A DNA stretch of 39,852 nucleotides from Candidatus Hadarchaeum sp. (GTDB taxonomy: Archaea; Hadarchaeota; Hadarchaeia; Hadarchaeales; Hadarchaeaceae), in the NCBI GenBank assembly GCA_020725895.1, contig DYTO01000007.1:1-39852 (forward strand), written 5' to 3'. This document shows, piece after piece, positions 1 through 39,852 of the stretch. The notes beneath the pieces are model-generated. The model searched no databases, was not told the DNA's origin, and saw nothing but the letters and a program-made list of their open reading frames with translations. A program made the translations under genes and the position numbers. The stretch's first letter is position 1; every line of letters starts with the position of its first letter.

Positions 1-105
1 CACAAGAATTGGCTGACGGCCTGAGTTTCGCATGGGCGAAAAGCTAAAAACATACCTTTCAAATCCTTTTTAGGGAAGAACTCGATAAAAAAAAGGAGCC
101 AAAAG

Positions 106-1707
106 ATGACATACTACCTAGGACTTTCAATCGGGGACCACAGCCCCGCGGCAGCCCTCCTGGAGGATGGGAAGATAATCGCTGTCGGGGAGGAGGAGCG
201 CTTCCTCGGCTTCAAGCACGCCCTCGGGCAGATGCCGATACAATCGATCAAGTACTGCCTGAAGGAGGCCAAGATAAAGCTGAAGGACGTTGACGTCGTC
301 GCAACCGACTGGAACCCCAAAATATACCTGAAGAAGATAGCAAAGGGCGGCCTCGGGAAGACCGTCACAAACACGTTCTCATACCTCGGCCTCAAGGGCA
401 AGATCAACGTCCTGGAGAGGCTGATGCAATACCACTTCGATGCCAAAAAGAAGATCATCCCCGTCGAGCACCACCTTGCCCACGCATACTCATCCATCCC
501 GTTCTCGGGGTTCAAGGACGACTGCTACTCGATAACGGTCGACGGGTACGGGGAGATGACGAGCACGCTAATCTACCACCCGAAGGAGGGGAAGATAAAA
601 GAAATTTTCGTCCCGCACTCTCTCGGCGTCTTCTACACGGAGATCACCCGCTGGATAGGATTCGAGCTCCTCGAGGAGGGGAAGACGATGGGTCTGGCCT
701 CATACGGGACGGAGAGGTACGACATGTCCAAGTACATCAAGTGGGGGAACGGCGACTACAAGATAGTGCCCAACCTCGCCGAGCAGCTCGAGAAGAACAT
801 GGGGCCGAGGAGGCGCGGCGGCGAGATTACACACAAGCAAAAGAACGTCGCATACTCAGCCCAGCGCTGTCTCGAGGACATCATGCTCCACCTGACGGAG
901 TACTACGTGGGGAAGAACAACCTCTGCCTCGCGGGAGGGGTCACCCTGAACTGCGTCACAAACGGCAGGCTCATCAGGGAATCCGGGATAAAGGACATCT
1001 TCATCCAGCCGATGGCGAACGACGCCGGCGGTGCGATTGGAGCCGCGGCATACTTCGCCTGGAAGGACGGGAAAAAGTTCGAGAAAATGAACCACGCTTA
1101 TTACAGCCAGGGTTTCAGCAACGAGCAAATTGAAAAAATCATGAAGCAGGCAGGCCTGAAATACGACTACGTGAAGGATCCGTCGGGGACTGCGGCCGAC
1201 CTCCTCGCAGACGGCAAGATAATAGGATGGATGCAGGGAAGGATGGAGATAGGGCCACGCGCCCTCGGGAACAGGAGCATCCTCGCAGACCCGCGCAGGG
1301 AGGAGATGAAGGATATCATAAACAAGCGCGTGAAACACAGGGAGCCGTTCAGGCCTTTCGCCCCGTCGATGCTGGAGGAGGACAAGCACAAGTACCTCGT
1401 GAAGGCCTACGTCTCGCCGTACATGCTTCTCTCGTTCGATGTCGTCCCCGAGATGAGGAATGTGATCCCGGCCGTGACACACGTGGACGGGACCGCGCGC
1501 CCGCAGACGGTGACGAGGACGCAGAACAAGCTCTACTACGACCTGATAAACGACTTCAAGAAGGAGACTGGAGTTTCAGTCGTCCTGAACACCTCGTTCA
1601 ACATAAGAGGCAAGCCGATCAACCGCGAACCGAAAGAGGCGATTGCGACGCTCTACACGGAAGACATGGACGCCCTTGTGATGGGCAACTACCTGATCCA
1701 AAAATAG
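106..1707 (+). CDS. NodU/CmcH-family carbamoyltransferase
   Basis: 533 aa, the usual length for this family, which moves a carbamoyl group from carbamoyl phosphate onto a sugar or antibiotic hydroxyl. The N-terminal Kae1/TobZ-like domain has the metal-binding histidines in HHLAHAYSS (residues 122-130), followed by DGYGEM (147-151). LAGGVTLNC lies near residue 298. The C-terminal domain carries GPRALGNRSI and NTSFNIRGKP, both family hallmarks. The ATG is preceded by GGAG at 95-98, seven bases upstream. The gene lies at the edge of a glycan locus, so an O-carbamoylated surface sugar is the likely product; the acceptor cannot be read from sequence. It runs convergent with the methyltransferase that ends 8 bases downstream. 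Confidence 0.93.
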   Translation: MTYYLGLSIGDHSPAAALLEDGKIIAVGEEERFLGFKHALGQMPIQSIKYCLKEAKIKLKDVDVVATDWNPKIYLKKIAKGGLGKTVTNTFSYLGLKGKINVLERLMQYHFDAKKKIIPVEHHLAHAYSSIPFSGFKDDCYSITVDGYGEMTSTLIYHPKEGKIKEIFVPHSLGVFYTEITRWIGFELLEEGKTMGLASYGTERYDMSKYIKWGNGDYKIVPNLAEQLEKNMGPRRRGGEITHKQKNVAYSAQRCLEDIMLHLTEYYVGKNNLCLAGGVTLNCVTNGRLIRESGIKDIFIQPMANDAGGAIGAAAYFAWKDGKKFEKMNHAYYSQGFSNEQIEKIMKQAGLKYDYVKDPSGTAADLLADGKIIGWMQGRMEIGPRALGNRSILADPRREEMKDIINKRVKHREPFRPFAPSMLEEDKHKYLVKAYVSPYMLLSFDVVPEMRNVIPAVTHVDGTARPQTVTRTQNKLYYDLINDFKKETGVSVVLNTSFNIRGKPINREPKEAIATLYTEDMDALVMGNYLIQK

Positions 1708-1715
1708 ATTCTCGA

Positions 1716-2378
1716 TTACTTGCCCTTGAAGACCATCACTTGAACTATCTTCAGCGGGTCCGTCGCCACGTCGTCGACTTTCCTGTCGAAATTCTTCACG
1801 AGCTTGTACGGCGCCAAAACCTTCTCGTATGTCTCGACGGGGCGCGGCCAAGACCTGAACTTGAACCCTCCCTGCCCGCGGACCCTCTCGTGGAAGAAAA
1901 ACGTGGCGTTCGGCGCGGCCACCCTCTTCATCTCCTCTATCGACTTCTCGTACTCGCCGGGCGGGATGTGGTGGAGAACCGAGAAGCTAACAATGAGATC
2001 GAAATATCCGTCCGGGTACGGGAGCTTCTGGGCCGTGGCCCTCGTGAATTTGACCTTCGGGAAAGATTTCGAGGCGAGCGCCAAGAGCGCTGGCTCCGGC
2101 TCGACCGCGTGATGCTCCTTTGAATACCTCGCGACCCATGGCGTGATCCTCCCGAACCCGCAGCCGACCTCGAGCGACCTGTTGAACTTTGAGCCGCCAA
2201 GCGCCTTGTCAAGAAGCTTCGTCTCCCGATACAGGTTCGCCGTGAACTCGGCGATCTTCGGCGACGATATCCCGAGCGCGACGTTCTCGACATCCGACGG
2301 GAGCCGACCCTCCTTCTTGAGAGTCTGCCTCGTCCTTATCTTGAATTTTATCCCCTTGATTATCCTTTTCGGGCGCAT
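1716..2378 (-). CDS. class I SAM-dependent methyltransferase
   Basis: 220 aa. Motif I is LEVGCGFGRITPW near residue 67 (SAM binding), with the acidic motif II VEPEPALL about 20 residues later and the post-motif LPYPDGYFDLIVSFSVLHHI typical of Methyltransf_11 proteins. The first 60 residues are basic and carry no recognised domain. It probably methylates a sugar or lipid-linked intermediate, given the glycan neighbourhood, but the substrate is unknown. An A/T-rich TTTTAAAAA element at about 2407-2416 lies some 34 bases upstream of the ATG and may be its TATA box. No signal peptide or membrane segment is visible. Confidence 0.88.
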   Translation of the reverse strand: MRPKRIIKGIKFKIRTRQTLKKEGRLPSDVENVALGISSPKIAEFTANLYRETKLLDKALGGSKFNRSLEVGCGFGRITPWVARYSKEHHAVEPEPALLALASKSFPKVKFTRATAQKLPYPDGYFDLIVSFSVLHHIPPGEYEKSIEEMKRVAAPNATFFFHERVRGQGGFKFRSWPRPVETYEKVLAPYKLVKNFDRKVDDVATDPLKIVQVMVFKGK

Positions 2379-2431
2379 TTCATCAAACCCAAATGTTTCC
2401 GCGGGTTTTTAAAACGGGTGGTCGGTGAAAA

Positions 2432-3544
2432 CTAGCATATGACCTGGTACTGGTGGAGGCACATGTTGCACGGGTACGGCTGCTTCTTCTCCTTGAACTG
2501 CGACCTAATCAGGCGGTACTTCTCGTTGTTCCATATCTCTTTGAGCGGCGTCTGGTTTATGTTCCCCATCACCCAGGGCGCGAACTCAACCTGCTTCTTC
2601 CCCACCTTCCCCTCGTGGAGAATGTAGTGCATCCCGATCGGGTATGCTATCCACGGGCAGAGGGTGACAGAGCCGTCCCACCTGACGTTCATCGGCCCGA
2701 ACCAAGGGAACCTGCAGACCGAGCGCCCGCTCACCTCGAGCTCCGGGAGCCTGACGAATATCCCCTTCTCCTTCGCGACGCGCCTCGTCTCCTCGAAAGC
2801 CTGCCTGACCTTCTCGCTCCCGCGCATTGACAGGATCGACTGCTCTGTCGTGAACTTGTCCCAGCTTATGACGTTCTGGAACCACACCTTCTCTATGCCG
2901 AGCCTGTGTGCGAGGTTGATCAGGTCTGGCGCGCCAGAGATGTTCATCTTCAGAAGAGTGCACGTCATCGAGACGCTTGGAACCTTCGAGCCCTTCTCCT
3001 TCTTTATCGCGAGAAGCCTCTCCAGGTTGCCGATGACCTTGTCGTACTTTGCGTGCCTCCTTATCTTCTCGAACATCTCCGGGTCTGCGCTGTCCACGGA
3101 GAAGACGATCTCGTCCACCTGAAGCTCGACTATCTTCCTCGCCATCTTCTCGTCAATGAATGTCCCGTTCGTGGAGAAGCTGACCTTCATCCCAAGCTCC
3201 TTCGCGGCCTCGACCATCTTCAGGAAGTTCGGGTTCGTTAGCGGCTCGCCGACTCCCCATAGGTAGACGTACTCGAGCTCCGGCCTCGACTGCTCGATCG
3301 CCTTCTTGAATATCTCCAGCGACATGTCGGCCATCTTGAATCCCTTGAAGCCGCGGTTGGGGCACATTATGCAGTTTAGATTGCATTTCGTCGTAATCTC
3401 GAGCTGGACGCCGCGCGGTTGAAACGGGAGGCTGGTCGGAACCGTGCGGTAAAACAGGGAGGGCGACCTGGACCAGACTAGCTCCGAAACCCTCGCCGCC
3501 AAGCTGTTGAACTTGGCACTTGATTTTTTCGATTGTTCCGACAT
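2432..3544 (-). CDS. radical SAM / SPASM-domain protein
   Basis: 370 aa from the ATG at 3544 (a TTG codon directly before it is also open). The radical SAM cluster motif is CNLNCIMCPN (CX3CX2C) near residue 55, preceded by the strand LEITTK. The SAM-binding region WGVGEPLTNP follows. The C-terminus has a SPASM-type iron-sulfur region: CRFPWFGPMNVRWDG, then LCPWIAYP, ending in CNMCLHQYQVIC. Such proteins modify peptides, sugars or cofactors by radical chemistry; the substrate is not evident. The next minus-strand gene upstream (3612-4799) is also a radical SAM enzyme, but a TATA-like box 27 bases before this start suggests its own leaderless transcript. Confidence 0.88.
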   Translation of the reverse strand: MSEQSKKSSAKFNSLAARVSELVWSRSPSLFYRTVPTSLPFQPRGVQLEITTKCNLNCIMCPNRGFKGFKMADMSLEIFKKAIEQSRPELEYVYLWGVGEPLTNPNFLKMVEAAKELGMKVSFSTNGTFIDEKMARKIVELQVDEIVFSVDSADPEMFEKIRRHAKYDKVIGNLERLLAIKKEKGSKVPSVSMTCTLLKMNISGAPDLINLAHRLGIEKVWFQNVISWDKFTTEQSILSMRGSEKVRQAFEETRRVAKEKGIFVRLPELEVSGRSVCRFPWFGPMNVRWDGSVTLCPWIAYPIGMHYILHEGKVGKKQVEFAPWVMGNINQTPLKEIWNNEKYRLIRSQFKEKKQPYPCNMCLHQYQVIC

Positions 3545-3568
3545 CAATACCCAGTTAACTTGGCGGCA

Positions 3569-3580
3569 TTTTAATAAAAC
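3569..3580 (-). promoter_or_regulatory. TATA-like box of the radical SAM gene at 2432-3544
   Basis: Reads TTTTATTAAAAT on the minus strand, centred about 30 bases before the ATG at 3544. That spacing predicts a transcript starting a few bases before the start codon, as in archaeal leaderless genes. Confidence 0.5.
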
Positions 3581-3611
3581 GATTGCAATCTTGGCTGCTG
3601 CCCCTATTGTT

Positions 3612-4799
3612 CTAAGCCTTTGAGATGCCGTATTTTTTTATCCTGTCGCGCGTGTCGAAGGCCCTGCAGCCGACACACATGAAAGGCACCGGCCCGTCCT
3701 CGCGCGGAATCAGCTTCCTGTCGTTGCGGAAACGCTCAGAGTTCCAGATTTCCTTCATCGGCTTCTCAAAAATGTTCCCGTAGCAGTGCTCTCGCAGGAA
3801 AGGCCTCTTGTTGGACATAAGGACCGCGCAGCACTGCACCACGTATCCGCCCATCATGATGTACGGCTCCGCCCACGCCGTGCAGTATTTTATGTGGGGC
3901 AGCGCCGGCTCGTTTATGTGGGAAAAAGCGACTTTGACGCCAAGCACCTCCGCCTTCTTCACCGTCTCGTCTATCCTCGCCTGCGGGACCTCCGGGATGT
4001 AGAGATGTGCGATCTCCCCGAACTTCAATATCCCAACGAACTCCACCTTGCTCCCGTCGCCCAAGTCACCGAATGAGTGAATCAGCTCGACGAATTTCGG
4101 CATCTCGTCCACGTTGAGCTTGTTTACCACGAACCTGAAGCACAGTGACGGGAGCGGCGACCCCATCTCCTTCTTCATCTGGCAGAAGCGCCTGATGTTG
4201 CCGACGACCTTGTCGAAATCGCAGCCCTTCTTGATCTTCTCGTACGTCTCCTTGGTGGCGCCGTCCATCGATATCCAGATGCAGTTCACTCCCAGGTCGA
4301 TGAGCTTCTTCCCTATCTCCTCGTTCACGTGCTCGAACTCGTCCACGAAGTTCACCGAGATCCTCCTCGACCTCAGGTGCTCGAGCATCCTGATGAAATC
4401 CTTGTTAAGGTAGGCCGTGCCCTCTCCTGTTATGTTTATCCACCTGAGTTTGGGGAACTGGTCCAGGATGTACCTGAACTTCTCGTAGCTCAGGTTCTCC
4501 GGATTCTCGTGCCAGTACGTGTGCTCGCAGATGAGACACTTTTTGTCGCAAATCGTCGTCGGCTCCAGCTCTATCTTGTACGGGTATCTCACGAGGCTAG
4601 GGTGGAGCCTGAAAAGCGGGTCGAGGACCGAGAATTCGCCGCCCTCGTCGGAAACGAAAAGCTTGATGAAAATGAAATCGGCTGCCGCACGAGGACCCTT
4701 CTTCCTGAGAATGTAGTAAATCGTCCTCCTGTAACCGACCATCGTTTTGAGGATGTTGTGTATCTCCCCAATCCTTATCCTCACAGATTCAAGCACCAT
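3612..4799 (-). CDS. radical SAM protein with C-terminal SPASM-like region
   Basis: 395 aa. After about 80 N-terminal residues without a known motif comes LEPTTICDKKCLICEH, holding the CX3CX2C cluster for the SAM-cleaving 4Fe-4S centre. The SAM-binding stretch is NITGEGTAYLNKDF. Late cysteines (CTAWAEP, QCCAVLM, CVGCRAF) suggest an auxiliary cluster. A good ribosome site, AGAGGTCA, ends five bases before the ATG, and a TATA-like CTTAAAT lies at about 4841-4849. It resembles the neighbouring radical SAM gene in layout only; a shared pathway is inferred from adjacency. The substrate is unknown, with a glycan or a modified nucleotide sugar most likely from context. Confidence 0.85.
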   Translation of the reverse strand: MVLESVRIRIGEIHNILKTMVGYRRTIYYILRKKGPRAAADFIFIKLFVSDEGGEFSVLDPLFRLHPSLVRYPYKIELEPTTICDKKCLICEHTYWHENPENLSYEKFRYILDQFPKLRWINITGEGTAYLNKDFIRMLEHLRSRRISVNFVDEFEHVNEEIGKKLIDLGVNCIWISMDGATKETYEKIKKGCDFDKVVGNIRRFCQMKKEMGSPLPSLCFRFVVNKLNVDEMPKFVELIHSFGDLGDGSKVEFVGILKFGEIAHLYIPEVPQARIDETVKKAEVLGVKVAFSHINEPALPHIKYCTAWAEPYIMMGGYVVQCCAVLMSNKRPFLREHCYGNIFEKPMKEIWNSERFRNDRKLIPREDGPVPFMCVGCRAFDTRDRIKKYGISKA

Positions 4800-4858
4800 C
4801 GGATGACCTCTTCATTTTCCGAATTTTATCCATTGCCTCCGATTTAAGACTACCCAAA

Positions 4859-6745
4859 TCAAGATTTCAAATCGACTTTTGAAATCGATTGGGGTGGCAG
4901 CTCAAGCGTCTTTCTCAACCTTTTCGGAGGGTTCGAGATTTCAATAGACTTGGTTTTCTTTGTCGCGGTCGCGTTGTAGTAAAGAATCCTATCCTTGAAA
5001 AGAGTGGCGTAAACGCCATCCACTTCCCCGTCTATCTCGGCCAGCCCCCTCCAAGGATAATCCCCGCCCTTGTTGTAAACGACATCCCTTAGAAAATCAG
5101 GTGCCCCGCCGCCGATGCGGACAAAATATCCTTGCTTGACTTTGGACAAATGAACCTCTGGCCCGAACATTTCGCTTTCTTTGTTCCCCGTGTCACGAAT
5201 TTGGTCTCCGATGAAAACGCCGCCGCGAGCGACCCACTTTTCAATTTCCTTCAATGTTTCCGGAATGACCAAATTGCCGTCCAGCTGAATCAGAAATCTA
5301 TAGGTCTTCAGGGCGCCGTCGCCGATCATCTTCTCGTCCACATAGTCGAAATCCAGAACGTCGCGGAGCTTCATCGACTTCGAGTATATCGAGCTCAGGA
5401 TTAGGGGGTCTATAGCGAAAGAGGTTTCGGGCAGCAAAACCGCGATTTCAATTTTTGGGTTTTCCCCGGTGATGAAATCCGCGCTTTTTGAAAATCTCGC
5501 AGCGCATTCGGTCGGCTCACCCACGTCAGGGTACTGAGTCCACTTCGCATCGATGTCCTCAGATATCAAGTCCTTGAAGTAAATCGCTGACGCGCCCGAA
5601 GTCGCGGCCTCGAAGACCCTCGCCGTTATCCCCTCCGGCAGGCTGTGCCACGCCTCTTCCGTCGCGTAACGAGTCCCGTAAAATCGGCATGCGGAAGAAA
5701 TCCAGCGACTCAGGACGAAAGTCTTCACGTAATCGTCCTCCTGGTTCGTTATCCTCACGCCCGCACCGTTCTTCGCCGCGACCTCCGCCTGCTCAGAGAA
5801 GTCCGCCCCTAGAATCGCGTTCCCGTCGCCCCCGACAGCGAGATAAATCTCGTTTCTCGGGAAGTATTTCCGCGCGGTTTTCAGCCAGAAGCCCGCCCAG
5901 CGCGTCATGGCATTCTCGTACCACTTGACAAAATCCAGCCAATGCCGATGCGAATTTTTGTTTTTGAAGGACGGGTACTTCAGCCTGATCGCACCTATTG
6001 AAACCCTGTCCCAGAAATCGGCCTTCCTGGCCAAGGTCCTCACCCCGAATTTCGTCAAGTTCTTCATGGCCCCCGCGTACCAGTGCACGAACCTCGGCGC
6101 CGCCCGCGGGTACTTCACCTCGCTGAAATCCGAGAGATTCACACACCATGCTTCGTTCAAACTCTTGATTGACCTGTACTTTTTCTTGACGAAATCTTGG
6201 AAATCCTCGCGCGCATGATCGTCACCACACCACCAGCCGGGGTGAGTGTGGAAATCCTTCGGCTGGTTGAATCCACCCGTGGCAGGGTAGAGCGACTCGC
6301 CCCAGTTGCCGCTTATGCCGAGCAAAATACTTCCGAGAACTTTCTTTCGTGAGTAGTGCTCGCTGAAAATCCGCAAGAACCTGTCGACCTGCTCGGGCAA
6401 GCTGGGGTTCCAAATCGATTGTATCATCGTTTCCTTTCCATGCTCGAGGCATTTCGCGCAGACACTGCCCTCGCTTTTCTGGAACCATTCGGGCGTCGCA
6501 TACTGCGGCCCTAGAATCAGGAAAGGCGTCCATTTCAACCCGTGCTTCTTCAGCCGATCGACAAGCTCATCGTAAGTCGAAAAATCAATCTCGCCTTTTC
6601 TTTTCTCGATCTCCGCCCAGTAGACGTAGGATTGCAAACTCGTCACCCCGACCTTCTTGCAGTTCTCAAACGCGCGACCCTCAAGCAGTTTCGGGCTGAC
6701 CTCCCCTACAGATTGCCATTGGTGGATAACCTCGATTTTCTTCAT
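4859..6745 (-). CDS. GH42-like (beta-galactosidase-type) glycoside hydrolase
   Basis: 628 aa with no signal peptide, so probably cytosolic. Residues 1-400 look like a clan GH-A TIM barrel: SYVYWAEIEKRKGEIDF near 39-55, a likely acid/base Glu150 in GNWGESLYP, the GH42-like stretch FVKKKYRSIKSLNEAW (185-200), and a candidate nucleophile in ATEEAW (Glu363 or Glu364). The rest fits a flavodoxin-like trimerisation domain (LLPETSFAIDP, then GGVFIGDQ) and a small beta domain, as in GH42 enzymes. CAKC near 96-99 is extra. It may trim or recycle oligosaccharides of the local glycan; the true substrate is open. GH14-like assignment is an alternative because GNWGESLYP also resembles the beta-amylase acid site. 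Confidence 0.72.
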   Translation of the reverse strand: MKKIEVIHQWQSVGEVSPKLLEGRAFENCKKVGVTSLQSYVYWAEIEKRKGEIDFSTYDELVDRLKKHGLKWTPFLILGPQYATPEWFQKSEGSVCAKCLEHGKETMIQSIWNPSLPEQVDRFLRIFSEHYSRKKVLGSILLGISGNWGESLYPATGGFNQPKDFHTHPGWWCGDDHAREDFQDFVKKKYRSIKSLNEAWCVNLSDFSEVKYPRAAPRFVHWYAGAMKNLTKFGVRTLARKADFWDRVSIGAIRLKYPSFKNKNSHRHWLDFVKWYENAMTRWAGFWLKTARKYFPRNEIYLAVGGDGNAILGADFSEQAEVAAKNGAGVRITNQEDDYVKTFVLSRWISSACRFYGTRYATEEAWHSLPEGITARVFEAATSGASAIYFKDLISEDIDAKWTQYPDVGEPTECAARFSKSADFITGENPKIEIAVLLPETSFAIDPLILSSIYSKSMKLRDVLDFDYVDEKMIGDGALKTYRFLIQLDGNLVIPETLKEIEKWVARGGVFIGDQIRDTGNKESEMFGPEVHLSKVKQGYFVRIGGGAPDFLRDVVYNKGGDYPWRGLAEIDGEVDGVYATLFKDRILYYNATATKKTKSIEISNPPKRLRKTLELPPQSISKVDLKS

Positions 6746-6799
6746 CCAATCCCAGTTATCTACTGTCGGTTTTCGAATCTTTTAGAGTTGCCTAAACGC

Positions 6800-6810
6800 A
6801 TATTTTAAAG
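6800..6810 (+). promoter_or_regulatory. TATA-like box of the first NulO operon
   Basis: ATATTTTAAAG is centred about 37 bases before the ATG at 6842. It would start a six-gene transcript with a leader of roughly a dozen bases containing GGAG at about 6825. Confidence 0.5.
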
Positions 6811-6841
6811 ACATGGCGACAACTGGAGTTAGGGAACAATA

Positions 6842-7957
6842 ATGGCGAAAAAACCCGTGATAAAAATAGGCAAGTACACGATCTCGGAGGACTCCCCATG
6901 CTTCGTCATCGTTGAAATAGGCCACAACCACCAGGGCGAGATCGAGATCGCGAAGAAGATGATCGACGCCGTGGCCGGGGCGGGGGCGCAGGCCGTGAAA
7001 TTCCAAAAGCGCTCCAACAAGGCCCTCTACACCAAGGAGATGTACAACATGCGATACGACCACGAAAACAGCTTTGGAAAGACTTACGGTGAGCACAGGG
7101 AGTATCTGGAGTTCAGTGAAAAGCAGTACAGGATTTTGAAAAAATACGCCGAAAAGAAGGGTCTGATTTTTTTCGCCACGGCCTTCGACATGCAAAGCGT
7201 CGATTTCCTGGAGAGGATCGGCGTCCCGGCATACAAGCTGGCTTCCGCACTCGTCACCGACACGCCGCTGATCGAGTACATCGCCAAGAAGGGAAAACCG
7301 ATATTCATGTCTACCGGCACTTCAACTCTTGAGGAGATAGACCGCGCCTACGACATTATAAAAAAATACAAGGTTCCTCTATGCATACTCCAATGCACGG
7401 CGGTTTACCCGATGTTCGACTATACCGAAGCCGACCTGTGCGTCATCAAGAACTACAAGCGGAGATATCCCGACGCGATAATCGGTTACTCCGGTCACGA
7501 GAGCGGGATAGTGCTGCCCGTCGTCGCTTACATCCTCGGCGCGCGCGTCGTTGAGAAGCACTTCACCCTGAACCGCGCGATGAAGGGCTCCGATCACCAC
7601 TATTCTCTCGAACCGCAGGGCCTGACAAAACTGATGAGGGACCTTGACAGGGTTTACAAGTCGCTGGGGTCGGAACTGAAGAGGGTTTACCTCTCCGAGT
7701 TCGAGGCAAAGAAAAAGATGGGCAAGAGCATCGTTGCGAAAAAGAATATCAAAAAGGGCACCGTGATAACCCCAGAACTTTTGGCTTTCAAGTCGCCGGG
7801 CACCGGCCTTCCCCCGTACCTGGCTGAGCGACTTTTGGGCAAGGTCGCCTTGAGCGACATCGCCGAAGACACTATTCTTGAGCTTAAGCACCTCAGCAAA
7901 ACCGCTGCGAAGGGATTCAAGATTAAAAAACCCATCGACTGGGGCAGCTACAAATGA
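6842..7957 (+). CDS. neuB: NeuB-family nonulosonic acid synthase, copy 1
   Basis: 371 aa. NeuB enzymes condense phosphoenolpyruvate with a hexosamine or its 6-phosphate to make a nine-carbon 2-keto acid. The TIM-barrel start FVIVEIGHNHQGE (21-33), AGAQAVKFQK (near 56-65), GYSGHESG and GARVVEKHFTL are family signatures. Residues about 296-355 form the C-terminal SAF (antifreeze-like) domain: SIVAKKNIKKGTVITPE. It is the first gene of an operon, overlapping the phosphatase gene by an ATGA. The phosphatase partner suggests the product may be a 9-phosphate, as in the Kdn-9-P and Neu5Ac-9-P pathways (inference). Sequence alone does not say which sugar is used. Confidence 0.92.
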   Translation: MAKKPVIKIGKYTISEDSPCFVIVEIGHNHQGEIEIAKKMIDAVAGAGAQAVKFQKRSNKALYTKEMYNMRYDHENSFGKTYGEHREYLEFSEKQYRILKKYAEKKGLIFFATAFDMQSVDFLERIGVPAYKLASALVTDTPLIEYIAKKGKPIFMSTGTSTLEEIDRAYDIIKKYKVPLCILQCTAVYPMFDYTEADLCVIKNYKRRYPDAIIGYSGHESGIVLPVVAYILGARVVEKHFTLNRAMKGSDHHYSLEPQGLTKLMRDLDRVYKSLGSELKRVYLSEFEAKKKMGKSIVAKKNIKKGTVITPELLAFKSPGTGLPPYLAERLLGKVALSDIAEDTILELKHLSKTAAKGFKIKKPIDWGSYK

Positions 7958-8439
7958 AAAATCTCGGCGATGTGAAAATTGTTGCTTTAGATTTTGACGG
8001 CGTCATGACAGACAACCGCGTTTATGTCGACCAGGACGGGAGGGAGACTGTCGCGTGCTGGAGGTCAGACGGGATCGGGTTGGGCAGGCTCAAAGAGGTT
8101 GGTGTCGAAACGGTGGTGATCTCATCCGAGGTAAACCAGGTTGTTGAAAAAAGGTGCTCAAAGTTGAAGATCAACTGCGTTCGCGGCGAGAGCGACAAGC
8201 TCTCTACGTTGAAAAAAATATTGAAAGAAAAGAAACTGTCTCTGGAAGAAACCTGCTTCGTCGGGAACGACCTGCCCGACTTGGAGTGCCTAGAAAATGT
8301 CGGCTACCCGATCGCGGTGAAAAACAGCGCTAAAGAGGTGTTAAAAGTCGCCAAGTATATCACTAAGCGAGAAGGAGGAATGGGTGCCGTAAGGGAAGTG
8401 TGCGACATGATCTACGACGCCAAGAAGGTGAAAAAATGA
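7954..8439 (+). CDS. KdsC-like HAD phosphatase
   Basis: 161 aa, the length of the Kdo-8-phosphate / sialic-acid-9-phosphate phosphatase family. HAD motif I is LDFDGVMTDNRV (near 12-23), motif II lies in VVISSE, the lysine in SDKLSTLKK, and motif IV in FVGNDLPDLECL. It has no cap domain, like KdsC, which works as a tetramer. Located between NeuB and a dehydrogenase, with 4-base overlaps on both sides, it most likely removes the phosphate from the NeuB product before CMP activation. Confidence 0.9.
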   Translation: MKNLGDVKIVALDFDGVMTDNRVYVDQDGRETVACWRSDGIGLGRLKEVGVETVVISSEVNQVVEKRCSKLKINCVRGESDKLSTLKKILKEKKLSLEETCFVGNDLPDLECLENVGYPIAVKNSAKEVLKVAKYITKREGGMGAVREVCDMIYDAKKVKK

Positions 8440-9251
8440 AGGGAAAAATGGAAGGGATGTTCCGCCTCGACGGTAAAGTAGCGATAGTAACCGGCGGTAT
8501 GGGATTGCTTGGAAGGGAATTCGTCAAAACCCTCAAGGACGCCGGCGCGAATGTCGCCATCTTTGACAAGCAAGTCAAAAATTATCCCAAGGATTTCGAG
8601 GAGGTTTTGCGCGAAAAGAACGTGGCGGCCTTCGAGACCGACGTTACGAATAAAAAATCGATATCTGAATCCTTGAAATCCGTGGAGAAAAAATTCGGCG
8701 CGGCCGAGGTATTGGTGAACGCCGCGGCTATCGACGTGCCCCCTAACTACGACGCGGAGGCCCTGTTGTTCGAGAACTATCCCGAAGAGCTCTGGGATAA
8801 AATAATGGAAGTAAACGTTAAGGGGATCTTTCTTTGCTCACAGGTGATCGGGACCGCCATGGCGAAGGGGAAGGGCGGCAGCATCATCAACGTTTCTTCG
8901 ATATACGGGGAAATCTCCCCCGACCAGAGAATATACGTCAAGAAAGACAGGAAAGAGAAATTCGTGAAACCGATAGCATACAGCGTCAGCAAGGGCGCGA
9001 TCCCGAGCCTGACCCGTTACCTCGCCACATACTGGGCCGCCAAGAGTATCCGCGTGAACGCGATAACGTTCGGCGGGGTTTTCAGCAATCAGGATAAAGA
9101 GTTCGTCAAGAATTATTCCTCAAAGGTCCCCCTCGGGAGGATGGCGAGGTCCGACGAGTATAACGGCGCGATACTTTTCCTCGCCTCCGACGCGTCCTCG
9201 TACATGACCGGGGCGAACCTTGTGATAGACGGCGGTTACACGGCCTGGTAA
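8436..9251 (+). CDS. short-chain dehydrogenase/reductase (SDR)
   Basis: 271 aa from the ATG that overlaps the phosphatase stop (ATGA at 8436); an upstream in-frame ATG at 8400 would lie inside the phosphatase gene. The Rossmann motif VTGGMGLLGREF (TGxxxGxG type), NAAA, VSSIYG and catalytic YSVSK (Tyr-x3-Lys) are all intact, and the C-terminus ASDASSYMTGANLVIDGGY is the classical SDR ending. It oxidises or reduces a sugar intermediate with NAD(P). It sits in the NulO operon just before a transketolase, so it probably makes or uses a keto-sugar in the same pathway. Confidence 0.88.
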   Translation: MKGKMEGMFRLDGKVAIVTGGMGLLGREFVKTLKDAGANVAIFDKQVKNYPKDFEEVLREKNVAAFETDVTNKKSISESLKSVEKKFGAAEVLVNAAAIDVPPNYDAEALLFENYPEELWDKIMEVNVKGIFLCSQVIGTAMAKGKGGSIINVSSIYGEISPDQRIYVKKDRKEKFVKPIAYSVSKGAIPSLTRYLATYWAAKSIRVNAITFGGVFSNQDKEFVKNYSSKVPLGRMARSDEYNGAILFLASDASSYMTGANLVIDGGYTAW

Positions 9252-9266
9252 CTCGGGGGGAACAAA

Positions 9267-11210
9267 ACGCCTAGCTCCGCAAAAGAATCCACCAAGGTTT
9301 TTTTCAGGCCTTCGGACTTTGAAGAGATAAAAAAATGCAGGTCCTTGACGCAGCCTGAACGGTTGAAGATAATCGCGGACATGATCAGGTGGAACGCCCT
9401 GACATCGATAATGAACGCCCGATCGGGGCACATCGGCGCGTCCTTCAGCATCGCCGACATCCTGGCAGTCCTCTACCACAGCGAGATGAAAGTCGATCCG
9501 AAAAATCCTAGGGGTTTCGGGCGGGACGTCCTCATACTTTCAAAGGGGCACGCGGCCTCGTCGCTGTACGCGACATTGGCGTCGCGCGGCTTCTTCCCGA
9601 CCGAAAAACTTCTCAAGTTCAGGAGATTGAAGGGCCTCGAAGGCCACGCTGAGATCTCGGCGCCGGGCGTCGATTCAAACACGGGCTCGCTAGCGATGGG
9701 GATTTCGAAGGGTAAGGGTTACGCGTGGAGTTACAAGGCCAGCTGGAGCAAGGCCACGGTCTTCGTGATTATGGGCGACGGGGAGCTCCAAGAGGGCCAA
9801 AACTGGGAGGCGATAATGTCCGCCAGCTTCATGAAGTTGGACAACCTCTGCCTGATAATCGACAGGAACCGCGTCCAGACGGACAAGGAGGTCAAGGAAA
9901 TCCTTGACGTTTCACCGATCGAGGCAAAATTGAAGGCCTTCGGCTGGCACGTTACGACTATCAACGGCAACGACACAAAGGAAATCCTGGAATCGTTAAA
10001 GAAATTGAAAAGGGTTTATGGAAAACCCAAGGCCATCGTGGCGAACACCCTGAAGGGCGCCGGAGTCTCCTTCATGGAACACCCACACGCTCTGAAGGCG
10101 GGCAAGGGATACTACAAGTGGCACGACAAGCTGCCGAACGAGAAGGAATACAGGCGCGTCTGGGCCGAGATTTGCGCCAGGATAAACAAAAAAACAAAGA
10201 AATGCGCGCTGAAGAAATTCTCGCTGCCGGCTTTTCCCGAAGAGATCGCCAAGAAGAAAATCGTCCGTGTGGGGGAATCGCTGCTGAAACATTATTCTGA
10301 AATACTCGTTGAAATCGGCGCAAAAAACAAGAACGTTGTCGTCCTGGACGCCGACCTTGCGGAAAGCTGCGGCCTGAGGGAGTTCGAGAACAAGTTCCCG
10401 AGAAAGTTCATAGAAGTCGGGATTGCCGAGCAGGACATGGTCTCGATGGCCGGGGGGCTAGCGCTTTCCGGTAGGATACCGATCGTGAACACATACGCAT
10501 CTTTCCTGACCTCGAGGGCGAACGAGCAGATATTCAACAACGCCTCCGAAGGTTCGAAGATAATCTACGTCGGGCACATCGCGGGGATCATCCCGGCCAA
10601 GCCGGGCAAGTCGCACCAGGGTCTGAGAGACATAACGGTGATGAAATCCATGCCGAACGTTCTGGTTTGCCAGCCGTGCAACTCTCTGGAACTGCGAAAG
10701 CTCATGAACTTTTTGGTGACGAAATCCGATATCGCGGGCTATCTGCGCTTGGAACACGCGATTCCAAAAATAGCCGTGCATTTGCCGGTGAACTATGAAG
10801 TCAAGGTTGGCCAAGGGGCGACTTTGGCGGATGGGGCAGACGCGATAATAATAGGGCATGGCCCTCTCCTGCTATCGGAGGCCTTGATCGCGAGAGAGAT
10901 CTTGAAAGAGAAAAATATAAGCGTCAAGGTTGTTAACCTCCCGTGGCTCAACTGCGTCGATGAGAAATGGCTCAGGAACACGATTGGAAAAATCAAGAAT
11001 GTTTTTTGCCTGGAGAACCACTCGGTAGCCGGCGGTATGACAGAAATAGTTGCGCGCGCGCTGCTTACTGGCGGGCCCTGCGACTTGAAACTTCAAACAA
11101 TCGGGATCGAAGGTTTCGGCAGGTCCGGCGAGGACGAGGAAATATTGAAACACTACGCGATTGATGCTTCGAGCATCGCCAAAAAAATCAAGGGGTCGAT
11201 CAAAAGATGA
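9267..11210 (+). CDS. transketolase (N and C halves in one chain)
   Basis: 621 aa if started at the TTG at 9345; the frame stays open back to 9252, straight after the dehydrogenase stop. No ATG or GTG exists in that stretch; an ACG at 9267, six bases after GGGGGG, is a possible alternative, hence the start given. The thiamine-diphosphate half has RSGHIGASFS and GDGELQEGQNWEA; the pyrimidine-binding half has VGIAEQDMVSMAGGLA with the catalytic glutamate; a transketolase C-terminal domain follows. It moves a two-carbon ketol unit between sugars. Archaea often carry the two halves as separate genes; here they are joined, and its place in the NeuB operon suggests a specialised role in making the acceptor sugar. 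The 3' end overlaps neuA by ATGA. Confidence 0.88.
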   Translation, partial: TPSSAKESTKVFFRPSDFEEIKKCRSLTQPERLKIIADMIRWNALTSIMNARSGHIGASFSIADILAVLYHSEMKVDPKNPRGFGRDVLILSKGHAASSLYATLASRGFFPTEKLLKFRRLKGLEGHAEISAPGVDSNTGSLAMGISKGKGYAWSYKASWSKATVFVIMGDGELQEGQNWEAIMSASFMKLDNLCLIIDRNRVQTDKEVKEILDVSPIEAKLKAFGWHVTTINGNDTKEILESLKKLKRVYGKPKAIVANTLKGAGVSFMEHPHALKAGKGYYKWHDKLPNEKEYRRVWAEICARINKKTKKCALKKFSLPAFPEEIAKKKIVRVGESLLKHYSEILVEIGAKNKNVVVLDADLAESCGLREFENKFPRKFIEVGIAEQDMVSMAGGLALSGRIPIVNTYASFLTSRANEQIFNNASEGSKIIYVGHIAGIIPAKPGKSHQGLRDITVMKSMPNVLVCQPCNSLELRKLMNFLVTKSDIAGYLRLEHAIPKIAVHLPVNYEVKVGQGATLADGADAIIIGHGPLLLSEALIAREILKEKNISVKVVNLPWLNCVDEKWLRNTIGKIKNVFCLENHSVAGGMTEIVARALLTGGPCDLKLQTIGIEGFGRSGEDEEILKHYAIDASSIAKKIKGSIKR

Positions 11211-11935
11211 AAATTCTTTGCTTGATTCTCGCGCGCGGCGGGTCCAAGAGACTGCCCGGGAAAAATATCAAGGCGCTCGGCGGACAGCCACTGATTTGCC
11301 ACACTGTCAAAGCCGCAAAAGGTTCGAAACACATAAACAGGATAATCGTTTCGACCGACGACGAAGAGATAGCAAGGATCTCAAAATCTTGCGGCGCTGA
11401 AGTGCCTTTCTACCGCCCATCACCAATCTCCAAGGACGACTCGACGGAACTAGAGGCTTTTGAGCATGCGCTGAGCTGGTTGAAGGAAAAAGAAGAGTAC
11501 GTTCCGGACCTGATAGTTAAGCTATTCCCAACGACCCCTTTCAAAACGACGAAATCGATAGACAAGGCGATAAAACTAATGCTCGCAAACCCGCGCGCGG
11601 ACTCCGTCCGTTCGGTCAGGCCATGCAAGGAGCACCCATACAAGATGTGGACCATCGAGAAGAAACGCCTGAAATCCTTCGTGCCGATTGAGAACAAGCC
11701 CAAAGAGGCGCACACTCTCGCATACCAATCGTTGCCCACGGTCTACATCCAGAACGCATGCATAGATGTGACAAAACCTTCCAACGTCTGGAAGAAGAAA
11801 TCAATCACCGGCACAGAAATAGTCCCGTTCGTCATGGATGAGATAGAATCGATAGACATCAACACCCCCTTGGATCTCAAATTCGCTGAACTGGTCCTCA
11901 AAGAGGGAATCGCTTGGAAAAAGAAATCGAAGTGA
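11207..11935 (+). CDS. neuA: CMP-nonulosonic acid synthetase (NeuA-like cytidylyltransferase)
   Basis: 242 aa. The nucleotide-binding signature LARGGSKRLPGKN (8-20) is textbook CMP-sialic acid synthetase, followed by RIIVSTDDEEIA and EVPFYRP. A DIN motif near the C-terminus (SIDINTPLDLKFAE) supplies metal-binding aspartates. It activates the NeuB product with CTP for transfer to a glycan. Translationally coupled to the transketolase (ATGA) and to the methyltransferase gene that starts within its last codons. Confidence 0.92.
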   Translation: MKILCLILARGGSKRLPGKNIKALGGQPLICHTVKAAKGSKHINRIIVSTDDEEIARISKSCGAEVPFYRPSPISKDDSTELEAFEHALSWLKEKEEYVPDLIVKLFPTTPFKTTKSIDKAIKLMLANPRADSVRSVRPCKEHPYKMWTIEKKRLKSFVPIENKPKEAHTLAYQSLPTVYIQNACIDVTKPSNVWKKKSITGTEIVPFVMDEIESIDINTPLDLKFAELVLKEGIAWKKKSK

Positions 11936-12822
11936 ACAAGAACATAATCCGGGAAGATCTGGAAGCATACGCGAAGTACCTTAAAGTTGAAAAGAATTGC
12001 ATCCTGTGCGACAAGAAAAACCATGAAACCTGGGCGAAGTACGGCTCTTACACTGCTGTGAAGTGCAAGAACGACGACATGATCTGGATAAACCCACAGC
12101 TTTCGGAAGAGGGCCTGAACAAGTACTACGAGGACTACATCGGGATGCGCTTCAAGGATGAGATAAAGACGAAGCAAAGGAAAGTCCAATACCAGCTAGA
12201 CAAGGAATACATCGAGAACTGGATCTCTTCCGGGCGTGTCCTGGACGTCGGCTGTAGTGGTGGTTTCTTCCTGGACGCCCTGAGCGATTCTTTCGAAAAG
12301 CACGGGATAGAGATAGACTCAAAGGCGGTTGAATACGCGAATAAGACATACTCATTCGGGAAGAAGGTCAACTCCGTGCGGATTGAGGACGTGAAATATC
12401 CTGAAGGTTATTTTGACCTCGTTGTGATGAGGGGCGCAATCGAGCACCTGCCGGATCCCAAAACTGCTGTGAAAAAAGTTTCAAAAATTCTGAAAAAAGG
12501 CGGATACTTCTACATCGCCGCAACGCCGAACGCCGCGAGCTTCTGCGCCGACCTCTACCGCGAGAAATGGAACATGTTTCACCCTGTGAGGCACATCTTC
12601 TACTTCGGCGCAGATACGATTTCAAAGCTCTGCGCTCCATTCGGCCTGAAACTCGTCGGTAGGCACTACCCATACGAGGAGACGCCGTACGCGAACATAG
12701 AATCAGATCAAAAAGAGGTCCTTCGCGCCTGGGAACTGAAGATGGAAGGAAAGTTCGAAAAAATCGGGCGCAGCCCCTCCTTCTGGGGCAACATGATGAA
12801 CCTCGTGCTCAGGAAAACCTGA
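11914..12822 (+). CDS. SAM-dependent methyltransferase with N-terminal zinc-ribbon-like segment
   Basis: About 300 aa. Start uncertain: TTG at 11914 (after AGAGGG) or GTG at 11932 that overlaps the neuA stop. CILC near residues 29-32 and a later cysteine in AVKCKND resemble the small metal-binding domain found before Methyltransf_23 domains in sugar C- and O-methyltransferases. SAM motif I is VLDVGCSGGFFLDAL, followed by HGIEIDSKAVEYA and the post-motif YPEGYFDLVVMRGAIEHL. As last gene of the NulO operon it may methylate the nonulosonic acid or a nucleotide sugar; this is inference. It ends exactly where the convergent gene ends. Confidence 0.87.
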   Translation: MEKEIEVNKNIIREDLEAYAKYLKVEKNCILCDKKNHETWAKYGSYTAVKCKNDDMIWINPQLSEEGLNKYYEDYIGMRFKDEIKTKQRKVQYQLDKEYIENWISSGRVLDVGCSGGFFLDALSDSFEKHGIEIDSKAVEYANKTYSFGKKVNSVRIEDVKYPEGYFDLVVMRGAIEHLPDPKTAVKKVSKILKKGGYFYIAATPNAASFCADLYREKWNMFHPVRHIFYFGADTISKLCAPFGLKLVGRHYPYEETPYANIESDQKEVLRAWELKMEGKFEKIGRSPSFWGNMMNLVLRKT

Positions 12823-14259
12823 TCATCTCTTCAGGCCCAAAAAATTCAGTATGTAGTTCCCTATCCTCTCGCCGCATTTGCCGTCCTGCGGGCCGCAGTG
12901 CTCGTCGACTATCTTCTTCCTGCCATCGCTGTCAAGCTTCGGGTCGTCCAGATACGCATTTATGTGTGCGATCAGCTCGTCCGCGTTCTGCGCAATCTTC
13001 ACCCCACCTGACTTTGGTATGAACTCGTAATGAGTGTACATGAAAATCCTCGCGTTCGACTCGAGGAAATCCCTCTTCGCATACCCGTCGAACGAGATGT
13101 TGACTATCGGGATGTCCAGAGCCGCGGCATCCAAAGTGACAGACGACGCAACGTTAATCGCCACGTCGCTGCACGCCAGAAGATTCGCATAGTGAATCAT
13201 CTCCTCATCGTCCGGCACCCATATCTCTGGGCGCGCGGCCGAGACCATCGCCATCTTTCCGGACCAGAACCTCTCGCTGACGGTTTTCTTCGGTATCTCG
13301 AAGGTTATGATATTCCCGAATTCTTTCAGCTTGTCGTATCTCGCCAGGATGTCTTCGGGGTGGATTCTGACGTGGACATGCGAAGGATATTTTATCTTCC
13401 CTTCCTTGACCGCTTTGCAGATGATTTCGATTATATCCTGCTCGTCCTCGGACCCCCTGGCCGTCGCGTACGAGATGAGTTTTCTGTCCTCTGTGGCCCC
13501 GATCTTTTTGAAGAATTCTTTCTTGGGCAAAAACTTGTCCTTTGACTTCACGAAATAGTCCTGATGGGGGATGCCTGCTACCAGGATGTCCTCTGGGCGA
13601 TATCCATAGTAGTCGACGAGCTGCTTCTTGTTGAACTCGTTCCAAACTATCACTCTGTCGGACTTGTGGAGAATCCCCTTCGCAAAGTGATCCCAGTTTG
13701 CTATCATCGAGATTACGTGGACTTTTTTGCGCCTAGCGGTTTTTGCGATGCTCCACTCGTAGGGGTGCAGGAAATCCGTCGTGAAAACCAGGTCAGGTTT
13801 GTAATTTTCAAATGGTTTGTTGTAGAATTTCATCTTCCCTCTAGAGATAATTGCGTCTAGATTGTCAAGCGCCTTTATCAGATTCTTGTCCTTCCCGATT
13901 ATTTTTTTTACAATTTTTCGCGACAGGTATTTGTAGTGGCTCCTCTTCTTCAAAATTTTATCTTTTATCTCGACGGTCCCCGGGCGGTTTGCGTTGAAAA
14001 TCACTATTTCAGCGGCTTTCTTCAGTATCCTTTCAACGATGTTCGGTTTGTATATCGCCAGATTCTCGTGGATTATGTTCTCGCCCTGGGCTTCGGGAAA
14101 ATCGGAGATTATGCTCTTTCCGTCGACGAACGGCGCAAAAATCACGATTTTCAAATCTTTCTCGGATTTCAATATCCTGAACGAGTCCGACCTGAATATG
14201 TTCCGGATTCCATACCCGCCCGTTATAGTCATGAACACCGTTTTCAAATTTTTCACCAT
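12823..14259 (-). CDS. GT-B-like polysaccharide transferase, family not recognised
   Basis: 478 aa. The C-terminal half has a GT-B donor-site look: SYATARGSEDEQDIIEII, HVRIHPED and LLACSDVAINVASSVTLDAA, similar to CDP-glycerol glycerophosphotransferases, UDP-GlcNAc 2-epimerase-like folds and capsule transferases. The N-terminal half (VFMTITGGYGIRNIFRSD, then PDLVFTTDFLHPYEW) would be the acceptor domain. No transmembrane segment is seen. It follows the flippase by 27 bases on the same strand, so the two are probably cotranscribed. Donor and acceptor cannot be told; a CMP-nonulosonic acid is one candidate donor because the locus makes them. Confidence 0.62.
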   Translation of the reverse strand: MVKNLKTVFMTITGGYGIRNIFRSDSFRILKSEKDLKIVIFAPFVDGKSIISDFPEAQGENIIHENLAIYKPNIVERILKKAAEIVIFNANRPGTVEIKDKILKKRSHYKYLSRKIVKKIIGKDKNLIKALDNLDAIISRGKMKFYNKPFENYKPDLVFTTDFLHPYEWSIAKTARRKKVHVISMIANWDHFAKGILHKSDRVIVWNEFNKKQLVDYYGYRPEDILVAGIPHQDYFVKSKDKFLPKKEFFKKIGATEDRKLISYATARGSEDEQDIIEIICKAVKEGKIKYPSHVHVRIHPEDILARYDKLKEFGNIITFEIPKKTVSERFWSGKMAMVSAARPEIWVPDDEEMIHYANLLACSDVAINVASSVTLDAAALDIPIVNISFDGYAKRDFLESNARIFMYTHYEFIPKSGGVKIAQNADELIAHINAYLDDPKLDSDGRKKIVDEHCGPQDGKCGERIGNYILNFLGLKR

Positions 14260-14286
14260 TGAATCTGAAATCCGTCTGCTTTAATA

Positions 14287-15867
14287 CTAATCCTTTGCAA
14301 ACATGCTCAACAGCTTAAACAACCATCTCGGCAACGGGAGCATCTGCGGGAAAAGTGAGAGGTCCTTTTTCGTCAGCGCACCCGAGGACAAAATCCAGAT
14401 GACATAAATCAGCAGACTGAAAACTCCGACGATAATCGCTTCGAACAAAGTTGACAGGACAAGCAAGTTCTTCAGGCCGAAAATGAATATCAACATAAGT
14501 GCGCCGCCGATGATCGTTTTGACGAGAGGATAAATTGGAACTGAAAAACTAACGAACTTCTTAGCATAGTAGAAAAGTGCTATTGCGCCACTCGACAGTG
14601 CGATTAACGACGCGATAGCCGCACCCTCGACACCGTAGATCGGGATCAACAACAAGTTGAAAACGACGATCAAAGTCGCCATCACTATGGTCGCCCTCGC
14701 CTCGTATCCTGGCTTGCCTATTCCAATCAAAGACAAGCCCAAGATGCGGTATATTATCCACGGTATCGTCGATACTGCGAATATCTGCAATGCCGTTGCG
14801 GCAGGCAAGTACTCCTGACCGAACAACAGGTGAATGACCAGATTAGGGAAAGCCACCAATATAAGCACTATCGGCATCACGAAAATGAAAGAGAATTTTG
14901 TCAAAAAGTGCAGCATTTCACCCAACAGTTTACTCTGGTGCTTAGCCCACATCTCTGCAACCATGGGGAAGAAAACAAACATGACTGACCCGACAACAGA
15001 TGTCAGAAACGCTGACATTGGAAGTGCGACTTGGTAGTATCCCACTTCTGCAAGACTACGAAAAGCGGCAATTGTCAAAGTGCCCATATATCCTATCACG
15101 AGACCGATCAAACCGGACAGGAAGACAGGCAGGGCGAATTTCGACATTTTCTTCGCCATGGGCCCCCTGATGTGCGAACTTGCGTTGAAAACCTGTGGGT
15201 ATTTTCGCCTCAAAATCGCGAAACTGAGCATAACCGTTGCAATCGCCGTAATCATGTAAGAATAAGCTGCTCCGATCACTCCCATCCCCAGGCTGCCGAC
15301 AAAGAAAAGCGCAAGGACCATGACCAGCATGTTGTCAAAGAACCTCACAACGGAATACATCGTCATATCCTGGAAACCCTGGAATATCTTGGTGAAAGTG
15401 AAAAAGCTCATCAAGACGAACCAGATCGCCAGTATCCGAATAAGCGGCACAACAATTGTCATGGGGATGCCCTTCGCCAAGTATGCGGCTGCGAGATAAT
15501 CCGAGAAAACGAAGAAGAATCCTGCGATCACGAGGCTTGCAACCAACTGGATGAGGATAACGAAATATGTTGCAGATTTTATGTGGTGATACTCCTTTTT
15601 CACGATGAATTCTGGGATGTGGCGCACCAGCGCCGTATCCAATCCAAGACCTCTGAAAAGCTCAAAAATCGAAACCATGGCGAACGCCAGCTCGAAAAGC
15701 CCGTAAAATGTGCCTGGCGTGACGGCATTGAACGCGTCTTGAAGGATAAACGTTCGCGCCAAGAACGCGCGGAGAAGTAGTCCGAGAATCCCTGTGATGA
15801 AAAGCGTCACAAAAATTATGGTGCTTCCCCTAACGAGCCTTCTTGCATATACCACTGATTCTGACAT
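14287..15867 (-). CDS. Wzx-like polysaccharide flippase (MOP superfamily)
   Basis: 526 aa starting at the ATG at 15867, chosen because GGTGGAGG sits just before it; an ATG 99 bases upstream would add 33 residues that do not look like this family. The protein is almost entirely hydrophobic with about 12-14 predicted membrane helices, beginning GSTIIFVTLFITGILGLLLR and ending GVFSLLIYVIWILSS. It should carry lipid-linked oligosaccharides across the membrane for assembly of the glycan made by this locus. A TATA-like TAGTTTTAAGA at about 15902-15912 precedes it. Confidence 0.88.
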   Translation of the reverse strand: MSESVVYARRLVRGSTIIFVTLFITGILGLLLRAFLARTFILQDAFNAVTPGTFYGLFELAFAMVSIFELFRGLGLDTALVRHIPEFIVKKEYHHIKSATYFVILIQLVASLVIAGFFFVFSDYLAAAYLAKGIPMTIVVPLIRILAIWFVLMSFFTFTKIFQGFQDMTMYSVVRFFDNMLVMVLALFFVGSLGMGVIGAAYSYMITAIATVMLSFAILRRKYPQVFNASSHIRGPMAKKMSKFALPVFLSGLIGLVIGYMGTLTIAAFRSLAEVGYYQVALPMSAFLTSVVGSVMFVFFPMVAEMWAKHQSKLLGEMLHFLTKFSFIFVMPIVLILVAFPNLVIHLLFGQEYLPAATALQIFAVSTIPWIIYRILGLSLIGIGKPGYEARATIVMATLIVVFNLLLIPIYGVEGAAIASLIALSSGAIALFYYAKKFVSFSVPIYPLVKTIIGGALMLIFIFGLKNLLVLSTLFEAIIVGVFSLLIYVIWILSSGALTKKDLSLFPQMLPLPRWLFKLLSMFAKD

Positions 15868-15958
15868 TTTACCTCCACCAAAGCAATTGATTGCGCCTTG
15901 TCTTAAAACTAGGGGCACCATATCTGATAAATGGCCATATGCCTGAACTTTATCGAGG

Positions 15959-17083
15959 ATGAACAACGTGAAAAAAAGCTCTGGAACGGTTTTCTTCGGG
16001 CCGTTCGTCGGCGAGTTCGGATGGGAGCTGCTCTACTGGCACGGCTGGGTGAAAAGGCTCTGCCGGGGCAAGTATCGGAACTACCACAAGATCGCGTGCA
16101 GTTTCCCGGGACGGTACCCGTTCTATCCCGATGTCGACGAGTTCTGGTCTTTGCCCGATAAAATCCTGAAACACAAGATTTCGTCGCGGGGGTACATGAC
16201 AGACAACTGGATTGATGGATTCCCCAAACCTTCGAAACCGACCAAAGAACTGGTTGATGTCTCGCCACTTGTGAAGGACATTATTGCCGAATTCAAAAAG
16301 AAGTTTCCAAAAGGAACTGAAATGATCCTCCCGTGGGAACTCAGGTTCGACGAAGAGGACAAGATGAAATACGGCGTCGAGATTCCTGATAAACCAAAGT
16401 CGGACGCTGAATTCGTGACCCACTTCATCCCATTCCAAAACCAGATCCTCGAACCTCTCAAGCCCACCGATGCCGGAAAAAACGTCTTCGAGAAGATGGC
16501 CGGGGCAAAAGAAAAACTGATATGCGTCTTTCCGAGGCACCGCCCCTTCAGGCGGCCGGACAAGGACTGGACCAGAGAAAAGTACGAGATCTTGATTGAA
16601 AGGCTCCAGAAGGAATTTCCGCAGTTCAAGATCGCGATATTGGGTGAGCCGGGCGGGGCGTTTTTCGCCGAGGGCGTGCCACACGGATGCTTGGACATTA
16701 TCAACGTCGACCCGAAGAAAAGAATGGATATTCAACTGGCAGCTTTGGAAAGATCCGTTCTGGCGATCGGCGGCCAGTCGGGGGGGACGGCTTTCGCATT
16801 GGCTGCGGGTTGCCCGACATTCACCTGGGGCGGCGCGATAGGGGAGAAAGGATTCAAGGAACAAAATTATCTCGGTACAAAACTCGTGTTCTACACCGCT
16901 ACCGACCCGCCGGTTGATCTTATCGTTAACTATGCAAAATGGATGCTTGGCCTCGGCAGCAAGCCTCGTGGCCACGAGTTGAAAAGGACGGTGCTTGTCA
17001 ACTTGCTGAACCGCATGCCAAGGTTCGTTAGAAAATCAAAAATAGCGATGAAGATAAAAAAATTCCTCAGGTTAAAATTCTAG
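15959..17083 (+). CDS. glycosyltransferase-like protein (GT9/GT-B-like), not firmly assigned
   Basis: 374 aa. FFGPFVGEFGWELLYWHGWV (12-31) opens the protein and resembles acceptor regions of GT-B enzymes. Later blocks ICVFPRHRPFRRPDKDW, IAILGEPGGAFF and AIGGQSGGTAFALAAGCPTF are like the donor-site glycine-rich loop of heptosyltransferase-type (GT9) proteins. The C-terminus is basic (KSKIAMKIKKFLRLKF), which may contact the membrane. GAGG lies close before the ATG. It is divergent from the flippase and ends one base from the convergent radical SAM gene. Function inferred only from fold-like motifs and neighbourhood. Confidence 0.6.
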   Translation: MNNVKKSSGTVFFGPFVGEFGWELLYWHGWVKRLCRGKYRNYHKIACSFPGRYPFYPDVDEFWSLPDKILKHKISSRGYMTDNWIDGFPKPSKPTKELVDVSPLVKDIIAEFKKKFPKGTEMILPWELRFDEEDKMKYGVEIPDKPKSDAEFVTHFIPFQNQILEPLKPTDAGKNVFEKMAGAKEKLICVFPRHRPFRRPDKDWTREKYEILIERLQKEFPQFKIAILGEPGGAFFAEGVPHGCLDIINVDPKKRMDIQLAALERSVLAIGGQSGGTAFALAAGCPTFTWGGAIGEKGFKEQNYLGTKLVFYTATDPPVDLIVNYAKWMLGLGSKPRGHELKRTVLVNLLNRMPRFVRKSKIAMKIKKFLRLKF

Positions 17084-17084
17084 C

Positions 17085-18653
17085 TCAAATGCCCTGGAAC
17101 CTGTCCCTGTCCAATTCGCGCAGAGCCTGGCTTGCCATCAGCATGCTCTTTTTAGTGAAGATGCTGTAGGGTTGTCCGCGTTTCAACTCGTAATGCTCCC
17201 TGATCTCCTTGATGATCTTCTTCATGAACTTCAGCCTTATCAGCGCCTGGGTCGCCGAAGGAACGTGCGAAATCCCGCGCTCCTCAATGAACTTTTTGAT
17301 CTCCGCGTTTATCCCGCCGTAAAACCTGAGCTGGGCTTCCCTGACGTAGGGGTCGTTCGCCAGGATGTTGAAGTGCCGCTTTATCGTCTTCTTTGTCCCC
17401 GGTATCTCGATGACCTCGGTCGAAAAGTCGAAATATTTCTCGTGCATCGTCGAGCCCTTCAGGGGGATTATCGCCATCGCTATCGATGCGGTCGCCGTCC
17501 CGTCCTCGACGAGTCCCATAGTTTTGTCGACGGTTATCTCGACGTCGTCCAGATTGCTTTCAGGTGTTATCAGTATTGCGCTGATGAAGGGGCTGATCCC
17601 GTGTTTCTTTACGAGCCGAATCCTCTCCTCCGTCTCGCGCGCATCGTATTTCTTGTTTATCTCGTCGAGCACTTTCTGCGAAAAGGACTCAACCCCGATG
17701 TTAAGCAGCCTGAAGTTCGCACGCTTCATCCAGGAGAGAATCTCGTCGTTTAGGTCGCTGACCCTCGCGAAGCAGATGTAACCAAGACCGAATTTCCTCT
17801 TCTCGGCCTCCTGGCAGAACTTTATCAATTTCTCCTTGTTGACTGTGAAATTGTCGTCCGTGAAATAAATCGTCCGGACCCTCGGATGGGCTTTTTTGAT
17901 TCGCTCAATCAAGTCGAGCAGGTTCTTCGCCTCGATCTCCACGAGAGGCACGCCGAACTTCCCCGCCGCCGAAGCTAGCTGGTGTGTCGAGGAGCAGAAC
18001 GTGCAGCCGAACGGGCAGTAGTTGTGCGTGAATATCCTAATAGTGTGAATCTCCTGCATCCGGTTGTCGTCGAGCTGGCCCTCGTACTTCTTCACGTAAA
18101 AGTCCCAATATTTCTCATATGGGATTTTCTCCCAGTCTATGCCTTTCGTCGCCTCGAAGAATTCCTCGCGATTGAACGTTGTGGCGTCCTTCCTTACAGC
18201 GATACCGGGGATGTCCTCGAGATGCTCCTCGTTCGCAAGCATAAGCAGCGGGACCTCCCCCTCGCCAAGTATCGCTATCTTGCAAGGGCTTTTGTCGAGA
18301 ATCGTCTGGTAGTTGAACTGGGCCTCTATCCCGCCCGCCACGAGCAAGGCGTCGGGGCATGTCTTCTGCGCCAGGTACATGTTCTTGATGTCGCTGACCA
18401 GGCTGTCGTCCAGGACTGAGAACCCTATGATGTCCCAATCATTCTCATTCAGCTTCTCTTCCAGGCTCGGCCCCTCACCTGAAATCATGTGATAGTTGCT
18501 GTCGATCCACTCGGCTTGGTGGCCCTTTGCGTTCAAATATCCCACAAGCCTCAAAATCCCGAGCGGCGGAGTCAGCCACTTGACCTCGGACATCGACTTC
18601 TCGCTCATGGGGGAGATGAGCAATATCTTTTTTGGCTTTACTTTCTTTTCCAT
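17085..18653 (-). CDS. B12-binding-domain radical SAM enzyme
   Basis: 522 aa. Residues about 1-170 fit a cobalamin-binding Rossmann domain: KKILLISPMSEKS, then TPPLGILRLVGYLNAKGH and LLVAGGIEAQFNY; the DxHxxG lower-ligand motif is not visible, as in many of this class. The radical SAM core has IFTHNYCPFGCTFCSS (CX3CX2C) near residue 210 and FTDDNFTVNKEKLIKF. Such enzymes methylate unactivated carbons or do related radical chemistry. It is third in a minus-strand operon after a nucleotidyltransferase and a kinase-HAD fusion, so C-methylation or rearrangement of a sugar is plausible. The substrate is unknown. Confidence 0.87.
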   Translation of the reverse strand: MEKKVKPKKILLISPMSEKSMSEVKWLTPPLGILRLVGYLNAKGHQAEWIDSNYHMISGEGPSLEEKLNENDWDIIGFSVLDDSLVSDIKNMYLAQKTCPDALLVAGGIEAQFNYQTILDKSPCKIAILGEGEVPLLMLANEEHLEDIPGIAVRKDATTFNREEFFEATKGIDWEKIPYEKYWDFYVKKYEGQLDDNRMQEIHTIRIFTHNYCPFGCTFCSSTHQLASAAGKFGVPLVEIEAKNLLDLIERIKKAHPRVRTIYFTDDNFTVNKEKLIKFCQEAEKRKFGLGYICFARVSDLNDEILSWMKRANFRLLNIGVESFSQKVLDEINKKYDARETEERIRLVKKHGISPFISAILITPESNLDDVEITVDKTMGLVEDGTATASIAMAIIPLKGSTMHEKYFDFSTEVIEIPGTKKTIKRHFNILANDPYVREAQLRFYGGINAEIKKFIEERGISHVPSATQALIRLKFMKKIIKEIREHYELKRGQPYSIFTKKSMLMASQALRELDRDRFQGI

Positions 18654-18665
18654 GAAATCCCGTAT

Positions 18666-19733
18666 TCAATCGATTTTCACGTTTTTAATTCCTTCATTCC
18701 TTTTGAGGACGTGCGCGATTGTTCTCTTTTCGTCGCCTTTCATGTCGTTTATCATGTGCCGCGGCCCAACGGGCAGGTCACTGATTATCTGGTCGAAGAC
18801 TATCCCCAGCGATTCGAGCTTGTTCAGGACGCCGAAGATCTTGTGATATTGCCTTGACGTTGTGAGGATCAGATAATATCCCTTCTCCCTGAAATCTTTC
18901 AACTTCTCGGGTGTCCCATCGAGCACCTCTATGTCCTCGCCTGTCTCGGAGGGTACAGGCACGTGCTTGATCAAAGTCCCGTCCAGGTCGCTGAATATGG
19001 CCCCCTTGTACGTCTTTTTGACGGATTTCGGGACGTGCTCCATCGGGACGGGGATTTGGTTGACCTCTTTTATCTCGGGGTATTCGCTCAGCACTCCATC
19101 CGAATCGCAAACGAGAAGCTTTTGTGAATATTTGTCAATCAGAAATTTCAAGAAAAGGTTCTCGCTGTACGAAGTCAGCAGATACCTTGAAACCACCTCG
19201 AAAACGTTCCTCCTGTCGGCATCTTTCTTTATTATCCGATCAAGGCAGGTGCTATCGGGGGTGTTCAACAAGACGATGAAGTCCAGCTTTTCAAGGATTT
19301 CCGCCCCGCCCAGAATGCAGTTCTCATAGAAAATCACTCCATTTTTCTGGGCCTTGAGCTCCACTTTCATGTCCTTCTTTCCGGTGTTGCGGTCATAGGC
19401 GTCGCTTATCACAACACCTTTGCCGGAAGCCATCTTTTCGATGTCATTGTAAATTTTTTCGAAATCCCACCAGTTGAACTGGTTGGCCGCTTCTAGGTAT
19501 GCGTGCGCGCCCACGAACCATTTCTCCTGAAGCCATCTCTTGCGCTGCTCGGAATCCAACTTGAACCTCCAGTCTCCCGAATAATGAATCGTTGGAATCG
19601 ACTGTTCACCGAGCTCCTTTGCTATCTTGTTGGCGATCGTTGTCTTGCCGGAACCGGCCCTCCCACAAATCCCCACGAGCATCGGCGCCTTCGCCGACTC
19701 CAGCCTGTTAACAATGCCTTCAGTGACCTGCAT
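18666..19733 (-). CDS. P-loop kinase - HAD phosphatase fusion protein
   Basis: 355 aa from the ATG at 19733, preceded by GGTGATAAG inside the end of the upstream gene; an in-frame ATG at 19754 would add 7 residues. The N-terminal domain is uridine-kinase-like: P-loop GICGRAGSGKTT (21-32), HYSGDWRF, VVISDAYDRN and a lid-like arginine stretch. The C-terminal domain is a HAD hydrolase: IFSDLDGTLIKH near residue 247, ILTTSRQYH, and DQIISDLPVGPRH. One chain with a kinase and a phosphatase suggests both steps act on one sugar or on the two ends of a bisphosphate. It overlaps the nucleotidyltransferase gene by 14 bases, linking it to nucleotide-sugar making. Confidence 0.82.
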   Translation of the reverse strand: MQVTEGIVNRLESAKAPMLVGICGRAGSGKTTIANKIAKELGEQSIPTIHYSGDWRFKLDSEQRKRWLQEKWFVGAHAYLEAANQFNWWDFEKIYNDIEKMASGKGVVISDAYDRNTGKKDMKVELKAQKNGVIFYENCILGGAEILEKLDFIVLLNTPDSTCLDRIIKKDADRRNVFEVVSRYLLTSYSENLFLKFLIDKYSQKLLVCDSDGVLSEYPEIKEVNQIPVPMEHVPKSVKKTYKGAIFSDLDGTLIKHVPVPSETGEDIEVLDGTPEKLKDFREKGYYLILTTSRQYHKIFGVLNKLESLGIVFDQIISDLPVGPRHMINDMKGDEKRTIAHVLKRNEGIKNVKID

Positions 19734-20487
19734 TCTTATCACCGAGGTAATCACGAACTTTTTTCAGCATGTCTGGAGTCCCGAACTCGAACATTTGGGA
19801 TAGCGGCAGGGCAAGGGTCTTGACTTTTGAAATATAATTTTTCATTATATCGAAAGTGTAGTCGGGCTTTCCATCGGTTTCGTACGCTTTTGTGTATGCG
19901 ATGGCCTTCAGAAGCGTTGTGTTGTGGCATATCGAAAGTCCCATGAAACCGCCGTAAGTCTCTCTTTTGAGATCCTTGTTCGGGAGAAGACCCGTCACGA
20001 CGCCTTCGTCAACAACTGCCAGCCCTTTCGGGTGGTGGTCAACAATGTAGGGCGGGTTTGGTTTTTGGCTCACCCCAAGGGCGTCGTGGTCCACGGAGAC
20101 GTATTCTTCAATCAGGTAATCGCAAAAAGTTATTATCGTGGGGGAACGCGACGACGCGTAATCCAGCGCCAGGACCAGCGATTTTCCGGGCCCTGCGAGC
20201 TCGGAAACTTTCTCCCTGCTGAAAAGCGGGTTCAATTTGGAATATTTCCCCCTTGCGTAATTCTCGAGGATGTCGGCGCCGTGCCCTGCCGCGATTATTA
20301 TCCTGTCCGAAATGTACTGAAATTTCTGTATCGTGTAGTCTATCGCGCGCATGTTCCCCAGCGGGATCAAGGCCTTGGGGATGTGGTCGGTCTCGGGCCT
20401 GAGCCTTGTGCCTGCTCCTGCAGCCAGTATCACAACGTTGAATTTCTCTCCCCGCACGCTGAAAGAAGGCGCTTTTTTAAACGTCAT
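19720..20487 (-). CDS. sugar-phosphate nucleotidyltransferase
   Basis: 255 aa. VVILAAGAGTRLRPETD followed by IPKALIPLGN (near 18-45) is the nucleotidyltransferase signature LxAGxGTRLxPxTxxxPKxLxP of the RfbA/GlmU type. TFCDYLIEE holds the likely metal aspartate. The protein lacks the C-terminal left-handed helix of GlmU, so it is a single-domain NDP-sugar pyrophosphorylase. The sugar and nucleotide cannot be assigned. First gene of a three-gene operon with the kinase-HAD fusion (overlapping 14 bases) and the B12 radical SAM enzyme. Confidence 0.88.
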   Translation of the reverse strand: MTFKKAPSFSVRGEKFNVVILAAGAGTRLRPETDHIPKALIPLGNMRAIDYTIQKFQYISDRIIIAAGHGADILENYARGKYSKLNPLFSREKVSELAGPGKSLVLALDYASSRSPTIITFCDYLIEEYVSVDHDALGVSQKPNPPYIVDHHPKGLAVVDEGVVTGLLPNKDLKRETYGGFMGLSICHNTTLLKAIAYTKAYETDGKPDYTFDIMKNYISKVKTLALPLSQMFEFGTPDMLKKVRDYLGDKNAGH

Positions 20488-20513
20488 TCCATCATCGAAA
20501 TTCGATGCCTGAG

Positions 20514-20523
20514 ATATTTAAAG
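20514..20523 (-). promoter_or_regulatory. TATA-like box for the nucleotidyltransferase operon
   Basis: CTTTAAATAT on the minus strand, centred about 31 bases before the ATG at 20487; predicts an almost leaderless transcript. Confidence 0.55.
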
Positions 20524-20553
20524 ATGAACTTGATGGGGTCGCGCGTCGAGTAA

Positions 20554-20563
20554 TGCTTAAACC
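20554..20563 (+). promoter_or_regulatory. TATA-like box for the second NulO operon
   Basis: TGCTTAAACC is centred about 23 bases before the ATG at 20581. The gene has no clear ribosome-binding site, in keeping with a leaderless start. Confidence 0.4.
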
Positions 20564-20580
20564 ATACAAAAGAAAGCTAG

Positions 20581-22170
20581 ATGAAGAAGCCGAAAGAAGG
20601 TGATAGAATAAAATATGAGCAGATTTTGGAGCAACTGCGAGATCTATCGGAAAAGAAGATAGATTCGGAGAAATTCGGAGAAAAATTCCAAATAGACGGC
20701 ATGCCTGCCTGGTGGTTCCTATGGTCTTTCGTGAACTCTTCATTCCTGCCGCGACCGTTCAAATCTTTGCTTGAAATCGAAGAAGAAATAAACAACAAAA
20801 AAAACCCCACCTCACTTGAGAAAATAAACTTCGAATTCCGCGAGTTTTTCATGCGAAGGGCGTTGGCGGCCAACGAGATAATAAAATTTTACATCTCAAA
20901 GCGCGGCGGTCGAAAAATCGAAACTGGAGAAAAAGACGTTCTTTTTTTGGCCGTTACCGACAAGATCAATTTAAAAGACGGAAAAATCGAATATGTTGAA
21001 TTTGAAAAAATAATTTCTGAACTGAAAAATGAAAACGTGAAATGTCTGGTTCTAACCGGCGACCCCTTCTCAAAAAACTCTCTTTTCAAACTGAACAAGT
21101 ACGAGTCCTTGATATACGATTACATCACGCCTGATATCCTGAAAATGAGCAAAAAAATCACCAAGGAATTGCGTGAAAAATGGAAAGACCTTGATGAAAA
21201 ATCAAAGATAGATTTGTTCACCTTCAATGGAAATAGTTACTGGAAGTATTTTGAGAACGATATCAATTATTTGTTTTCTAAGGAAGTTTTGTACACACTG
21301 ACAAAATATTACCTGACGATGAAAGATATAATCGAAAATCGCAAGATAAAAGTCGTGTATCTCACGAGCTTCACCAATTTCTACGACCTTTCTTTGCTCG
21401 GCGCTGCACACGAACTCGACAAGAAGGTCGTCTATTCGTCGCACGGTTACACTAGAGGCACTCCTGGAAAATGGAAGTTTATGAAAAATGTTATTTTTGC
21501 CGCGGGCGGCGATGAAAACGTCAAAGACCTTGTGATACGTGATGTCAAAAGAAACCAAATCGTGATAACTGGTTACCCGTTCCTGGATGAGATCGCCAAA
21601 CATCGTGGCAAGCCACCCCAAAAAACAAAGAAAACTGTCGCGCTTCTGACCACGATCGCTGTCGAAAGCAAATTCATCGAAAGGGACGAATACTTCAAGA
21701 TGATTCGCGAAGTACTTGAGCAACTCAAAAAGGTTGAGGAAATCGACAAGGTGGTCATCAAGCTCCATCCAAAGGAAAAATACAGATCAGAATACGAATC
21801 TGCGGCGAAATCAGTTGGGTTGGAAAACGTGGAAATCGTGCAAAAGGGGCCGCTCCATCGGATACTGAGAGAATCGGACCTATTGATCGGTTTCGGCACG
21901 ACGGCGGTTCTCGAGGGACTTATGATGGGCAAGGACGCAATCCATCTGGAAATGCTGGAGACGAGGCCGGTATTCGAATTCACCGAAGCCACCCTTCGGG
22001 TGAAAAAATTGGATGAACTGGCTGGCACTGTCAAAAAAATAATTGCCGACAAAAAATCCCGAACCCAACTGAATGAAAAGAGAGAGAGGTATCTCAAAAA
22101 GGCGTTTTACAGGATTGATGGGCGCGCATATGAGAGAGTCGCAAAGTTGATAAAATCGTTTGTCAAGTGA
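20581..22170 (+). CDS. GT-B-like polysaccharide transferase, A+T-rich
   Basis: 529 aa, lysine-rich. The C-terminal half carries KLHPKEKYRSEYE and ESDLLIGFGTTAVLEGLMMG, like the donor domain of UDP-GlcNAc epimerase-type and capsule-polysaccharide transferases. SSHGYTRGTPGKWK resembles the active-site loop of capsule-type GT-B enzymes. The N-terminal 180 residues have no motif I know, apart from a FLAVTDKINLKDGK segment. Its codons are clearly richer in A and T than those of its neighbours, which suggests separate origin. First gene of the operon that runs to 28651. No membrane segment seen. Confidence 0.6.
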   Translation: MKKPKEGDRIKYEQILEQLRDLSEKKIDSEKFGEKFQIDGMPAWWFLWSFVNSSFLPRPFKSLLEIEEEINNKKNPTSLEKINFEFREFFMRRALAANEIIKFYISKRGGRKIETGEKDVLFLAVTDKINLKDGKIEYVEFEKIISELKNENVKCLVLTGDPFSKNSLFKLNKYESLIYDYITPDILKMSKKITKELREKWKDLDEKSKIDLFTFNGNSYWKYFENDINYLFSKEVLYTLTKYYLTMKDIIENRKIKVVYLTSFTNFYDLSLLGAAHELDKKVVYSSHGYTRGTPGKWKFMKNVIFAAGGDENVKDLVIRDVKRNQIVITGYPFLDEIAKHRGKPPQKTKKTVALLTTIAVESKFIERDEYFKMIREVLEQLKKVEEIDKVVIKLHPKEKYRSEYESAAKSVGLENVEIVQKGPLHRILRESDLLIGFGTTAVLEGLMMGKDAIHLEMLETRPVFEFTEATLRVKKLDELAGTVKKIIADKKSRTQLNEKRERYLKKAFYRIDGRAYERVAKLIKSFVK

Positions 22171-22183
22171 CGATGGTGGAAAT

Positions 22184-23125
22184 GTGAAATCAAGGAAAGT
22201 TGTAGTAACCGGCGGGTGCGGGTTCATCGGATCCAACATGGCGGCCGAACTAGCTAAAGAAAACCACGTGACAGTGATTGACAACTTGAGCAACGGCAGG
22301 GCCGAAAATCTGGCCGATCTGCCAATGCAGAATGTTCAATTGGTGAAGGGCGACATCACGAATTACAATCTTCTGGAAAAAGTCTTGAAAAACAAGGATT
22401 ACGTCTTCCACCAGGCGGCCATGGCGAGCATCGCCGAAAGCTGGGAAAAGCCGAGGGAGGCAAACGAGGCAAACATCACAGGGACCCAGAACATCCTTCG
22501 TGCCGCGGTCAAGAACAAGGTCAAGAAGGTCATCTTCGCGTCCTCCTCCTCTGTTTACGGGGTGCCGAAAAAGGTCCCGATACCAGAGGCGGCTGAGACG
22601 AAACCCCTCTCGCCTTACGGCGCGGCCAAGCTCATCGGTGAACACTACTGCAGGATATACATGGAGGCTTACGGAATGCCGACTGTTTCCCTGCGCTACT
22701 TCAACGTCTACGGGCCGAAACAAAACCTGGACTCACCATACGCTGCCGTGATCCCGAAATTCATCCGATGGGGTTCTGAGGGCGAACCTTTCGAAATATA
22801 CGGCGATGGGAAGCAGACCAGAGATTTCATTTACGTGAAGGATCTTGTCCAGGTCGCCATCCTCGCGGCAGAGTGCAAAAAGTGCGACGGTGAGGTGCTG
22901 AACGTCGGGAGCGGTGAAAAGACCTCGATCAAGCAATTGGGCGAAAAAATCTCAGAGCTTTTGGGCAGGGAATTCAAGGCCAGATATCTTCCGCCTCGCC
23001 TCGGGGACATCAAAAGTTCTCTCGCGGATGTGAGCAAGATGAAAAGTATTCTTGGCTTCAAACCCGCATTCTCGCTGGAGCATGGCCTATCCGAAACGAT
23101 AAAGTTTTTAGGCGGCAGCGAATAG
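22184..23125 (+). CDS. NAD-dependent nucleotide-sugar epimerase/dehydratase (GalE-like)
   Basis: 313 aa from the GTG at 22184, which has GGTGG just before it; an open TTG at 22160 lies inside the preceding gene. Extended SDR features are intact: VTGGCGFIGSN (NAD binding), DNLSNG, SSSSVYG, catalytic YGAAK (Tyr-x3-Lys) and QTRDFIYVKDL. The closest well-known relatives are UDP-glucose/UDP-GlcNAc 4-epimerases. With the following dehydrogenase it would supply UDP-hexosamine or uronic-acid donors for the glycan. Confidence 0.9.
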   Translation: MKSRKVVVTGGCGFIGSNMAAELAKENHVTVIDNLSNGRAENLADLPMQNVQLVKGDITNYNLLEKVLKNKDYVFHQAAMASIAESWEKPREANEANITGTQNILRAAVKNKVKKVIFASSSSVYGVPKKVPIPEAAETKPLSPYGAAKLIGEHYCRIYMEAYGMPTVSLRYFNVYGPKQNLDSPYAAVIPKFIRWGSEGEPFEIYGDGKQTRDFIYVKDLVQVAILAAECKKCDGEVLNVGSGEKTSIKQLGEKISELLGREFKARYLPPRLGDIKSSLADVSKMKSILGFKPAFSLEHGLSETIKFLGGSE

Positions 23126-23135
23126 GGGCGTTGAT

Positions 23136-24464
23136 ATGACTAGTATAAAAAACAAGCTGCTGAACGGCGAGAAGAAAATCGGGATATGGGGCTTGGGTTA
23201 CATCGGGTATTCCTCGATGGCCTACTTCGCGAAGAGCGGCGTGAAGTGCCTCGGCACCGACGTCTCAAAGGTAAAAATCGACGCCGTGAACAATGGGGAA
23301 ATCGCGATCCCGAACCTCGATTACTGGATAGGGTTCAACGTCAAGCCTCTCGCGGAAGCGGGCCTGATGAAGGCGACGCTGAACTGGAGGGAACTGATAA
23401 ACAACGAAGTGGCGGTGCATCTGATCTGCATACCGACCGAAAAGGGCGCAAAACCGTACGACGAGATACTGATCGACGTCATTGAAAAATTGTGCGAGTT
23501 CAAAAAAGTCAAAACCGATCACCCGCCCCTGGTAATCATAGAGAGCACGATAACGCCCAACCGGGTCGATGAACTCATCATCCCGATCCTGGAGAAGCAC
23601 AAGCTGAAGGCCGGGAAGGACATTTTGATCGGGGTGGCGCCCAGGAGGGACTGGTTCGTTTCGCCCGAGAAGACGCTGAAGACCCTTCCGCGGGTCGTCG
23701 GCGGGACAACCAAAGAAACGACAGACATGATGGCGGAGGTTCTGGGGGTGGTCTGCGACACCGTCTTGAAAGCGCCGGACCACAAGCACGCGGCGCTCGT
23801 CAAGAGCATCGAGAACGCGTACCGCCATCTGGACATCACGCTGGCAAACCAGCTTTCAATGGCCTATCCTGGGCTGGACATGAGGACCGTGCTGAGGCTT
23901 GTGGGGACTAAATGGAACATCGGAACATACACCCCATCTTTCGGGACTGGCGGCTACTGCATCCCGCTCGCGCCGCAGTACGTGCTTGAGGGTGCGCCAA
24001 AGGCCGAGGAGTTGACCCTCCTGAAGGAAGCGCTCAGATATGATTTCAACATGCCTGCGAGGGTCGTGGAGCACCTCGCGCGCATCGGGGCGAAGAAAGT
24101 AGGGGTTCTAGGCCTTGCTTACAAGGGCGACTTGAAGGTGGAGATCCTGAGCCCAGCGATAAAAATCGCCGAGGGCTTGAAGAAACACAAGATCGGCGTG
24201 AAGGTCAACGACCCATATTATTCCGCCGATGAAATAAAGAAAATAACTGGCTGTGAGAGCTTTTCATTCCCTGCCGGCATGAACGAGTTCGATGTGCTGC
24301 TGCTGGTCGCCGACCACACCCACTACAAGTCGATTCCGATCAAGAACATCCTTAGCAACATGAAAAACTGCAAACTTATCCTTGACAACACCGGGATTTG
24401 GAAGGGCATAGATTTCGGTAAGATAAAATATCATTTGGCCGGAGACAGCGGCTGGCTCGGGTAG
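23136..24464 (+). CDS. UDP-sugar 6-dehydrogenase (UDP-ManNAc/UDP-Glc dehydrogenase family)
   Basis: 442 aa. N-terminal Rossmann domain IGIWGLGYIGYSS, central IESTITPNRVDE, substrate lysine region ALVKSIENAYR, catalytic cysteine in FGTGGYCIPLAP, and C-terminal GVLGLAYKGD. These are the three domains of NAD-dependent enzymes that oxidise C6 of a UDP-hexose to the uronic acid. Sequence around the active site looks more like WecC-type UDP-N-acetylmannosamine dehydrogenases than UDP-glucose dehydrogenase, but this is a guess. It lies 10 bases after the epimerase and 25 bases before the second neuB. Confidence 0.88.
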   Translation: MTSIKNKLLNGEKKIGIWGLGYIGYSSMAYFAKSGVKCLGTDVSKVKIDAVNNGEIAIPNLDYWIGFNVKPLAEAGLMKATLNWRELINNEVAVHLICIPTEKGAKPYDEILIDVIEKLCEFKKVKTDHPPLVIIESTITPNRVDELIIPILEKHKLKAGKDILIGVAPRRDWFVSPEKTLKTLPRVVGGTTKETTDMMAEVLGVVCDTVLKAPDHKHAALVKSIENAYRHLDITLANQLSMAYPGLDMRTVLRLVGTKWNIGTYTPSFGTGGYCIPLAPQYVLEGAPKAEELTLLKEALRYDFNMPARVVEHLARIGAKKVGVLGLAYKGDLKVEILSPAIKIAEGLKKHKIGVKVNDPYYSADEIKKITGCESFSFPAGMNEFDVLLLVADHTHYKSIPIKNILSNMKNCKLILDNTGIWKGIDFGKIKYHLAGDSGWLG

Positions 24465-24489
24465 TGGCGAAATGCCGGGCGGTGGGAAA

Positions 24490-25509
24490 ATGGACACCGT
24501 GAAAATTGGCAAAAAAGTTGTTGGTAGGAATAATCCGGTCTGTATAGTGGCAGAGATCGCGTCGGCCCACCAGGGGAATCCCGAGACCTGCAAGGAATTG
24601 GTGCGGGAGGTTGCTCGGGCGGGCGCTGACGCCGTGAAGTTCCAAAAATTCAGCGCCGAAGAGCTGGTCGTTTCCGGCCCCAAACAGGAACATTTCAAGA
24701 AGATAGAGCTGGCGGACAGCGAATGGCGCGAGATAATCTCGATCGCGAGAAAATCGGGCCTGGAAGTGATGGCAGACGTTTTCGACGAGAAAAGCTGCGA
24801 CCTCATGGATGAACTCGGTGTGTCGGCGTTCAAGATACACTCGACGGATCTGTCGAACCCTTACATGCTGGCGCACGTCGCTGGAAAAAAGAAGCCGGTT
24901 CTTCTGGGGGTCGGTGGCGGCAAGCCAGAGGAAATCAAAGAGGCGATTGAAATCGTGAAAAAAAACGGGTGTAAGGATATTATGCTAGTCCACGGATTTC
25001 AGGCCTACCCGACGAAACTCGAAGATACAAATTTTGGATTGATTTCTGCATTGAAAGAGAGATTCGGGTTGAATGTAGGTTACCACGATCATGTCGACGC
25101 CGAAAGCGACCTGGCCTTGTTCATGCCCTGCGTCTCGGTAGCTTATGGGGCCTCCTTGGTGGAGAAGCACGTCATACTCAGCAGAAAGGAAAAGGGGCTG
25201 GACTACCAATCGGCGCTCACGCCAGAAGAATTCAAGAGGCTGATCAAGAACATCAGAGAATTTGAAAGAGCGATTGGCCACGGGAAATTCGAATTCTCGG
25301 ATGCCGAGAAGAAGTACCGTGAAGAGGTCAGGAAAAACATCGTCGCAAGGAGAGACATCCCTGCCGGCACCGTGATAACGCTTGAGATGCTGGCTTTCAA
25401 GAGATCGAAGCCCGGGTTGTCGCCTCTTGAAGCGCCGAAAGTCGTGGGCAAAAAAACCAAAGTTAAAATTCTGAAAGATGAAGTCATTAGCCGGGAAAAA
25501 TTGACATGA
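24490..25509 (+). CDS. neuB: NeuB-family nonulosonic acid synthase, copy 2
   Basis: 339 aa from the ATG at 24490, just after GGTGGG; an upstream in-frame ATG at 24472 would add MPGGGK, which is the translated ribosome site. Family blocks: CIVAEIASAHQGNP, AGADAVKFQKFS, SLVEKHVILSR, and a C-terminal SAF domain NIVARRDIPAGTVITLE. Two usual motifs differ: the barrel loop is GYHDHVDAESD where the other copies have GYSGHES or GYSDHTMG, and the first strand ends IASAHQG rather than xGxNHxG. The altered loop suggests a different acceptor sugar. Overlaps the next gene by ATGA. Confidence 0.88.
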   Translation: MDTVKIGKKVVGRNNPVCIVAEIASAHQGNPETCKELVREVARAGADAVKFQKFSAEELVVSGPKQEHFKKIELADSEWREIISIARKSGLEVMADVFDEKSCDLMDELGVSAFKIHSTDLSNPYMLAHVAGKKKPVLLGVGGGKPEEIKEAIEIVKKNGCKDIMLVHGFQAYPTKLEDTNFGLISALKERFGLNVGYHDHVDAESDLALFMPCVSVAYGASLVEKHVILSRKEKGLDYQSALTPEEFKRLIKNIREFERAIGHGKFEFSDAEKKYREEVRKNIVARRDIPAGTVITLEMLAFKRSKPGLSPLEAPKVVGKKTKVKILKDEVISREKLT

Positions 25510-26270
25510 AAACAATTGTTCTCATCGCTGTGCGAATGAAATCGACGAGACTGCCGAAAAAGGCCCTTGCCGAGATAGAAGGGAAGCCTTTGATAAACCA
25601 CCTCATCGAGAGGCTCAAGACTGCCAAAGTTCCGGCATCCCTGGTCCTTTGCACATCCACCCACCAAGACGACTCTGTGCTTGTTGAAATCGCGAAGAAA
25701 GCGGGCGTGAAATGGTTCGGGGGGAGCGAGGATGACGTTCTTGAGAGGTTCATCAGGGCGGCCGAGAGCGAGGGGGCAGACAATATCGTCCGCGCGACAG
25801 GGGACAACCCGCTCACCGACCCGGAGTACATCGACAAGGCGATAACCAAGCATGTGGCCGCGAAAGCCGACTACACTTTCGTCGAGGGGCTTCCAAAGGG
25901 GACTGAGTGCGAGGTGATCTCGGTCAAGGCATTGAAAAAATGCAAGAGCTCGGCCGACAACCCGGAAATGAGCGAGTACATGACTCTTTACTTCAAGAAT
26001 TCGGGGCTCTTCAAAACGGAGAAGATAACCGCGGCGCCCGAAGTCAATCGCCCGCAGTATCGGCTGACCGTGGACGCCCCCGAAGACTTGAAACTGGTGC
26101 GCGAGATCTACGGCCGCCTCTACAGGGGGGGCAGGGTCTTCCCTCTCTCCGATGTCGTGAAGTTCCTGGACGATAACCCGAAACTCGGCGAGATGAACGC
26201 AAACATAAAGCCGAAAGAAGTAAAAATGCAATTCGTCAAGGGGAAGATGAGAATCGTGGAGGGAAAATGA
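25506..26270 (+). CDS. SpsF-like cytidylyltransferase
   Basis: 254 aa. IAVRMKSTRLPKKAL (7-21) is the SpsF/KdsB-type nucleotide-binding signature, followed by LCTSTHQDDS, GGSEDDVLERF and RATGDNPLTDPE with the metal aspartate. The family makes CMP-activated acidic sugars. It directly follows neuB copy 2 with a 4-base overlap, so the pair probably makes and activates the same acid. Confidence 0.87.
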   Translation: MKTIVLIAVRMKSTRLPKKALAEIEGKPLINHLIERLKTAKVPASLVLCTSTHQDDSVLVEIAKKAGVKWFGGSEDDVLERFIRAAESEGADNIVRATGDNPLTDPEYIDKAITKHVAAKADYTFVEGLPKGTECEVISVKALKKCKSSADNPEMSEYMTLYFKNSGLFKTEKITAAPEVNRPQYRLTVDAPEDLKLVREIYGRLYRGGRVFPLSDVVKFLDDNPKLGEMNANIKPKEVKMQFVKGKMRIVEGK

Positions 26271-27659
26271 ATGCCTAAGGTAAGCGTGATTGTCACCGCA
26301 CACAATTATGGGAAATATCTTAGGACTTGCCTGGACAGCGCTCTGAACCAGTCCTACAAGGATTTCGAGGTCATCGTCGTTGACGACGGCTCGACGGACG
26401 ACACGGCGAAGATCCTGAAAGAATACGGCGACAAGATAAGGGTCGTCAGGCTCAGCGGAGTCGGTCTGGCGAGGGCATGCAACAGCGGCGTTGCGCTCGC
26501 GAAGGGCGAATACATCGTGAGGCTGGACGCCGACGATTACTTTGACGAGAACATCCTGCTTATCGAGACGACGTTCCTTGACAACCACCCGGACGTCGAC
26601 CTTGTATACCCCGATTATTTCTTCATAAGCGAGGGCGGCGAAGTCCTCGAACACGTGAGACAGATGAAGGTCGGGGAGGAACTGCGCCTTCTGTACAGGA
26701 ACCCGCTTGCCGCAGGGGCGATGTTCAGGAAGACAAAGTTCGACGACATATGCGGATACACCGAAAAGCCTGGATACACGGAAGACTACGACTTCTGGAT
26801 AAGGTTCGCGACGAAATACAAGGTCGCCAACATAAACCTCCCCCTCATGTACTACAGGCGGCACGGCGGCAGCATGTCCGCGAACAGGCACTGGAAGACG
26901 GGGGCGAGGAGGCTGGTGAAGAAGGAATTCGTGGAGACCCGGCTTAAAAACGTCCTGAAGAAAACGAAGATCCTCGGGATAATCCCCGCTCGCGGCGAGT
27001 CCAGGATCGATGGAGGGAAGCTGGCGCTCAGGGACCTCAACGGCAAGTCTCTGATCGCCTACACCATTGAAGAGGCGCTCAAGTGCAAACTTCTGGACCG
27101 CGTGATAGTCTCAACCGAGGACAGGGAAATCGCGGACGTCGCGAAGAAATACGGCGCCGAAGTCCCGTTCTTGCGCCCGAAGGAGTTGACGGGGCCTGAG
27201 ATCCCGGTAGAGAGCGTCGTCCTGCACGCGCTGGAATTTCTCGCCAAAGAAAAATACGAGCCGGACATAATCGCGATACTCCACGTCGTCTCGCCCCTCA
27301 AGAATGAGGAGCACATCACCGAGGCAATCCATACGATGCTGATATTCAACACTGACACCGTGATAAGCGCTACCCCGGACAAGTCGTTCCACTGGAGGCC
27401 CGACACGCACGGCCTTTCGCCGCTCTTCGAGAAGAGGCTCCTGATGTACGAGAGGGAGATGCTATACAGGGAGAACGGCGCGATATATCTTGTGAAGAGG
27501 GATGTCCTGGAGAAGAAGAAAAACGTGATTGGAAAAACTGTCGCACACATCGAAATGCTTCCGGAGGAATCAATCCACATAGACTCGGAGCATGACTTTT
27601 GGCTGGCTGAACAAATCCTGAAAAGAAAACCGAAGAAGGGGGCCTCGAAACGAAGATAG
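26271..27659 (+). CDS. GT2 glycosyltransferase - CMP-sugar synthetase fusion
   Basis: 462 aa. Residues 1 to about 225 are a family 2 glycosyltransferase: VSVIVTAHNYGKYLRTCLD, VVDDGSTDDTAKIL, the DXD-type RLDADDYF, and TEDYDFWIRF. From about 240 a NeuA-type cytidylyltransferase starts: ILGIIPARGESRIDGGK, VIVSTEDREIA, EVPFLRPKE, ending SIHIDSEHDFWLAE. The signature has RGESRIDGGK where NeuA usually has GGSKxxPxKN, so nucleotide binding may be altered. One chain could both activate a nonulosonic acid and transfer a sugar. The ATG directly abuts the spsF-like stop, and neuB copy 3 follows with overlap. Confidence 0.87.
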   Translation: MPKVSVIVTAHNYGKYLRTCLDSALNQSYKDFEVIVVDDGSTDDTAKILKEYGDKIRVVRLSGVGLARACNSGVALAKGEYIVRLDADDYFDENILLIETTFLDNHPDVDLVYPDYFFISEGGEVLEHVRQMKVGEELRLLYRNPLAAGAMFRKTKFDDICGYTEKPGYTEDYDFWIRFATKYKVANINLPLMYYRRHGGSMSANRHWKTGARRLVKKEFVETRLKNVLKKTKILGIIPARGESRIDGGKLALRDLNGKSLIAYTIEEALKCKLLDRVIVSTEDREIADVAKKYGAEVPFLRPKELTGPEIPVESVVLHALEFLAKEKYEPDIIAILHVVSPLKNEEHITEAIHTMLIFNTDTVISATPDKSFHWRPDTHGLSPLFEKRLLMYEREMLYRENGAIYLVKRDVLEKKKNVIGKTVAHIEMLPEESIHIDSEHDFWLAEQILKRKPKKGASKRR

Positions 27660-28651
27660 GGAACGTCGACCTCGACAAAAAGGTCATGGTCGTCGCGGAA
27701 GTCGGCGGGAACCACGGCGGGGACTTCGAACTCGCGAGGAAATACGTGAAAGTGGTTGCGAGGACTGGGGCGGACGCCGTCAAGTTCCAGATGATAAGCG
27801 CCGACAAGTTCGTGGTCGCGGACGCGCCCGCCGTCCCGCCGGTGAAAATGACGCAGAGGGAGTGGTTCAAGAGCCTTGAGTTCACGCCGGAGCAGTGGAC
27901 GCAACTCGCGGATGACGCCAGGAAAAACGGGATAATGTTCTTCGCGAGCGTCTTCGACACTGACAGCGCGGACCTTCTCGACAAGCTTTCGCCCGGTTTC
28001 AAGATTGCCTCTGGGGATTTCACGAACCTTCCCCTCATAAGGCACGTCGTCAAGAAGAGGAAGCCGATTTTCATCTCTACTGGCGGCACCAAATTGGAGG
28101 AGATAGACCGCGTTGTCAATGAAGTTCCGAAGAAATCTTTGGCCCTGATGCACTGCATAAGCAGTTACCCGTCGACGGAGTCTGAAGCCCATCTCCTTAC
28201 AATCCCATTCCTGAAGGAGAGGTACGGGGTAACCGTCGGCTACTCTGACCACACGATGGGGATACTGGCCTCCATAGCCGCCGCGTCACTGGGTGCGCGC
28301 GTTATTGAAAAACACTTCATTTTGGACAGGCGCCAGAAGATCGGCGACTCGATACTCTCCGCCGAGCCTCAGGAGATGAAGGATCTTGTAGGGTATGTCG
28401 GACGCGTTGAAAAAATGCTTAAGCTCAGAAAGGGGCCGATCGAGGCCGAGAAAAAATTCATCCCCTCGCTGAGAAGGAGCCTGGCCGCTGCAACCGACAT
28501 GAAGCGCGGCACAGTCGTCACAGCAGGCAAACTCATCCCGCTGAGGCCGGCTAGGGGGATATCGCCACTTGAAATAGACGAGATAGTAGGGATGAAAGCC
28601 AGGCGAGACATCAAGAAAGGCGAGATAATCAAGAAGAGCGACTTGAGCTAG
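27650..28651 (+). CDS. neuB: NeuB-family nonulosonic acid synthase, copy 3 (start uncertain)
   Basis: 321 aa from the first ATG (27686). The frame continues upstream as TKIGNVDLDKK, which matches the usual NeuB beginning MKIG...; its first codon, at 27650, is ACG, seven bases after GGGGG. I give this longer start as the more complete domain. Family blocks: VVAEVGGNHGGD, GADAVKFQMIS, GYSDHTMG, GARVIEKHFIL and a C-terminal SAF domain RRSLAAATDMKRGTVVT. The 3' end overlaps the convergent radical SAM gene by 23 bases. Together with the NeuA half of the fusion just upstream it forms a third synthase-activator pair. Confidence 0.87.
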   Translation, partial: TKIGNVDLDKKVMVVAEVGGNHGGDFELARKYVKVVARTGADAVKFQMISADKFVVADAPAVPPVKMTQREWFKSLEFTPEQWTQLADDARKNGIMFFASVFDTDSADLLDKLSPGFKIASGDFTNLPLIRHVVKKRKPIFISTGGTKLEEIDRVVNEVPKKSLALMHCISSYPSTESEAHLLTIPFLKERYGVTVGYSDHTMGILASIAAASLGARVIEKHFILDRRQKIGDSILSAEPQEMKDLVGYVGRVEKMLKLRKGPIEAEKKFIPSLRRSLAAATDMKRGTVVTAGKLIPLRPARGISPLEIDEIVGMKARRDIKKGEIIKKSDLS

Positions 28652-29720
28652 CCGATATCTTGTAAGCCTTCAAAATCTCGTCCAGCTCCTCGTCGAACTG
28701 CGGAGTGTTGACCTCGCAGCGTGCGCATATCGGAACCGCTTCGAGCCTTCCCCTCTTGTGCAGCATCCTCACGAAATTGTATTTTTCCCCGTTCCACATT
28801 TCTCTCAGCGTCTCCTTCTTGGCGTTGCCCAGCGGATATTCACCGTGCCAGTCACCGCAGCACATGAAAGTCTCTCCGGTCCACAAGACGACCATCCTCT
28901 GCCAGATCTGGTGGCATGGGAAATGCTCGAACTCCAGGCCTTTCACAACTGGCTCGCCGATGGTGTGGGGCTGCGGGCACGGGAAGCTCTCCGCGATCTT
29001 GTCCAGTTTCAGGTAAGGCTCTCGCCTCACTGTCACGGCGACGCGATTGACCACGTCGACCCACATCTTGATGAACTTCTCGATCTCGTGCTTGTTCTGC
29101 TCCATCTTGACCATCTGCACGCGGACGGAGGGGCGCTTAAGGCCCATTGAGTTGCGGATTTCCACGAGATTCTTGATGTTGCCGACCACCCTCTCGAAAT
29201 TCGCGCCCGTCCTGATCTTCTCGTATGTCTCCTTGGTTGCGCCGTCCACTGAGAACAGAATCCTGTCCAGGCCTGCTTTCAGGAGTTCTTCAGAAATCTT
29301 TTCTGTCAGCGGCATCCCGTTCGTGTTGAACTGCACCTCCAGGATCCCCATGTCCTTGGCATACTTGACGAGCTTCGGCAGGTCGGGGTGCAGTAGCGGC
29401 TCGCCGCGGAAGTTCAGCTTCAGGGAGGGCAGCTTGTGGTCCGCCGCCTCGTCAATCACTTTCTTGTAAAGCCCGAAATCTATGAAGCCGATTTCCTCCT
29501 CCATGAAATTCCTCGTGCACATCACGCACTTCAGGTTGCAGGCGTTCGTCGACTCGACGTCGAGGTGGAGCGGGAAATCCCCCAAGGTGTAGTTCTGTGG
29601 GTATTCGAACCATTTCCTGCGGTACTCCTTGTACTCGGGGCCGAACGTCTCGTCTGCGTTGCCCGACCTGTCCGTCCCGAGTATCTCGTAGAAGCCTGCG
29701 TTGACGACTATCCTCTTCAT
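28629..29720 (-). CDS. radical SAM / SPASM-domain protein
   Basis: 363 aa. HLDVESTNACNLKCVMCTRN (CX3CX2C) near residue 53-72, NFRGEPLLHPDLPKL for SAM binding, and a C-terminal SPASM region with CCGDWHGEYPLGN and a final CARCEVN. The pattern is the same as the gene at 2432-3544, and the two may be distant paralogues. Substrate unknown; peptide, lipid or sugar modification are all possible. The ATG at 29720 has a TATA-like box 26 bases upstream. Confidence 0.87.
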   Translation of the reverse strand: MKRIVVNAGFYEILGTDRSGNADETFGPEYKEYRRKWFEYPQNYTLGDFPLHLDVESTNACNLKCVMCTRNFMEEEIGFIDFGLYKKVIDEAADHKLPSLKLNFRGEPLLHPDLPKLVKYAKDMGILEVQFNTNGMPLTEKISEELLKAGLDRILFSVDGATKETYEKIRTGANFERVVGNIKNLVEIRNSMGLKRPSVRVQMVKMEQNKHEIEKFIKMWVDVVNRVAVTVRREPYLKLDKIAESFPCPQPHTIGEPVVKGLEFEHFPCHQIWQRMVVLWTGETFMCCGDWHGEYPLGNAKKETLREMWNGEKYNFVRMLHKRGRLEAVPICARCEVNTPQFDEELDEILKAYKISASSSRSS

Positions 29721-29740
29721 CGAATTAAATCGGCGCGCGT

Positions 29741-29749
29741 GCTAATAAA
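29741..29749 (-). promoter_or_regulatory. TATA-like box of radical SAM gene 28629-29720
   Basis: TTTATTAGC on the minus strand, centred about 25 bases before the ATG; predicts a leaderless transcript. Confidence 0.5.
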
Positions 29750-29781
29750 ATCTGTATGTGTTGCTGTCTTCTTGACAAACA

Positions 29782-30537
29782 TTAAAATCTTTTCTTGATT
29801 GCCACTAAAATCGCGAGACCGATTAAAGAGATATTGCGACAATGACGTAAACTCCTGACAAGTCGGATTGATTTGAAGAATCATCTGCGACCGTGCTATC
29901 CGATCCATGATTTTCATTGTAACCTGAAGCAGTTGACTTCAGAACGTTCACCCAGTTCTCACCGTCAGTTGTGTACCACGTGTCGTTCACTAGGCCCGTG
30001 GTGGCATTTCCACCAGCAATTCAGATCTTGTTGTCGAAAACTGTCGAGGCGAGAGATTCTCTTGCCGGCCAATTTGCGTCGAACACCACCCAATTCTCCA
30101 TGTCGTTCGAGTACCACACTCTGTTCGATTTCGACTCATTGAAAATGCCGGATTCTTTGTTGTCCAGACCTGAAGTGTCCCCGTTATCTCCGCCGATCAC
30201 ATAAACTCCTCCCCCAAACGCTTCCGATGCAAAATATGTTTTCGCCATCTGTGGAGTACCAGATGTCGTTCAGCAAAGGCACTTGGGCTGGGCTACCTCC
30301 GGTTATCCACATCTTGCCGTTGAATGTCGTCAATGAGTGAGTGTACCTTTGTTTCCAGAGGCCCGAATCATTCCTCGTAATTGTGCCGATCCAGTTCTCA
30401 AAAATAGCATAATTTCCTTACCAAGAGGGCGTCTCGTCTCCGCCTTGCGCGCCAAGCGGAGAAATCAATGTTATCATCAATGCCAACGCCGCCAGGCAGC
30501 ACGTCGCAATTTTCACCATGCTAAAATTCTTTTTCAT
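29782..30537 (-). pseudogene. decayed gene for a secreted, membrane-anchored Kelch-like beta-propeller protein
   Basis: No intact reading frame, but one gene can be followed across frames. It starts at the ATG at 30537 with a signal peptide (basic MKKNFSMVK, then a hydrophobic run with CCLAALALMITLISPLG). Then come Kelch/galactose-oxidase-like blades: FNGKMWITGG..NDIWYSTDGEN, GGVYVIGGDN..VWYSNDMENW, and FDNKI*IAGGN..DTWYTTDGENW. It ends in a membrane helix (VYVIVAIS plus LIGLAILVAIKKRF). Lesions: TAA at 30418-30420, a frameshift with apparent loss of sequence near 30236-30246, TGA replacing the expected Trp codon at 30021-30023, and a one-base frameshift near 29825. Surface or adhesion-type role inferred. 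This explains the gene-poor stretch 29721-30550. Confidence 0.8.
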
Positions 30538-30550
30538 ATCATATGGGCGT

Positions 30551-31705
30551 TCATATCACAGAGTTATAAACATTCTCAAGCTTGTCGACGACATTCTCCC
30601 AGTCCCATTCGCGCGCGAAATTCAACGAGTTCTCAGACATCTTCTTCCTGAGATTTTCATCGGAGAGCAGCTGTTTGATTCTCTCAGCAATCGCCTCTGG
30701 TTTGACCTCCGTGAAGAAACCGTTCTCGCCCTGGACGATCAGCCTCTTGTCTATGCCGAGCGGGTGATCGACGGCTATCGCTGGCAGGCCGCAGGCGTTT
30801 GCCTCCTGTGTCACTATGCTCGCCCCTCCCTCCTGAATCGATGGTATCACGAAAACTTTCGAAGATTTCATCAGCGAAATCACGTCGTCGTGGTCCTCGA
30901 CGAAGCCGTGGAACTTTACGTTGTCCTGGACTCCCAGTTCTTTCGCCAGAGTCTCAAGCGAGCTTTGCTCCGGGCCGCTGCCGATGACGCTGACTCTCAG
31001 GCGCGGGAAATCTTTCTTCAATTCCGCCGCGGCCCTGATCAGTAAATCGACGTTCTTCGGCTTGATCAGCCTTCCAAGATAAACAACGTCTGAAGTCTCC
31101 TTCGATGGGTTGATTTTTTGAACGTGGGTGTAATCGACGCCGTTCGGGACCACCGAGATATTCTTCGAATCGACGCCCAGCTTCATCAGGTCGTCCCTCG
31201 TCTGGTCTGAAACAGCTATGACGCGGTCGGCCAACCCAAGCAGAATCATCTTCTCCATCAGCCTGCCGAACACACCCGGCGAGCCCAGGTACTCCTGCCA
31301 GTATCCGCGCCAGACCTCGTGCCATGTGATGATCAGCGGCGAGCGCTTGAAAACAGAGCTCAACTTGGCGGGAAAGCTGTGCAGGTACGGTGCCTGGAAG
31401 CAATCAATGACGTCGAAGCGCTTGCTTGAAATCTTCGGGAAGACCTTGCTGGCAAAAATCGCCGCCGACTTTATCGAGCGCCTCCCCTGTGAGTAAAGCT
31501 GGGCACCCTCCGAAACGCCGTGGATCTTCACCCCTTCCAGCTCGATGTCGCCTTTCTCCTTCCACCAGTGCATCCCGTATATGTGGACCTCGTGCCCGCG
31601 CTTGACGAGCCTGCGCGACACCTCGTACATCCTCCTTTCCGCCCCGCCCTTGATGAAGGGGTAGACCGCGTCGTGAACGTATGCTATTTTCATTTTCATG
31701 CCCAT
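30551..31705 (-). CDS. family 4 glycosyltransferase (GT4)
   Basis: 384 aa from the ATG at 31705; two further ATGs within 12 bases (31699, 31693) are equally possible because the transcript probably starts at the codon. GT-B fold: N-terminal KIAYVHDAVYPFIKGGAERRM with the glycine-rich acceptor loop, and donor-site blocks VVYLGRLIKPKN, VIPSIQEGGASIVTQEA (E-x7-E) and GLPAIAVD. GT4 enzymes use NDP-sugars with retention of configuration. No membrane segment, so it acts on the cytoplasmic face on lipid-linked glycan. Confidence 0.92.
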   Translation of the reverse strand: MGMKMKIAYVHDAVYPFIKGGAERRMYEVSRRLVKRGHEVHIYGMHWWKEKGDIELEGVKIHGVSEGAQLYSQGRRSIKSAAIFASKVFPKISSKRFDVIDCFQAPYLHSFPAKLSSVFKRSPLIITWHEVWRGYWQEYLGSPGVFGRLMEKMILLGLADRVIAVSDQTRDDLMKLGVDSKNISVVPNGVDYTHVQKINPSKETSDVVYLGRLIKPKNVDLLIRAAAELKKDFPRLRVSVIGSGPEQSSLETLAKELGVQDNVKFHGFVEDHDDVISLMKSSKVFVIPSIQEGGASIVTQEANACGLPAIAVDHPLGIDKRLIVQGENGFFTEVKPEAIAERIKQLLSDENLRKKMSENSLNFAREWDWENVVDKLENVYNSVI

Positions 31706-31723
31706 TCCAGTTGAACTTCAAAA

Positions 31724-31733
31724 GTTAAATATC
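31724..31733 (-). promoter_or_regulatory. TATA-like box of the GT4 gene
   Basis: GATATTTAAC on the minus strand, centred 24 bases before the ATG at 31705. It separates the GT4 gene from the upstream oxidoreductase-aminotransferase pair. Confidence 0.5.
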
Positions 31734-31745
31734 GCGGTGGGCCTT

Positions 31746-32771
31746 TCACTTCAGCTTCACGACTTTTCCTGTCTTTGATGATTCATAGATCGCGTGCGCC
31801 ATTTCAACTACCTTCATCCCGTCGTGGCCGCTCGCCGTCGGCTGCTTCTTCTTGTTCACGCAGTCGATAAAGTCCAGGAGCTCGAGCTCGTATGACCTGG
31901 GCTTCTCCGCCGAATAGTCGAAGACCTGGCGCGTACCCTCCTTCGTCGTGTGGATCGTCTGGCTAGTGACAAACCATTTGCCGGAGTCCGCGACTCTCTC
32001 GCCGCGGTTGTCTATGACGACCGAACCCTCAGGGCCGTATATCTCGAGGTACATATAGCCCGACCACTCTGTCCATGAGGCTTGCACCGACGCCATCCTA
32101 CCGTCCTTCCTCCTGAATAGGCCCATGCCATTGTCCTCGACCTCTATCGGCATGTGTAAAGTCCCCACTTGACCGAAGCACTCGTCGAAGTCGCCGACGA
32201 AGTACCTGAAGAGGTCCAGTATGTGGGCGCCGTTGTCAAGGACCGTGCCCCCGCCCGAGAGCTCCTTCTTTGCGTTCCATGAGTGCAAGACCTTCGCCCC
32301 GTCGTGTCCTATCCAGCCGCGGACGAATAACGGCTTTCCGATGGCGTTCGAGTCGACGAGCTCCTTTGCCTTCTTGACGTTCGAGAAGTATCTTAGGTTC
32401 GACCCGGTCTTCAGGAATACCTTGTTCTTCTTGGCTGCGTCGACCATCGCGTGGGCCTCCTCGGGGTTCCTCGCCAGGGGCTTTTCGCAGATGACGTGCT
32501 TGCCGGCGTTCATTGCAGCGATCGTTATCGGAGCGTGCAAGACGTTTGGAGTCGCTATGATCACGCAGTCGATGTCGTCGCGTTTGACGGCCTCGAGATA
32601 ATCCGTGTGGTATTCCGCGCCCGTCTCGGCGGCCAACTTTGATATCATGTCCTTGTTAACATCGACGAGGCATGTCAGGCTCGCGAGAGGTGCACCAATC
32701 TCCTTGACAGCTTTCACACGCCTGATCCCGAATCCACCGCAACCGACAACAGCGAAACTCAGTTTTGCCAA
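31746..32771 (-). CDS. Gfo/Idh/MocA-family sugar oxidoreductase
   Basis: 341 aa. N-terminal NAD(P) Rossmann fold VVGCGGFGIRRVKAV, then the family hallmark CEKPLARNPEEA near residue 95. C-terminal beta-sheet domain contains GGTVLDNGAHILDLFR with the catalytic histidine-type motif. It starts 4 bases after the aminotransferase stop, so they form one operon. WlbA/WbpB-type members oxidise C3 of UDP-hexuronic acids before a DegT aminotransferase acts, which would fit this pair and the UDP-sugar dehydrogenase at 23136; this is inference. Confidence 0.9.
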   Translation of the reverse strand: MAKLSFAVVGCGGFGIRRVKAVKEIGAPLASLTCLVDVNKDMISKLAAETGAEYHTDYLEAVKRDDIDCVIIATPNVLHAPITIAAMNAGKHVICEKPLARNPEEAHAMVDAAKKNKVFLKTGSNLRYFSNVKKAKELVDSNAIGKPLFVRGWIGHDGAKVLHSWNAKKELSGGGTVLDNGAHILDLFRYFVGDFDECFGQVGTLHMPIEVEDNGMGLFRRKDGRMASVQASWTEWSGYMYLEIYGPEGSVVIDNRGERVADSGKWFVTSQTIHTTKEGTRQVFDYSAEKPRSYELELLDFIDCVNKKKQPTASGHDGMKVVEMAHAIYESSKTGKVVKLK

Positions 32772-32775
32772 GAGC

Positions 32776-33873
32776 TCACCTTTTCGCAGATGCGATGGCG
32801 TCGCAGACGGTCTTTATCTGTTCCTTCGTGAGCATGTTGCCTGACGGGAGGTTTATACCCTTCCTTCCGAGGTCCTCCGCCACCGGGTACTTCTCCCCCT
32901 TGTACTGGTTCTCGTATACCGGCTGGATGTGGACGGGGTAGAAGGCGGACCTCGTGTCGACTCCCTTCTCCTTCAGGAAGACCATCAGCTCGTCCCTGCC
33001 CATCCCGAAGGAGTCCTCTATCAGAACCGTGTACATCCAGTAGACGTTCTTCGCCCACGTCGCCTCGGGCGGCAGTGTTATCCCCTCGACGTTCTTAAGG
33101 AACGAGTTGTATGTCATGGCGTTGCGCCTCCTCGTCTCGACCGACTCGTCTATCAGGTCCATCTGGCCGGCGCCGACCGCCGCCTGGAGGTTAGTCATCC
33201 TGTAGTTGAAGCCGACGTGGCGGTGCAGGAAGCGCTTCTTCTCGAAAGCCTGGTCGCGCAGGAGCCTCGCCATCTCGGCGATCTTGTCGTCGTTCGTGAC
33301 GACCATGCCTCCCTCGCCAGTCGTTATAATCTTGTTCGCGTAGAAGCTGAAGCACCCGGCGTCGCTGAGCCCCCCGACCCTCTCCCCCTTGTACTCGGCG
33401 CCGTGGGCCTCGGCCGCGTCCTCCAGAAGGTAGAGGTCGTGCTTGTCTGCGATCTCCTGGAGGGGGCCCATGTCGCAGGGGTGGCCGTAGGTGTGCATTA
33501 CCATGATCGCCTTCGTTTTTGGCGTGATCTTCTTCTCGATTTTCGACGGGTCGATGTTCCAGGTTTCGGGCTCGGAGTCCACCAGGACGGGCTTCGCGCC
33601 TGTGTACGTGACGGGGTTTACTGTGGCAATCATCGTGAAAGTCGGGATTATAACCTCGTCGCCCGCCTTTATCCCCAGGCTCGCTAGGGCAAGGTGTATC
33701 GCGACTGTCCCGTTAGAACATGCAATGCCGTGCTTGGCGCCGCAATACTTGCTGAACCTCTGCTCGAACTCGTCGATGTACTTCCCCTTTGAAGAAATCC
33801 AGTTGGTCTTTACTGCGTCGATGACGTTTTCTAGTTCCTTCGACCCGAGTTTAGGCTCGCACACCGGTATCAT
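32776..33873 (-). CDS. DegT/DnrJ/EryC1/StrS aminotransferase, perosamine-synthase-like
   Basis: 365 aa, the usual family length. PLP enzyme that adds an amino group to a keto-nucleotide-sugar. NWISSKGKYIDEFE, SNGTVAIHLAL, ATVNPVTYTGAKPVLVDSEP, the PLP aspartate region LEDAAEAHGAEYKG and the PLP lysine in SFYANKIITTGEGG closely follow GDP-perosamine synthase (RfbE/Per) from memory of that family. WbpE-type 3-amination is the alternative given the partner oxidoreductase. A strong ribosome site GGAGGAGAG precedes the ATG at 33873, and CTTTTTATCC near 33924-33933 is a candidate TATA box. Confidence 0.92.
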   Translation of the reverse strand: MIPVCEPKLGSKELENVIDAVKTNWISSKGKYIDEFEQRFSKYCGAKHGIACSNGTVAIHLALASLGIKAGDEVIIPTFTMIATVNPVTYTGAKPVLVDSEPETWNIDPSKIEKKITPKTKAIMVMHTYGHPCDMGPLQEIADKHDLYLLEDAAEAHGAEYKGERVGGLSDAGCFSFYANKIITTGEGGMVVTNDDKIAEMARLLRDQAFEKKRFLHRHVGFNYRMTNLQAAVGAGQMDLIDESVETRRRNAMTYNSFLKNVEGITLPPEATWAKNVYWMYTVLIEDSFGMGRDELMVFLKEKGVDTRSAFYPVHIQPVYENQYKGEKYPVAEDLGRKGINLPSGNMLTKEQIKTVCDAIASAKR

Positions 33874-34029
33874 TTATTTCTCTCCTCCAACAACCTCAAT
33901 TTTCGTTTAGGGTAGTTATTTCTGGATAAAAAGGTTTGGTTTTGAAAATGGCGGGCGAATGTGCGATACTAAATTCTAGTCAAGGTGTTTATTTTTTCAT
34001 GCGGCCTTGCGAATTCATTATTGTTTTAT
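33874..34029. other. intergenic stretch before the Fic gene
   Basis: 156 bases, A+T-rich, holding the promoter and ribosome site of the aminotransferase gene at its left part. I see no small gene or RNA in the rest. Confidence 0.5.
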
Positions 34030-35010
34030 CTATTTTTTGTGGCGACCTATTTTGGTCTTCAGTTCGTTGTATTCTTTCATGAAAAGATTTATTGTTGGTT
34101 TTAAATCATGATTTTTTTCGTACGCTCGCAATGCGGCATAGTATTCTCCTCTATTTTTGAAGTCGATGTTCATTGGAGGCAAGTTATGTTTAATCAAGAT
34201 ATTGTTCAGCAATACCCTTCCTACTCTTCCATTGCCGTCCTTGAAGGGGTGGATATTCTCAAACTGATTGTGAACAACCGCACCAAGAATCAATCCTGGA
34301 TATTTGTTTTCATTATTTCCATACCAGCCCATCAATTCACGCAAAAGATGGTTTATTCTTTGCTGCGGCGCTCCTTCGTGAACCACATTCCCCATGCCGT
34401 CAATGACAACCATTTCTTCACCTTTCTTTCTCAATTGCCCGGCGAATGGTTTGGAGTTCTTGAAGACTATCTTGTGTATCTTTTTTATCAGCTCCAATGA
34501 GATGTGTTCTTTCGCGCGCCGTATGTATGAAATTGCTTCGTCGACGCCAAACGCTTCTGCAATGTCCTCCTTCGATTTTTCTGGCCATTTGTCTTTTTCC
34601 AGCAGTTCTTTCACTTCTTTCAGGTTTAATCTGCTTCCTTCGATGGCGTTCGTGTTGTATGTGAATAATTTTGAGAATTCTTTCCAATCGGCTTCGGACA
34701 AATGGCTTATTCTCAGAGATATTTTGGTTTCAAGAGTTTTTATTGACTCTATTTCTTCTTCTGAAAGCTCTTCCAGAATCGGATCCATTATTATTTGGTA
34801 TTTGTGGATTTCTTCAATTATTCGTTTCTCGGCAATTTTTTTCTTTTTTTCCAGCATTGATGGGCTCAAATCCTGACCCAGATATTCCCTGAATTTGTGA
34901 ACGTTGGGGCCCTCCCGATAGGAATGCGCCAGAAAATATTTTGTCCGCCTCCCATCTTTTCTTTTCTCAAGGTACATTATTCTATTTTGGGTGTCTACAT
35001 ATTTAAACAT
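34030..35010 (-). CDS. Fic-domain protein (putative AMP-transferase), class II
   Basis: 326 aa. The Fic motif HPFKDGNGRVGR at 254-265 is complete, with the catalytic His, the phosphate-binding Asp/Gly/Asn and the final Arg. TNAIEG at 120-125, before the Fic core, matches the inhibitory (S/T)xxxE(G/N) helix of class II Fic proteins, so activity is probably self-restrained. Such enzymes attach AMP or another nucleotide-derived group to protein side chains. The N-terminal 70 residues are basic. Codon use is much richer in A and T than in the flanking genes, and it sits alone between the glycan locus and the tRNA: likely acquired. No partner antitoxin gene is visible. Confidence 0.9.
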   Translation of the reverse strand: MFKYVDTQNRIMYLEKRKDGRRTKYFLAHSYREGPNVHKFREYLGQDLSPSMLEKKKKIAEKRIIEEIHKYQIIMDPILEELSEEEIESIKTLETKISLRISHLSEADWKEFSKLFTYNTNAIEGSRLNLKEVKELLEKDKWPEKSKEDIAEAFGVDEAISYIRRAKEHISLELIKKIHKIVFKNSKPFAGQLRKKGEEMVVIDGMGNVVHEGAPQQRINHLLRELMGWYGNNENKYPGLILGAVVHNQFENIHPFKDGNGRVGRVLLNNILIKHNLPPMNIDFKNRGEYYAALRAYEKNHDLKPTINLFMKEYNELKTKIGRHKK

Positions 35011-35030
35011 AATGGTCTCAGGTGTCTACA
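34990..35030. repeat. 10-bp direct repeat GGTGTCTACA around the fic start codon
   Basis: Identical GGTGTCTACA copies at 34990-34999 and 35021-35030, 31 bases apart (about three helical turns), bracket the fic ATG at 35008-35010. The first copy lies in codons for V-D-T. They may be an operator; chance is not excluded. Confidence 0.4.
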
Positions 35031-35066
35031 AATCGTGCTTTTTGTGGTCACCTTTTAGATAACTCC

Positions 35067-35071
35067 AAAAA
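35067..35071 (-). terminator. T-tract downstream of tRNA-Arg
   Basis: Five T on the minus strand 26 bases after the encoded CCA, with a second T4 run nearby at about 35079. Archaeal RNA polymerase stops at such tracts. Confidence 0.3.
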
Positions 35072-35136
35072 CTTTTGAAAAGTCGAACCGGCTGGAATGG
35101 CGGGCCCGGGGGGATTCGAACCCTCGATTTGCAGCT

Positions 35137-35149
35137 TTCTTCGCCTAGT
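35137..35149 (-). other. tRNA-Arg intron at canonical position 37/38 (13 nt)
   Basis: ACTAGGCGAAGAA. It folds with the anticodon loop as a bulge-helix-bulge: CTTC (32-35) pairs GAAG in the intron, and three-base bulges TA|A and AA|A are cut between their second and third bases. The inner loop is short. Confidence 0.85.
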
Positions 35150-35157
35150 TAGAAGGC

Positions 35158-35174
35158 TTGCGGGTCTTGCGACT
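35158..35174 (-). other. tRNA-Arg intron at position 29/30 (17 nt)
   Basis: AGTCGCAAGACCCGCAA. Full bulge-helix-bulge: exon GCGG pairs intron CCGC, bulges CA|A and AA|G hold the cut sites, and the intron closes with GTC/GAC around a GCAA tetraloop. Removing exactly these 17 bases restores the anticodon stem GCAGC/GCTGC. Confidence 0.85.
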
Positions 35175-35227
35175 TGCCGCCTTATCCAGACTAGGCCACG
35201 GGCCCACAACGATAACTCAGGGTCAAC

Positions 35228-35239
35228 GATTAAATAAAT
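35228..35239. promoter_or_regulatory. bidirectional TATA-like element between tRNA-Arg and the mutase gene
   Basis: GATTAAATAAAT is centred about 28 bases from the tRNA 5' end on one side and about 30 bases from the mutase ATG at 35263 on the other, the right distance for TBP in both directions. Confidence 0.5.
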
Positions 35240-35262
35240 CCCCGCTAAATTAACCAGATACT

Positions 35263-36621
35263 ATGCCAAAACTATTCGGGACTTTCGGCGTGCGGGGGCT
35301 CGCGAACCAGGACCTCACGCCAGAGGCAGCATACAGGCTCGGCCTGGCCTACGCCACCCACCTTGGCGGGAAGGGGAAAATCGCGATTGGCCACGACAAC
35401 CGCACGTCCAGCGAGATGTTCGAGAGCGCCATGGCTGCCGGGCTACTCGCGGGCGGGTGCAACGTCCTTCGGCTCTACCTAACACCCACGCCCGTCCTAT
35501 CGTTCGCCACGAAGAACTTCGGCTGCGACGGAGGCGTCATGATCACGGCATCGCACAACCCGGCCGAGTACAACGGGATCAAGCTCTGGGCGGAGGACGG
35601 CGCAGGCCTCGAGAGGGAATGCGAGCGCGAGATCGAGGCGATATTCGAGAAAGGCGGGGAGCAGGTCGAATGGTTCGAGACGGGGAAAACCACCAAGATG
35701 GATGCGATCGGCCCATACGTGCGGGCGATATTGGAAAGGGCGCCGAGATTCAAGCGCAAGCTCAGGGTAGTGGTCGACTGCGCGAACGCCATGGGCTCAC
35801 TCGTCACCCCACAGATCCTCAGAGAGCTCGGATGCAGCGTCCTATCAATGAACTCTAACCTTGACGGGACTTTCCCCGGGCGGAAACTCGAGCCAGTGCC
35901 CGAGAACCTGGGCGAGCTCTCGAAGACTGTCGTGGCGTGCAAGGCCGACGTCGGGATAGCGCACGATGGGGACGCGGACAGGACGATCATGGTAAACGAG
36001 AAGGGAGAGATATTGAGCGGCGACCGGGTCTTCGCCTTCGCGGCGATGCGATATCTGAAGGGAAAGAAATCGCCAAGGGTGATAACGACCGTCGCGACGA
36101 GCATGGTGATCGAGGACATGGCGAAGAAGCTTGGATGGAGCGTCGTCAGGGGGAAGGTCGGCGAGCCCGAGATCGTCGGGATATTCAAGAAGAGCGGCGG
36201 GGACATCGGAGGGGAGGAGAACGGCGGGGTGCTATTCTTCGACTGGCTTCCTTGCCGGGAGGGGATGATGACCGCTATCCAGTTTTTGGCCGCCGTCGAC
36301 GAGAGCGGCGGGACAGTCTCGGAGCTGGACGCCACGCTGCCGAAGTATTACCAGTTCAAGCAGAGGGCGAAGTGCCCGAACGAGATGAAGGAGAAGGTGC
36401 TCGAGATTCTTGCGGGGGCGTTTTCGGATTACAGGGTCGATCGGACGGACGGCATCCGCGTGGTTTTCGACGCCGACTGGCTACTCCTCCGGCCATCGGG
36501 CACGGAGCCTATATTCAGGTGCTTTGCCGAAGCCAAGACGAGCAAGCGCGCCGAGGATCTCGTGGGCCTCGGGATGAAGGAACTCGAAAAAGCAATCAAG
36601 AAGGCTAGCGCCCCGAGCTAG
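35263..36621 (+). CDS. phosphoglucomutase / phosphomannomutase / phosphoglucosamine mutase
   Basis: 452 aa alpha-D-phosphohexomutase. Active-site phosphoserine loop TASHNPAEYNG with Ser97, metal loop DGDADR (235-240), sugar-binding GGEENGG and C-terminal phosphate loop RPSGTEPIFR are all in place, giving the four-domain protein of the expected length. It converts hexose 6-phosphates and 1-phosphates and would feed NDP-sugar synthesis for the glycan locus. Archaeal members commonly have mixed Glc/Man/GlcN specificity, so no symbol is given. The 3' end overlaps the convergent radical SAM gene by 17 bases. Confidence 0.92.
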   Translation: MPKLFGTFGVRGLANQDLTPEAAYRLGLAYATHLGGKGKIAIGHDNRTSSEMFESAMAAGLLAGGCNVLRLYLTPTPVLSFATKNFGCDGGVMITASHNPAEYNGIKLWAEDGAGLERECEREIEAIFEKGGEQVEWFETGKTTKMDAIGPYVRAILERAPRFKRKLRVVVDCANAMGSLVTPQILRELGCSVLSMNSNLDGTFPGRKLEPVPENLGELSKTVVACKADVGIAHDGDADRTIMVNEKGEILSGDRVFAFAAMRYLKGKKSPRVITTVATSMVIEDMAKKLGWSVVRGKVGEPEIVGIFKKSGGDIGGEENGGVLFFDWLPCREGMMTAIQFLAAVDESGGTVSELDATLPKYYQFKQRAKCPNEMKEKVLEILAGAFSDYRVDRTDGIRVVFDADWLLLRPSGTEPIFRCFAEAKTSKRAEDLVGLGMKELEKAIKKASAPS

Positions 36622-37636
36622 GGACGTATTTTCCCGTGACTTTTATCTCGGCCCCGCACTTTGGGCATTTTCCATCCTTCAGCTTGAATTGCGTTACGTC
36701 GAACCCGAACCTCTCGATGACCTTCGCCCCGCAGCCGTGACAGTACGTGTTGTCGGAGTCATGAGCGGGGACGTTCCCCACATAGACATAACGGATGCCT
36801 GCCTCCTTCGCGACGTGGTGCGCCATGTCGAGGGTTGCGATCTCGGTTGGCTCCCTGTCGACCATCTTGTAGTGGGGGAAGAACCTGCTGAAGTGGACCG
36901 GGATGTCCGGGCCGAGGTCCTCCATGACCCACTTGCAGAAGGAGCCAATCTCGTCGGCCGAGTCGTTCTCTCGCGGGATGATCAGGTATGTGATTTCCAG
37001 GTGGATGCCGTGCTTTACCATCCACTCGCAAGTGTCGAGTACTGGCTGGAGGCTCTTGACCCCGCATATCTTCTGGTAGAATCGGTCTGTGAATGCCTTG
37101 ACGTCGACGTTGGCCCCGTCGAGGTGTGGCGCGAACTCTTCGAGCGCCTCAATCGTGATGTATCCGTTCGAGACGTACGTGTTGTAGATGCCTTCCTTGT
37201 GGGCGAGCTTGCCGACGTCCATCGCGTACTCGGTCCACAAAGTCGGCTCGGTATAAGTGTGTGATATTCCTTGGCAGCCGTAATTTTTCGCCATCTCGAC
37301 GAGCTTTTCAGGGGCGACATCCTCAGTTGGGATTCCCCCGAGTTTTGCTCTTGAGAGCGTCCAGTTCTGACATTGGGCGCAGAAAAAGTTGCAACCTGGT
37401 GCGGCTATTGAAAATGACTGGCTTCCCGGCCAGAAGTGGTAGAAGGGTTTCTTCTCTATCGGGTCAACCGCCATCGAAGCTATCGTCCCGTAGACTAACG
37501 TTTGCAGCTCTCCTCCTTCGTTCTTCCTCACGTTGCATACGCCGGACTTGCCCAGGGCAATCGAACACCGCCAGTTGCACAGGAAACACTTGACCTTCTC
37601 GCCGCCGGCTTTCCAGAATTTCGCTATTTTTTTCAC
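36605..37636 (-). CDS. amrS: AmrS-type radical SAM protein (AmmeMemoRadiSam system)
   Basis: 343 aa from the GTG at 37636, chosen because GGGGAT precedes it, a TATA-like AAAATTTAAGG lies about 36 bases upstream, and MKKIAKFWKAGGEKVKCFLC then matches the usual start of this family; the frame extends to a TTG at 37705. N-terminal CFLCNWRC, cluster CNFFCAQCQNW (CX3CX2C), SHTYTEPTLW, and two C-terminal CxxC zinc-ribbon pairs (CHGCG, CPKCG). The partners Memo and AMMECR1 are not in the window. The reaction of this family is not known to me. Confidence 0.9.
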   Translation of the reverse strand: MKKIAKFWKAGGEKVKCFLCNWRCSIALGKSGVCNVRKNEGGELQTLVYGTIASMAVDPIEKKPFYHFWPGSQSFSIAAPGCNFFCAQCQNWTLSRAKLGGIPTEDVAPEKLVEMAKNYGCQGISHTYTEPTLWTEYAMDVGKLAHKEGIYNTYVSNGYITIEALEEFAPHLDGANVDVKAFTDRFYQKICGVKSLQPVLDTCEWMVKHGIHLEITYLIIPRENDSADEIGSFCKWVMEDLGPDIPVHFSRFFPHYKMVDREPTEIATLDMAHHVAKEAGIRYVYVGNVPAHDSDNTYCHGCGAKVIERFGFDVTQFKLKDGKCPKCGAEIKVTGKYVPSSGR

Positions 37637-37666
37637 TTTATCCCCAATGAATTTATCTTTTGTCGC

Positions 37667-37677
37667 CTTAAATTTTG
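37667..37677 (-). promoter_or_regulatory. TATA-like box of amrS
   Basis: AAAATTTAAGG on the minus strand about 36 bases before the GTG at 37636. A transcript from here would begin downstream of the longer TTG start, supporting the shorter protein. Confidence 0.45.
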
Positions 37678-37733
37678 CCAAACCGCCAAACACTAAACTT
37701 TTCAAATGGCCCGTTTAATCAAGTGGGATTGGA

Positions 37734-37988
37734 ATGGATGAAAAGTTGAAAGGAATCGAGCGCAGCGCAGATGAGATAGTGCAGTCCTTCGTGGAGGCGA
37801 CCGAGGACCTCCCCGAGACGAAGGAGACTTACTACAACCAGGGGGCCTACAACATCGTGCGCCCGGACGGCGAGCCCACCCCCAAGAAGGAGCTCGACGA
37901 ATTCAAGAAGCGTTTCACGCAGAACATGCCAAAATCAGACGAAGATGGGAACCTCAAGGTGGAAGTAGCGAAATGGGTGGAACGGTAG
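37734..37988 (+). CDS. gatC: Asp/Glu-tRNA amidotransferase subunit C
   Basis: 84 aa, small like other GatC proteins. It wraps around GatA-GatB and stabilises the amidotransferase. The recognisable part is the C-terminal half with YNIVRPDGEPTPKKELDEF, where GatC typically has LREDxVxP-like segments, and the acidic helical start. Identification rests mostly on position: it overlaps gatA by 16 bases. Confidence 0.85.
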   Translation: MDEKLKGIERSADEIVQSFVEATEDLPETKETYYNQGAYNIVRPDGEPTPKKELDEFKKRFTQNMPKSDEDGNLKVEVAKWVER

Positions 37989-39340
37989 AGACTGTCGAGA
38001 GGATAAAACGGGGCGAGTTCTCGGCTGTCGAGAACACCTGGCAGTACCTCGAGAGGATAGAGAGGCTCAACAAGAAGATAAACGCGTTCATCGAGACGAA
38101 CCCCAACGCCATGGTCGAGGCGGGGGCGGTTGACCACAGGCGCAAGCACGGCGGGGCGCCAGGGCGCCTGGAGGGGCTGGTCATAGGGGTCAAGTCGAAC
38201 ATCAACGTCAAGGGGCTGAGGGCGACGTGCGCCTCGCGGACGCTCGACAATTACTTCTCTACTTTCGACGCCGAGGTCGTCAAGAGGATCAGGGGAGAGG
38301 GCGCTGTCGTGATAGGCATGACGAACATGGACGAGTTCGCGTGCGGGTCGAGCGGCGAGACCAGCGCTTTCGGCGCGACCGAGAACCCCGCCGTCCCCGG
38401 TAGGATTCCGGGTGGATCGAGCAGCGGCGGAGGCGCGGCGATCGCGGCGGAGCTCTGCGATCTGTGCATCGGCACGGACACTGGCGGCTCCATAAGGAAC
38501 CCAGCAAGCCACTGCGGTGTCGTCGGCGTGAAGCCGAGCTACGGTCTCGTGCCTCGCCAGGGACTGATCGACCTTGGCATGAGCCTTGACCAGATAGGAC
38601 CTCTCGCGCCAGACGTCGAGGGCGCGGCTCTTTTACTCGAGGTAATCGCGGGGAAAACCCCGAACGAGTGCGTCATGCTCGACGTCGACAAGGTCAACTA
38701 CCTCGAAAAGCTGGAAGAAAGCGTCAGCGGGATGAAGATAGGCGTGAGCCAGAAGTTCTCCGACCTGACCGACCCGAAGATAATGATGGTCATCCAGGAG
38801 TCGATCGAGAAGCTCCAGTGCCTGGGCGCGAAAATAGTCGAGATAGAGCTTCCAAACCTAGAGAAGGCGCTCCCGACATACTACCTGATCGTCTCCGTGG
38901 AATTCTTCTCCGGGACGCGAAAGTTCGACGGCAGGAAGTACGGCAAGAAAATAGAGGAGGCTTGCGGCGACGAGGTGCTGAGGAGGATACTCCGGGGCAA
39001 GCACATAAGCCAGAAGGAGTACCGCGGAAAGTTCTACCAGAGGGCGCTGCAGGTCAGGACTCTGATAAGGCACGAACTCATGGAGGCCCTGAAGAAGGTT
39101 GACGTGATCGTGGGGCCGACTGTGCCGAAGCTCCCGCACAGGATCGGCGACGAGATATCGGTAAACGACATGTACGCTTACGATTACCTCACGGTGCCGA
39201 CGAACCTCGCTGGAATCTGCGGAGGTGTCCTGAAGGCTGGGGAGGTCAACGGTATCCCCGTCGGAATCCAAGTGCAGGGGAAAGTCCTCGGTGAGCCCGA
39301 AGTCCTGCGCGTGATGAAATTCCTGGAGGCCGTCGCATGA
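37973..39340 (+). CDS. gatA: Asp/Glu-tRNA amidotransferase subunit A
   Basis: 455 aa amidase-signature enzyme that frees ammonia from glutamine to amidate misacylated tRNA. The Ser-cisSer-Lys triad is visible: Lys74 in IGVKSNINVKG, the glycine/serine loop GGSSSGGGAA with Ser149, and Ser173 in GTDTGGSIRNPAS. The C-terminus ICGGVLKAGEVNGIPVGIQ is also typical. In archaea GatCAB makes Asn-tRNA(Asn), with Gln-tRNA usually left to GatDE. Overlaps gatC upstream and gatB downstream (ATGA). Confidence 0.95.
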   Translation: MGGTVETVERIKRGEFSAVENTWQYLERIERLNKKINAFIETNPNAMVEAGAVDHRRKHGGAPGRLEGLVIGVKSNINVKGLRATCASRTLDNYFSTFDAEVVKRIRGEGAVVIGMTNMDEFACGSSGETSAFGATENPAVPGRIPGGSSSGGGAAIAAELCDLCIGTDTGGSIRNPASHCGVVGVKPSYGLVPRQGLIDLGMSLDQIGPLAPDVEGAALLLEVIAGKTPNECVMLDVDKVNYLEKLEESVSGMKIGVSQKFSDLTDPKIMMVIQESIEKLQCLGAKIVEIELPNLEKALPTYYLIVSVEFFSGTRKFDGRKYGKKIEEACGDEVLRRILRGKHISQKEYRGKFYQRALQVRTLIRHELMEALKKVDVIVGPTVPKLPHRIGDEISVNDMYAYDYLTVPTNLAGICGGVLKAGEVNGIPVGIQVQGKVLGEPEVLRVMKFLEAVA

Positions 39341-39852
39341 ACATAAAGATAGGATTCGAGGTCCACCAGCAGCTCGCCACGAAGAGGAAGATGTACTGCG
39401 ACTGCCCGACGGACTACCAAGACGTCCCACCGAACTCGAACGTCTGCGAGATATGCACGGGGATGCCCGGGTCTAAGCCGAAGCCGCCGAACGAGAAGTC
39501 GATCGACACGGCTATCGAAATCGCGCTCATGCTCGGCTGCAAAGTCATCACGGGCGAGACGATATACATCCAGCGCAAACACTATGACTACCCGGACCTG
39601 CCATCGGGATACCAGAGGACGAGCCTGCCGATTGCGAGGGATGGCGAGCTCGAGGGAGTGAGGATAAGGGAGGTCCACCTCGAGGAGGATCCGGGCCAGT
39701 ACAACCCGACCGCGGGGACGGCCGACTACAACAGGTCAGGCGTGCCTCTTGTGGAGATCGTCACGGAGCCCGACATGAAGACGCCCGAGGAGGGGAGGAA
39801 GTTCCTGCGCCTGCTCACACGGATACTCGAATATACCGGGAAGGTGAGGCCC
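39337..39852 (+). CDS. gatB: Asp/Glu-tRNA amidotransferase subunit B, partial at window end
   Basis: 172 codons present; the 3' part lies outside the window. Starts IGFEVHQQL with the zinc site CDC and CEIC, then HYDYPDLPSGYQR, VHLEEDPGQY and DYNRSGVPLVEIVTEPD, the kinase-like phosphoryl-transfer domain that activates the tRNA-bound amino acid. HQQL and GYQRTS are spellings I associate more with GatE, whereas the YPDLP, DYNRSG and position after gatA are GatB. Confidence 0.9.
   Translation, partial: MNIKIGFEVHQQLATKRKMYCDCPTDYQDVPPNSNVCEICTGMPGSKPKPPNEKSIDTAIEIALMLGCKVITGETIYIQRKHYDYPDLPSGYQRTSLPIARDGELEGVRIREVHLEEDPGQYNPTAGTADYNRSGVPLVEIVTEPDMKTPEEGRKFLRLLTRILEYTGKVRP

Follow-up and report, generated by a model that had tools for sequence, protein, structure and literature searches.

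What occupies the gap of ~830 bases (29721-30550) that separates a glycosyltransferase gene from a radical SAM/SPASM gene in a Hadarchaeota glycan locus? The locus lies in the window, a 39,852-nucleotide stretch of contig DYTO01000007.1 belonging to a Hadarchaeota metagenome-assembled genome (1.12 Mb, 58 contigs). From the sequence alone, the original prediction had placed a broken Kelch-like surface protein gene here. When the frames were re-read, its signal peptide, three propeller-like blades and C-terminal membrane anchor could all be traced on the minus strand across four lesions, whose predicted coordinates (30418, 30240, 30021 and 29825) were all right. The relic spans 756 bases (30537..29782) and begins 13 bases past the glycosyltransferase gene. 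The features, from upstream to downstream, are as follows.

30551..31705, minus strand: upstream neighbour, an intact family-4 glycosyltransferase gene whose B75_G9 orthologue lies next to the intact kelch gene
30421..30537, minus strand: relic start with the signal peptide (MKKNFSMVKIATCCLAALALMITLISPLGA...), 39 codons in the first frame from the ATG at 30537
30418..30420, minus strand: lesion 1, a TAA within the frame opened by the ATG
30239..30417, minus strand: blade 1 (ENW...FNGKMWITGG...NDIWYSTDGE) in the first frame, from the blade comparison
30224..30248, minus strand: lesion 2, a frame change near 30240 with ~13 blade residues missing
29919..30233, minus strand: blades 2 and 3, in the second frame
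30021..30023, minus strand: lesion 3, an in-frame TGA in the second frame, where relatives have a blade tryptophan
29823..29834, minus strand: lesion 4, a frame change inside the transmembrane segment, the second frame ending in TAA at 29825-29823
29782..29845, minus strand: C-terminal transmembrane anchor and basic tail (..ISLIGLAILVAIKKRF) in the first frame
28629..29720, minus strand: downstream neighbour, an intact radical SAM/SPASM protein gene, 75% identical to its B75_G9 orthologue

At lesion 2, the blade text of the first frame runs down to GEN at ~30238 and that of the second frame takes over from ~30233; since ~13 blade residues are also missing there, we read this lesion as a deletion plus a frame change. 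At the 3′ end, the first frame carries the transmembrane segment and its KKRF tail on to a TAA at 29784-29782. The three blades recur at the DNA level with a period of 138-145 bases. Closure of a propeller needs at least four blades in one frame, whereas the relic has three, split over two frames with stops, and any surviving translation product would be at most a 39-residue peptide consisting mainly of the signal sequence. The neighbouring genes are intact, in contrast to these 756 bases with their two stops and two frame changes.

The kelch assignment was examined against chance. Without any stitching, the first and second frames scored 110 and 163, respectively, against the intact kelch protein of the syntenic locus described below, whereas the maximum among 300 Markov shuffles was 55, the third minus-strand frame scored 39 and the plus-strand frames reached no more than 46. 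The stitched text matched Pfam Kelch_1 with an E-value of 9.7e-8, above the curated cut-off, and its three blades of ~45-50 residues carry the GG plus spaced aromatic motif of the kelch-repeat family. In the reverse direction, a genome search with the intact kelch protein recovered both parts of the relic (E-values of 1.5e-12, through the TGA, and 4.1e-7). Judged by these sequence comparisons, the kelch content of the relic is not due to chance.

The original prediction had named a comparison with related genomes for an intact copy as the check to make, and such a copy was found at the orthologous locus of Hadesarchaea archaeon B75_G9, a member of the same family but of another genus. This gene (QMWE01000006.1, 833-2383) encodes a 516-residue protein with six blades, a following domain of ~120 residues and a C-terminal anchor, and it begins within four bases after its own glycosyltransferase gene, whose product shares 64% identity with its counterpart in the window. 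The gene order in B75_G9 is glycosyltransferase, kelch, cytidylyltransferase, radical-SAM, NeuB and GT2/cytidylyltransferase fusion; the sialic-acid-type cytidylyltransferase gene between kelch and radical-SAM is absent from that spot in the window, and the order is otherwise the same. Both the sequence of the B75_G9 protein and its single-sequence structural model, the latter of modest confidence (mean pLDDT 52), find matches among the kelch propellers of the Protein Data Bank. The relic has roughly half the length of the B75_G9 copy; three blades and the ~120-residue domain are absent, whether lost here or never present, the comparison being with one intact relative.

The genome of the window also encodes a second, intact kelch surface protein of 951 residues (on contig C34, G000:C34). 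Taking all blades together, the relic scores about equally against this paralogue and against the syntenic B75_G9 gene, so its orthology to the latter rests on synteny and on the last blade: blade 3 of the relic is closest to the last blade of the B75_G9 protein (131 vs 115 for the runner-up). Kelch proteins recognisably of this type are patchily distributed, occurring in 2 of the 27 genomes of the order (those of the window and B75_G9). None of the closely related genomes has the gene, the one known intact syntenic copy being that from the other genus, and no relative of the relic was found at the DNA level in 60 related genomes. G006 and G019, which carry the glycosyltransferase, have different genes beside it, with no kelch relic found; UWMA-0211 has the radical-SAM and cytidylyltransferase genes, and its contig ends before the kelch slot; and in an Aenigmatarchaeota locus the radical-SAM gene stands in another context with no kelch gene. 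A literature search on kelch genes in Hadarchaeota returned nothing.

The surroundings proved to be a glycan locus, as had been proposed, and one of nonulosonic-acid type: it contains two NeuB-type synthases, cytidylyltransferases, a DegT aminotransferase, a Gfo/Idh oxidoreductase, a UDP-sugar dehydrogenase, an epimerase and a flippase. On the plus strand, 24472-25509, 25506-26270, 26271-27659 and 27686-28651 encode two different NeuB-family synthases, a separate cytidylyltransferase and a fused glycosyltransferase-2/cytidylyltransferase, perhaps representing two nonulosonic-acid-type pathways side by side in one archaeal locus. Further along, a Fic-domain protein gene (34030-35010, minus strand) has 39% G+C (45% at third positions) among genes of 55-61% and was probably acquired recently. 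A promoter and terminator scan, which used a bacterial consensus, gave nothing above chance.

At third codon positions, the relic has a G+C content of 0.50-0.61, whereas the glycan genes next to it have 0.74-0.84 and the genome's intact kelch paralogue has 0.68. The low value in the relic is as expected if selection on codons had ended, and it could also have been inherited from a source of lower G+C; in B75_G9, the kelch gene has 0.495, and its neighbours likewise. If the two in-frame stops are treated as neutral hits, the divergence since inactivation comes to roughly 0.06 neutral substitutions per site (range 0.007-0.21). Thus, of the recent relaxation of selection suggested originally, loss under relaxed selection stands as the best reading, while "recent" is only loosely constrained by this rough figure.

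Phase variation typically targets surface proteins encoded in glycan loci, and a phase-variable or recoded gene would still yield the full protein through programmed frameshifting, stop read-through or reversible switching. Here, however, a full protein would require passage through two stops as well as two frame changes, a blade lacks ~13 residues, and the intact relative in B75_G9 needs no recoding. Phase variation is not supported, since the relic contains no slippage-prone repeat (no tandem repeat and no homopolymer longer than 5), and the sole inverted repeat in a search for an invertible segment had arms of 10 bases and extended into the adjacent gene. With four lesions of different kinds and no such repeat, the phase change raised by the original prediction was abandoned. 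Recoding is likewise unlikely because TGA is the commonest stop here, ending 18 of 31 genes, and the TGA of the relic stands at a tryptophan rather than a cysteine position. TGA as a sense codon was considered as well and rejected, given its use as the commonest stop and the frame changes that would remain. We therefore regard a gene that is switched or recoded as extremely improbable. Two main rivals of the pseudogene reading remain: an error of assembly, and a duplicated or transferred gene that failed. The gene might be intact in the organism and its lesions artefacts of, for example, strain or repeat mixing, as kelch blades are repeats and the genome is a metagenome assembly in 58 contigs; yet four separate lesions of different kinds fall in one gene and none in its neighbours, and the third-position composition of the relic is shifted as in decay, which makes such an error very unlikely. 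Alternatively, the relic may stem from the C34 kelch gene by duplication, or from a foreign kelch gene, and never have worked after arriving here. The similar scores against the C34 paralogue and a third-position composition unlike that of the neighbours would fit this origin, which has been proposed for many prokaryotic pseudogenes (PMC522871). Against it, the relic sits in the same slot as the intact gene of the relative, with flanks conserved on both sides, and has its own signal peptide and anchor without the Ig-like domains of the C34 protein; we consider this origin quite unlikely.

The sequence at lesion 2 bears on the possibility of misassembly from both sides. Positions 30224-30248 form an exact 25-base match to one other place in the genome (G000:C38:9846-9870), where ~2e-6 would be expected by chance, and this word occurs nowhere else in the family. 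The match, far beyond chance, could hint at a bad join, but its flanks do not continue into each other, differing on both sides between the relic and C38. Its partner lies in an unrelated gene for a 211-residue protein and is read in the same frame (GENIFCIG). A repair scar and a bad assembly join are each a possible explanation of the match; that lesion 2 arose by a template switch copying a short stretch from the unrelated C38 gene, leaving a break-repair scar in an archaeon, is a tentative idea that we think unlikely. As a separate observation, open reading frames 3-275 and 1365-1562 in the segment G000:C38:8800-10900 share their last 24 residues (GGPRGAHVDLGFDSLFQDVKNSES), which marks a duplication of ~75 bases or more.

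The pseudogene reading is based on homology in two frames, on four inactivating lesions and on the gene that a relative has intact in this slot. The Kelch_1 match, the scores above shuffles and the intact syntenic copy bear out the broken Kelch-like surface protein gene first proposed, and the relic is very probably a pseudogene: a decayed orthologue, now shortened, of the gene for a secreted kelch propeller with six blades and a membrane anchor, encoded in a Hadarchaeota glycan locus. Because a relative in the same family keeps an intact copy in the same slot, the case is one of ordinary, well-supported gene decay; inactivating lesions here and an intact gene at the orthologous place in B75_G9 would make it a unitary pseudogene. 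With its signal peptide and C-terminal anchor, the ancestral protein would have sat on the cell surface, where its propeller may have bound something or had a part in displaying or modifying the glycan; once dispensable, the gene would have gathered stops, indels and deletions. Partial redundancy is a plausible reason for the loss, since the genome keeps the intact 951-residue kelch/Ig-like protein. The relic accounts for an otherwise empty gap, documents that a Hadarchaeota glycan locus of sialic-acid type has lost a kelch surface protein and warns annotators against calling its fragments as small genes. Beyond this, it is routine gene decay whose intact counterpart is now identified.

Compared with known systems, the relic is closest to the B75_G9 gene, with which it shares the slot, signal peptide, kelch blades, C-terminal anchor and matching last blade; that gene, however, is open over 516 codons with six blades and the ~120-residue domain, whereas the relic is broken by four lesions, carries three blades and lacks that domain. 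The C34 protein has kelch blades of the same kind, a signal peptide and a C-terminal membrane anchor, but it is intact, encoded elsewhere in the genome and carries the extra Ig-like (Big) domains. Archaeal surface-layer proteins, such as those of the ARMAN-like archaeon Mia14 (PMC5498576), also include secreted kelch-propeller proteins assigned to the cell surface; these are intact and fused to PKD/CARDB modules, in contrast to the broken relic. A frame transition of this kind without a conserved site or repeat would fall, by the features of PMC3711429, into the class of pseudogenes, and the relic resembles prokaryotic pseudogenes in general (PMC522871; frame-transition classes in PMC3711429) in having several stops and frameshifts and an intact homologue elsewhere.
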